DNA from: Mesaphorura yosii
Taxonomy: Eukaryota; Arthropoda; Collembola; Poduromorpha; Tullbergiidae
Length of the DNA stretch: 64,000 nt
Reading direction: 5' to 3'
Assembly (NCBI GenBank): GCA_009869945.1
Contig: WIXG01000165.1
Location: 62,001-126,000 of the forward strand
The notes under the pieces: model-generated
The model's database searches: none
The model's input: only the letters and a program-made list of their open reading frames with translations
Told to the model about the DNA's origin: nothing
Position numbers and translations under genes: made by a program
In this document: positions 1-64,000 of the stretch, in pieces
Layout of the letters: the number at the start of each line of letters is the position of its first letter
Position numbering within the stretch: position 1 is the first letter of the stretch

Positions 1-2638
1 TGGAGCGAAAAAGGTTCTGTCGCTTGTCCAGTGTCCAGCAATCGAATTATAATATCATTTCAATTTCTTATCTCCCAACAGCTACGGGCTGCGCGAACTA
101 CGAGCTACAATACGCGATCACGACTGCGATTGCGATGTTTCAATATCCAGCTCAGAAAATGCCAAAATGCCCCAAAGGACACCTTCGAAATTCGAATTGG
201 AGTTCACTTCTAAACGATCGCATTCACATTTACGCGTTTACGGGCCCAGTCCAGTCCATTCTAAAATGTCCGGCTGGGGAAATTGGAATATTATTTCAAT
301 TTCGGGGCGAGCACGAGAGGAGAAACTCATGCATATATCGTATATATGATTAAGGAGTCCAGTCCAGTACAGCCAGTACGGGTGCGAGTAATGTGATGTG
401 GAGTGACCAGTGCAATGACTCAAAAAATAGTCTCAAGACTCCAGTCCATGTAAATAAATTACGGCACGTACCAGCATCAGCATGGCCAACATCACCAAGA
501 AGCGATACCATTCGATACGAGAGACACAATTCAATACACTACGCATGCATGCATGATCACTTCGGCAGTCGCAGTATCGGCAGTCTCCTTTTCCTCTTGA
601 CTCTGATGCTCATCTTCTTCATCTTCATTGTAGTAGCGCACGATTGAAAAGAGGGTTTTTTTTCATGAATTTTAATGCGAGGGCGAATTTATCCCAAAAC
701 AGCATCCGTGTCCAGTGCTATTATTATTACGAGTGCGATAAGGGAAAAGAATGAATGCATGGAAGATGAGAAGGAGTGACGTGAAATGGTCGGTCAGGCG
801 TCCATTTTCGTGCACTGAACTCCGTGTTTTCTCCTGCGGGCCCTCATTTTTTGGTTTAATCCACCTAATTTGTACGGTAATAATAAGTTAATGACATTGA
901 GCCGCGATTTTTGCCATACTTGCGAGTCGCAAATGTTTCGCACGCTCCAGATTCAATATTTGATATTTGAACAATTGAATTCATAATTCATGAAGTCAAC
1001 AATCTGCTCCACGTCTTGCCGGCCGCCTCATGCTTGACTCCACGGTCGATTTAGTACACAGCGCAAATATTGGCTGGAAGCTAGAAGCGATCGGGCACGC
1101 ATGGGCACTTTTAAAAGCTGAAACCGTACGGCGAAATGCAACACAGTGCGATGTTAGCATACAAAAATTCGCTGCTGAGATGAAATTCAAAATCCTTTTA
1201 TGCGAGTCATCGCCATTACGGATTATTTCGTAGTTGGCCAGTGACGGAGGACGGAAAGTGAATCATCATAATGTTTATTTTATTCTAAATACGGAAATCA
1301 TCATGATTCATGAGGGCATTGTTTCAGATCCTTGCCTTTACGATATTTAGATTAAACAACTTGTGCCAACCGTGTCTTGTATTATGTAAAATACAGCCCA
1401 ACGTATATTTGTTTTTCGACATTCGAAATTCGATCGTCGTCCGTTTTTTTAATACTTGAATTGTGAATTATAGATGGCCAGGCCAGGCGCGGAATAGCAG
1501 CAGCAGCAACATTCCATCAATTCCGATCATGAATTATTCCCGAGCTTTATTTCCTCGGCCAAGACAACTCAAGTACTTTACTTAAATATGTAATATTTGA
1601 ATTTAGGCTCGGAAATTGATTCCTCTCGGTTGTCGGGCTCGAACCAGCTTTCATCTTTGCTGCTCAGCGCTGCTTGTTTCATGGCTGAGCAGGGAATCAA
1701 GTGTCCGAAGGAAGACTGGGCTGCACGTAGAAATTGAAAAATTGACAAAGTACACAATAAAAAAAGAATAAAAGAGGACACGACCGAGTCAATCCCATTC
1801 CATTTATTTCAAACTCCACTTTCTCCAGGAGCTGGTCAGAAGTCTTTTGTCTTGTGGCAAAGTGTTTAAAGTGTAGTCTCAAATGCCGAAATTCGAATGC
1901 GAAATACCATCACAATTCAATTGTATTTTATGAATACAAATTGGGATGCGTACGCGGTCGGGTTCAGAATGCGAATTGTGAAATGCTACTTTTACGAAAC
2001 CTCCAGGAAATTCAGTTCGGGTGGTGGTGTGGTCAGTCAGTTAATATCTGTTGATCCAGTCCGTTTCGTTTCATTATTTGTCTAGAACAGGCTCGATTCG
2101 ATGAAGAATTCAGTATTCAGGATTTTACAGAGAAAGTACCTCATGAACAGACGCAAGCGGAACTTCCTCCATCTGCAGTCGCAGAATCGATTTTATGCGG
2201 CTCTTCTCAGGTTACGAACTTTCTCCAGTTCTTAACAGACCCAGAGACAAAGTAAATCTTTACCAAGCAGGACTAATGATGGAGTAACTGTCGCTTTGGC
2301 TTCTTCACCTCCTGCAGCAATGAATCTTGCTATTTGCATGCATGTTTTCGTGCATATTATTTGCCAGATTAAATACACATGAATAAATTGTCAACATTCA
2401 TCTCCGAAACACCGAGCCATGCATGCCACGAGCAATGGATCCTTAGCTGCTTGCTTGGCACAAAAGTCCCGTGGAAATTGAAGAAATAATATGTTGAATG
2501 GGAACGCGCTGAAAGAATTTATTAAGAAGGTTTTAATTGAATCCTATCGCCTATCACCTGGCAATGGTAACGACAACCCGAAGGTTTCACGCTCCCTCAA
2601 ACAAACATCAAGCTTCACGTTGGCCCGTGTCACCACAG
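1..2638. other. Non-coding stretch, no gene recognised
   Basis: No open frame here looks like protein, and none has convincing splice context. Short words such as CCAGTCCAGT recur in the first 500 bases. One frame on the plus strand at about 2086-2250 is open, acidic and follows a possible TAG acceptor. It could be an upstream exon of the gene that begins to be visible near 2639, but its exit phase does not join to that exon directly. Confidence 0.5.
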
Positions 2639-5545
2639 GCAGCCAATACAATTCGATTGCAGGGTGTTGATTACGTCCTCAACCCGGCCGTCTGGCTCAA
2701 CGCCTCTGCCATCTCAAAAGACAACTCGACATTCGCATTCACCACACTTCAAAGAAACAGATCACAACAGTTTTTTGTAAACTTTTTTTCCCGACAACGT
2801 CTGGGTCTAATTAATCCTTTGACAGGTCGAATCATCGAAGTGTGAATTCTTTTTGCGAATTCACGGCACCTGTGGGCTGATAACAGATCGACTCTACTTT
2901 GAAGGAAGAATGGTGAACAAATGCTGCTCCAACTGCGACATCAACATCAGCATTGCGATTCCTTCCGGTTTCACGACTCCGGCTACGACAGCACCGAATT
3001 TGCCAGCACCTGCAACAAACACGGGCATTGCAGATGGAGATAAAGACCGCATTCAGAATTTGAGTCGAAAGAATGCCGCAGAGGCTAACATCAAAGCCAA
3101 ATACGTGGAAAGCTTTTTACGCGGGGCTTCGGTTAGTTGAGCGCTCACTCATATTCAAAATAATGAGCCCACCCAGTTATGCATAATAATGCTTTAATGG
3201 TTTCGCAGAATCTTCACGTTTCGCACCTCGACCCACTTTTCCAAGAAGGTCACAGCCACGAGCAGCAACAGCAGCAAGCCAATTACCTGAGCGACGGCAC
3301 ACGTCGTTGTGTATCTGCCGATGCGGTCTTGCTCCCTGCATCGTCTTCCGAATACTTTTCTTCGCGTTGCTCACCGTGCGGATACACTCGCCAGGCGCCT
3401 CCGAGTCGGAACTCTGCGCACAAGACGCCGCCGATTGGGACGGATCGGGCGGAGTACGATTATCCTCCGCATGAAGGCGATCCGTTTGCCGCAGCGTACT
3501 TCCAGCACCAGCGTCGACATCAACAACACGTGCGGTCGCCCGGTGTTGGTCGAAGTTCAAGCAACCCGTATCAATCAGCAGGGGTAGCTTACAGTGGGTC
3601 TCAAGAAACTTACTTTGATGTGAGTCGAAGCGCCAAGCGATCCCGCACATGTGGCGAAGATTATATATATGGGACTAGCCTATTCATCAGTCACTTAGTG
3701 ACGAAACATATTTCACATCGAAATTCCATTGCCTTAGCCCACAGTGGCTTGTCAAAGTTCAGCACTTTGACCTTAAAAAATATAGCTTATAAACCGTGTG
3801 AAAACTCAAAAAATCCCGTTTAGATAGGGTTAAAATAGATGAAAATCATGGTTTCATATTTTTCTCAGAATTTCCACCAAAAAGCACTGGTTTTGTTTCG
3901 GGACTGTTTTCAATATTACTCTTCATTTTGGAGATTTTTGAGGTCAAAGTGCCCAACATATAATCCTTTTCCGGTAACTTCCTTTTCATCTTTCGTATTT
4001 ACAAAAAACCGAATAATCAAGATTTTTCTTTCAGTGTTATCAAAGGAAAGGGGTAGATAACAAAATATGTTCCTTTGGTGAGCTCGCCTCGTTATGACCT
4101 GAGCATAAAGTCATGAAACGGCGTGCTGCATGCACATGGGTGTGGCGGGTACATTTAAAGCGACCTCACCAACGGAAAAGCTTTTGTTATCTCCCCCTTT
4201 CCTTTGATAACACTGAAAGAAAAAGGACATTAGTACGGGAGCGTGTACGTGCATGACTCGCAGCGTGATGATTCAACTCATTTGGTTATGCGTACGGTCA
4301 GCCGTACGACACTGACACGCATATTGGGGGGGAGGCTTGTCTTTCATGTAACTGATCTGACTGATCTTTTGTCCTCTGCTGCTCTCTTCTAGCAAGTCAA
4401 CTGGCGAGGACATCCTATCCGTGAATTGCTTGGTGCCGTCATCACGTCGCAGGGATTCATCACATTTCGCCTTCGTAACAACATTTGGCTGCACATGACG
4501 GTTGACAAAGCCATACGAATTGTTAATTACGAGGTAACTCAATTTCAATTCCACTGTTTGTGGTGCATTATTACAATCTTCATTCTATTGTGCTGTCTGT
4601 GTTGTGTCACCGTAGACTAATGTAATCCTAGCACTCTCAGCCTGTGGGACAAAATCTGGCTTTAGTCATCCGTCCGGCTCCGTGTACCAGTACAGCACGC
4701 TGGATCCTGAAAGTTTAAACTCACACCACGAGCTTGGCTACGACACGCGGATCGAACTGAGCACACACGAACAGTTCGGGCCACGAAAGTATGCAAATTA
4801 TAAACCAGCCTGTAATAGTAATTTATTACGCTTTAACTGCTAATGAGTTAATTAATCGCTCTTGTTTGTTCAGGTACGCGAAAATTAGCGGCAAGGGAAT
4901 TACTTTTTCTGGTGACGATCATGCACTCATCTACGTTGTGGATCAGGCTGGAACACGTGAGCTAATAACCTAGATCTGGACTTGCAAATCCCGAAACCCG
5001 CAGCCAATTTATAGGTCGATATTCGTGAACTTTCACCAGGCAGCACAAGTGCGACGTTTTCCGACTTGACGGGTGATTTCTGCTTGCCGGTGTTTCTCGT
5101 TAATTCCACACATTCTCCAATCGCAATCAATGAATGTGCTCGACTTCTTCAAGCTGCCCAATTCTGGACGGCGCCCGACGGAACAGAAAACTGGATTATC
5201 AACGGTATTCGCATCGCGCAAGAGCCTGATGGAGGTCTTCGGTATGTTTACTTTTCATTTACGTGTCCACGAATTCAATGTTAAACAAATTGACGGTGGT
5301 ACATGCTGTCGTGTCTCATTTTAAGTGTTGCACGCGATTCACTTCGGTATCAGCTGCGCACCAACCCTTGCAAAGGAAACGGCTCAATTTCAACACCCCA
5401 CATCCACTGCACAGCCTCACTCGATGATCACCTTTTCGTCCGACGTGGTTCAAAGCGAGTTCACTTTGATGGTCGTCAGCTGATCGCAAGAAATGGTTCA
5501 CACTCAAGCGGATTCGATTTTCACAATCGCCTGAAACTCTTTTGA
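2639..5545 (+). CDS. Unrecognised multi-exon protein, 3' part of gene
   Basis: I do not recognise the family. Seven exons can be joined with every phase agreeing: 2639 (or 2663)-2776, 2826-3131, 4393-4533, 4691-4788, 4874-4956, 5040-5241 and 5326-5545, ending in TGA. Together they give about 395 residues. The 5' start is not located. The second exon is cysteine-rich (KCEF, GTCG, NKCCSNCD within about 45 residues) and then becomes Ala/Thr/Pro-rich. The later exons contain several N-x-S/T sites and a region around ITFSGDDHALIYVVDQAGT. Cysteines plus glycosylation sites suggest an extracellular protein, but no signal peptide or membrane segment is visible. Intron 2 (3132-4392) is large and holds two MITEs. 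The exon 3 to 4 join uses the acceptor at GTACCAG, chosen because it keeps phase 0; this is the weakest join. Confidence 0.45.
3757..3957. mobile_element. MITE-like palindromic element, ~201 bp
   Basis: The left end GTTCAGCACTTTGACCTTAA and the right end, read on the minus strand as GTTGGGCACTTTGACCTCAA, match over about 22 bases with three differences. The interior is AT-rich and non-coding. No clear target-site duplication is visible. It lies inside an intron of the unrecognised gene at 2639-5545. Confidence 0.55.
4023..4224. mobile_element. MITE-like palindromic element, ~202 bp
   Basis: The ends are inverted copies of TTTTTCTTTCAGTGTTATCA, and the match continues through AAAGGAAAGGGG and AGATAACAAAA, about 43 bases in all with one clear mismatch. 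The interior is short and has no ORF of note. The CAGTG start inside the repeat resembles hAT ends, but no 8-bp duplication is seen. It sits 65 bp from the previous MITE and is unrelated to it in sequence. Confidence 0.7.
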
Positions 5546-6403
5546 TGAATGATGCGTAAAAATTTGCCAAGCTAGAAGCGAACTCATTTCTTTCTTTAAT
5601 ATATGAGCAAACGCAAAGAAGATTCCTGCCATTCCCGGTTAATTCTCGATGCTATAATCACAAATTCTCACGAAGTGATGAAAGAAATAATAAAGTCGTC
5701 TAACAAGTCTGCGATGGCTAAATTTAGCTCTGCTTCAGCATTACCTTTTCTTTCTGTCATTTAACAGAGGAACTCCAGCTGAGTCCCGGAAATTGAGTGC
5801 ACTTACTTTCTTTACTCATTTATCCAGATCGGAATAAGACAAAATCAAAGACAAAGGCCGAAATTACATAGAATGCAATGCCGGAACGAAATATAATACT
5901 TCAAATGGAGTTTAAATTCTTTTACAATGGCATTAAAACATACACGCACGTGTAATCCGGAATTTAATCAAAGTTCTTCCTCTTTTGCATCTTAGTAACT
6001 TGTATTGGAATATTCGAATATTGTACCTTTCCTGTATTTGTGATGGGTTCGAATCGATTCAACTTACAGCAGCACAACGAGAAAGCGAGAAAAACCGAAT
6101 CATTTTATACGTTCTTCGGGGTGCAAAGTGAAGACATGTGGTAAGTGTACATACGCATGCATGCATTTTCGTTTCTTTCTCAAAATAAGCACTTATTTTT
6201 GTATTTCTCATTTAACTTTATTGAATAATTTCCATTCTAATCCATGACTGACTTGTACTTCTCTGCAACCTTTGCTAATCTTGTAAACATTCATTCTATT
6301 TTTAATTTGTGACCTATTTGTCTATTCTTCATTGTCTTAATTATTCATGTCCGTTCCCAACTCATCCCAGCTCAGCTCATCCCAACTCAACTCAACAATT
6401 CTG
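5546..6403. other. Intergenic, AT-rich
   Basis: This is the spacer between the unrecognised gene and the large transposon. No coding exon is seen. The last bases before the transposon are short CTCAACTC/CATCCCA direct repeats. Confidence 0.5.
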
Positions 6404-6433
6404 TACCCACGTAGCACTGAACCTACTACGGAA
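6404..6433 (+). repeat. Left terminal inverted repeat of the transposon
   Basis: Thirty bases, pairing with 13266-13295 at 29 of 30 positions. The outer TA is the probable target duplication. Confidence 0.85.
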
Positions 6434-6708
6434 AAACATAGGAGCTCAAATTGAGTAGTTGCGTTCTTCCCTGGGAAGTCGACGAAGCACCCAAATGAGT
6501 TACAAAGTAGGCGCCTGGTATTTTCCTATGAACAGACGAATGTCGTCATAGGAAGTTCCCGCGCGGAGCTACGACGAGTTACATAGTAGCTCCTACTAGA
6601 ATCTTGTGTGCCCAGTACGTAGCTCGATCGTAACTTCTAAGTAGTTAACTTAGCGGTTACTAAAATGTGTGACGTAAATGGCGGCAGGCTAATGTAAGGT
6701 TTGATAAT

Positions 6709-6731
6709 TTTATTTACGAAGTGAATTTATT
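6709..6731 (-). terminator. Candidate polyadenylation signals of the transposase/DUF4806 unit
   Basis: On the minus strand AATAAA occurs twice, at 6726-6731 and 6709-6714, about 320 bases past the stop codon of the DUF4806 gene. They are placed to end a transcript that covers both minus-strand genes. Confidence 0.4.
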
Positions 6732-7052
6732 ATAAAAATTTTACAACTTCTACAATATATCTCAGGTTCCAAGAAGATAATATTAACAAGTAAATTAATT
6801 AACAAGCGGCAGCTTTCACCAGTTGTAGATATATTGCCGATGTTACTGCCTAATTGGTTTGCAGTCTCGAAGAGGCGTACGATCAAAGCAGCAGCTGTTA
6901 ACAGAAATGGAACTTCCGATTAATTTGTATCATCACGTATTATCTTGCGAATTTTGATGGGTATTTGCTGACGACTTTTTCTCCCTGCCAAAATTGAATT
7001 ACTTAAACTAAAATCCGACTTATTTCGCGCCAAAACGTGGTTCAATTTCCAC

Positions 7053-8582
7053 TTACAATCTAACCAATCGCTCCTTGGCGTGATTTAACCATGACTTGAT
7101 AGAAGTTTCTATTTCATCTTTCGAGCTGTCTTTGTGTTTTTTATTGAGGCGCACAGCATCTAAATAAAGTTGGGTATTATCTTTAGCACGGAATGAAATA
7201 CAATGTCACGAACCTACCAGCAATTACATTATGGAATTCGTAAGTACTAAGTCCAGGCTTGCTTGATCTTCCTGTCCAGGCCAATTGTGTTGCTAAGCTA
7301 TCTGTAAATAATTCTCGTAGTAGCCGATTGGTAGCTGAAGAGAGGCTGCATCCGCCAAATGAGCCTAGATATGAAACCTGCCGAGATGAGATTCGCCGCC
7401 TCATAATACAAAATTCGAATTAAGGCTGATTAGCTTGATCCTACCAATTTTGCTTTGAATGCAGCATCTCTCTTGTACTTTTCGTTTAAATCATTTAATG
7501 CGTTCATAGAATCCAGTGGCAAACCAAAATCTATTGTTTCATTTGATTGTGGCAGGGCTCCTCCACCGTCGATTATTAAATTAAGGAGCTCGGAATGTTG
7601 TCGTTGAACGGCGTTAACCACTTTGAGGCTTGTCTTAATTTCTGCCACGTTTCTGAGAATTTCATCTAATTTTCCTAAAATTGGAATGGATATCGTTTAA
7701 TTAAGAAGCTCAGTTACTTTTAGGAAGCTGTTGTCATTATTACCTCCGTTGTCATTGGAACCGATTTGAGTGTTAACCCTTTCCAAATAAGTGTTGCGTG
7801 AATGGTGAGCCAGAACTGACTGCTTTTCCACTGTCTGTGAAGAAGGATTGGAATACTGAAGTTGAGAAGAGCGTGGAGTGCTATTCGCGGCCTGCGCTGA
7901 AGTTTGTGGTTTTACTCCAAACTCCTCGTTGTACTCTGATATATCGCTTTCGTATTCTAGTTGTTGAAAATCTTCTTCATGTTGACCCGGCTCGTTTGAG
8001 AGGGCTACATCTATTTCATGATGGTCGATGCCCACATTAATCAAGTCATTTACAGAAAATGGCGGCACAATATCAGGTACTGGGACAGCAGGAAAAGAAG
8101 GTGCAGGTGGCAAGTTAAATAGACGCTTTGCATTTTTTGGAACATCCTCATCCGAATTGTTATAGCGTTTGTTTCGGTTTCTGTTCTGGCGAAGTCTTGG
8201 CTGACTTTCTTCATCCTCGCTAAGATCCGATTGCTGTGTACTTCTAACAAGCTTCTGCCTAGCAATTGTATACGAAGCTGAAAAAATAGAAGTTAATTTG
8301 ATTCATTGAAATGTGAATGTGTTCAATTATTATGTTACCTTCAGCACCGCCCAGCTTTCTTACTGGATACTTCATCCAGCTTGGGTCTGGGCTCTGACTG
8401 TTCTTCACCCACTTGCCAAGTGTTGTATAAGATTTAATTTTGGGCCAGTAGCACTGACTTGGAGTGCACAACCAATTAACTGGGACGATCTCCACTTCGT
8501 TAGTTTCCGAGAAGATGACTACTTGGTACATCGTGCTTCTAAACACAAATTGATCGCTAAACCCAAAGGATTGTTCGACCAT
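7053..8582 (-). CDS. DUF4806-domain protein of the transposon
   Basis: Five exons join in phase: 8582-8339, 8277-7744, 7674-7445, 7377-7218 and 7159-7053, giving 424 residues. The N-terminal part has the hallmark of DUF4806 proteins, an MYQVVIFSETNEVEIVP segment followed by a tryptophan and CYWP. A middle acidic, low-complexity linker follows. The last three exons encode the DUF4806 core: LPLDSMNALNDL, SYLGSFGG, then ELFTDSLATQLAWTGR, and a basic C-terminus with WLNHAKERLVRL. The role is inferred: by analogy with the two-protein En/Spm elements it may be a DNA-binding accessory factor for the transposase. Its ATG overlaps the transposase stop by one base (TAATG), and an in-frame stop lies just upstream, so initiation depends on reinitiation or on an unseen upstream splice. 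A second Met at residue 18 is an alternative start. Confidence 0.82.
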
Positions 8583-10603
8583 TAGGTTGAATTAGAACAA
8601 GGAGTTTCATGGAGGGAGTGCAAAATTGGAAAAATCGCATATGAGTTAGGAACTATTGGTAAAGCTAAGCATTTGCAGGAAATCTCCTCGTGGCCGAAGG
8701 TAACTGCTTGCAATTGACCTGAGCATTGGAAAAGACCGAATTTCGCTGAATCTGTTGGTAGAGAATATAGGCTTTCTCGGACCCGAAATTGTTCTCCTCT
8801 GAGCAAAATGACTTTGTCCTTTTTTAAGATATTCATAATCCTGATCACTGAACTATGACGAGTGATACAATAAGCGTCCGCACCGCTCGTGGTCAACGTG
8901 AAATCAGGTAAAGCCAGTTGGTCATACTGTGAGTAACCTTGTAGTGACTTCGTTAAGGCGTCCCTATTATGTGGATTCCTACATTCTACACCGGAACTAA
9001 CTTTGGCTTGTAACAAATTGGATTTCTCTGAAATACGTCTGTGTATCTGTTGTAAAGGTGATCTGGAAGATTTTAATAGTTTTTTGAATTCACCAAGCTT
9101 ATTCTCAAACTTAAATGCGCTAAATTTGTCAAGCGGTCCGTAATTTCTAGAATCATCAGACAAATGAAGTAGCCCATGTATATTAAAGGACATTTGTGAT
9201 TTTCCATAGATAGATTGAAATGTTTGGACAAAGTACGTTAGCAAATTCTTAGCATAATCTTTGAATTTAAGATACATATCTGAGCAGAGGATACGAATTG
9301 CCAAATGCAGTGCTAAGAAGTGATGAAACACTTCTCCATCTATAATATTTTTTAAGACAACAGGACCTGTGTACAAGAGGAAAAGTCTAAACTCGGTGGC
9401 CTTCCAGCGATCAACTTCCCTCAAGCTGCGGGATTTTCTAGAAAATTCTTTGCAAATATTTGGGCAACTCGCTTCTAGTTTAAGTGATATTTCTTCCACT
9501 TGCCTATTGCTTAATTTATATCGCTTGTCTCTGCCACGAAGCCACAATAGCAGTAATTTTTTTGTTACTCCTAAGCAAACCAAATGCATATAATCATGTG
9601 GAAACTGCTCAACCATATCAATAGGAAGAGTTTCCAAAATTGAAGTTCCAACTTTGTGCGTATCTTCAGATAAATGATCTATTTCTCTTCGGAATTCTAC
9701 GTCCGTGCGCTGCTCAAAATCAATACCAGAAAACACGACTCGATTCTCCACATACTCCCCCACTATTTTGCAGGAGCCACAACTTGAATAGCCACTGTGA
9801 CCTTTGGTACACTTGATAAATGACTTAGCAGGCGCGTCGCATATGAAAGCTTCTAGGACTGCAGACCAAACTCTACCCTGCATATCAATACCGTTCTGCA
9901 AAACCGAGCTGAACTCATCAACAAACGGTGCCATTAAGTCATTTGAAGATTCAGGCTTCGTATTACCAAAGTAAATCCCAACAGGAAAGGGTTCGATCCC
10001 GCGCACATTAGAAATGCTACAAAGTATTGGCCAAAATTGTTTCCCGCTGCTCTTAGAAATTGGTAGGCCGTCTACGTTGATTTGTAAGCGTAAACTATCA
10101 CACTGCAATCTGTTCATCTTTTCTATTGCAACCTTAAGACCACGAATAAGCCCAAAATGACAATACTCCCCCGGAGTCATTTTAATAACGCTAGTCTCCC
10201 TCGGAGTCTCAAGTAGTGTGCGCCCGTCTAATGGAAGCTCAGCCTCAGGATAGTGTCTAAGTAAATGTAGCAGTGCTGATGTGGCGTTAATAGGAATATT
10301 ATGCTTTAAAGACCACTGAGCTAGATCATATTTTAAAGTATTCTTAGGTCTCAGGTTATACTCGAATTTACTATCTGTATCACTACTAATTTGAGAAACA
10401 ACTTCTTCATTTTTGTTTCGTGGGACCCGACCATATTCATCAGTATTTGCTTCCGGTGTATCTATTTCTAACAAAGGAGTGTACTCTCTAACTTCCGATT
10501 CACGAGATTCAGGCTCTAACTGATTCTGCCTCAGGATAGGGTACAAACCAATTCGTCGCTTTAACTGCGCACGAGATATCTCACTGACCTTTTTCCTATA
10601 CAT
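8582..10603 (-). CDS. CMC/EnSpm-like transposase
   Basis: A single uninterrupted frame of 673 residues. It has the features of the invertebrate transposase family related to CACTA/Mirage/Chapaev elements. There is a first acidic site in QINVDGLPISKSS followed by FWPIL. A second is in ICDAPAKSF followed by a zinc-knuckle-like C-x4-GHSGYSSCGSC. Then come DYMHLVCLGVTKKLLLLWL and a WKATEFRLFLLYTGPVVL block. A late SFNIHGLLHL ... FKFENKLGEFK block could supply the final acidic residue. The predicted job is cutting and joining at the 30-bp inverted ends. It has no introns, unlike its neighbours. It shares one base with the next gene downstream, suggesting one bicistronic transcript. The exact catalytic triad cannot be fixed without alignment. 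Confidence 0.85.
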   Translation of the reverse strand: MYRKKVSEISRAQLKRRIGLYPILRQNQLEPESRESEVREYTPLLEIDTPEANTDEYGRVPRNKNEEVVSQISSDTDSKFEYNLRPKNTLKYDLAQWSLKHNIPINATSALLHLLRHYPEAELPLDGRTLLETPRETSVIKMTPGEYCHFGLIRGLKVAIEKMNRLQCDSLRLQINVDGLPISKSSGKQFWPILCSISNVRGIEPFPVGIYFGNTKPESSNDLMAPFVDEFSSVLQNGIDMQGRVWSAVLEAFICDAPAKSFIKCTKGHSGYSSCGSCKIVGEYVENRVVFSGIDFEQRTDVEFRREIDHLSEDTHKVGTSILETLPIDMVEQFPHDYMHLVCLGVTKKLLLLWLRGRDKRYKLSNRQVEEISLKLEASCPNICKEFSRKSRSLREVDRWKATEFRLFLLYTGPVVLKNIIDGEVFHHFLALHLAIRILCSDMYLKFKDYAKNLLTYFVQTFQSIYGKSQMSFNIHGLLHLSDDSRNYGPLDKFSAFKFENKLGEFKKLLKSSRSPLQQIHRRISEKSNLLQAKVSSGVECRNPHNRDALTKSLQGYSQYDQLALPDFTLTTSGADAYCITRHSSVIRIMNILKKDKVILLRGEQFRVRESLYSLPTDSAKFGLFQCSGQLQAVTFGHEEISCKCLALPIVPNSYAIFPILHSLHETPCSNST

Positions 10604-10705
10604 TATTAATGGGTAACTGTTTACATAAAATTAGTATACTGGAGGATGTGGAGTAATGGAAAGGAATTAAAAGGAGAAGGAACAGTATTTCTCTTGAGGT
10701 CGATA

Positions 10706-11891
10706 AACCAAGCTTGATTGCATGACCTGAACTTTTTACCACTAGCTTGTAATAAGAAGAGTTTCTTGAACTTTGTGTACTACCAAGAAAAATATGTTTG
10801 TAATCTTCAGACGGTCACCCCGTTCAGCGAAGTTCTATTTAGGTTACTGAATACCAAAGAACACTCTTCTTGCAAAAGGTACCTGGAAATACAAGCACTT
10901 CAGATACGGATAAGATAATCCTTATGAATTGTATAAATAAATTACTTCATATCCGATGAATTTACAATTACTTTAATATGGGCTTCACAATCTTCATCAA
11001 GGTTCACAGTCCAGAAGGAGCAGTTGCATTAAGTTACTTTGAATCTGCAACAGTTGAATTCAAATAAGAATGCTTCTTGCTTTCGCAGATGTAATTAAAT
11101 GTTGTTTATGTTAGTAGAGCATTAAATTTAATTCTCGTGTCGTTAAACCAAGATTGATTGCTTGACACAGAACAACAAATGCCAGCTTCCTCTTATCTAT
11201 TGACTTACCGAGTAAAATATCCCAGAAGACGTTGACATGGCTGAAAGTATCTCACATGATTCACTGTCCAATAATTTGATGTCCAAATAAACATTCGTTC
11301 AGAATAATGTTATGATTCGGTGAATATTTCTTTCAGAATTCGAAACGCACACTGAATGATATCGAAAAGCGTTGAACAAATATTCGAGAAAAAAGATAAT
11401 ACAATCATCGTTGCACGTTTCATCATGAAACGATATAACATACAAAGCAGTACAGTGTACAATACGCATTTGCGAGTCCAACAGCCAGGGACAACCGCGC
11501 ATGATTTGAAATTATAAAAGTGAAAGTCCCTTCTGTACTCGAAATTGTACAGTGAACTGAGCATCATCATACCATCATCAATCATAAAAATTAAATACTC
11601 AATTTTCGCTGTACTTTATTACTGGACAACAATGGATATTCAGGTACTAAATATTTATTATTGAATATGACATGTTACGAAGTACATTCGCATGCTAATA
11701 TATTTTAACTTTGTCGACAGGAGAATCTACTGAATTGGGCCTTATCGGCTACTATGGATCAACGAGTAGATTTCCTTCACAAGTACCTGCAAGTTATCCC
11801 TGCATCGGAATTGGATAAGGTTATCAAAAAGGTAAGACACCCCCCTCTCCCAAGCAGTTGTGATCGAAGAACCAAGATTGACTGCTTGACC
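10706..11891 (+). repeat. Three dispersed copies of a ~22-bp motif inside the transposon
   Basis: The motif ACCAAGATTGATTGCTTGAC, with one or two changes per copy, occurs at about 10708-10725, 11148-11165 and 11871-11890. All copies are in the same orientation, between the transposase start and the third exon of the exonuclease gene. The last copy ends next to a polypyrimidine tract and splice acceptor. Function is unknown; a binding site for an element-encoded protein is one possibility. Confidence 0.6.
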
Positions 11892-12940
11892 ACTTTTTTC
11901 AGGCACAAGGAGCAAAGAAACGTGACAGGAGGAATGTCATCGGTAACGACAAGGAAAGAGTTCAATCATTGAAGAAGAAATTGAAATCAGCAACCGAGTC
12001 AGCATTACGCGATCAAATTCTACACGAAATAGAAGAAGCACAAGAAAGACGACGAGTTTATGAACAGTCAAAATCGAAAGATGCTGGCCAAAAACTAGGT
12101 CAAGGTCAATCCACTTCCAAGGGGGCACAAGCAGTCTCTTCGGAGGCTCTGGCTGTCCCTGCGGAGGATTGGAAAGTTTTTCCGATGAACAACTACGTTG
12201 CTGGAACCTGCTTCGAAAAATATTTCCCAACAAACTACGTCTTCTTGGATTGTGAGCTGGTTTTGAAACATACGGGCGAATACGAATGTGGCTCTGTTGC
12301 TGTATTAGATCATAATAGGAAGACCATTTACAAGACACGAGTTTATCATCCTGCGAATAGCTTCAATGTTAATTACCATACCATAAGTTGCAACGGTTTT
12401 CACTATGATTCCTTGGCCAATGAAAAATATCCCAGACTAGACGAAGTTTCGGACAGAGTAGAGAAATTAATACACAGAAAGCTGGTCATCTTAATTGGTG
12501 GCGATAATGGGAAGGCAAACTCATACAACGATCTTATATCTCTGAAGCTAGACGCAAGCAACATTACAGTCTACAACTTGCATTTTCACTTTTTTAAAAC
12601 TACCATCAAGAAGAACGTGTTTTTGCCCATGGGAGACGAAGAATCTGCATTTATCATTGAACCAATAAGCCTGCGAAGATTGTCCATGAAGTACTTTGAT
12701 GTCGACATGCAATCTGTAGCGCACGATCCGGAAACTGATGCAAAATATACTGCAAAGTTATTCCAGGAAATCCTGCCCTTACAATTGAAACCGGGGTTAA
12801 AAGAATTCGTGGAATATGACATGAAAAATATGTGCGCTTACGAAGAAAGGTATGCAGCTTTTGATGACGATCCCAAAATGATCGACTTTAATTCTAAAAT
12901 ACGAGCAGCAGGGAAGAGAAAAGCCCCACGAAAGAATTAA
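11632..12940 (+). CDS. DEDDh 3'-5' exonuclease-like protein carried by the transposon
   Basis: Three exons join in phase: 11632-11643 (MDIQ), 11721-11831 and 11903-12940, giving 386 residues. After a basic, coiled N-terminal region of about 140 residues comes an RNase H-fold exonuclease domain. Exo I is VFLDCELVL with D157 and E159. The Exo II region is around GGDNGKANSYNDLISL. Exo III is VAHDPETDAKYTAKLF, where H315 and D320 have the H-x4-D spacing of the DEDDh class (REXO4/ISG20-like, DnaQ fold). The C-terminus is lysine/arginine-rich. It is transcribed opposite to the transposase and lies fully between the inverted ends. Predicted role: nuclease acting on DNA or RNA ends, possibly during excision repair. 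Whether it is a standard part of this transposon family or a captured host gene cannot be told from one copy. Confidence 0.8.
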
Positions 12941-13016
12941 ATTATGTACGGGCTTTCATTAAACGTGAAAGTTAATTTATTATTGCAAATTATATACGTA
13001 AATTGTGCACTTTTGA

Positions 13017-13022
13017 AATAAA
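13017..13022 (+). terminator. Polyadenylation signal AATAAA for the exonuclease gene
   Basis: AATAAA lies 77 bases past the stop codon and before the right inverted repeat, so the transcript would end inside the element. Confidence 0.6.
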
Positions 13023-13265
13023 ACAACACAAGTTATAGAAATTGGTTCATGTTTCTTGCGTCATCATCGGACATTTTACACAACAGAAATGAAACCAAGT
13101 TGAAGTCTCATTAGAGTGTGTTTCGTAGTGACTAAGGTGTTGGAGCTCCAAATTACGTACTTGGTACATGCAAAATGTTTGGGGCCCAAGCGCATATTCG
13201 GTAGCTTCGACAGAGCTTCCGCGGAGTTACAAAGCATATTGCGTACGTTTGGAGCTAAATCGTAG

Positions 13266-13295
13266 TTCCATAGTAGGTTCAGTGCTACGTGGGTA
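13266..13295 (-). repeat. Right terminal inverted repeat of the transposon
   Basis: Thirty bases complementary to the left end at 6404-6433. The outer TA is the probable target duplication. It lands in a TATATAAA string. Confidence 0.85.
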
Positions 13296-13734
13296 TATAA
13301 ACAACCTGTAACATGTACTTTTTCGTGTATTCTTGTTCAGACTGTCATGCTGTCAGTTTGAGTTCTCAATAAAGTCGTAGAGTTAAAACCAATCGTCTCA
13401 GTTGTCCGAATTTCTTTGCTCTTGATGATCTGAGCTCCTGGTTTCAGGTTGCCCTTCGGTCCAAACCCTGTAGTCTCAACTTGTTCTGCATTGCCTCTGT
13501 GTCCTACTCTGTCATTCCGGTCGCTACTCATTGTTGGTGTGCAGAATTCCTCATTTTACCCCGAAGTAATCATACGTTTTCCGCTTGCGATAGGTTTTTC
13601 TGGAGAAACTTCTCCGCAGTCATCTTTAATTGAGTTTGCAGCAGATTCTCCATCCCAAAGCTTTTGAAGAACTGTAAACAACATTATCAAAAAGCCAATC
13701 GGCCAAATGAAAACTGAATTACGATTTGTGAAAG

Positions 13735-16600
13735 GAACTGGAAGTGGAACTCAAAATCGAAAAGGAAGTGGGGGAACTGGAACTGAGAACTGAGTTCCAG
13801 CAGTAGGAACTGAGCTCCCAATTCAGTTCCAGTTTCAAAGAGACATTCAAAGCGCAGGATTTGAAGTATTCCATTGTGTAATCTCATGGGCTAGCTGAGT
13901 AATGCAATTTCACTTCTGATTTCATTTTATAAAGATTCAGTTCCTCTTTTGAACTATTCTGATAACCAGTTCAAGCACGTGTTTTACCTTTTAGCTGTGG
14001 TAAATTTTAATTTAAAAAAGCTGTCACCAAAGTCGGATCGTCAGCAAAACTTGAACACCTGGCACCAAAGCAATTAAAAGATGAACAGTCAAGAGATCAG
14101 GGAATGTTTGGATTTGGACAACTCCTGTTCCGAGACACCAGGCGGTATAAGTTCGCCTTGAACCAATCTTATCAAAATTTGTTCAACATTATTACATTTC
14201 CTTTAATATTTGTCCAGTTGGTGCAGTCGTTGAACAATCAGTTCGGGCTCAGGGCCCATCAAGTATCGGAAGAGGATCTGATCAAAGAGGCATGCCAAGA
14301 ATATTGCGTTTCTTCTGTGAGCTTAATGTGCTTGTGACCTCGTTCAATATGTTATCCTAATTGTAGGATCAGACGAAGTTCCACATCCCGCAACTACTCC
14401 CGCCGTGCCAGTCAGGAATCTACGTCAATCAATCATGTCGAGTAACTTTCGTCTTGACAAATCTGCTCCGTCACCGTTATCAAATTGGAAACAAAGGCCA
14501 CCTGGACGACAAGTATCCTCAAATGTTTGGGAATACTTTACTTACGACTCCAAATCGGATGCATCAGTTTGTAAAGTTGATGGATGCCAGAAGCGGCTCG
14601 CCGGAAAGAATGCATCAAATCTTAAAAAGCATCTAAAGGCTTCGCATGAGGATATTTATAGGATTGTTGTCAACTTCGATCTGGGCAACCGCATTGAAGT
14701 AGACAAGCCTCGCCAAGTTAAGCCAAATTCTTCGAAGCAACTCAATATTGACATGTCTGGGAAATTAGTTGGCACAAAATACGAAAACGATCACCCCAAG
14801 CAGCTTAGATTCAACAAACAGCTGGCGATTTGCTTCGGCGCGAACCCGATTTCGACCAGTTTCATCGCTAACAACGACTTTCGTATGTGCATTGAAATTG
14901 CAGACTCACGCTTACAAGTTCAGTCACGACCGGCGTTGGAGAAACACATCGACCAACTTCTAATTGAAATGAGAGAAATTGCCGTTAAAAAATTAGATTC
15001 AGCCCGACGAATTTGCGTCTCTGCTGACATCTGGACCAAGAAAGGAATGTCATCAAGCTATCTGGGCATCATGGCTTCGTTTTACGATGTCACCACAGAT
15101 TCCAAAAATATTGTGCTTGCCGTTCGTAAATTCGAGTCGACACATCATACTGCACTGAGCATTATCAAAGAAATGGACGAAGCACTACTCCAATATCAAA
15201 TTCCGCAGCACAAGTTCTGGAAAGTTATCACAGATTCGGGGTCGAATATGGTTTGCGCATTTCGGGACAGTTCTGTGTTAGACGAAGAACATGAATGCAT
15301 GGAAGAAAATGAAGCCGGTCGCACTGAAATCTCGCACAACTACTTCCGCTACAATTGGCTTTCTTGCTTCATTCATACTTTGCTGCTTTGTCTTAAGAAA
15401 TTTGATGCACGGAAATTGTTTGATAACCTCATAATCAAGCTGAAGACCTTGGTTCAAAAATTCTCGTCCTCGCAAGTGCTTACCGGTGAATTACTAAAGT
15501 TATCGGGGCTGAAGCTAGTTCTGTTTTCAAATACAAGATGGAATACAGTGTTCTTGGTTATTCAGCGACTGGTGTTGGTCAAGAACAGTGTGATTGCTGT
15601 TCTGAACGAAGCTGGAAAACAAAAGTACAATCTCAGCACCAAGGAATTGAACTTAATGGAGGACCTCAAAGAATTTCTGGCACCATTTAATAAATACACT
15701 GACATGTGCAGCACGGAGGGATCGCGCTCATTCTCGGAAGTAATAATGATACTCAAACAACTTAAGGATCATCTTCGGAAATTCAGCAAGATCAGGAATT
15801 TCGTCACGGTGTCGAATGAAATTTTGAAAGATATAGAGACTCGGACACCTGTTCCACAGCACCGGCGAAAGGCAGCTGGAAGGAGTGTACTTGGCTGCAA
15901 CATTTCTCCATCCACGGTACAGAATTGGACTAACAGCAACAGAAACAGATGCGGCTAGATCTTACATCATGTCCTCAGATTTCCACATGGCGAATGATAA
16001 AGTTGCTGGAGCTGCACGTGGCGCAGAGACTAACAAAGAAGTCCCAGTAAAAAAGAGAAAATTCGAGTTTCTCGAGCAAATTTCAAGGCAAACCAACAAC
16101 ACCGACCGATTTGGCCCCGGAACTTGACCTATATCTAAGCAACAAAGCTTTCGATACTGACGATGATAAGTTTGACCCGTGGAATTTTTGGCAGCTCCAA
16201 AAGTGTGCATTCCCTAATTTGTCACCGTTCGCCTTGGATGTTCTTTCGATTCCATTGTCAATTGGTGCGGTGGAGCGAACTTTCTCATTCGCTGGACTGG
16301 CTACTCAAGGGCGCCGAAACTGCTTGGAGATCATTTGGAGCGAGAAGTTTTACTGAACAAAAATAAGCACTTGATTATGTAATGTGCTGGTAAAGTAGAT
16401 CGGCTATTGTAGTATACTTTCATGAAACGGTTTTAGAAAAAAAAAATCTCTAAAAATTCCATAAATGGTTCTGAGAACTCAGTTCTAGTATAGTATCGGA
16501 ACTGACATTTGTTCATGGGACTGGAACTGGGGCTGGAATTAACGTTAAGATCTGGGAACTGACTGGAACTGGAACTAAGTAGTTGGAACTGATACAGCAC
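13735..16600 (+). mobile_element. Decayed hAT-family transposon (approximate limits)
   Basis: A hAT transposase pseudogene lies between two zones dense in GGAACTGG/CAGTTCC words, roughly 13735-13850 and 16460-16600. Such short repeats in both orientations near the ends are usual for hAT subterminal regions. I could not fix the exact inverted ends or an 8-bp target duplication, so the limits are approximate. Confidence 0.6.
14081..16382 (+). pseudogene. hAT transposase with BED zinc finger, frameshifted
   Basis: The reading begins MNSQEIRECLDLDNSC at 14081. Exons 14081-14144, 14218-14316 and from 14373 join in phase. A BED zinc finger (VCKVDGCQKRLAGK ... LKKHLKASH, C2H2 type) is followed by the hAT catalytic core, with ICVSADIWTKKGMSSSYLGI and a conserved NTRWNT. 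Three frame breaks then follow, near 15885, 16111-16127 and 16315. Each is needed to recover family motifs: LAATFLHPRY, then LSIPLSIGAVERTFSFAG, then LLGDHLEREVLLNKN. The C-terminal dimerisation segment is thus present but split over three frames. The copy is therefore probably inactive, though sequencing indels cannot be ruled out for any one break. Confidence 0.8.
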
Positions 16601-19595
16601 TATTGTGAACAACACTCGTCGTCTTCTTAATTAAATGATTGCTTGCTGCACAGGAAACTTGGCTTGTTCCTTCTATACTGCTGCTTCTTGCCGAATTCAA
16701 TATCGTATCTAGAGGCATGCACAGCAGACATCTTAATAAATGATCAAGACAGCCGGGAGCCACGCCTCCGCATCCGCGACAGTATGCGTTCTGTAGCCGA
16801 ATGCCAAACTCCAAGAATAGAAAGCAGCGTCAGCGCTTGAATATCCTGGACAAGTTGCAGGGGTCTTCTTCTGTGCATGTGATTAATATCGGCACTTGAT
16901 TTTAATATTTATTCTGGGAGAATGTCAAGAACATTATTAAAAAGATGTTGCGCTACGAGGCGTTGAAGGTGGCAACTGTGAAGACATGATTCACAACTGC
17001 TGCAGTTGAAGGAGAGGCTTGTATTTGCATCATTATCTCAAGATCAAAGTCAAGTCAGTTGCCGTTGTCACTTTTGTTATGTAAGCAGTAAGCACAAGCG
17101 CATTTCTGTTTTAATAATGTGACTTTTGCCAAGACAGTCACAATGCAATGCAGGTAAGTCGCAAGTAATATTTTGGTTTCAAGTCTGGAGTTCGGGTGTT
17201 TATTTAAAAATAACCAAACTTTCGACGACGATTTGACTTTTGGTATGCTGGCGCTGAGAGTTCACGGTTGTACATCATCGTCGAGCCGTCCGGGCATGCA
17301 TCGTGTTTGTGGCGCCGATGAAAGTCAATGCTGTGAAATAAATCCGCTTGCCCTAAGCCCTGTGGCAAAAAATAACATTTCAGTTTTCATTACCACTGCC
17401 AAAGCCAATTGCCAAGTTACACACACTTCCTACTTCTGTGCCTCTCCTCGGATGAATAATGAGTAATGGCACAGGCATACAGTCGATGATAAACGTCAAC
17501 TGCACGGAATTTGCAACTACTCGTGGAGGTTTGACTTCCTAATTTGTTGGTGATTTGGTGATGCGAGTTTCTACTGTATGCTGTTGCCTTCAAAAAGAAT
17601 ATTTTGTTTCGTTCTAAAAAGCTCGGTCGATGCTCCGAAGGTTCAGAGGCACAAACTTCATAACGAGAATGAAGGGAGCGACATATCTCTAATTAATTCT
17701 TTTGAAACAATGTAAGTGCTCTTCCAGTCATGTACATGCATGCGTCTGGGGACGTCTAACCGTGAGTAGTGAAACTCCAGCTGGATCTTTCGGGAAATCA
17801 TACAACGGCTCGAGTCGAGTCTATGGCACCGCAACTGCATCAAAAACGGTCGGGATGTGCTCACTTCCCCATGATAAGTGCAACATCATTGAAAGCCTGT
17901 AAATACCCGCTGATTGAAAGAAAAACTGTTAGCATTTGAGGTTGGTGGTTGGCATAAAATGAAGATGGTTGAAGTGCTTGTCTTCAAGCCTCAGTCACAG
18001 GAAAGGTGGAACGAAGAGAGACGCTGGAGTCTGAAAATGTTCATTCCTGTTCCATTGCTTACACAAACAGTCATACACTTGGGAAGGCATCCCCCAGATG
18101 AATAATATTTCATCACTCAAGCATCGCCATGGCATGGCGATGGCGAATTGCGAAAAGAAAGTTCCGAATTGGTTATGCGGCTTGTGGGTTCATGTCACTT
18201 ACGCATTTAGTTTACAGAATTTGTAGAAGAGTTGTGCGCGAAATTCTAGTATTCAAGAAGTCATTAAAGCGGGAGCGCATAATAATCACAATCACCCAAG
18301 CGATGCTAATTTATGTTTTGGGAATAAAAGTGATGGCTAACCATCATTTTACTTGAAAAGGCGACACTTGTAGGCCTTTCAAAAGGAGAAGGAAATTGCG
18401 AAATTTGGCACTTCAGGTCGACTACGTCAATAAAAGTTTAATTTTTTTTAGATCAAAGCCACAATTTCAAGAGTGTTACAGCACGACAGTGGACCAGCAA
18501 AACCAATAAATTTCTGAATTGCTCATTTATTCCAATATCAAAATTAGACACATCGGTTTCGTATGTCGAGGAAGTCAAAGCCTGGATAGGGAAACAAAAC
18601 ACTAGAACAATTAAAACCAGCACAAATGCACGTACACGTGAGATAAGAATGATGCAATTAGAGCGATGTAGTCATTATTAAGAATGCTTATTGCATAATT
18701 GTTGCTAGAAAGTGGAAATGAAATTGGATTTTGGTTTGGGCAGCAGTGCCGATAAATCATTTTTCTCTCGGCTTAATTACGACACGAGTGAGTGTGGAAA
18801 CGGAACTATCCAGAATTTCAGAAACAGCATACATCTATCGTACCACCATAGTTAATGAAAACTTGCGTACCACTTTTCTGACATGAAGGCCCTTATCCAT
18901 AGGTCATTCCACATCCATTCGCAAGAGTTTTCACCTTCGGTATTAAAAAATAATTTGAAATATCTCCGCTCGGCGGTTACAGAGAAATTGTGCATTGAGC
19001 GGAAAGTGCAACCAGGGCAGCGACCACGATCACGACAAAGTAAAAAGCACTTTGGTAAGAGGAGTCGACAATCGAGTCAACTAAAAAGGCTACTCAGTTT
19101 CACTTCCTTCCATTCCGGCTTTCGAGGAAAAGAACGGAAAGAGTTTGTGTCGATTAAACACTTTAAAGACTCAGATCCCTGGATCCCAGTTTGCGTTAGC
19201 CACAGCAAAGCAGGCAGGAGTCATGAGCCATGAGCCAAGCAAGCTGCTTCGATCGCGATCACGTCTTTACTCGCAAATGTGAGTCAAAGCTGGACTTGGT
19301 TCTATACTTTCATTCTTATCGTTTCACGCTCACGCCGCACCGAGCCGAGTTGCAGCTCAGAACGCTCATTTCAACAAAATTATTCGTGCGCGACACAACG
19401 AACCACGACTCAAGCACTCAGCGTGTGTGTCTTGTGTAGTGAATTGTAGATTGTATTCTTAACTCTCAAGTCTCAAGTGTCTCAGCTCGTGGTGAAGTAA
19501 CTTTTATTCGTTTATTGCCACATTCACTACGACTCCAAGTTTTAAAGTTTGGAATTCCGTGCGCTGCCGTACGTCTTGTAAGAAGCCAAGGGAAC
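16601..19595. other. Long non-coding stretch
   Basis: About 3 kb with only short frames on both strands. None has recognisable domains or consistent splice context. I see no structural RNA, array or mobile-element end in it. Confidence 0.45.
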
Positions 19596-20332
19596 AACTA
19601 CACTTTAGCGGGCAGCGCTTCGCGCTGCTGGGAAGTGGCACAAAATGTCGCCCTTGAGCCCCTGATCTCTAAAGTGAAAAAAAAATTGGCGCTCGACTCC
19701 TATGGCGGAGTTATGGGGGTGAGAAAGTCGCAGGTGAAAACCGTGGTCTTCCTTCGTATGCTTGTACGTGGTTCAAAGTGTTCGTTATTTTGAAGGAACA
19801 AAAAAGTTTACTATCGACTTCTTACACAGAATTGGGAACTGAGCAAGCTAGGGATGTGGCTAAAGCTCCGCTGGGTGCTATGCTCCGGCTGCGCCCCCCC
19901 CCCCCACTCAACCTAACCTAACCTGACCTAACCTGAACTAACGTGAACTAATCGAAACAGTCGCTGGTACCAATGAAGTTATGCCTCAAACAACAGAAAG
20001 GTATAAGTCACATTGAGAATGTAAAAGGTGTGGAGTTAGGAGGCCAACTTCAAATGGCCATAACTTTTTTTGGAAGTGTTTCCGCACAAAAATTCTTGCA
20101 GATTCGGACTCAGGAGGTCGAGATCTTTCGATTGACACTATTCCGAGGTCAATCGGATGAATCCATCATACTATAGTGCACCCCAGAATTCGTTCGTTCT
20201 ATGGTGACCCCAATCTTTGGAGCCCCCTCCTGGCGCCTAGGGTTTTTTTTTCATTTTCGAGATCAGGGGCTCAAGGGCGACATTTTGTGCCACTTCCCAG
20301 CAGCTCGAAGCGCTGCCCGCTAAAGTGTAGTT
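19596..20332. mobile_element. Non-autonomous DNA element with ~90-bp inverted ends, 737 bp
   Basis: The left end 19596-19685 and the right end 20243-20332 are inverted copies starting AACTACACTTTAGCGGGCAG. They run through GGGAAGTGGCACAAAATGTC and CCTGATCTC to a poly-A/poly-T stretch, with only a few mismatches. The interior has no transposase. It holds a run of 12 C at 19894-19905 and a CCTAA-rich tract. The right flank reads TTAA next to the repeat, while the left flank reads ACAA. A TTAA target site with one side mutated is possible but unproven. Confidence 0.8.
19909..19950 (+). repeat. Interstitial telomere-like CCTAA/CCTGA repeats
   Basis: About seven degenerate units of CCTAA, CCTGA and CTGAA/CTAA directly follow a 12-C homopolymer. 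On the other strand the unit is TTAGG, the common arthropod telomere repeat. It lies inside the 737-bp element, so it may be part of that family rather than a healed break. Confidence 0.6.
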
Positions 20333-20794
20333 AAGCCGAAGCGGAAGCCAAGTGATTGTAATGTGAAAGTGAAGGTGCTTAGCATTAGCATTATTATTAT
20401 TATTATTATAAGCAAGCATGTGAATGAGAAAGTCGGAGGAAAGAAAATGAATTAAGAATACGACGGCTACGAGTCGGGAGAAGGCCACGGGACAGGGCGG
20501 ATGAAAGTAAAACTTTCTCCAGGATTTGCATTATGTGCACATTAAGAGGCAAGCGGCAACAAAAGTGAAAGTCAAAGTACAGACGTACAGAGTGATTGCG
20601 ATTGCGATTAAATTACATTAGCATTATTTATGGACTGTGAATGAAAAACAAGAAAGCTTTCATGTAAGTGCGTCATTACATGTGCTTCATTTAATTTAAA
20701 GTTAAAATTGTGAATCAGGGCTACCGAACAAAGGAGCAAGCCAGATTTTAGAAGAATAGGGAGAGCGAGCATCGTGAATAAGTGAGCAGTGAGC
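20333..20794. other. Spacer upstream of the GPCR gene
   Basis: Non-coding. It contains an (ATT)n microsatellite near 20390-20412. No promoter element is recognised; the 5' UTR of the receptor gene is probably in the last part. Confidence 0.4.
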
Positions 20795-23700
20795 ATGGGG
20801 AACCAGAACCAAGATTTGCCGAGCTTGACAGAGTGGCAGCGCGAGCGGCTCAAGGGGCTCCCCGAAGAAGGCGTCGAGTGTCTCATGGGCACTTGGGCGC
20901 TATTTGCGGCGGAAAAGCATAGACCTGATGGTAAGTAAATAGCTAATGTCATACGTCGGCCAAGGCTGGGCGTTTGACCGAAAAATGGCTATTACCAACA
21001 TTTAACGAAAAGCGTGCCACCCTGCATAAAGATAAAAAGAAGCCAACCGAACAAGGCGCATTGCAATCAGTCTTGTCTCATTTCCATTTCCTCACGACAA
21101 GTCTAGCATCTTGGCTTTCCTACTTGATAGAATCGTAATGGCGATGGCAATGGCAGCAGATGTTCACCAATGTAAAAGAAATTGTAAATTCAAAACATGC
21201 TTCATTATGAATGTAAAGCATGCATCGCTGCTGCTCTGGTCGCGTTCATTGTTCAATATTCCCAAATATAATATAAAATATGTCAGGCAGTCGGCTGAGG
21301 CTTAAGATTCCCACAACTTGCGCTTCTTTTCTCACTCTCATAAATTACTGCATATGAAATGCTTTCTCTCGCCTTCCTGCCCGCGCCCGTGCCTGCGAGG
21401 ATGGCATTCCATTTCTATTTCCACCACACGCAAATTAAAGCTACGTCGTGTCGCGTTCGCGTTGCGACCGCCATGAATAAATGAAATAAATGTGCCGCAC
21501 CGTCACCTTACGTTTCGTTGTGCTTCTGCCTACAGACGCATTCTGTTCAGCGGGAACATGACAAGAAAATTGGCTTATAATCAGTTGAATTAAACATCAA
21601 CTGTCCGGCCGCAGCTCTTACGGCAGTTTTATGGCGTGCCTGCTATAATTTTAATACATGCAAAAGGCTTTCCAGGCCTAATGAGATGTTTCGCAAGTAT
21701 CTCGGAGTAAAAATTCAATATTTTCGTTATATTATATTCAATATAAATATTCCCAAAGCGAGAGCTTCAGATCTGCTTGGGACCTTATTACTACTCGAGG
21801 CTCAAAGTAGGTTGCAATTTCAGGCGAAACTTTCGAAATTAATGAAGCTGTCGAATCTCACCGAACATTAAGACGATGGCGCACAAGCGTTTTAATAAAA
21901 TTTTAACCACACTAAAGAATCATTCTATATCAAAAAGTTCCTACATTTGATGGTTGGACCTGATCGCATAGTTCAAAATTTTGCATCACATCTCTTAGTA
22001 CAAATAAATTAATTGTTGTCCTGACTTCGAAGTTGTGGCAGTACAGCAAAGGAGTGGAACATGATTTCAGAGGCTGCATCTGCACTTGTCATTTATCCAT
22101 AGCGGAAAAGACTTTATTTACGACTCGACCGTTTCGGGCTTCTGTCGGTCAGTCCATACTTCACCGCGGCCCATCTGTAGTCTGAATCGGAATTTGGAGT
22201 ACGTTCAAATGAACCTACTCCGAGAATTTTCCGCTTTCGGAATTCTGCACGCTTTCCACATATCACATCCTTGCAGTACAACATGTGGTATTTATTGGCC
22301 AATTTAGTCGAGTTTGATGAAGTGGGCCGCATAAAATATTACGCCTTACGCGCAGATCAGCGAAGGGGCTGCAAATAATAGACGAACAAGAGCAAATCAC
22401 TTTGGGGCACGAGCATCACGGACGACTGTGCACAGATTCTAGAGCTCTGAGAGCAAAACGAGCATTTCCTCTGGGATTTCCGCCCGAATAACTTAAAAGC
22501 CAAGCGTTGAATTCTAAATTCTTAGCAAATTGGATTTTAATCTGCGAAATCAATGTGTAAACCAAGCGGCCGTGCTTGGCTTCAGTTTTGCTTGCCTCGC
22601 ATTTGAATAGGCGTCGTGGCGTCCTGTAAAGTAAAATGTAGTTTAGAACACGACCCGCCGTAATTTATGGCTTGTATCTCGGTGCCAAGATCGTATCTCT
22701 GATTATTACTCATGGCAGGCCACATGGGTCCCATAAACACTACGAGCACGAGCCTAGGCATTAGATTTAATTCATGACAATTTGTTTCGCATTCCGCAAT
22801 GCACAACAGAGATATTCTGCAACTCCACATACGACGGAGTCGGATGCTGGAACTTCACGCGGGCTGGCGTCACCGTGATTCGGTCCTGTGCTGAAGTCAT
22901 TGCGGCTGACCCGGATTTGGAAGTCGAGCCTGGTCGAAATGTAACAGGTAAGCCGGATTAATTTTTAGCTAATTCGCGCGGGGTCACACCACACTAACAT
23001 GAAAACTTGAAAATGGCTTTTCAGGAAATGCATTCAGAGTGTGCACGGAAAATGGGAGCTGGCTCATGGGCAATTGGACCAATTATACAGAGTGCTTGGA
23101 GAATTTTGATAACGAGGATCAGGTTTCAATTCGAAGAAATATTTCAGCTCTGGGTTTGGTAAGCTAAGCACAAATCACAACGATCTTTAGAAATGTAAGT
23201 GAAAATTCATAAGTGTATTAAGTGGAGAACCTGTTCATGCCTCGGGTAGGTTAGGCGTCAGGCGGTACGATCCCGATTTATTGTGTCTAGTGATGGCTTT
23301 CCGGATTGTTAATAAATATTTAAGATTACTTCTCGGGCTAAAGAAGTCTAATCAGTCAGAAAAGGCAAGAACGCGAACAAATAACCGAATAACATGTTAC
23401 ACGCTCCACTTCCGGTTGTCTCATTTATACACGTGGAGCACGTCACGTCGCACGTTAGAAATTGTAATGCAATGAGTCAAAAATTCTCAGTAATCCAGCT
23501 TTCCGGTCAACCAAGCGAAACGAAGAAGCAGTCAAATAAGAACAAGAATTGAAATACTGTTGAGAATATTCAATTGCTGCAGGCATTATTTTTCGCAGAA
23601 AAGAACGCCAGAGCTGGCTCGTTACTATGAATAATTTTGTGAGTATCATGTCGTGTTAATGTCGACAGAAAAGTATTTTTCAAGTCCTTCTCAAGATTGG

Positions 23701-26700
23701 TTGAGTCGTCATTTTCCAGGAACTTGCCCTTTAACATTCTAATGTTTTAGAATAATAGCGGACCTGAACTGATTTGGCATTCTCTTTCTAAGTAATGAAG
23801 CCCACGAGCAGATTTCATTTACAAATGCTTTCCCGAACTTTTAAAGTACTTTTTACTTTTACTTTTTAAGTTTGTTTACAAATTAATTCCGTTTGCAGGA
23901 CGATCCAGCCAAAGAAGCCGTGCGCTACATTCTGTTTATTGGCTCAATCCTTTCCCTCGTCCTGCTGACTGCCTCGCTCTTTCTCTTCTTCTACTTCAAG
24001 TAAGCACAACTCTCAAATCAAATGGGATGGGATCTCAAATCTCGTTCTCAAGCTTTGGGTGTATTGGTAATAGAAATGAATGAAAGAAAGAAAGAAAGAA
24101 AGAAGCGACAACAAAAATCAACATTCGACGCCAGAATCGATTACCTTTGAAGAAAGTTCGTTCCTTGCACGACATGACACAAATTTCTTACCTCATTTTG
24201 TAATCTACTTTGTGGAAACTGTTGAATAATGCATGCCTGACATGAACACGCCGAGGAGCACTTCGACCCAGAGACTTTTGCTTCGCAGCTATCCATTCAA
24301 TCCCTGACGGAGCATTCCTAATGACTTCAAAGCACGTGCGAGGTTTTTTGAATATTTAATGAGTCCTGTCGGCCTTCGAGTTTACGATTTAAAAGTCGAG
24401 GCAAGTTAGTGAGCGATTTTTCCATTTTCCTTTGGCTTTTAGAAGTTCCAAATTCGAAAGAAACTTGTGCCCCAATGCAAATGCAAAGTGATCCGAAATG
24501 AGATATCTCGGTTCATAGTTTGAGGGGCGACGATGAAATAAACGAAGTTCTGTGGTAATTAAATAAATAATTAATTTCAACCTTCTCGTCCCAAACATAC
24601 TAGACAAAAACTGTCAAAATTAAATTGAGTTATAATTTACAATTAACTTTAACCACTTCTAAATAACTCTCTGATTTTTCGTGTCCCAATCTAAAAATTC
24701 AATGAATAGCAAATTGGGCCAACTGGAATGGAAGGGAAAGTGAGAAAATGGGTTTTTAATTCCAGACGAAAATATGACTACATGGACAAATAACGTACAA
24801 GTAATGAGATTAAATCCTCCGCCTGTGATGCCACGATGCTTGCAGCAGAATGAACTAAGAACAAATTTTTCATTTTAATGTTTCGCCTTTCGTGCTTCGT
24901 TACGTTAGGACGATACAAAAGCGAGATTTTAATCCTCTTGGCTCTTGATTTTAATCCGTTATTAATTCTTAATTTGCAGCAGTCATAAATTGCCAACTCG
25001 TCCTTCGACTCATTCTGAGTATTTCTGTTTTATTTCTTGCGAGCAGCAAGACAGAAAAATATGTAAATAAAATGCCTTACGAATACTGAGCTTTTTTAGC
25101 AACTTAATTCTCTGCAGTAAATAATTCATTATCGTCGTAGAAAGCCCAAAGCCGGGCATATCAGTAAAACAGGACAGGGCAGTAACAAGATGCCTGCTTG
25201 TCATCTTTCACGTAATTTTAATTGCCTTGGCATGTTTATCTCTTTGACCAGGTCTCTCCGATGCGATCGGATTACCGTGCACATTCACTTGATGACATCA
25301 TTATGCTTTCGGTTCATTCTCCTCATTGTCATAACCGAGCCTTTCATTTTTGGACGTGACGACAATTACAGAAGCGTGGTAAGTGCATGTGCTCGAAGCT
25401 CGTGTAATTTCCCTTAGGCTCTGCGAGATGAGAATGAGATGCTTTGAAATAAATTGTACTTTTACCAGCAAACTGAATTCGAGAACCCTTGACTTTGAAT
25501 TAAATCCCTTTCATTTCGATTTCATCCGCTCTTACCCAATTATTCGACGCTAATAGAAAATTGCAGCTTCGCTTCAGGCCGCTTCAGCGTCAACGTCAGC
25601 GTCAACATCAACGTATTTTATTAGAGTTATTTTTAGCATACGTTTAAAATCACATCAATTCTAATATAAAAATTGTGTCTGCATTTATTTTTACTCTCGC
25701 AGGACTCTGTTTGCAAGGTTGTGATCTCGCTGCTCATGTACACGACGGTGGCATCCATCAACTGGATGTTTATCCAAGGGCACTACCTGCACGGAAGACT
25801 CACGACCAACATCTTTGATCGAGGCACACCATTCAAGACGTACTACGCTATTGGATGGGGTACGTACATCAGCGTATTAATTAATTTTGCGCGTGCATGG
25901 AGATGACTTCTAACACTTTAGTGTCACTTCATGCAGTGACGTAGGAAATATAGAACTCGAAATTCGAGCGATTTGCGATTCGAGCGCATAAAACAGAATT
26001 AAATTAGCCTTTCAGCGTCATGAACTTTGACAGCGTTTTATTGTAATTTAATAAATAACCGAAATGCTTGACGTAGCTTTTGGGACCGAAAAATGAAGTG
26101 CAGGTTGTGAGGTGACAGGAAAATCCTACATTAAAGAAAATGCCTGAATTGAGTATTTCAGTGAGCTTTCGTGAGAGTGCTCAGTGCCCATGACGACTCT
26201 TGCTTGCACGTGGCTCTTCATGAAACTCCATTAATCCGTGTGAAAGTCCACATGTCATGATTCATTAGAAGAAATTATATGAGATACTTATTGCATTACG
26301 GACTGTTTTTATATTTGTGTGCACTGCCAGCGCCAGCGCCAACTTTCACACAGGCAGAAATTGCTTTCTCCCGCTGATACTTTCTCCCAAAATATCGCAT
26401 TCTCATTCTTAAAGAGTACAAGTTCGCTTCGGGAATCGATGTAAAATGAGAACAGAAAGTTACTAGGGGTCAAGTTCAGTTTAGTGCAGTTCGATATCTT
26501 TACTGATTCTGAGTTTCTTTTTGGTCATTTATCAGACCACAACCGACAGTGCCATGAACTGATGTTCGACCAGCTCGAAAAGTGCGGGCTTAGCTTTTGC
26601 AACGAAAGTTTAATAAAGATGCTTCTCTTCTCTTCTTTCTTTCCGGAGCTCAGGACTTCCTCTGGTTCTGATTCTGATCTGGGCATTTGTCATGGAGGCT

Positions 26701-29700
26701 TATTACGAGAAGCACTGCTGGGAGGGCATGGCACACCTCCCCTACATTTGGATCATCGTTGGACCAATGATATTCGCTGTCCTCGTAAGTTTTCTCCGTT
26801 CTCTCGTTCTGTCTTTGATCTACGTCAAATTAGATGGAAATTGAATAAGTAAATTGAAAATTGTCAACGTTCTTGACATTCCTCGCACCCGCGCTTGGCC
26901 TTTCCTCTGCCCTTTAGTTTTTTGTAAGACAAGAAAGCATCTTCTGGTCAACAACCGTCCAAGAAATAATAAATAACCTTCTTGACTGCATGGATTTATA
27001 ATCCTAGTCTAAGAATAACGTTTATTGCTTTGTCTTACTTTGATGTCAGAAATTGGCGATCCCAAAACCAAAGTGGCCGGGCCCATTTTCATTATACACG
27101 GCGGATTTTGACGGCTGCGGCTACTACGTTTTGAGTCTGTTCAGGCAGTGAATGATGGGCCTGTGACAGGCTAGATCAACAGATTGGTTTGAGCGGTTTG
27201 AGTATCACCGCATTTCAAGCCGGGCGGGCCAAGTGATGCGTTTCCCATTCCATTCATTCTGGCTTGTATCTCACTTTCCCATCAGATTGCTTTTGCTTTG
27301 TCTGAGAGTGCCGAGCTGATGTGAAATGTGTTTTCGCTGAAAGAGCTCACACAACTCAGGCGGCTAGCGGATTCATTGCTCTGCCTCGTCTTGTCTTGAT
27401 GAGTCTTTATACTAAATGACTGTAATCTTGTAACTCACAATTTAGCATGTGTTTAAAAGCGTCCGCGTCCGCATTGAGCGGCATGTTGACGTAGGAAAAG
27501 GAAATGAGATTCCATTTGTATTTGTGAGGGAAAATAGCGTACGCCTTTTCTTCCGTCGGTACAGAATTCCAATTCCACAAACACGCATTCCTTTCAGGCA
27601 GACAAGCAGGGAAGGTGAATTGCTGGATGAATCCTACGGTGGACCCGCCATGTTAAAGTGAAATCCTCAGGCTGATGCTCATTTACAGATTCACTTGCCC
27701 CTCGCCGTTGCTCTCCGTGCTGTTTCATTTAGCGTAATGGTTTTACACTGTTCTGTTGTTCCTTGTTGTTGTGCCGTGTGCTTTTCGTGTGTTCGTTGAA
27801 TTTATAGTGAGCTGCGTTCTTGAAAAGTGTGACAATTGTTTACTTTACTCGCGGTGGGATTAAAAGACGGCCTAAGCCCATTCATACACGCTACGTACGT
27901 CTAAGCAATTTTATATGACTAATCCATTAATCCATCAATTAAAAGTACTTTAATAATTTTCTTGTAAATTGGCAAAACGAACGTAGAGAAATAAATTAAA
28001 AAGTTGATTGGTTCTTGGAAATAGCACAACACAGTACGAATACAAAAGACGGACGTAATTCGTAATTCAGGAAGGGCTTCTAAAAGATTGAATTCTGACA
28101 AATAAGTAAAGATAAAATTCTTTTCAATGAGCTGCGCCGATCGTCTTTCGCTGAAATCCGGCCTTTGCGAATGAAGACGTAATCATTAGCATTAGCGTGC
28201 GTGGCCATTAAAAGAAGATCGACTACGGCGATGGCAATGAATAGCAGCATGTGCAATAGAAAGATGAATCTCACAAGAACGAAAATGAATCCGTCGAACC
28301 AATTTCCCTCCTTCCGTTGCCAAATGCCAACCACGCACGCACGCGGCGCACGTTGTTTCGTGAATAGTGAATGGAGCTATCTATAATAAAAACTGATCAT
28401 CGGACTCCGGCTCCAACTTTAAGGTTTCTGTTTGACATAATAAATTGGTCTTTTGTATAGCGCAGTGCAGGTTTCACGGAGGAAGGCCGCTGTAGAACAA
28501 AATCATTAATCATTATAAATTGCAATTTGTTCGGGAAACGAAAAGAAGCAGCCGAAGATGCTTGCTTGCTCGTTTCTCCCGTATTTTTCAAATAGCAGCA
28601 AATTCCTTCTTGCACGACTCGACTTCGTGTTGTCTGCTGTGCCCGTGAATTTACTTCCAATTTTACAGTTACGCCTGACGCCTTACATCTGAGGGTGCGA
28701 TGCAAATGCAAATCCACGCCACAATCTAATTCTTGATGCCTGAATGGTTATGTAACCATCCATCGTTCATCGTAGTGGCAGGCGCAACGTGCCATGCTCG
28801 ATGCCTTGATGGCCTGACGCGAGCTCTGGCCCGCATAAATTAATTCGCGTTATTTCGGTTCCACGGCCACAATGCCGCAATCTTCAATACACTGAATGCC
28901 CATTTGTTCTTTTTATAGGATCAGGTTATGAATTCGTAATGCATGCTGGTGAAATTGCACGGTTTTTGCTGCTTCTCGTTATATCCAAAGCCAAAGCTTT
29001 CGCCTCTCGCAGGGGACCTGGCCATGCATAAAATTCGATTTATGAATTCTGAGTCGGAAATTGCACTCGTCCTCTGTAACGTCTCTTTTCAAGTGAAACC
29101 TGAAAAAAGTAAAGTGTTATAAAGCTTTGATTTACTCTATTATATTTGAATCATTCGCAAAGAATGTCGCTTCGAAGTTTTTGCAGTACGTTCGAGTCGA
29201 AGCCCTCTTTCGAAAACAATCACAACAAAAATATGTTGACACATGTCGTCGCTAATCTCCGTCAACTGCGGAAACATTTACACTTTGCTCTTTCGTAAAA
29301 CTTTTCCGCTCACACTAGAAAAATTCGCAATAATCGCAATTGTTGTTTGTGACAGGTGAACCTTTTGTTCTTGATCAACATTGTACGCGTTTTGCTGACA
29401 AAAATTCAACGTTCAAGCGCAATTACTGAAGTTGCCCAGTTTCGGTAAGTTTCTATGATTGAAGGGCTTCTTTATTCTTCCTTTTTTTCTCAATTCCCAC
29501 GTCAAGTTCTATTTTTATGTGTTTCGCACCTAAATCTTGTTACGAGATCCTTGTTGACCTTGCATTTGGCGATTTGGTGTTGTGCTGCTAAATAAATCTG
29601 TGGTGCTTTGGTGATGCCTTGCAGGAGAGCGGTGAAAGCAACTTTGGTCCTCTTCCCACTGCTCGGAATCAACAACCTGCTATTTATATATAATCCTGGA

Positions 29701-30647
29701 GGATTTTACGAGAAGTATTACATGCTGGCCTACACAATACTTCAGTCGTCACAGGTAAGTTCGTTAATTCTTTAGTTGTTGAGAGGCTTCGTTTTGATTG
29801 ACCTTCAGTCATCGAGGGTACTAAAAATAGATATTGCTCGATTGAGATTGCCAGGAGAGTTTCCAACTTCATCGCCTACACGTACATAACATGAAGAAGC
29901 CGTAATGAGTACATTTCTTCCGCTTAATTTAACGCAGAAGGGGAAATCAATGCGATTCAATTCCAGCAAAACTAATTTCCTTTTCCTACTCCGCAAGTCG
30001 TGAGCGTGAGGCGTCAAGCGTTGAAGTTATAAGTTATAAATGTGCTAATGGCGTGTGTTTGTATGTGATTTCTTGTGTTCCAGGGCATCTTCGTCTCGAT
30101 TCTGTACTGCTTCATGAGCAAGGATGTCCGTGACGCGATAAGACGCGAATACTTGAAGTTCACCATCCGGCGGAGTGCGGCGAGTTCAGGGAATGCTTCA
30201 ATCCTGCGAACTGCGTCCTCGAGACTCGTACGTCATACGCGAAACAAAAGTTTTACTGCTACGACGGCAACTTCTGTGATGATGATGACTCCTCGCTCGA
30301 CACCCGGCAGCGGGTACAAGATTGGCAACTCCTGTGCATGCAAGGAGACGAATATTTCGGCAATGATGGCGGAGGACGACGTGGACGGCTTCAACGGCTG
30401 CTGTGTCGGGCCAAATGACAATGAAGGTGACAACTCACGAGCAGCAGCGGCTGCGACTGCCGCAGCGCGATTGGGAGACAAAAGTCAATACAACCACTTA
30501 ACTTGCCAAAATTTTGAAAATGACAATGGGTTCAGAAGTACGAATAGCACGAAGCAAAAACAAGCGGAGGATCGAGAAAGTGAACTGAATGGAGTCTCGA
30601 GTGAGTCGCCGTTTCCTCCCGAGCCCCTGATCCGACAGCAAAGTTGA
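20795..30647 (+). CDS. Pdfr: Class B1 neuropeptide GPCR, PDF-receptor-like
   Basis: Ten exons join with all phases consistent: 20795-20930, 22810-22947, 23025-23158, 23899-23999, 25252-25378, 25703-25859, 26654-26784, 29356-29444, 29625-29754 and 30084-30647, giving 568 residues. The extracellular hormone-receptor domain (about residues 30-125) has the six expected cysteines, including FCNSTYDGVGCWN and WTNYTEC. Seven membrane segments follow. Class B landmarks are SLRCDRITVHIHLMTS (TM2), NWMFIQGHYLH (TM3), the ECL2 motif YEKHCWEG with YIWIIVGP (TM4-5), VRVLLTKIQ (ICL3) and KATLVLFPLLGINNLLF (TM6). A serine-rich tail of about 170 residues with an alanine run follows TM7. It would bind a secreted peptide at the plasma membrane and signal through G proteins. 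The ATG has an in-frame stop just upstream, and no signal peptide is evident. PDF receptor is the best match from memory; DH31/calcitonin-like receptors are the main alternative. Confidence 0.82.
24088..24108 (+). repeat. (GAAA)n microsatellite in intron 4 of the GPCR
   Basis: A short run of GAAA units between coding exons. The other large introns of this gene (20931-22809, 24000-25251, 26785-29355) show no second gene and no complete repeat element. Confidence 0.6.
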
Positions 30648-33600
30648 AGCAAGATAATGAAGGAATTAAAAGTTTTGATTGGAAAACAAAAGCAAAATCA
30701 TAGGCTCGAGCATCAGGATGCGATGCGTGTCACGGCTCGGCTACGATTTTCCATCGATCGCACGAGAGGCACGACAAACTACGAATATGATTGAGTTTTA
30801 GTCCTCGCAGCTTCTGTCAAGTGATAACCCGAGAATTCGATTACGTGGTGCAGTGGCATATACGAGTTTTGAGAGTTTTGACAGGAATGCCAAGAACAAT
30901 AAATTTTGGTCCATAGCCTGAGTCCAGTTCAGGCTTTGCGATGTCCCAGCTGGAGGACACAAGAACAACAGTACAATGCACGATAATTTACAGCTTCTGG
31001 TTGCGTGTTGATCTAAAAATGTTTGATATTTGGCAGCTCGAATACAAAGCTTCACAATTCCCGTTTCCATTTGTACCAGCAGTGCGCGTGTGTGTGACAT
31101 TTCTGTGACGCTTTCAGTGCTCCTTTGACATTTAATTCCAAGATTTGTATGGTTAGACTAGAGTATTTTTAGTATTATTGAGGTTCTAAAATATTTTGCA
31201 GAGCTTATAATGAGTAAATATGCTAGAAATTAGGATACTAACTGTATTGGAGTCTCAGATTCTGTCACGAGGATGGACAAACTGGTAAACAGGGTATTTT
31301 CCATTATGTCAACGTGGTGTTGTAGATTTTAGATCCAATATTTTGAAAATGTGATAATATCAGAGTGGATTGTACGTGGAACTTATAGTGTAATGTTTTA
31401 TCCCTGAAGGTATTAAAATATTTTTTCGGTGCAGAAATCATGCATCTAAAAATCTACAAATGCATTAGCACGACACATTTCGGCATTCGGTTTTGATTCC
31501 CATGTTGCAGTAATGCGATCATTTAATCCGAACTCCGGGCAAGGGGTTCTCAGAAATTCAACTCGGTTTCAGTGAATTTTGTCTGAATGAAACTTTCTGC
31601 TCTGCTGATTCGATTTATGAGTTCTGAGTTCACAGCTCATGTTTGACCTTCGCCAGGGAGAACACTATTGGCTGAAAGAGCAAAACTCACGTCAGCAAAA
31701 AAATGTTTACACTGCGCTTGGAAAATACAAAACATTTCATAGAAGAGATGCCATTACCCGACGAGTTCAATTTTTTAATCCTACGCAGAACAAATGGAAC
31801 AAAAGATCGTCAAACAGCGAACAGCGTCAACGCTGCCCTCCCCGCTGCTCATGTCCACTAATTGTAATTATCAATTTCCTCCTTCTGGATAATTGACACG
31901 GTGATATGAGCCGCTGATCCAACGCGAACTCTCACGCGTTGAATTTCTGGGAAATTCTGCGCCTCGTGCTCGCGTTTCCAGTAGACGTCGCCTAGTCGGA
32001 TGCCAAGCAACTTCTTGGTCCATTACTGAAAGAAATCTCCGCTGAGATCAATGCCTGCCAATACGAAGAATTGATAGAAATTACAAGAGACTAAAATGAT
32101 GTTCTTGGAACTCGATCGACCCAATTTTGCCCTACAAGCCCTCAGCCCAATAAAGTCCTTGCCCACACGAATGACGCACGATACAATAAAAAAATTTCAC
32201 ATCATTCGAATTAAGAAGAAGAAAGTCTTCATGAAAGCTTCCAGTTTACTGCGCTGACGAGTGCACAATGCAATGCAAATTGTATTACATACAAAGATTT
32301 CTTCATGATAAATGTGATTGTTGTCAACTTGTGTCAGAAGAGAGTGGAAAATATAGATTATCTTGGCTGCTTGTTTGTGCTCTTTGTACACAAGACAGAG
32401 TCTAGCATATCGTGTAAATGTTCTTCATCTTTTTACGGTCCAACGAGCCAGTAAGCGGCATGGCATACAAAATTGCAGAAGCCCATAAAGTACAAACAAG
32501 ATTGTAAAAATGTTAGCGTCTCGAGAAGGTTTCTCTTGACAGCGCGGCGCAGCGACGGAAGCGAAGCGGACTGGCGACGGCTACGAGACGAGAAAGGAAC
32601 ATCAATACTGGGCAAAGTTCTCAAAGTAGCAGGGCAAGAGCGTGGCTGTGATCCGATTTGGTTATAAACTCGACGGAGATACATACAGAAACAGAAATGT
32701 GCCGACTGAAATTTTTGGACGCAGTGCAAGGGCAATATTTCATTTTGCTGTCTCGTACTTCTTAATCTTAGCACGCAAGCAAAGACGAGACGAGATTGAA
32801 AGAGTCTTCAGTACTCGGTATCTTTATATTTGACTTGAAACTGGAGCCGTAGCAGTAATGTGGGCGCGGGTCTCCTTTTATGAAATAGCAAATGACAGTG
32901 ATTTTCAGGCTGTGATGGGGATCGCATAAAATAACTTGTATTTCTAAGGAAGACATTTATTAATCAGTTTTAGCCATCACGAATCAAGGATTGACTCTCC
33001 AAATTATGCGTCATAGCTCATAACACTCTTTTGTGCCTTATGCACTTGCACGTTTTAATCCTGATCTTAAACTTGAATTGGACATTATCTCTTTCATACT
33101 ATTTCCGGTTTCTTTGCTCCGCCGCCTCAAGCATGCTAATATTATTAGTCACTTAACAGGTAACACCAAGAGTGTCCTTTCATCGTTTACAAACCATGAA
33201 TCTTGAATCTTGAGATCTTGATCCTGAACCGGAAATCTTGTGAAAGATGCTTTCTTTGAGAATCGGACGGTATGGCTGTTGGTGCCTTGCTTCAGTGCCT
33301 ATAAAGTGATGGTGACGGCAACGAGCAAGCAGGCGAAGCATGAAGCCAAGAAACATCAAAATCAAGAGGCACGAGCCACGAGCGAGCGGGTGACGACAAC
33401 ACAACGGCAACACTAAAACCAGAAACCAGAAAGAAAGTAAATCTGAGACAATAAATTAAGTTTAAGTGTTTTAAATCTTCCAAGTTTTCTTTCCATAAAC
33501 TTCAAATACAAACTTAAGAAATAAGAACCGGAATAAGAACTGGGAAGCAAATGTGTTGGGCCACGGCTCACTTTCTTTAGCTGCCGACCAACTAATCTGG

Positions 33601-34753
33601 CTCATATTTCCTCCTCCAAGACTCCAAGCACAGACACTCCAACTTCATTCCAAGCTTTTACGCTCTTTTGTTTTAGTCGAACGAACATCGAGCAAGTTTC
33701 GTACTGGAACTGGCACTGGCAGTGGTTCTTGAAAATTACAAGTATATAAAGAAAACATTTAGCATTGGACTTTCTTGGTTTCACTCTCCTAATTCATAAG
33801 AAATAGTAAATACAGCCTAGTAGGTAGTTCCTAGCCTCGGTTCTTGCCTTGCCTTGCTTTTCACCTTGCAACGTGATTGATGTCCGAAATCCGCTTTGCA
33901 CTGAACTACTTGAAATACGCAAACAAATTACATTAAGCTAAGTGCGTAACTGGCAGAATAAATGCCTTGTCACTTGTGAATTATAATGTTCAAACTAGAA
34001 ACTTTTTCTGGAGCTGTCATCGTCGTGATTCAACACTCAACCCTCAAGTTTTTTAATATAATCCAACGCGAAACTTTGAAACACGCGATACACGAAATCC
34101 AAAGTCTACAGAATCGAATGAATCGAAAAGAAAGCCTTGAATGAGTGGAAAGAAGTTTTCACTTGCAGAAAGCCTAATTTCTAGACAAAGATTGACAGTA
34201 GATTGAATTTCCTTGGAGCTCGGAAGGACCTTTCCTAAGCATATTCATTTAATCAAACAGAACAGCTCTGAAATCTCCGAATTCTCAATGACCCTAAAAA
34301 TGAGTCGACTCTATAGCATAAACTGTTTACATAAAGACAATCCTGGAAACACGCGATGCCCCAGGGCTAATAGCAAATTAAACACTGCGTGACCTTGTCT
34401 CGAATCTTGACAGCTAATATTTCAAGTTGAGAGGCAAGACCAAGCATCCAAAATGATGGCGCAGAAGATCCGATTGTTGTTTATGACGAGCTCAATAAGC
34501 TACTTAACCCGCGCCGAGTCCAAACGTGGCAGATTTATCAGAAGCCAATAACCTTCCCTTTCACACAGAATTGGGAAATCATTCCAGATCCTTCGATCAT
34601 ACGACATGACTCACTCACTTTTTTGCAAATCTTTATTCTGGTTCCATCGACGGAAAATAAATCTCAGTATACAACGTACACTCTCAACACTAACTTGCGT
34701 GTTTACAGCTTAGGAGTTAGGATTAAAATTTAAAATAGCATAGCGTTTTAAAT
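30648..34753. other. Long intergenic stretch without a recognisable gene
   Basis: About 4.1 kb between the receptor gene and the NDUFS8 pseudogene. Frames are short and none shows domains. A frame at 31639-31896 is lysine/arginine-rich but has no splice or homology support. It includes the GPCR 3' UTR, whose end I cannot place. Confidence 0.4.
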
Positions 34754-35465
34754 TCAGCTGTACAGAATATCCGCTTCAATATTTGCAGCAATTTCAGCTT
34801 CCCATTTGTCAACATTGCCCAGCAGCTTCTCCTTGTTGTAGGGCAATTCTTTATGTGTTTTAGTAGAAAATTCACAGTGGGTCCTTCCACAATCGCGTGG
34901 ACTGGACAAGCTTCTTGGCAAAATCCGCAGTAGATGCACTTTGTCATGTCAATGTCGTATCTCGTTGTTTGTCGGCTTCCGTTTGCCCTTTCGTCAGCTT
35001 CAATGGTGATTGCTTGGGCAGGACACACTGATTCACAGAGCTTGCAGGCGATACAGCGTTCTTCGCCGGACGGGTATCTTTTGAGTGCGTGCTCACCCAT
35101 AAATCTTGGACTCAACGGGCCCTTCTCGAACGGATAGTTAATTGTAGCTGGTTCCTTGAACATGTGAACGGACGTGACTCCAGCACCTTGAAACACATCG
35201 AGCAAATTAGTGGACGACTCATTTGATTTTAAGGCGGCGGTCTTGAAAACTTCCAGCACCTCGAAAAGTCCATGCCAGAACATTGTATTTGCCCTCGGTC
35301 ATTGATAGCCTCCCATTTCATGCTGTGCTCGACACTATTGACATAAATGTAGCCTCCTTTCTTCACTGGAATGGGACCAATGCCAGATTTGTCTGTTTTC
35401 CCTCTTGAGGCAGATGTCAAGTTTGTGAATCTTTTCCATTGTTTAGTAATTTGGGCTCGAAACAT
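34754..35465 (-). pseudogene. NDUFS8 (complex I 23-kDa, TYKY) pseudogene
   Basis: The sequence is clearly the mitochondrial complex I subunit that carries two 4Fe-4S clusters. It has [34 protein letters not shown] and [15 protein letters not shown]. The start MFRAQITKQWKRF at 35465 resembles a mitochondrial presequence. Reading is broken twice: one base is lost after WEAINDR near 35300, and another after IVEGP near 34890. Beyond the second break the family C-terminus [17 protein letters not shown] resumes in another frame. A 73-bp spaced imperfect duplication of TCCAGCACC(T)TCGAA adds about 24 foreign residues before the [12 protein letters not shown] block. The unit has no needed intron, so a retrocopy is likely, although no poly-A tail is visible. 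Sequencing errors alone would not explain the inserted segment. Confidence 0.72.
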
Positions 35466-36036
35466 CTTGGAAAGATTTGCAGTCTGCTGCCTTTGACAAG
35501 TGGAGGAGAAGGCTGGAAAACACAATCAAATGCGCATTTAAACACACTACAGTACAGTACTGTACAAACTAGTTCTGCTCTACAAACTAGAACCAAGGTC
35601 AAGAACTATGTTGATAAATGAAGAACGTATTCAACAACGGTTTGTTCACTTACCGAATAGTTGATTGCTGTCAACAGTTGACTTCGACTGGACTGCGTCT
35701 TCGACATTTCGCTTTGAAATTATGGCTCAATACGTGGCTGGATCAAGAATCACTAATCACAGTTAATGAATTCGGCAACTTATGGCAAAACTTCTCTCGT
35801 TAGTCAAACGTAGAGCCTCGCTGGAGTCTCTCGGCTGTCGCATGCTCATTGAAAGCAATAACAGTTCACTGCTTAACAATACATCAAAAAGGCTAGAATT
35901 TGACATTTGCTTGTTAGCAAAGAAGACGTCGGTTGATTTGAAGAAAATGATGCTTAAAACACGCTCCAAAAAGAAGTTCAGTTTGAAATCCTCACAAAAT
36001 CGTGACGTGGACATTCTAATCTAAAATCCTCGCATG

Positions 36037-36042
36037 TTTATT
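36037..36042 (-). terminator. Polyadenylation signal for the FAD oxidase gene
   Basis: AATAAA on the minus strand, about 44 bases past the stop codon. It marks the gene as an animal-style transcription unit. Confidence 0.55.
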
Positions 36043-36085
36043 CGCAATTCAATCTAATCGACCAATTAAACAATAGAAACTTTGC

Positions 36086-37747
36086 TTAACCAGCCAGCGC
36101 AAGCATCCACGCGGCGATGTGACTGACTAAAAACCCAACAATGTTCCTTGTAGCATTTTGCTGGTCGCCGTCATTGGCAGTTACGGGAATCGATTGGGGA
36201 GTCCGAAAATAATTATCGGGGTCGTATGTCTGCTTGATTGCAACCAGCCGGTCCAGATTTGATCCGTAATACCGCTGCAAGTAGTCGGGCATCTCCTCAT
36301 CCACATAATTCTGGTACGACTCAGTGTGTCTTAACACGGCGCCCGCCAAATCGAAGAAGCCTTGCATCCAATCGAACGCCCGTGCTCGGTTTACGTGAAT
36401 CTCTCCTGTCTGTCCTGATCTGGATCCTGGCGCTGTCGGTCCATCGTAAACGATGTGAACAGAGTACCCATTGCGGCCGCGGTGCACGTACGACGTTTCG
36501 TCCATTCTAATCTCATTCACTCGACCACCAGCAGCGAAAAAGTCAACAAAGACGTTCTGTGGAGCCTCCTGCAGTTCTGCATATAATTTCCAGGCTTGCG
36601 CCTGGCCTGTGCTGTTTTCAAGTGTGTGATTCACGAAGAAGGACTTGACTTTGTAATGCGTCGATCGAAAGGCTGTCGGGAATTCGTATACGTCGGGGAT
36701 TTCGGTGAACCCAAAGAGTGTGGATTTTAGCAAGAATTCCGCGTATGAGAGCGACTGGATTGAAGATTCATTCGTTGCTGGAAGCGTAGCGAATATTCGA
36801 TGGACCTGACTCTCTTCCACCGAAAGCTGGTCGTTGCTGAACTCGTACAGCCGCAGAAATAACTTAGAACCGTTGAAATGCAAAGCTGAATTCAGTGTAT
36901 TTGATGGAGCCGCCATGAAAAGCGCTTGCCACTTGAAGAACAGTTGAGGAAATGCATCCAAGTCGTACCATCGCAGGCCATAAATAACGACGGCTGGTGG
37001 GTCATACACTTTGAATGTGAATTTGGTAACAATTCCAAACGGCCCGGCCCCAGCGCCACGCAGTGCCCAAAAGAGATCTGAACTTGTCGTGTCGTTCGCA
37101 CTCACAAGCCGTCCATTCGCATTCACCATGTCCATTTTGAGAATGTTGTCCAGCGTGAGTCCATGTAATCGAGCCAGGGCTCCGTCACCGCCGCCCAATG
37201 CGCTTGATATTCCCACGTAAGGGGAACCGCCAAGAGGAAGGATTTTTCTGGCTCGAGTCCACAGCGTCCACGCCACAAATCCAATTCGTGCTCCGGCATC
37301 AACCTGACACGTGTTCGTCGCCATGTCGATTATTATCTTGTCGAGGCTTTCCAGATCGAGCACGAGAGAGTTGCTATCTCCAAAAGAGTACTTTGTGAAT
37401 GAATGACCGCCGTTTCTTGGAACAATTCTTATTTGCGTCTCGCGCCCACACTGCACGGCGGCCTGAATTTCGTCGACCGACCCGGGCTTGAAGTATCCCA
37501 GCGGGTGGATCGTCAGTCCGTGCTGATTCCATTGGTAGTTCAGTTCAGCGTACTCGGAATGAGTTCGGAGCACAATTCTGCTGCGATTTACTCCAGCGTC
37601 TTCGAGGCAAGTTGCAATTTTAGAGTCAAGGCTAAGCTGGCCGGACGAAGACGCAGGCGAGGCGTCGATGGCGATGAAGAGGAAGATTAAGCTGACAGTT
37701 TTGAGAATGACAAAACCAAAAAACTTAACAAGATTTGAAGATTTCAT
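36086..37747 (-). CDS. Secreted, probably GPI-anchored berberine-bridge-type FAD oxidase
   Basis: An intronless gene of 553 residues starting at the ATG at 37747, which gives a clean signal peptide (hydrophobic residues 8-28). The FAD-binding PP-loop domain includes RNGGHSF, with H115 as the covalent 8-alpha-histidyl FAD site, then LGGGDGALARLHGLTLDNI and WALRGAGAGPFGIVTKFTF. The C-terminal BBE domain ends YYGSNLDRLVAIKQTYDPDN followed by YFRTPQSIP. The second covalent site, usually Cys in a GxCP motif, is Ser here (GGSP, S175), so FAD should be held by one bond. The last 18 residues are hydrophobic after a polar stretch, as in GPI-anchor signals. Relatives in fungi, plants and bacteria oxidise sugars, alkaloids or monolignols; the substrate here is unknown. 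Lack of introns among intron-rich neighbours suggests lateral transfer. Confidence 0.85.
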   Translation of the reverse strand: MKSSNLVKFFGFVILKTVSLIFLFIAIDASPASSSGQLSLDSKIATCLEDAGVNRSRIVLRTHSEYAELNYQWNQHGLTIHPLGYFKPGSVDEIQAAVQCGRETQIRIVPRNGGHSFTKYSFGDSNSLVLDLESLDKIIIDMATNTCQVDAGARIGFVAWTLWTRARKILPLGGSPYVGISSALGGGDGALARLHGLTLDNILKMDMVNANGRLVSANDTTSSDLFWALRGAGAGPFGIVTKFTFKVYDPPAVVIYGLRWYDLDAFPQLFFKWQALFMAAPSNTLNSALHFNGSKLFLRLYEFSNDQLSVEESQVHRIFATLPATNESSIQSLSYAEFLLKSTLFGFTEIPDVYEFPTAFRSTHYKVKSFFVNHTLENSTGQAQAWKLYAELQEAPQNVFVDFFAAGGRVNEIRMDETSYVHRGRNGYSVHIVYDGPTAPGSRSGQTGEIHVNRARAFDWMQGFFDLAGAVLRHTESYQNYVDEEMPDYLQRYYGSNLDRLVAIKQTYDPDNYFRTPQSIPVTANDGDQQNATRNIVGFLVSHIAAWMLALAG

Positions 37748-38649
37748 CGCGGATTGCGAGAATCGTTGATCAGTCTTCAGTTTAACCTTAAAATTAATCA
37801 ATAAAAATTAACCAAGTACTTGACTCTTGAAGCAGATTAAAAAATTAACCGTACCTTTTGCAGAGAAGAGAATTAATAGCTCGAAGATACAGCGCAGTAT
37901 TTCAGAAATCACTGCCACGGTCATGATCGATTGTAGATAGTAAGAGGCAAGCAACTCTTCCCTTCTTCGTCGAGTCGACGTGACAAATCGAATCGAGTTT
38001 CAAGTTCACTCAGAATGGAATGGTCGAATGAAGGAATGGACGCGGAGGAACGTGCTTTTTGACACGACACGCGGTCGTTCGGTTACGACGAGGCTGATTA
38101 TCTTATCAATGATAAATTGCGTACCTGTTTAACAATAATGCAATGCAACGCATTGTAGAACGTGCTTATTGCTTAGTGTTAGTGCTTGCTCGCTCTTGCT
38201 CTTGTCACGCCATGCTTGCGGATGTGTCGATTACCTCGATTGCGTAACCTTTACCTTTTAAATACGTACCTGCCTGTGCTGTGCTGATCGTAAGAACCCA
38301 ATTTATTATATTCAAAAGCTTATTCTAAGAATTAGGTTTTTACAGCTAATTTACGTTACAAATTATTGCAATTAGTGGGTTTTGCGCATCGGTCATTAAA
38401 CTCGTGCGCAAAATTCCTGCGAACTACGCGAAATGGTCATGGTCACGGCCATTCATCAATTTGTTATTCATTGGACAATTGGACTTCGACCTGGACTCAC
38501 TCATTCGCTCAATGACTGGCAAAATTTTGACGGTAAACAAAAAGTGGGATGCTCCTTTTTTAACGAATTTCTCGAGTAATATTACAATCATGACATCAGT
38601 TATTTATCAAAAGCGTAAGCTACTCTTAGAATATATACAACGTGGTCCA
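37748..38649. other. Shared 5' region of the oxidase and 3' flank of the silk-like gene
   Basis: Non-coding. It holds the promoter of the oxidase gene, in which I recognise no specific element. The TTGATTAA frame extending the oxidase upstream of 37747 has no ATG and is not coding. Confidence 0.4.
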
Positions 38650-40348
38650 TTAAGCCGTTTTGGCGGATTGCCGCTTCATTTTCTGTGTTGCGTCAGACGC
38701 TGGACAGTAATTTATGATTGCTGGCTGCACGTACGCGTCCCGCTCACACGAGGGATAGTAAATCACATTTGCAGCTCCAAGAATCGCGCCAGGAAGTGAA
38801 GAATAGTAGCCTGCATCAGTCCGATCTTTGGCCAGGTCCTTGCCTATGGACTCCTTGGTCCCGAATATGGACGCCCATGGCGCGCCAGGGACAAATGCCG
38901 TCGGGCTGGGGTAGTAAGGGTGATTGATCGGGAGAGAGGTACCTGCTGGAGGGAAGGAGGTTCCTGGTGGAGGAAGAGAAGTACTTGGTGGAGCTGATGG
39001 TGGCGCGGAATTACACAGATGACAACAAGTACATGACTGCGGGCAGCTACCGCCACCGCTTTCTCCTCCACCGCCACCATTGCCAGTTGTTCCCCAACTC
39101 CCTGAGCTTCCTCCACCACCACCTGAGCTTCCTCCACCACCACCTGAGCTTCCTCCACCGCCACCTGAGCTTCCTCCACCACCACCTGAGCTTCCGCTGC
39201 CTTCTCCACTACCTCCTGAGCTTCCGCCGCCACCTGATCCGCCATTACCAGATTCTCCTCCACTGCCTCCTGAGCTAGAACCTCCTGACGCACCTCCACC
39301 AGACGGCCAGCTTCCTTCTTCACCACCACTGCCGCCGCTTCCATTTGATCCGCTGCCGCTTGAGGCGCCACCGGCTCCAGCACCGGCTCCTGCCGCTCCC
39401 GCACTTGCTCCCGCACTTGCTCCAGCCCCTGTACTGCTTCCGGAATCTGAGCCGCTGCTACCTGACCCAGAAGAACTACCTCCGCTGCTTGCTCCGGCAC
39501 TGGCACCAGCGCCAGCTGCCGCACCACTGCCTCCACTCTCTACCGTGCCACTGCTGCCAGATTCGGAGCCTGCACTGCTTCCACCGCTCACGTCAGGAAT
39601 CCATCCTGCGCCTTGACCCGGGCCACCTGGAACTGTTCCACCGCCGCCTCCACCACCACACGAGCCGCCGCCATTTGAGCCAGACGACGACGAGCTTGCG
39701 CCAGCGGCCGCACTCGCACTACCAGCAGCTATTAACGCGTCAATCTGGTCTTGAATTCCTACAAGTGGTGGTCCGTCGTGTTATGATTTCGCCTTCATGT
39801 GAACGACAAAGAAAATATTATGCATAATCCTTACCTTGAAAAGCGTCGTTTGGTCCAAGCGGTGGATGAAACGGAAGCGGGCCGATGGTGAACCCGCAAT
39901 TTGGTGAATTGCATTCGCTGGGAAAGCACATTTCGTGGAAGCCGACATACTTGCTCGAAGCGACATTGCTGCCACTGGTTGGCGCTTCGTCCGTCTTCGG
40001 GAAAACGACGTTTGTGACCTGTCCTGGCTCAACGTACTTCTTGCGTCCGGTCGCGTCGATTATGTAAAAGATGGTCTTCAGCTGTCCGTTTGGCAGCTGC
40101 GTCCCACGACACCCGACAATGACGCGCTGCGGCGTCTGGGCTTCGAAGGAGAATGTCCGTGGGGTTTTGGTGAGGCTGACTTCGTCGAATTTCTTGGACT
40201 CCACATCTTTATTCCGAGATAATGCCGCCGGAGGTGAAACTGGAACTGGACGAACGTTGGACGGAATCGCTGCTAATGCAGGTTGCTCTTGCAAAATCTG
40301 CACGAGTAGGAAAATGAGGAAAATTAGCAATGCTTGAAAATAGTACAT
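38650..40348 (-). CDS. Secreted Gly/Ser-rich silk-like protein
   Basis: Two exons, 40348-39835 and 39758-38650, join in phase and give 540 residues. A signal peptide of about 27 residues starts MYYFQALLIFLIFLLVQ. A non-repetitive domain follows (about residues 28-172) with four cysteines, including MCFPSECNSPNCGF. A low-complexity core of about 230 residues then alternates GASAGA/AGAGAG and GGGGGSSG blocks. A short cysteine cluster CPQSCTCCHLC, a proline-rich linker and a C-terminal domain with two cysteines (YYPSCERDAYVQ, INYCPAS) close the protein. The Ala-Gly and Gly-Ser blocks resemble silk fibroins and flagelliform spacers, and the ends resemble non-repetitive cap domains. A structural role in silk, adhesive or cuticle is inferred. 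No homologous family is recognised. Confidence 0.78.
39102..39195 (-). repeat. 21-bp tandem repeat coding for GGGGGSS
   Basis: Four and a half near-identical units of 21 bases, each encoding the seven residues SSGGGGG. The copies differ at one base. It lies inside the Gly/Ser core, and a repeat this uniform is expected to vary in copy number between individuals. Confidence 0.8.
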
Positions 40349-41405
40349 GATTGGATCGAGCTTTCACGAACACGCCGCACTACTATCGAGACTCTGTCGG
40401 TCTGGAATGTTTCAAGATTCGGTCTTTAATCTCTTTTTTCTTGCCGTTGGGAACGTTGCAGCTTAGCATGGCATGGCTTGGCAGCTTTGTGGGAGCCTTT
40501 CCCAGAAATGTCAAAGCCTTTGCCGTATATATTTTTTTTTAATTATTTATAGTAAAATGCTGAGTGTACCTTCAAAAAGGTCCACTTGTAATCTGTGGCG
40601 AGACAAAGCACAGGTGAAATATTTTGTGTCTATTTTTTTACTGGAGGAAATCAAGCGAAACGGAAGCTGGGTTGCAGTGGAAAGGTTCAGACTTATTTTT
40701 GTAAGTTGTTTCAGCATCCAGCGAATCCAGCCGCTTCAGCATCGGCATTTGTTCAAAAATGAGAAGACAGCAGCAGTAGTAAGAATGACGAGCCGACGCC
40801 TGCTTGTTAGGATGAAAATGCATTGAACACCTGAATAAATGCAAGTCAGGAAGAGTTCGACTGCTTGAAAATTTCCAATAACATTTAAATTGCATTCAAT
40901 CCGGAAGAGTTTTCTCTTCCCGGTCAGCATTCAAAATTGTAGCTGAAAATGGATGAAATTATGATGGCAAATAGCCACGCTCAGTCATGGGCCAGTTTGA
41001 AAAAGCAATTAAACATTTGGCTTGTGGAAGGAAAGAAATACATGCTTCGAACCATCACACACTGAACCCCCGCTCTTATTAGCATAAATTCGCAGTAAAT
41101 TAGAGCTGGAATGCGAATGAATGCCAAATTATGACCAGATTCCTCCTTTTTTGTCACTCGGATTTGAATTGTTCGGGTTCAAGGTCAAGGCCAAGGTGTG
41201 GATGCTGAGGCTGACGGCTAATAAAGAAGATGCGTGGGCGTGAGCACGGAGGCACAGAGAAGTTTCAAAGCCATAGAAAATTAGATTAAATAGTCCACAC
41301 TTGGCTATCATTTCTACTTCTGAGTTCTTTTTCGTCGGTACATCTTGGTTCATCGTCTCGTCTGATTATCTGCACTGCAGCATAGCTTCGAAATTGGTTG
41401 GAAGC
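40349..41405. other. Divergent spacer between silk-like gene and GST
   Basis: Non-coding, with both flanking genes transcribed outward from it. No TATA box or other element is clearly placed. Confidence 0.4.
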
Positions 41406-42422
41406 ATGGGCCGAACTTTGTACACCGTCATCGACAGCCCGCCGGGTCGTGCCGTGCAAATGGCCCTGGCCTACTTGAAATTGGACTACTCCACCAAGAA
41501 CGTGGACTTTAACAACGGCGAGCAATACTCGGATGCTTATCGCAAGGTAAGTGCCTAGTGTCTAATTCGAATAGCTTGCCCCATCACCCAAACAGCTGCA
41601 TGTGTAACAATTGCCTTTCATCTATGAATGATTAGATGTATCCCCAAGGAGAAATCCCTGTCCTTGATGATGATGGATTCGTCCTGGGCGAAAGGTTCGT
41701 CTGTCTATCAAAGTCGAAAGTGCATTTAATGGCAGGGCAAGCTTACGTTTCCTGTCTGTTATTTTGTTTTATAGTGTGGCGATTAACCAGTACTTGGCCG
41801 AGACGTACGCTGTGGACGGCACTTTTTACCCTAAACCGGGGAAAGATCGAGCACTCGTGAACTACTGGCTGGCATTCCATCTGTCTACCTTCTACCGCCG
41901 GATTCACGATTACATGGTAAGCAGTGAGGTTAAGGAAGGCTTGACAAAGTAATGGAATACATGTTTACATGGAATTTAAACCGCTATTTAAGGTACTGCC
42001 GATGGATTACTGCTACCCGCGTACTGAGGACAATCTGAAAAAGCTGAATTACGCAGTGCAGGTGTTTGAGGACACATTTGCAAGACAAAAGACCAAATAC
42101 GTTGCTGGAGGTGAGGACCACGATTACATTTCACACTTGTCAGGAAGGAAATTGGCTGATTGGTAATAATTTTGTGCTCATTGATTCAGATAACGTCACG
42201 ATTGCTGACCTCTCCCTCCTGGCGGGCACTGTCGTCCTCGTGGCCAATAAGTACCCGGTCCAAAACTATCCCACGATCGAGGCTTGGTTCCAGCGCTTCG
42301 CCACCGCGCAGCCGGTGCTTTGGAAGATTGCGAAAGAGGGTCTGGATGCGCTGGTAGAGTTTGGGAAGAATCCACGGGATGTGTCACACCTGAAACATCC
42401 GCTACACCCAACCACAAAATAA
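41406..42422 (+). CDS. Cytosolic glutathione S-transferase, delta/theta-like
   Basis: Five exons join in phase: 41406-41546, 41636-41694, 41775-41916, 41993-42110 and 42148-42422, giving 244 residues. The thioredoxin-like N-terminal domain has DSPPGRAVQMAL, where the serine after the first strand is the probable catalytic residue, as in delta and theta classes. The glutathione-binding pair follows in GEIPVLDDDGFVLGES, with a cis-Pro after Ile. The alpha-helical C-terminal domain carries the N-capping motif DSDNVTIADLSL. It would conjugate glutathione to electrophiles in the cytosol. The last intron would be only 37 bases, using the acceptor CAGGAAG; the nearer CAG acceptor shifts the frame into a stop. 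An AATAAA lies at 42491. Class assignment is by motif only. Confidence 0.85.
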
Positions 42423-42490
42423 AACGGTGAGCAGACTTGTCTGACTTGTGTACTGTATCGTATTGTGTACGATGAATAACAAGAAAGAGC

Positions 42491-42496
42491 AATAAA
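42491..42496 (+). terminator. Polyadenylation signal of the GST gene
   Basis: AATAAA 69 bases past the stop codon. Confidence 0.6.
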
Positions 42497-43397
42497 ATCA
42501 GTTCAGAGATTCAGTGTTGTTTAATCACACTGCTAACATTCAAACGTATCCTCCATGAAAAGAACGCCGTCAGTTTGGGTGCTAAAAGATCGTGAGTCAA
42601 TGAAAAAGTTAGCCACGCGTCACGTTCCACGAAAGACTCAAGACTGTTCGAAGTTCACAGCCAGCTAACTGCAAATATTTGCTGAAGGAGTTTCTTTAAT
42701 TGCTGACGATAGAGAGAAGTGACAGAATAAAAGGTAAAGTCTTCCGTATTACTTCGTGGTAAGTCCATTCGAATGCAGTCAGTAGTTCATCTTTTTGGCT
42801 GGAATCACGGCGCGGTGACTAATTCGTGAACGTGAACAAGCAGACTCGTAAAACAACCGAATGCAAAACCAGAAACTTGTGGTCACGTCTCGGGCATGGT
42901 GAGCGACGCGATGATGAGTTGTTATTTGAGCTTTGACTAATCCCGGCTCAAAAGGCAGGTTGCCGTATCTCGTTTGTCGTTTCCTGCACCGCACTGATTT
43001 AATTTTAGTGTCACGAGCGCGAGTTGTGTTGTGGCAATGACATGCTTAACTTGATCTTACGTTCATTACGTTGCGTTGTGCTAATTAGCAAATAACAATC
43101 GCAAACGCGAGCGAGCGCTTTGCCAATTTCGCACATTTTGGTTAGACACTGACATTTGATGTTTGAGAGGAAATAATGAATTTTATGTGTTTCTGATACT
43201 GATAATGAAATCCTTCAGCACACACACAATACACAGAAATTCCAATAATTCCCAAAAATGGGGCGCGGACGTTGCTGTTTGCCTGCTACCTGGTCGCTTG
43301 CGGTGTTACAAATACGCGAATGATTCGACTCTGCCGATTTCAGTCTAATTTTCAGTATTGCCTGGCTTCACGCCCGCCTGTCATTTCCAACCCCAAC
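42497..43397. other. Spacer upstream of the short filamin paralogue
   Basis: Non-coding. It probably holds the promoter and 5' UTR of the next gene. Nothing else is recognised. Confidence 0.4.
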
Positions 43398-46300
43398 ATG
43401 AGCTCCGAAATCGAGTTTAATACGGCTGGAAGCCTGTACAGCACCGCTTCGACTGCGGAATGGAAACGTACTCAAGAGCACACATTCACTCGGTGGGTCA
43501 ACCAACATTTGGCCAAAGCGAACAAATCGGTCCATTCGCTCCGCACTGACTTGGCAGACGGGTTGACGCTTATCGCGCTGCTGGAAGTGCTGTCAGGCAA
43601 GAAACTTCCAAAACATCAGGCACGGCCCGTGCTCCGTTCGCAGAAGATGGACAACGTAAGCCTGGCACTCCGGTTCTTGGAGGAAAGTGAAGGAATTCGC
43701 GTTGTCAACATTGGTAAGGGCTCCGCAAGTTCTCACCCGCATACGCAAGAGCTTTTGTAAATTCGCAAAAAGTAGCGATTTTTGTGATTTTATGAATGGC
43801 AGACGTTGCTGACATCGTCGATTGCAAATTGAAGCTGATTCTTGGACTAATTTGGCACCTGATTTTGCATTACTCCATTTCCAAGCCAAATCCGGTGAAC
43901 AATCATGACGACCACAGTGGGGAATCAAATTGCAACGTCGAAAATTCGCTGACAGCACATCGAAGGTACATCTTGATGCCTTTAACTGCCAGTACAGTAA
44001 CTGCCAATCTCAAACTAAGGATTGTCTTGCATTCTGGATCATTTTTTAGACTTCTTGCATGGCTTCAAGCTCGCATGCCTGCTGTGGCACTTTCAAACTT
44101 TAGAACTGACTGGAACGACGGCCGCTATTTGGGCTATCTTATCAATTCGTTTGATCCTACATTGTGTTCCGACTGGTACACTTGGAATCCTCGGAATGCG
44201 AAGGACAATGTGAGGAGGGCAATGGACGCGGCAGAGGAGCATCTTGGAATTGCACAGGTAAAGTGGCGAAAATTGCTGCCTGCCTCGTGCCGCCAACCTT
44301 TTCTTAAATGTGATGTATTGTAAGTATTCTCTTGAAAGTTGGTTGATGCCGAGGACGTGGCGAGCCGTGACCTGGACGAGCCTTCCATGATGACATACTT
44401 GGCACAGTTTCGTAATGCAAAAGTTGTTCTGCTAAAGACAACGAAGCAGCCACCAACAGAACCACCACCTCCTCCGCCATCGACGCCGACTCCGTCGTAT
44501 AAAGAGGACAAGGAGAATGACTACGCCAAGACAATGACGACGGCAAAATTTAAAGGGTATTTTACATAATCTTTATGTCCCTGATACTGAAGCCATTGAC
44601 TCGCTTATCTCTTGCCCTGCTCTCATCTCACTTCGCCTCACGCTAACACTGCATTTCAGAAAATGTAACGCCTTTGGCGAAGGACTTGTTTTTGGGAGGA
44701 CTGGTGAACAAAATCGGTTCATGGTCGACACACGCCCAGCAGCAGCAGCGGCGGCCACGACTTCACGTCGTCAACGCCAGGGGTACGACGGCGGTCCAGC
44801 TGTGAGGCTGGGACTTTCGGTTGAGGTGAGCACCTTCGAACTGGAGACCAGCTGCATGTCCTTGTCTTCGTCCACCTCCCGTAAAATCCTGTGGAAACTG
44901 AACTCATATTTCAGGGTCCCTCAGAGACACAGCTAATGTGCACGGACAACCACGACGGATTCTGGACCAGTAAGTCTATCCACAATACCACAATCGACAT
45001 AAAGTTCCTTTCACTGATTTGACTCGTATCTAGTTGATTACAAGCCGGAGGAGCCAGGAGAGTACATGATCAGTGTTAAACTGAATGATGAGCACATTGA
45101 AGGTTCGCCATTTAAGGTAAGGCATCGGAAGCCGTTTGAAGTTGTGAAAAGTATTTCATTGATGCAGTATATACAAGTTAAAAGTAAACTGTTTCGTTTA
45201 AGGTCTTCGTCGGAACACCAACACCAGTTGCAGTTGCGGCAGACAACAACTCGGGCGCTGTGACCAATTGTAATTGTAAGCAGTGCCAGTCGATGTCGGT
45301 CAAAAGCAAGCTCGGCAGAGATGGCAATGACAAAGCTCATGCTGAAAAGGAGCGTAAGAAGTCAAGGGAGTCAAGTGGTGGTGGTGGGCATAAAGGACAG
45401 CCGTTCAGGGTGTCCATTCTTGGTGAGTAATTTTAACTTGTGTGCTTGTCCAAAATGGAAGTTGTACTAAAACGGAGCACCGCCGCATGGATTTCGTTTT
45501 CAGGGAGAAACTCTCCGCAATACGTCGTCGACAAGGCGGATAAAAACAACAATGGCCACAAGCATTCAACGACACAGACGCAGACGGTCACATTCGTCGA
45601 GGAAAAGGCGAACCCCTCAACATATAAATACCAGGCAACTTCTAGAGATGGAAAGACTGGTGACACAAAGCCAGCGCCAGGATCAGTCACGTAAGTTAAA
45701 ACTGCTATTGCTATTGCTCGGATCATTTGCTTGATCTAGTACCTCGACCATAATTCAGGCATGAAGTCAGCGTCACAACCACGATAGACTCGGGCAATAG
45801 GAAAACGAAAAGTAAGGTCACGCACAAAGACGCACACGGGCAAAGGGAAAAGCAAGCACAGGGGACAAAACTGAGCCCCTCCGGAGCACAGGACCCAACC
45901 ACGAACGCCAACACCAGGCAATACCCGCCAATACCGAAAGAATGGTTGCCAAGAGCCCCGCCAGAGTCAGCCGACTGGAACATTGGTATCGGGCACCAAC
46001 AGCAGTATCCGCCAATTCCACGAGAATGGCTTCGAAGAGGAGGTGAGCATGAGCATGGCGCAGGTGTGACAGGAAGCCCAAATGCGAATGCTGAGTCTAC
46101 GTACTGGCACCGGCACGAGGACGATGAGTACCACATGGAAATCTACACAAACCAGCCCCGACACAAGAACAAGGTACCCGTGCGAATTAATTAAGCCATG
46201 ACTTTATCAATGACAAGTCCCAAGTCCTGTCCTGATACAGTTGCTCCATTTTCCTTCCAGGTGGTCGTGCACAGCTGCCCGTGCAAAGAATGCCAGGCAC

Positions 46301-46488
46301 GTCGGTCAAGGTCAAAGGTTGTTATCTGGACCAACGATGGAGGTGCTGACGAGGACGACGGATATGGTGGTAATAGGCAAGTGAAGACCCAGCATAACGA
46401 CCGCGACCACGAACAGCCGTACAGGGAGACGATTATTTCGTCTACGATTGAAATTCATAATCCACAAGACAGCTGCCACATTATGTAA
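43398..46488 (+). CDS. Short filamin paralogue: actin-binding domain, one filamin repeat, novel tail
   Basis: Eleven exons join in phase: 43398-43713, 43803-43965, 44050-44257, 44339-44556, 44660-44825, 44915-44969, 45034-45116, 45203-45422, 45504-45690, 45759-46173 and 46261-46488, giving 752 residues. Residues about 18-125 are a first calponin-homology domain (HTFTRWVNQHLAKANKSVHS, LTLIALLEVLSGKKLPKHQ). A second CH domain follows (LAWLQARMPA, NFRTDWNDGRYLGYLI, SMMTYLAQFRNAK). Together they make a type-2 actin-binding domain. One filamin Ig repeat comes next (KCNAFGEG ... YKPEEPGEYMISVKLNDEHI). The rest, about 350 residues, is unlike filamin: basic and polar, with two NCNCKQCQ / SCPCKECQ motifs and two YPPIP(K/R)EWL motifs. 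It should bind actin but lacks the C-terminal dimerisation repeat. Many intron positions match the full-length filamin at 57357, so it arose by DNA duplication. Confidence 0.82.
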
Positions 46489-46540
46489 TATGTATTGTGC
46501 TCATGTAACAATTGGCAAAGTAAATGCGAACTTGGCTGTC

Positions 46541-46546
46541 AATAAA
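46541..46546 (+). terminator. Polyadenylation signal of the short filamin paralogue
   Basis: AATAAA 53 bases past the stop codon. It confirms that the gene ends here rather than running on into more filamin repeats. Confidence 0.6.
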
Positions 46547-47546
46547 ACACACAGCAAATCACTGCCGAAGCCAGCAACGAAATGACTCGATTCAACTCTT
46601 GTGCCAATACCTTTCGCATCGCACAAAATGCAAATGCCCCCAGTACCCTTCACTTAACTAAGAAATTATCTTTGGGTTTTGGGATTGTAGCCCGGCTTTC
46701 GCCAGGCAATCAAAAAATTGTCGTAATACTCATTAAATGTCCCCTTCCACGGAAATCTTTAGTAAAAGGCGAAAGATTTATACGACTTGAAAGGAGACCA
46801 GAGCTTGATTGTACCGTGTCTCGATCCGAGACTCCACTCCAGGAACCTCTGCGCTCAGTCCGGCTTTTATAATTCACTGGAGTGTGGTTACGTAAGTTCA
46901 GCACCGAATTCCGGTATCTTGGTCTTGTTTTGTAACTAGCAGCTTACTCCTTCTGATTTTGCATGAAAATTATGACACTTGTACCAAAATTTCGGAGGAA
47001 TTTGCCAAATTGTCTTTTTTCACTACTGCCCGTGCGTGTCTGTTCTATGAATACCTCGTGTATCCTTTCATAGACTTGAAATTCTCAGCGGAAGATTTCT
47101 CTGGTTGAATTTGAATAGGAGATTTTTAATAAGTTTTGTAATTTTGGATCTTAGCAAGTCAGTGCAGTGCAGTGACAGGACAGCAAACTGATCAGTGAGT
47201 GACTGGCTCAGGAATTTTCCGGAATTGATCTTGCTCTGGCTACATGAATTTGGAATCTTCTAGACAGGAGATTACGATCGGGCAAATGGCTACTTGATTA
47301 TTGATTCCATCCTCACAGTTGCTTACGAATCAGTAGATTTCCACGAAATATTCCGATATGAACTAATCACACGGAATTTCCGAGACTGTGGGAGATTTGG
47401 TAGCATTGGCACAGGCGTAAGTGTAATCATAAGGATTCATTCATTCATACAGCTTGGACAAAGAGATAAGTTAGTTGAGAAATATTGTGCCGCCAATTCT
47501 AGATTTGTAGAGTGCATGAGAATAGAAAGAGGCTATTACTATCAAG
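46547..47546. other. Spacer upstream of NPRL3
   Basis: About 1 kb without recognisable exons. A frame at 47294-47581 overlaps the NPRL3 start in another frame and is not supported. Confidence 0.4.
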
Positions 47547-50115
47547 ATGGACAAGAAGATGCCCCATCGGATGGTGAATGAATCACCGTTAGTCAATCCC
47601 TTAGCTGTAATACTGGTGAAGAATGGCAGTAAGGGCGACCGCCTGTTATTCCGATATCCGTTCAAGAAAGCTCAAATAATTCCGGATCCTTCGCCTTCTC
47701 CAAGATACAATCAAACCCCAAGTCTGAGATTTTACGATAGTGACTTCAAAACCCCTGCATCGGCTTTCCTTCAACCCTCCTCCGCTTACCCCCAGAAGTC
47801 TTCGTTATTGATATCGAAGTACCCAAACACTGGCTCAAGCCTTGGTCTCAAATCACCGCTGGCAAAGTCAAGCCCTATTTCATTTGGAAACTTGAAGAAT
47901 CCTCAAGCTGTGCCAACGCCAGTTTCATCAGTGAAAAGTGTAAGAATTGCGGAGGACGAAAAGGATAATTCAGTCGGTGATAATAATAACAAGATCAACA
48001 TTAGTCCTGTCAGCAATGTGGGTTCGCCGGTTTCAATCATTTCGACAACTGCAGCAGCAGGGAACAAATTAACCCCGAATATTCCATCAGTTACCCCAAT
48101 ATCTACGCATTTGCTTTCAAGCACCAAGCAAAGTCGAATAGCGTGGTCAGAAGAGTCAACGAGAATTGGTCTTGGCAATGATATCCTCACTGATCTCAGC
48201 GATAAGGACCTATCCAATCTACTTGCCGTTACACCAGAACTGACGGAGAAGAAATTCGAACTGAAAATTAACGAAGTGAGATTTGTTGGTCACCCAACTC
48301 TCATGCAACACCCAAACATGAAGGAGTTTTATTCTTCGACGGTGAAGCAGCAGAGCACCACCATCAAATTATTTCACATAGTCTTTTGTGTTCAGGCAAT
48401 GGCAAGTCATTCTATTGTGAAATGCTTCTACGATTTGAGCAAACGGCTTGGTATTGCACTTCGGCATGAAGAATATCGCTGTAATTATTTGAGTGGTGAA
48501 ATTGGAAAGATCGTCGCTATGCTGGATGATGCGTCACACCATCAAGAGAGTGACTTGGGGATTGGAAGCGGGGTTGATCACGATAACATAATGGAAGATA
48601 ATTATTTTACGCACTTGGCGGCAAAGATTTTAGAGCAAAGTAGCTTAGCCCAGCTTCTGAAGCAAGTTTACGATGACGTTTGTCAAACTGGATTTGTAAA
48701 ATTGAAAATTAATCATTGGGTGCAAGTCAGCTTCTGTCTTCCGCAGAAGATTCACGTTCTTCCGTAAGTTAGCTGCTTTACTTTGTGTTTCGTGTATAGA
48801 AAATCTTACCGTCACTAATTCAAATATTCTAATTTCAGTTATCGCAACCCTCCGCCAATCGTAGAACCTGAGAATATTCACAAATGTTTGGAAGCCATTC
48901 GTCCTTACCACGCCTTACTTTTACTGGTTGACCGAGAGGAGCTGGTTGGAAGTTTCGAAAACGACGCCGCCTCAACCATCCCCAGGCTGCTTCAAGTGTA
49001 CTCCCCACTTAAGAGCCTACAGATAATTGCGGCGGACGCCGATTTGACATTGGGACACGTCGTTGAAATTGCTTCGCATTTGGTGTACTGGTCGATGGCG
49101 ACAATCATTTATCCAATTTGTGAAACGAACGTGTACGTCGTGGCGCCCGATGCGCCAATCTCTTCTGAATTGACTGAAATGGACGACGCGTTCCTGGACA
49201 GATTTCCAGGGCTTTCATTGTCACAAACGTTGAGTGATTTTTCAGTGCCTTCGCAGCTTGGAGAATTGATAAATCCTGTCTTAGGTAGATGAAAAGGCAA
49301 AAGAGAGTGTTAGATGTCAGATTCCGTTTGTTAATCACCCTGTCTCGGTTTCTCTTTCAGGTGGATCGTACGTTCAATCCCAAGTTGTGCAACTAGTCTG
49401 CTGGCTTTTGCAACACCATTTACTGATCCAACTGCATACTTACGTGTACATGGCCACGTACTTGGACAGTGCCATGAATTTAGAGTCTGGAAACGGCAAC
49501 AACAGCGGACAGTTTCTGCTAGACGGCAATTTAAGTATTTGTCCACCGTACTTTGAGCCAGAGGAGGATGAGATTACTGTGAGTGACTCATACTCTGAAA
49601 CAACCGGTGATGACATCGGATTGAGCCCGATTCCACCATCGCATCAAAGCCAAAGTTCAACCTTGTCAGCGTCTGAGAAATCAGAATCAAGCACGATAAC
49701 TTTGGTGGGCAGTCATCACACAACAAGCAACGAAGGAGACGACGTTGTGGACGGAATGCCTTTGAAGCGCAATCTTTCCTTGCCTCTGGACACGGAAACG
49801 GATGGCATTGGCATGGATAACGGCCTCGCACTCGTGCCAATGGAAAAGCTGAAGGGGACATTAGACGAATTGGCCGATCCGGTCCGGCGTGCTCTTTCTC
49901 TTGTGAAACAGCCGATCTCCATCCACGACATTAAAGTTTTCTCCAGGATATCAAAGTACTTCAATGGCGAGTACCACCTGGAAGAAATCATGTACATGGA
50001 GAATATGAGAAGGTCACAAGTGCTGCTCATCCTCGACAAATTCCGCGACGTGCTGATAACCGTCGAGAAAGAAGACGCCGACATCAATTTTTTCAAGACT
50101 ACTGCTTTGAGTTAA
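47547..50115 (+). CDS. NPRL3: NPRL3, GATOR1 complex subunit
   Basis: Three exons, 47547-48763, 48839-49284 and 49361-50115, join in phase and give 805 residues. The N-terminal longin-type core has NPLAVILVKNGSKGDRLLFR. After a long Ser/Pro/Asn-rich insert (about residues 45-205), the family block KKFELKINEVRFVGHPTLMQ resumes, followed by the helical region with SHSIVKCFYDLSKRLGIALR. The C-terminal winged-helix part includes EYHLEEIMYMENMRRSQVLL. NPRL3 pairs with NPRL2 and DEPDC5 at the lysosome to inhibit Rag GTPases, and so mTORC1, when amino acids are low. Vertebrate NPRL3 is about 570 residues. The excess here is the N-terminal insert and an acidic/serine-rich linker before the last domain. 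Confidence 0.9.
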
Positions 50116-51164
50116 AGTTAGGTTATAATTTTTATGACAAATTATGTGATCACGCAATGAAACCGTTGTGATAATTCCGAGAAATCTGGGTCCGGCCTGG
50201 GCTCACCAGTAACGTCTACTCACCATTCGTAATGTCTCCTGTCCTGAATAATTTACTTTTGACTTTCGAATTGCATGAATTGACGTTTCTTTTCCGTCCC
50301 AATTCACCAATTTCAAACTTTCGCAATTGTAATACAATACGCAATTTACATATCCTGGTTATTGGTTATCTGCCCTGCCCTGTGCTTGTATCAATTTCGC
50401 TATTATTGACATTTACGCACTGTATTTATTTAGCATCATGACATTAGCATTATCCATGGGCCATGAAGCATCTGTCGAGCCAGTCGACCAATGTTGGTTT
50501 TATCTAGACACGTACGAAGCACGAGAAGACAGACGAGACGAGTATCTAATTTTCAGACTAAATCGAGACGGTGAAATGAGACGCAAATAAAATTGCGAAG
50601 TGTGAAGTACAAAGTACCGTCCAACGATTGTGCGAATTGCGATTCAGTCTAACCTTGTCACTTGTTACCTTGCATACTTGGCATTATTGTTTGCGTCTGT
50701 GTTTAGTTTAGCTTCAGTGCAGTGCGGCTGCGATTGTGGTCAAGATCCTGAAACCTCTACCAGCGTTGGCAGTGGCATGCTGGCATTTTTTGTGTGGATT
50801 CTGGAATGACACACGAACGCGAGGCCGATTGAGAAAATTGAGAATCAGTACAAGGAAATTTTGCATTAATTGAAGACGATAATTGCCAGTTCAGTTCAGT
50901 TCAGTTCACAAGACGCAGTTGCAGTAGTTAGTCGCTGTAACTGACAGAATCACAACATTAGCACGTGAACGTAGATGAAAGCGTGTGTTGAAAGTGAATC
51001 TCGAAGTTTGAATTACTGCGCAGCATAGGCTAGTTGGATTTGATTCGAAGAACGACAACGCAATTCGCAATCACGATTGCGTGCGAGCTGGCGTTAGCTT
51101 TGCCATTTGCACAATGCAGCTTAATTGAATTCTGCCTAATTCCTGATTAATACCTCGAATTAAA
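50116..51164. other. Spacer between NPRL3 and the UPF0415 gene
   Basis: Non-coding. It contains a short direct repeat CAGTTCAGTTCAGTTCA near 50888. No promoter element is identified. Confidence 0.4.
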
Positions 51165-52625
51165 ATGTCTGACCAAAATAGCAGCATTAGTAAAGTTAAC
51201 CCGCTCGATCCAGTTCCGGTCCAACTGCGGAAGGTAGACGGAATCGAAAAGCTCCGGCGCCTAATCACAAAGGAAATGACCAGTGAAACTTCAGACGAAA
51301 AGTGCAGCAATCTACCTCATTTGCTATCAATTGTGACGTGTATCCTGAACAATAACAGTGCGGTGCCACCGTCAGCGGTCCTGCGACCTTTCAGTTACAC
51401 GCATGGCAAGGCTAAGCGATTCATTGTCGACATCGTATCCTCAGATGGGACGGAGTGGTGCAAAGTATCGGCAAGAAATCCCAAGTCCCTGACACTGCTG
51501 GCGTGTGGAGGAGGTGGATTCGGACAAAGATCGATTCTGGACCATGCTGTGGACTACATACAGTGTGCTAAGCAGAATCCATGCTTCTTCAGACCGCCCA
51601 GCGTGAGTAATTTCAATAATTCGACAATTACTCTTCAAATAATTAATGCATTCTTGGGTTTCACAGATCAAATTCATCTTTACAAGTGGGATTAGCGCCT
51701 CGCTGGCAAATCAACTCATCTCAATGGGTTTATCGGTCGAGGGTAAAGTTATTCAAGACTCTGAGCTCCGCGTCCATTCAAGAATCAAGACATACGAAGA
51801 CTATGCGAAGAACCAATCACAATCTCCAGAAGACGAATCAAATTCCAGTTCCAGTCAAGATGAAGAGTCTGTACTGATTCTCCGAAATCCTAGTTTAGAA
51901 AATGTCACAAGATTAAATTTGGATATCACGGCGCTACTTGCGTACGTATCGAATTTAACGAATGGGCATGTCAACGTGGAGTTTACCAAGCCGGTCTTGA
52001 AGCAGCAGCTTGAAATGGAGAAGAAACACCCACAAAAGCCAATTTTAGGTTAAAAAAAAATCGCATAAGATGGTAGTTGCTTGCAGTAATTTCGTAGTTT
52101 TACATTCATTTGCTGTCCCGTTCTAGATCACATATTCCATGGTCGTGAATTGTGGTGCTGCCAGACAGCAATGCGTGAATTTCAATCAATACTCTCAACA
52201 GTTGGTGGTCAGGCGGAGCAATACCGTGCTATTGAGTTCCTGAAGCGAATTAAAGTCGTTCCTGATCGCATGTCTGAACGATCGAAGTCTCTGGATATTA
52301 TTGGCAATGTTAAACTCAGGTCCCTGACAATATTTGGTTCCGGTGACTACTACGAAGCGGTGACGGTCACAGCAAATACAGGGTTTGTGAGATCCGCAAA
52401 AACTCAGGTACAGAATTGCATAATTCTAATTGTTCTCATTCATCGTCAATGTCGATACTCTTAACGCAACTTGAGTAACTTCACTTTACTGCTGTATTTA
52501 CTTCACAGGGAGTTGATTTTCCTGTTTTCATACACGAATCACGAGCTTTAACAGAAGGCAAGGAGAAAGACATCATTCTGGACTTAAGCAGCTTGAATAA
52601 TATCAACATGAACACTTCAATGTAA
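51165..52625 (+). CDS. UPF0415 / C7orf25 homologue (DUF1308)
   Basis: Four exons, 51165-51602, 51667-52048, 52127-52407 and 52509-52625, join in phase and give 405 residues. The family is recognised from several blocks. They include FIVDIVSSDGTEWCKVSARN followed by PKSLTL, and the ISMGLSVEGKVI region. The conserved LNLDITALLAYVSNLTNGHV is also present, as is FQSILSTVGGQAEQYRAIEF. Proteins of this family are conserved in animals and have no settled biochemical function; I do not assign one. Introns are short (64-101 bases). The donor of intron 2, G|GTTAAA, is weak, but the phase and the downstream family match support it. The stop lies 173 bases from the stop of the convergent TTC12-like gene. 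Confidence 0.85.
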
Positions 52626-52797
52626 ATTACCCGATTACCCCAAGACTGAAGAAGCTATTTTCTCCAACTTCAGTGGCAGTCACAAGCCAAGACCAAGGTC
52701 TGTGTCAGCCTGTGATAGGAATTCGTTTAGTCGGATTCGGAAGTCTGATGTTTGCTTGTACTTGTGCTAAACGGATGGTTATCTCTAGGATCCGTTG

Positions 52798-53921
52798 CTA
52801 AATTTCATGACGAGCAGCTCTCCTCCAGACTTCATCCCCGTCAACGCCAGCCGGACCAAAACTCTTCTTGTCGTCGTCGACTGATTTAATACTGGACTTT
52901 CTGGGCCGCATTTCAACATCCAGAAACCTCATTTCAAACAATTCCTTTTGATACTCTGTTAACAAATCCGTCATAGTCATAGTTGATTCATTATTATTTT
53001 GCTGGTGCTGGTGCTGATTGCTAATCAAATCAAGTCAATAAACTACACGAGTTTTATAATCGAATTTACCATCTATCATCTTGACATTGCTTGGAAACTT
53101 CTGTCTTGTTTCGTCCAACCACTCGCGGCATTTTTCAGGCTCTTCCTTCAAAAAGTACGCTTTCGCCTTGAGGAGATGAGCTTTCATGCTTCCTTCGGCT
53201 AAATAAATTGCAGAGTCGCAGTCCTCAATGGCCTTGGAGTAGATTCCGATACGCAGGTACGTCAGGGCCCGATTGTTGTACAGGCAGGGGCTGTATTTGA
53301 TTAAGCCGATCGCCTGTGGACATTGATTATTAAATGAAATGATCGAGGGAAATCAGCAGTCCATTCAGTGGCTGCATTGTAAGAGTTTACGTTTACCTTG
53401 TTATAATTATCCAAAGCTTCGGCCCAGTTCTGCTTCCTGAAAGCCACATTTCCAGCCTTTCGAAACTCATCAGATCGTTCCTTTCTTTCTTTCCGGTCGC
53501 GCGCACGCTCATTCGCATCCTTCTCAACCATTTTCATAAACGCAGCCTGACTCATATCGCCTTGTTCTTCGCTGGCTGCCTTCGCATTATTGATGACTGT
53601 GCGATTGGACGTGATCTTATACGCGGCGGAAGAGCAATCACGACCATCGTCCACGTCCACCATTTTTCCATGATTTCCATCCTCTTTGTTTTGGATGAGG
53701 AGATCTGCTTTCATCATCGCCTTCACCTGCACCTTGCTGTCGTTTGAGGCCAGGCCATGTATAATTTCACTGATCTCGTCAACTTGAAACAAGAAATTGT
53801 CGAGTTCAGGATTCGGTTCCATTACGCTGGGATTACAGGGTCCAACACTTGAAGCAAGGTCATTCGCACTCAATTGGCGTTCGGACGAGCAGCTCTCGGT
53901 ACTTGCATTGGTAGTTGACAT
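52798..53921 (-). CDS. TTC12-like tetratricopeptide protein
   Basis: Three exons, 53921-53397, 53313-53070 and 52955-52798, join in phase and give 308 residues. The N-terminal part has the TTC12 signature FLFQVDEISEIIHGLASNDS and MVEKDANERARDRKERKE. TPR units follow (SDEFRKAGNVAFRKQNWAEA, SPCLYNNRALTYLRIGIYSK, SMKAHLLKAKAYFLKEEPEK). TTC12 acts in the cytoplasm in preassembly of axonemal dynein arms. The protein here is shorter than vertebrate TTC12 (about 700 residues) and lacks its armadillo-like C-terminal half. The ATG at 53921 is preferred over one at 54002 because a TATA box at 54025-54032 places the transcription start near 54000. The last intron uses the acceptor AACAG at 52956, which keeps frame. 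Confidence 0.8.
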
Positions 53922-54024
53922 TTTAATGGTTGAATTTCTTGTGAAAATTGCACAGGAGCTACTCCAGATTTGCGTGAACACGACCAGGAACCACCGCGAC
54001 ACGACGCACTTGACTTTTGACTAC

Positions 54025-54032
54025 TATTTATA
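54025..54032 (-). promoter_or_regulatory. TATA box of the TTC12-like gene
   Basis: TATAAATA on the minus strand, about 104 bases upstream of the chosen ATG. Transcription should start about 30 bases downstream, near 54000. Confidence 0.5.
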
Positions 54033-57000
54033 GCAATTTAATTGCACGACCAATCACTAGTCAACTGTCGATATCAGTTCTCTTGCTGATCACATTGCAA
54101 AAGAATTTCAGGATGGCAGACTTAATTTTAGCAAGCCTCAGGAGTGAATTTCACGGCGCATTAGGAAAATACACAAAAATTAATTAATTTAGTTGGAGCT
54201 CGACATTATTGATTTATTTGTTTACTAGCTGCTTAGAATCGGAATCACGAGAAGCCTGTCTCATGGCCAATTTCAACGTTACAAACAAGTTTACATTTAT
54301 ACATACAAAGAAAATAAAGCAAACCACTGTGCAGGTGTCTGGGTATTGGGAAGATTGTGATCTCCATTACACTCCAACTCGGTGGAAATCAGGAGTTTAC
54401 ACCCAATTGCCTAGAATTGTGCGTCAATAAAGTGTAACGATGCAATTAAATTCCTGCCAGGCGAATTTGACCTTGGCGTTGGACTTTTAAGTTCATTCAT
54501 TCCAAAATTGCGTACGTTTCGTTATTCACTGCGACACGTTTACTACAATTTCGAATCCGGTCTCCGAGACCTCGTCCGCACAGGAAATTCGACAAATTAC
54601 TGCTTTTCGCTTTGGGCATTCGCATACCCTGCCCTGCCCTGTCCAGTCCAGTTCAGCCCACAATAAAGAAGGATCAAGTACATGAAACGTGATCTACGCA
54701 CGATACACCACGTATTACGTGTAAAAGTGCTCAGAACCGGAAGTGAGGAAGTTATTCTGTCATTCTGTCCAGGCCATTCTTTATTTCCTGCGCGGCACGG
54801 CATAGGACATCAGTACGGCCACGGTTCGGCAAATTTTGTGTCTGCTGCTGCCGGCTTGGTCGATATTCCCGTTCTTGTCTCGTGTTCGCTAGTTCGCCTG
54901 TAATGTAATCGATTCAATTTCGCATCGCAGAAATAATGAGCTCGCTAGAATCACAATTTGCATTATGCTGTCGCTGTCTTGTCTTTCCTTCCCAGCCGTT
55001 TGCCGTGCCGCTCCTGCCTGCCCACCCGCCTGAGGAATGAAATGAATCTCATTTCACATTCCTCCTCGGATAATGTCGTCATTACATAAACATTGGCGTT
55101 TACATTTACATAACATTGCCATTCATTTCAATTAGCTCATCCGCTCCGCGTGCCATGTCATTGTGGAGTATCATTGCAGATTCGTAATTCAGAAGGAATT
55201 CGCCATTCCAATTTCGTCCAACGCCAAGCCAAGCCAAGCTGAGCTCACAGCTCGCAGCTCAATTCAACAGAGTCAACCAACCGACTTATCCTAAAAGTAA
55301 TCTTAAACTCAGCGCTAAAACACCGAAACGACCGCAACCAGAACGGAAACAAGCAACGCCAGATGCTTGCAGTTTAACCACCCAAACCCAAACCCATAAA
55401 ACCCAAATCACAGGCCGGAATTGTCGCCCTGCGTCCTGCTGCTTTATTGCATGGAAATGTGAATATGGCTGAAAAATGCACACAAAAGAAACTAATCACC
55501 GCACAATGCGCGAATACGAAGAAAGGTATGCTAACGCGTGCTTGTGGCCCGTGCCGTGCACGACCAAGACAAGGCAAGGCGGCAGGGAAAATCATGATGT
55601 GAATTCTATTATTAGCCCATTTGTTACATGCGCCACGACAGGCCACGGAGTCACGATAATCGTAATACCGGGGAGAATACACGGACGGAGATGGAAAACG
55701 GGAGAGACGAGACCGAGACGCGGGTAGCGAAAACAGGACCGATTCTTTTACATAATGTACGCGTACACAGAAATCCCGAGATGCTGTTCCTTGCTTGCTC
55801 AGATGCTTTCTCAGATGAGATCATGCAATATTTATGCCTGCCTGCCTGCCCGCTTTCTGCTTGCTACATCGACGAGACGACACGGTATACGGGGAATCGG
55901 TTTTCGGAGATTCGGAGGCTGTGTACCGTGCTCTGCTCTGTTTTTGACTTGCTGGCTGTGCTGCGGCCCGTGCCCGACTCTTTGAGTAAACATCAACATT
56001 CCCGTGCCCGTGCGGTACCGTGCTTTTAGTAAAGATTTTCGGTCGGTGCAGTAGAAGCAGCAGTAGCAGAAGGCTTCCTTCGGCTTTTTTGTACTTAATT
56101 CTTTAATTTATTTTAATAATTTGACGACTCATCATTCGTCATCGCACTCGCACTCGTTTAATTACGTAGCAGCCAGGAAACCAATGACAGGACCTTAGAT
56201 TTAAGTTGCGTGCTCATTTTCTACGTAATCTTGGATACTCCGAATTTCTTGGATGGGGCTTCTTTTCTACCTGTAAACTTTTGTACGGACAGACGGACTC
56301 CTGCCCACATCGCATCGGTTGCGGCTTGCGGTCTGAGAGCTTTTGTGTACCGAACTTGACGAATCCTCGGATATTTGCGTAAGTTAAGAATCAAGATAAG
56401 CTAATGCCATACGTAGTGAAGATTAACTTATCACCTTTGTACGCGATATTCCATTTTTAAATCATCTGATTACGCATTGAAAATGGGCGCTTACGTGTTG
56501 ACGTATGAATTCGCAATGCCTTTGACGAAATCGGCCATAACACGAAGTCTGGCGACTCTGGGCCTAGGCATTCGCAATTTTGCACATTATTCAGAAATCG
56601 AACCCTTTGATCGTGATTTTGCATTAAGAAGCAACCTTGACCTGAAATGAAATGCATCGAATAACGTAGCTCGCAGTCTTTTAAAGGCTAAATTCCTAAA
56701 CCGGCGTGACGCAAGAAGCCAAAATCTCATTCGACTAGCGACACGTTTGAAAATACGACTACACGAAATCTAATCGGACAAATGACAACTGACACCGAGC
56801 GAAAACACGAGCAAGAAACATAATTGATGACATAATTCGATAATTCATAATCATAATTCATTCCATTGCAAAGGACGACGATTTCATCGATGAATGATTT
56901 ACGAGATACTGGCTACATGCCGTGTTGCTTGTTAGCTTTAAGCATTCCATTGTTATTGCCGACAAAATGCTAAATGATTCTCTGCTATCTTTCTCTATTT

Positions 57001-57356
57001 TTCATGTGCTTGCTGTCGCTGGCTGTTGTAACTACACTGCTGCTGCTGCTACGTTCTCAACTGTCAACGTAAACTGACGTATTCACGAACTCCTCTGCCG
57101 CTGGGCTGGCTCGCTGACTTGCTCGCTTGCTGCCCTGCTTAATATACTTAACACTGCACTTTGCTAAACTCAAACTGGGTCCATGTCCATGCTGCTCCGT
57201 GTTTACCTGTGAAAATGATAAAAAGCAGGTGGGGAAAGAAGACTCAACTCGACTCGACTACTTTGTAGTCGTGTAGTTAGCATTAACATTGTTATCCTCT
57301 TTATTACTATCACTATCACTATTCCCGCTACACTGCACTGAACTGAGAACAGCACG
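54033..57356. other. Spacer between the divergent TTC12-like and filamin genes
   Basis: About 3.3 kb with no supported exon. Several short frames on both strands carry biased composition only. It must hold the filamin promoter and 5' UTR; no specific element is placed. Confidence 0.4.
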
Positions 57357-60300
57357 ATGGAGGGTGGTACTGCCAATGCTAATGCGAATGCAAACGCAAA
57401 CGCAAACGTAAACGCAAATGCTAATAGTAGTCCCAGCCGTAGAAACTGTAGTACTAGTAATGATCAACATCTTCAGCAACATCACCGTGAGCACCGTGCA
57501 TCTGTATCGGCAACCAGTAATGGAGAAGAGTCGGCGAGTCGCACAAGTGCAAGTACGCCGGCTACCGCGAGAACCGTCACAGGCACCTTATCAGGAGCCG
57601 GAGCCCCGCATATCGTGAATGTTGATAGCAGTGGCAAGAGTACGAGCAGCACAAGCAGTGAACCACAGTACTCGTCCAGTGCCAGTGGCTCGGTGATTGT
57701 GTCAGTGAACCAGCAGCAGCCGTACCCCGGCAGCAGCAGTGGCAGTGGCCAACAGGGTTCGGGAGCGGGCCAGCAGTATCCGGCGGGTCAGATCCAGTAT
57801 CAGTATCAGAACAGCACCGACCAGGACGAAGACCAGGAGCAGTTGGACGAGGAGGACGATATGGAGGCCGAGCGGGACCTCGCCGACGACGCGCCATGGA
57901 AGAAGATCCAGCAAAATACGTTCACCCGCTGGATGAACGAGCACCTGAAGGTACGTTTATTGCAATAGTGATGATATTAAATAACACATAAAGTTGCCAT
58001 TTATAGACGGTGGGCAAATCAATCAATTCATTTGAGACTGACTTATCCGATGGGCTCGCGCTCGTCACACTCATCGAAGTGCTCTCCGGCAAACAGTTGC
58101 CGAAGCACAACAAGAAACCCACCTTCCGGTCGCAGAAACTGGAGAATGTGAGCGTGGCGCTCAAGTTTCTGGAGAAGGACGAGGGCATTCGAATCGTGAA
58201 TATCGGTAAGACACGCAGTAAAGCAAAGCAGCAAAATCAGTCGACATAATTAATCAACCGTGCAATCGCGGCGGTGGCGTAATAAATGTCATTTTGACGT
58301 ATTCCCTTTTAAGGGCACGAAAACGCAAACTCAAAGCAAAAGTCAAATCAGTATTATTCGCATACCAATTCGCAAATCGCATTGCCAAAAGAGAAAGAGG
58401 ATCTCAGCCCTCGATTCAAGTCCTTATATGCAATACTGCAAGCATAAGCAAATGGGCAATTATTGCAATCTCATTAGTTTGACAGTAATATTTATGACAA
58501 TGACCGTAATTAGCGACTTTGCACTTTGCACGCACGCAGATGCGACGGACATTGTCGACTCGAAGCTGAAGCTCATTCTGGGTCTCGTCTGGCATCTCAT
58601 CCTGCACTACTCCATTTCCATGCCCATGTGGGAGGGCGAGGAAGACTACGCACCGCCAAAAGGAACCTCCGACACCGGACCAACTCCAAAACAAAGGTTC
58701 GCACGCAGTTCTTTCGTCATTTCGCCTCGCACTCGCAAATCGCAGTGATTCATTTCAATGCCAATTCCTTTCACGTTCACGCAATTGGCATTTTCTATTC
58801 CATTTCAGCGCAAGTCGCATGCATGAGCCGAGTTCTCGTTTTTATGTCCATAAATAGTTATGATCTCACACTCAAGCTTTCAATTTTCTTTTCGCAAGTG
58901 CAACGGCACGACACGAACGACAGAGCAAGTAGAAGCTGTTTACTATTTACGACTTGCAAACTGCCAAATGCGAAATACCAATTTCGCACTTTTACACTTT
59001 TGCAGCAGTCGTGAATCTTGAGCTTATCGGCTTCTGCATAATTTGAGGCTTCGCTTCTGTGTAATTTGAAGAATGTCTTAAGCTTACGCATAACGCATGG
59101 CTTTTATTACAATCAAAGGACAGGAAGCTTAGAGTTCTATGTAAATCCTTAACTTTAACTTGACACTTACCATGCACATTGTAAAGTAAATGCAGTGTAA
59201 TAAAAAGATTCTAGGCGGAGTAAGAATTATGTCATCGAGGGCATGGACACAAAATCTTTTCCAAGGCTGATGACTAATTAATTTGCTTTTACCGTCAGGT
59301 TACTGCACTGGGTTCAGAACAAGGTGCCTGAGATGCCAATAAACAATTTCACGTCGGACTGGAACGACGGGCGTGCCGTTGGCGCGTTGGTGGACGCAGT
59401 CGCCCCGGGTCTCTGTCCCGACTGGCAAGAATGGAGTCCGAAGAACGCGCTTCAAAATGCACAGGAAGCGATGAACCTCGCGGATGATTGGCTCGACGTC
59501 CGGCAGTTGATTCGACCTGAGGAAATTACCAACCCAAAAATTGATGAATTGTCCATCATGACGTATCTGTCGCAGTACCCGAATGCAAAGGTTAAAGATG
59601 GAGCTCCACTCAGGCCGAAGAAAGGGACGCCTAATCAAAGGTAACCATAATGATTACGACCAAACTTTAGGCACACGTACTAATTCATGATGAAACCAAC
59701 ACATTTCAATCGGCGTACTCATATTTTTCAGAAAATGCAGAGCGTACGGACCCGGGCTCGATAAGGGAATTGTGAATCAGCCCAACAAGTTTACAATCGA
59801 CACAAGAGGCAAGTCAAGCCAGTCAGTTAATTATGTGCATTACACGATTACACCTTCAATTTGGCTAATTTTTGCGAATAAATTGCACAGGTGCTGGAAC
59901 AGGTGGCTTGGGGTTAGCGATTGAGGTAAGCTGGTATCGGTTAAATCGTTAAATCGCTCCACGAGCCCACAATATTAAATATACAATTTTACGCTTCGCA
60001 GGGACCATCCGAAGCCAAAATGACATGCAAAGATAATCTTAACGGATCGTGTACGGGTAAGTTCGAACCGCACCCACCTGAATCAATAGTAATCTTTGTG
60101 GCTGAGGATCAACAAGGCTGTGTTGAATTTTTATGCAGTTGAATACTTGCCGTCCGAAGTAGGAGACTACGATATCAGTATTAAGTTCGCAGATAAGGAT
60201 ATTCCTGGTTCTCCTTTTCGTGTAAGAAACAGCAACAACGCACGCACGCACTCGTTTCGTTTCATGAGACTGGCTCCAAGCTTTTGATGTTCATGATGCT

Positions 60301-63300
60301 TTCCTTCGATTCGATTTCAGGTTCCTGTAGTGCATTCACCAGCAAACGTGGAAAAAGTCCGTGTATTTGGCCCAGGACTCGACCCGAAAAACTGCAGGCA
60401 AGGTGTTCCACAGACGTTTCGTGTTGATGCAACGAAAGCTTCACGTGCGCCGTTGGGTGTGTCAATAACTGGTGAGGGTTATGACTTTTGTTTCCGGTTG
60501 CTGTGAAATTCATTACATTATCGAACTCTTGCAATGAAGGATGAAAGAACACAAAGACAGAAATAAACGAACAACGACTCGACTCGATGCATGTTTAATG
60601 CAATGCTTACATTCTGCAGGTTTGAAGGAATCGCCCCAAGTCCGTGATAATGGAGACGGAACATATGATGTACGGTAAGTTCGTGTAGACTGTCAGACTG
60701 TGTGCGTTTGTATTGGACAATATGGTTATTTTTACGGACGAAGTAGATCGGCGTATATTATTTACAATCAATAGTTGTCCTGCAAAATGTAACAAGGGAC
60801 ACCTGAAGTTTTGAATTCGTTTCTTCGTAAAGACTTCAGTTTTCACATTTTTGTTTCATCTCTCAAGTCTCTTCACCTTCACTCATTCATTCTTTTTCAA
60901 TGCAGTTGTAAGTTAGTCTTCAGTGATCAAATGTAATTCGTACGACATTTCAATCAGTGGAACAAGTTAAGCCAGTAACATCCGAATTATCAAAATCGAC
61001 AAAGTTAAACCTACTAATGGCAAATTCAGGTGTAAGTGGAAAGGGTATACCTTCTCAGGACGAACTACGAGGCTGCTGTGTCTACATGAATATGGTGCTC
61101 ATAAGGGTGGAAACAAAAAGTAAGTGTATTCAATCAATTGTTATACGGCATGAGCTCGTGAGGAACGCCAACAATTTGATATTAATATTATCTTGAAACA
61201 CTTGCAGGAGACTTCAAAAAAAGGCACAAAAAGTTGGAACTAGATCGGGCTTCAGAAGAAGTATTCAGATGCCCTTCAGAATCCCTATGCTATATCCTTC
61301 AGAATTCAATACAGAAGACTCATTAAGATCACACTTGAAAAGATACCATGGAGGGATGAAGAAAGCATAAACGCTCAAATCATTTTGGCTATGAGAAAAT
61401 TGTCGTTTAATTTGGAATAATGAACACGTGTATTTCAGAAATGCTTCGGCCAAGTTGAAGAATGAAGTAGAGTCATGTAACGTGCCTAGCCAGGGCGATG
61501 ACAGTAGCAATACCGACTTCAATAGTTGGTGCAAACGTGATGCTGAACAAATTATTCAAGGAAGATGCGTCGCCAAGCGCGTCCCGAAGTATGTGTACGT
61601 CATTTTCACAATGGAGGACATTCCACCTGGGCATTTGTTGCAATTCTTAAAAGACATGGACGACAAAAACGGAGAATTAGATTACTACGTTGGAGTATCA
61701 GACACACCAGACAACCATTTGTATCACCTTGATGAGAAAAACAAATCGTCCATGATTCTGGTGAAGATCGAAGATGGATTCAATGCATACTTGGTTGACG
61801 TTGACGCATTTACAGATGGGACCACCAGCGGAAATTATACGAACGCTCGCAAGCGAGAGTCCATGCGAATGGTGAGAAATGTCCGTCCGCACTTACTCAG
61901 GATCATAATCTCTAATCAGATCTTGCAATAATTTCACACTTACTTCCTTTGTTTGAAGGTCTTCGGAAACGCAAACAAGAAGTCATTGCTGTACAACTCG
62001 ACTGGTATTAAGTGGTTTGTCGAACCGGAGACTGGAATTAGGAAACGCACATTCGGAATACTTCACTAATGAGGAACACATTCAAGCTCATTTGGAAGGG
62101 CGTCGACTGAACAACGGATTATTCTGTCTGGACGCTGGCTGTCAAAAAGTTCACGGTAACAACGGTCGTTTCAACTTTCCCACCAAGCTCATGCAGATGA
62201 CGGCGTCTTCAAGGTCCTCCTGAAGAAAGATTGCGAATTATCAATAGGCTCGTTTTACTTAATCCATTGTTTTAAATTGATCTGTTGTTATCTTAATCCA
62301 TTTTTGACCTTGGTCCATCGTTGTTTTTAACTGAAATCGGAATAAAAAAGTATGTTGCCAATAATACGAATATTCACATCTTTTTAGCACGAGAGTACGA
62401 AGTCTATGCCGATGAATATCATAAGTAAAGTATGGTATTTGGTACGATTCTGTAGGTATTTGCCAACAACAGAAGGAGCCAATCTTATCATTAACGTTAC
62501 GTGGGACGGGAAAAACATTCCAAATACGTAAGCGTTATGCCAATTAAGTTGACACGATGTTTCATCATTCAATGAATTATCATTGCCTTTTCACAGTCCG
62601 GTGCACCTGAAAGTGATGCCCGGAATTGAGCCGGGTAAAGTCAAGGTTAGCGGAGACGGCGTGTCGCCGAGAGGCGTTCCAGCGTCGTTGCCGACTGAAT
62701 TCCTTATCGATACAACGGAAGCCGGTTTTGGAGATTTGGAGGTCCAAGTACTCGGTCCAGACGGATATCCGCGCAAAGTAAAAGTAACTGATCATGGTGA
62801 TGGAATATTTAAGGGTGAGTTAAGCAAAGAAGTAACTTCAAGTTCAATTTATCGCTTCACGGAAGTTTTTGTATGCGTTTTAGGAACTTATGTGCCTGAT
62901 GACTGTGGTCGTTATAAAGTTAATATTAAGTACGGTAATCAAGATGTGCCACGCTCGCCATTTAGTGTTCAAGCTTACGCCACCGGAAGTGTAAGTGATC
63001 TTGGTTTACTACTTTACATCTACTACAATGAATCTTCGACCAAGTTTACAATGTTCTGTTCCTTTAGGCTGGCAAATGTAAAATCACAGAAGGCCGGAAA
63101 CAAAACTTGCAAATCGGAGAAGAATATTGCATTACGGTCAATACGAAAAATGCCGGAAATGGAGCCGTGACGTGCCGGATACGCTCAACTAATGCAAAGT
63201 AAGCCTACGCGGTACGAACGATCATTGATTTTACGTGCAGATGAATGTTCATGTTGGATGTTGGGTTTTCATGCAACAGTAGCGATTTGGACATCGACAT

Positions 63301-63541
63301 CGAAGACAACGGGGACGGAACCTTCAGCATTTACTATACAGTCAAAGACGCTGGGGAGTACACGATAAACATCAAGGTTCGTGTGCCGAAGCCAAAAACC
63401 AATTATTTCCCACCCAAACGATATGATTAATGCGAAAAGCAACCACGGTTGAAAGCTTAAAATTCAGCATGTAATTTTTTCTGTCATTGCCTTCAACAGT
63501 TTGGTGGGCAATCGGTTCCAGAAGGCTTCTACACTTTTAAT
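57357..63541 (+). CDS. Filamin, N-terminal half (gene runs off the right edge)
   Basis: Sixteen exons join in phase: 57357-57950, 58007-58205, 58540-58696, 59299-59640, 59732-59808, 59891-59925, 60002-60056, 60139-60221, 60321-60471, 60620-60674, 62456-62527, 62597-62814, 62884-62990, 63068-63198, 63280-63376 and 63500-63541. They give 805 residues, and the frame stays open at the last donor. A low-complexity leader of about 175 residues precedes two calponin-homology domains ([11 protein letters not shown] ... [26 protein letters not shown] ... [13 protein letters not shown]). Four filamin Ig repeats follow, starting [29 protein letters not shown] and AGKCKITEG; repeat 4 is incomplete. Filamin cross-links actin and anchors membrane proteins; the fly orthologue is cheerio. 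Intron 5 uses a GC-AG donor (AGAG|GCAAGT). Intron 10 is 1.8 kb and holds another, decayed gene. Confidence 0.92.
57372..57425 (+). repeat. Hexamer repeat coding for Asn-Ala
   Basis: Degenerate AATGCN/AACGCN units encode alternating Ala-Asn residues at filamin positions about 6-23. It is a microsatellite-like coding repeat, probably disordered in the protein. Confidence 0.75.
61439..62223 (+). pseudogene. Unrecognised gene remnant nested in filamin intron 10
   Basis: An exon at 61439-61871 and one starting at 61959 join in phase across a GT-AG intron and read in the same direction as filamin. The first encodes about 145 residues, with [40 protein letters not shown] and [16 protein letters not shown]. 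The second begins [16 protein letters not shown]. Its frame breaks near 62060: [16 protein letters not shown] reads into a stop. In the next frame [20 protein letters not shown] continues to 62223 with a short cysteine pair. I do not know the family. Possible upstream exons near 60957-61125 are weak. A one-base sequencing error would make this an intact nested gene. Confidence 0.5.
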
Positions 63542-64000
63542 GTAAGTGAAAAAATTATTACTGGCTTTCTGTCTTCGTCTTTCTCGCATCGCATCTCATT
63601 AATTTCCTGTCGTTTCCGTTGCTGTTACTGGTTACTTCATCACAAATCGCATTTCGTCGCGCTGTGCAATGTGGATAATTCCATGCCATGCTACAAGTAT
63701 TTTATTCGGGGAAATCTGCCAAAAATGCTGTTATCATTCAAAGTGAGTGTAATCCGAAGCGTGCTTCGAATGAGTCATGAGGGCAGGAAGGAAGAATGCA
63801 AAAGTGCGGAGCATTTTCTAGGATTTAACGAGATAATTGCATCATACCGCAAGCTAAGGTTAAGACAGTTGAGAAGCTGCGATTCTGTCGATTTTGATAC
63901 TCAAGATGTTATTTTATTCGCATCTCGCAAGCTCAACCCAAAAACAAAAGCCCTTCTCTCGCCTTTTGCGGTCCATAAATCACCGGTTTTATTTTCAAAA
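63542..64000 (+). other. Filamin intron, cut by the window edge
   Basis: The sequence follows the donor after repeat-4 residues [14 protein letters not shown]. No acceptor that continues the filamin frame is seen before the end. Confidence 0.5.

What the first reader, a model, noticed from the sequence alone, without database searches (positions are those of the whole stretch)
6404..13295. Three-protein DNA transposon: CMC-like transposase, DUF4806 protein and a DEDDh exonuclease
The 30-bp inverted ends match at 29 of 30 positions and enclose three intact genes. CMC elements commonly encode a transposase and sometimes a DNA-binding partner. A DEDDh exonuclease with all key acidic residues and the H-x4-D motif is not, to my knowledge, a described cargo. 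A nuclease could trim excision ends or act in element mobility.
Basis: partly seen in the sequence, partly recalled or inferred. Interest (0 to 1): 0.85.

Follow-up and report, generated by a model that had tools for sequence, protein, structure and literature searches.

The report
Transposon family carrying a shared exonuclease
A eukaryote's genome, probably an animal's, holds a jumping-DNA family that carries, besides its cutting enzyme, a gene for an RNA/DNA-trimming enzyme, and a relative of that gene sits inside an unrelated kind of jumping DNA in the same genome, which suggests that transposons pass this helper between them.

Summary
Window 6404-13295 is a DNA transposon (ends 29 of 30) with three real genes: a CMC/Mirage-type transposase (predicted core closest to RAG1/Transib), a spliced DUF4806 protein (Pfam 1.5e-7) and a spliced DEDDh exonuclease. 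The outer TA pairs are a 2-bp target duplication. It is not a recent capture: a copy on contig C748 has all three genes in the same order, 59% (transposase) and 68% (exonuclease) identical, with changes concentrated at third codon positions. Against universal linkage, C784 lacks the exonuclease, and 11 of 13 contigs with this exonuclease type show no transposase beside it. Unexpectedly, a relative of the exonuclease, N-terminal piece included, lies inside a complete hAT transposon with a perfect 8-bp duplication, and beside hAT transposase at two more loci. Profile and fold place it with ISG20/SDN1/PAN2 3'-5' exonucleases. Exonuclease cargo is known (KolobokD, Dada); ten searches of the held library found none in CMC or hAT elements. 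The substrate is unproven; I favour a role outside cut-and-paste chemistry, perhaps against RNA silencing (about 40%).

The parts
6404..6405 (.). 2-bp target-site duplication (TA), left
   Evidence: Matches 13294-13295; identical 2-bp flanks in 4 of 5 elements read at both ends
6406..6433 (+). left terminal inverted repeat (CCCACGTAGCACTGAACCTACTA...), DUF4806 side
   Evidence: 29 of 30 identity of ends incl. the TA
7183..8582 (-). DUF4806 gene; proposed exons 8339-8582, 7744-8277, 7445-7674, 7183-7377 (start uncertain; the ATG at 8582 overlaps the transposase stop, an arrangement not seen in C748)
   Evidence: splice model; PF16064 E 1.5e-7 over cut-off (with a slightly different second junction and a shorter end); matches on C748, C784, C729, C677 and C807
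8582..10603 (-). CMC/Mirage-type DDE transposase, 673 aa, single exon; proposed catalytic D178, D256, E500; C275xxC278, H476xxxH480; BAH-like fold at about residues 538-656
11632..12940 (+). DEDDh exonuclease gene, 386 aa; exons 11632-11643, 11721-11831, 11903-12940; N-terminal helical module (about aa 5-50) and DEDDh domain (about aa 150-335)
   Evidence: (same three exons readable in C748)
10706..10726 (+). 21-bp direct repeat, copy 1 (upstream of transposase ATG)
11146..11166 (+). 21-bp direct repeat, copy 2 (between the divergent genes)
11870..11890 (+). 21-bp direct repeat, copy 3 (last intron of the exonuclease gene; also in that intron in C748, and just upstream of the exonuclease match on C303)
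13266..13293 (-). right terminal inverted repeat, exonuclease side
13294..13295 (.). 2-bp target-site duplication (TA), right

Best explanation
SHOWN: an autonomous-type DNA transposon of the CMC/Mirage group with a 2-bp target duplication. The two complete copies found both hold transposase + DUF4806 protein + DEDDh exonuclease. A homologous exonuclease lies inside hAT transposons of the same genome. It resembles the ISG20/ISG20L2/SDN1/PAN2 group and has kept its active-site residues. INFERRED: the three genes are the ancestral set; the transposase excises and inserts the element by RAG1/Transib-type chemistry; the DUF4806 protein is a co-factor of unknown role. The exonuclease acts in trans on 3' ends of nucleic acid in a way that helps elements with different transposases alike. 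The reading I favour (about 40%) is degradation of RNA, such as the small RNAs or transcripts on which silencing rests, comparable with the TET/JBP genes that fungal transposons of several superfamilies share and that are thought to counter silencing. End-trimming of DNA intermediates is next (about 30%).
Against: Only two loci have all three genes. C784 has transposase and DUF4806 but no exonuclease in the stretch read. 11 of 13 contigs with the CMC-type exonuclease show no transposase match beside it, although three of these matches (C615, C98, C836) lie near a contig edge. One hAT relative (C728, 75% identical, at a contig edge) has no exonuclease hit. No transcript, enzyme assay or second species was available. 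Nothing here measures the substrate: the nearest structures are RNases by their titles, but fold does not decide RNA against DNA. The exonuclease model is of modest confidence (mean pLDDT 62.7), and the window transposase alone matches no CMC family in Pfam.
Confidence: 0.62

Rival explanations
1. The exonuclease processes DNA: it trims 3' ends exposed during excision or gap repair and so helps cut-and-paste directly, as the authors propose for KolobokD and Dada.
For: Published reading for two other exonuclease-bearing groups (passages). It lies in the same element as the transposase and looks constrained. RNase T and TREX2 structures in complex with DNA also match the fold, more weakly (E 1.7e-3 and 3.6e-3).
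Against: The best matches are ISG20, SDN1, PAN2 and ISG20L2, RNases by their titles. The gene occurs with two transposase types that leave different duplications (2 bp and 8 bp), so the DNA ends probably differ.
Confidence: 0.3
2. Chance capture: a host exonuclease gene was picked up once, long ago, and rides as a passenger without function.
For: A transposase-bearing relative lacks it (C784), and the profile found none (E up to 1) in the flanks held (at most 1.5 kb a side) of the distant transposase loci L036-L061. A single old capture is not excluded as the origin.
Against: Same three-exon gene in two loci at 68% identity with third-position bias. Active-site residues kept in both the CMC and the divergent type: D251 and H315 in 7 of 7, D157 and E159 in 5 of 5 that cover them, D320 in 6 of 7. 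No near-identical host gene.
Confidence: 0.08
3. The CMC family got the gene by a hAT element inserting into it (or the reverse), that is, a nested insertion fixed later, rather than exchange of a useful helper.
For: Both types co-occur in one genome and share N-terminal piece and nuclease domain.
Against: A tblastn of the C956 hAT C-terminal exon over all loci then held gave no hit in the C165 or C748 loci (E up to 0.01). The two exonuclease types are 22-28% identical in the alignments and form separate clades (support 100), so any event is old.
Confidence: 0.15
4. The three genes are neighbours by chance and the element is just a transposase-DUF4806 unit.
For: One locus without exonuclease (C784).
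Against: Exonuclease inside matching ends at C165 and C748, and within a complete small element with 2-bp duplication at C5.
Confidence: 0.02

Closest known systems
Mirage group of CMC (EnSpm/CACTA-Mirage-Chapaev) DNA transposons
   Same: DDE transposase with C(2)C and H(3)H; relatives hit DUF1258 (described as the Mirage group in PMC3985635, passages) and Transposase_21; 2-bp target duplication (that Mirage makes 2 bp is my recollection; PMC12730594 gives 2-5 bp for the wider clade); RAG1/Transib-like core
   Different: Ends begin CCC rather than CA; carries DUF4806 and exonuclease genes; the window protein alone hits neither Pfam family
KolobokD DNA transposons (PMC9587614)
   Same: DNA transposon with an accessory DEDDh exonuclease, in animals
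   Different: Kolobok transposase; its exonuclease is described as similar to exuperantia, TREX and ERI1, whereas this one is closest to ISG20/SDN1/PAN2; no sharing between superfamilies is described in the passages read
Dada transposons of Laccaria and Ectocarpus (PMC3706591)
   Same: Transposon-borne 3'-5' exonuclease
   Different: DEDDy type, built into the transposase, another superfamily, a fungus and an alga
TET/JBP-bearing transposons of fungi (PMC12730594)
   Same: One accessory enzyme shared among many superfamilies, hAT and EnSpm included
   Different: A dioxygenase acting on methylated DNA, in fungi
ISG20 / SDN1 / PAN2 exonucleases
   Same: Fold and DEDDh residues
   Different: Host genes; 13-24% identity in the structure alignments; the N-terminal helical part of the transposon protein lay outside the aligned range

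Membership tests
CMC (EnSpm/Mirage/Chapaev) transposons | DDE transposase with C(2)C and H(3-4)H between second D and last E (PMC12730594) | tested here: met
   D178, D256, C275, C278, H476, H480, E500 identical in 12 of 12
CMC (EnSpm/Mirage/Chapaev) transposons | 2-5 bp target duplication | tested here: met
   2 bp, identical in 4 of 5 elements read at both ends
CMC (EnSpm/Mirage/Chapaev) transposons | RAG1/Transib-like fold | tested here: met
   [not shown]
CMC (EnSpm/Mirage/Chapaev) transposons | 5'-CA..TG-3' termini ('in most cases') | tested here: not met
   Termini are CCC...GGG; the source says most cases, so this feature does not define the group strictly
Mirage (DUF1258) subgroup | membership of PF06869 | tested here: inconclusive
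   8 of 12 aligned sequences match at E up to 1 (best 3.9e-6), the window protein does not
DUF4806 proteins | PF16064 above curated cut-off | tested here: met
   32 bits against 25, E 1.5e-7
DEDDh 3'-5' exonucleases, ISG20/REXO group | D-x-E, D, H-x4-D | tested here: met
DEDDh 3'-5' exonucleases, ISG20/REXO group | fold and profile similarity | tested here: met
DEDDh 3'-5' exonucleases, ISG20/REXO group | 3'-5' exonuclease activity | not testable with these tools
   no assay
hAT transposons (C956 element) | hAT dimerisation domain, 8-bp duplication, short TIR | tested here: met
   PF05699 3.8e-10 over cut-off; CGGGCGGG on both sides; TIR 8 of 9
KolobokD | Kolobok transposase | tested here: not met
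   transposase is CMC-type; no Kolobok model was run as such

The most novel reading that the evidence does not exclude
A transposon-borne ISG20-like exonuclease is a tradable counter-silencing gene: CMC and hAT elements of one genome exchange it, it protects whatever transposon expresses it, and short elements made of little more than the exonuclease between CMC-type ends have spread as selfish helpers.
Probability: 0.25. Interest if true: 0.85.

Novelty: new variant of a known kind. Interest (0 to 1): 0.62.

Why it matters
If true, an accessory nuclease gene is shared across DNA transposon superfamilies, probably in an animal, as reported for TET/JBP genes in fungi. That makes a concrete question testable: what does an exonuclease do for transposons whose transposases and target duplications differ? 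If the substrate is small RNA, this would be a transposon-encoded suppressor of silencing. It would also warn annotators that such genes are not host exonucleases.

Tried and rejected
Recent host-gene capture was tested by a whole-genome search with the exonuclease: the next best match is 71% (C748), and no near-identical single copy appeared. Pfam on the single transposase and the single exonuclease gave nothing useful; relatives and a profile were needed. Pfam family PF16064 searched over the genome found nothing, but no control genome rang either, so this is no evidence of absence. The TIR-core pattern with up to 2 mismatches is only a little above its control genome-wide (21 + 30 matches against 19 + 17), so I relied on ends next to element sequence. 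dS could not be computed by either method tried (NG86 returned no value, YN00 failed), which I read as saturation; codon-position differences were used instead. For C883 neither of the two candidate end pairs was convincing. A PDB sequence-profile search with the transposase alignment found nothing at E up to 1. The BAH-like C-terminal fold has no sequence support.

Full report
1. What is there. The window is part of contig C165 of an unnamed 93-Mb genome in 1127 contigs. That it is an animal is my guess from gene and transposon content, not a test. The ends at 6404 and 13295 match at 29 of 30 bases. On the minus strand lie a 673-aa transposase frame and, after it, a spliced DUF4806 gene. On the plus strand, diverging from them, lies a three-exon exonuclease gene of 386 codons.

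2. Other copies. The own-genome protein searches returned 27 match rows for the exonuclease and 48 for the transposase. On C748, ends at 7699 and 14420 enclose a 6722-bp element with all three genes in the same order and orientation relative to each other. Transposase identity to the window copy is 59% over 657 aa and exonuclease identity 68% over 345 aa. Differences per codon position are .34/.25/.62 and .26/.20/.59. These copies are old relatives, not recent duplicates, and both proteins look constrained.

3. Incomplete copies, for and against. C784 has a left end, transposase and DUF4806, but the stretch where the exonuclease should be, read to C784:20400, shows weak fragments of another transposase and DUF4806 gene and no exonuclease. 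C729 begins inside the transposase, so it cannot tell. 18 contigs hold exonuclease matches: 13 of the CMC type and 5 of a divergent type. Of the 13, only C165 and C748 have a transposase match beside the gene; the other 11 do not (C303 has a distant transposase some 64 kb away; C615, C98 and C836 matches lie near a contig edge). Two of the 11 are short elements with both ends read: C5 (about 1.44 kb, matching AT duplication) and C116 (about 1.39 kb, flanks not matching). Most of these copies are partial or hold stops. That the exonuclease is kept may only reflect that it lies near one end.

4. Target duplication. Outside CCC...GGG the two flanking bases agree at both ends in 4 of 5 elements: C165 TA, C748 TA, C492 (about 0.7 kb) TT, C5 AT; C116 has TT and AT.

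7. A relative of the exonuclease in hAT transposons. The five divergent matches are C956, C883, C734, C705 and C294. C956 lies in an element from 5396 to 9926 with CGGGCGGG on both sides and ends CAGGATTGT/CAGGGTTGT. Inside are a hAT transposase (593-aa main frame; PF05699 3.8e-10 above its cut-off and DUF659 1.7e-6 below its cut-off) and the exonuclease, convergent. C734 is a second, separately inserted copy, 91% identical over 1861 bp, with one end present. C883 has a hAT transposase 49% identical in the C-terminal part, with the exonuclease beside it; its ends were not found. C705 and C294 lie near contig starts, and no transposase was identified in the flanks held. The two exonuclease types are 22-28% identical in the alignments, but match at E 8e-19, share an N-terminal module (E 4e-8), and the CMC type separates from the rest, C294 included, with support 100 (ten sequences, unrooted). 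Against a fixed link: hAT relative C728 (75%, contig edge) gave no exonuclease match, and C709 (48%) lies near a contig start.

8. How it works. Shown: gene set, linkage at two loci, constraint, fold, sharing. Inferred: RAG1/Transib-type cutting by the transposase, and a trans-acting helper role for the exonuclease. For RNA as substrate: the nearest structures are RNases by title, and the two kinds of host transposon differ in transposase and target duplication. For DNA: the published proposals for KolobokD and Dada, and weaker fold matches to DNA-bound RNase T and TREX2. I put RNA-directed counter-silencing at about 0.4, DNA-end processing at about 0.3, and the rest open.

9. Novelty. Otherwise I saw listings, some of them capped, and passages of PMC9587614, PMC3706591, PMC12730594, PMC3985635 and PMC4455052. 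They gave exonuclease cargo in KolobokD and Dada, but none in CMC or hAT elements, and no exonuclease shared between superfamilies. The library is open-access only and, as far as I know, does not hold Repbase reports, so a description there remains possible. I file it as a new variant of a known kind: a transposon accessory gene.

Noticed in passing
window 10706-10726, 11146-11166, 11870-11890: A 21-bp direct repeat in one orientation, three copies in the element (expected 0.00 in shuffles of the window). Of 7 genome-wide matches with up to 3 mismatches (3 for the reversed control pattern), 3 are here, 1 each in C748 and C303 beside the exonuclease, 1 upstream of the related C771 transposase and 1 elsewhere, C128. 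Could be a protein-binding or splicing signal.
   Followed up: partly
[not shown]
   Followed up: partly
window 8580-8584: Transposase stop and an in-frame DUF4806 ATG overlap as TAATG; C748 has a different arrangement there, so this may be incidental.
   Followed up: partly
window 14327-15958: 543-aa open frame with a BED zinc finger (PF02892, 4.4e-5), hAT-like by eye, just outside the element; no meaningful similarity to the exonuclease-bearing hAT transposase.
   Followed up: partly
window 36089-37807, minus strand: Berberine-bridge-like FAD oxidase (FAD_binding_4 1.1e-20, BBE 7.4e-18), a type I recall as commoner in plants, fungi and bacteria; possible horizontal gain.
   Followed up: no
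G000:C492:44919-45633 (L002): About 0.7-kb element with the same kind of ends and a TT/TT 2-bp duplication; its coding content was not examined.
   Followed up: partly
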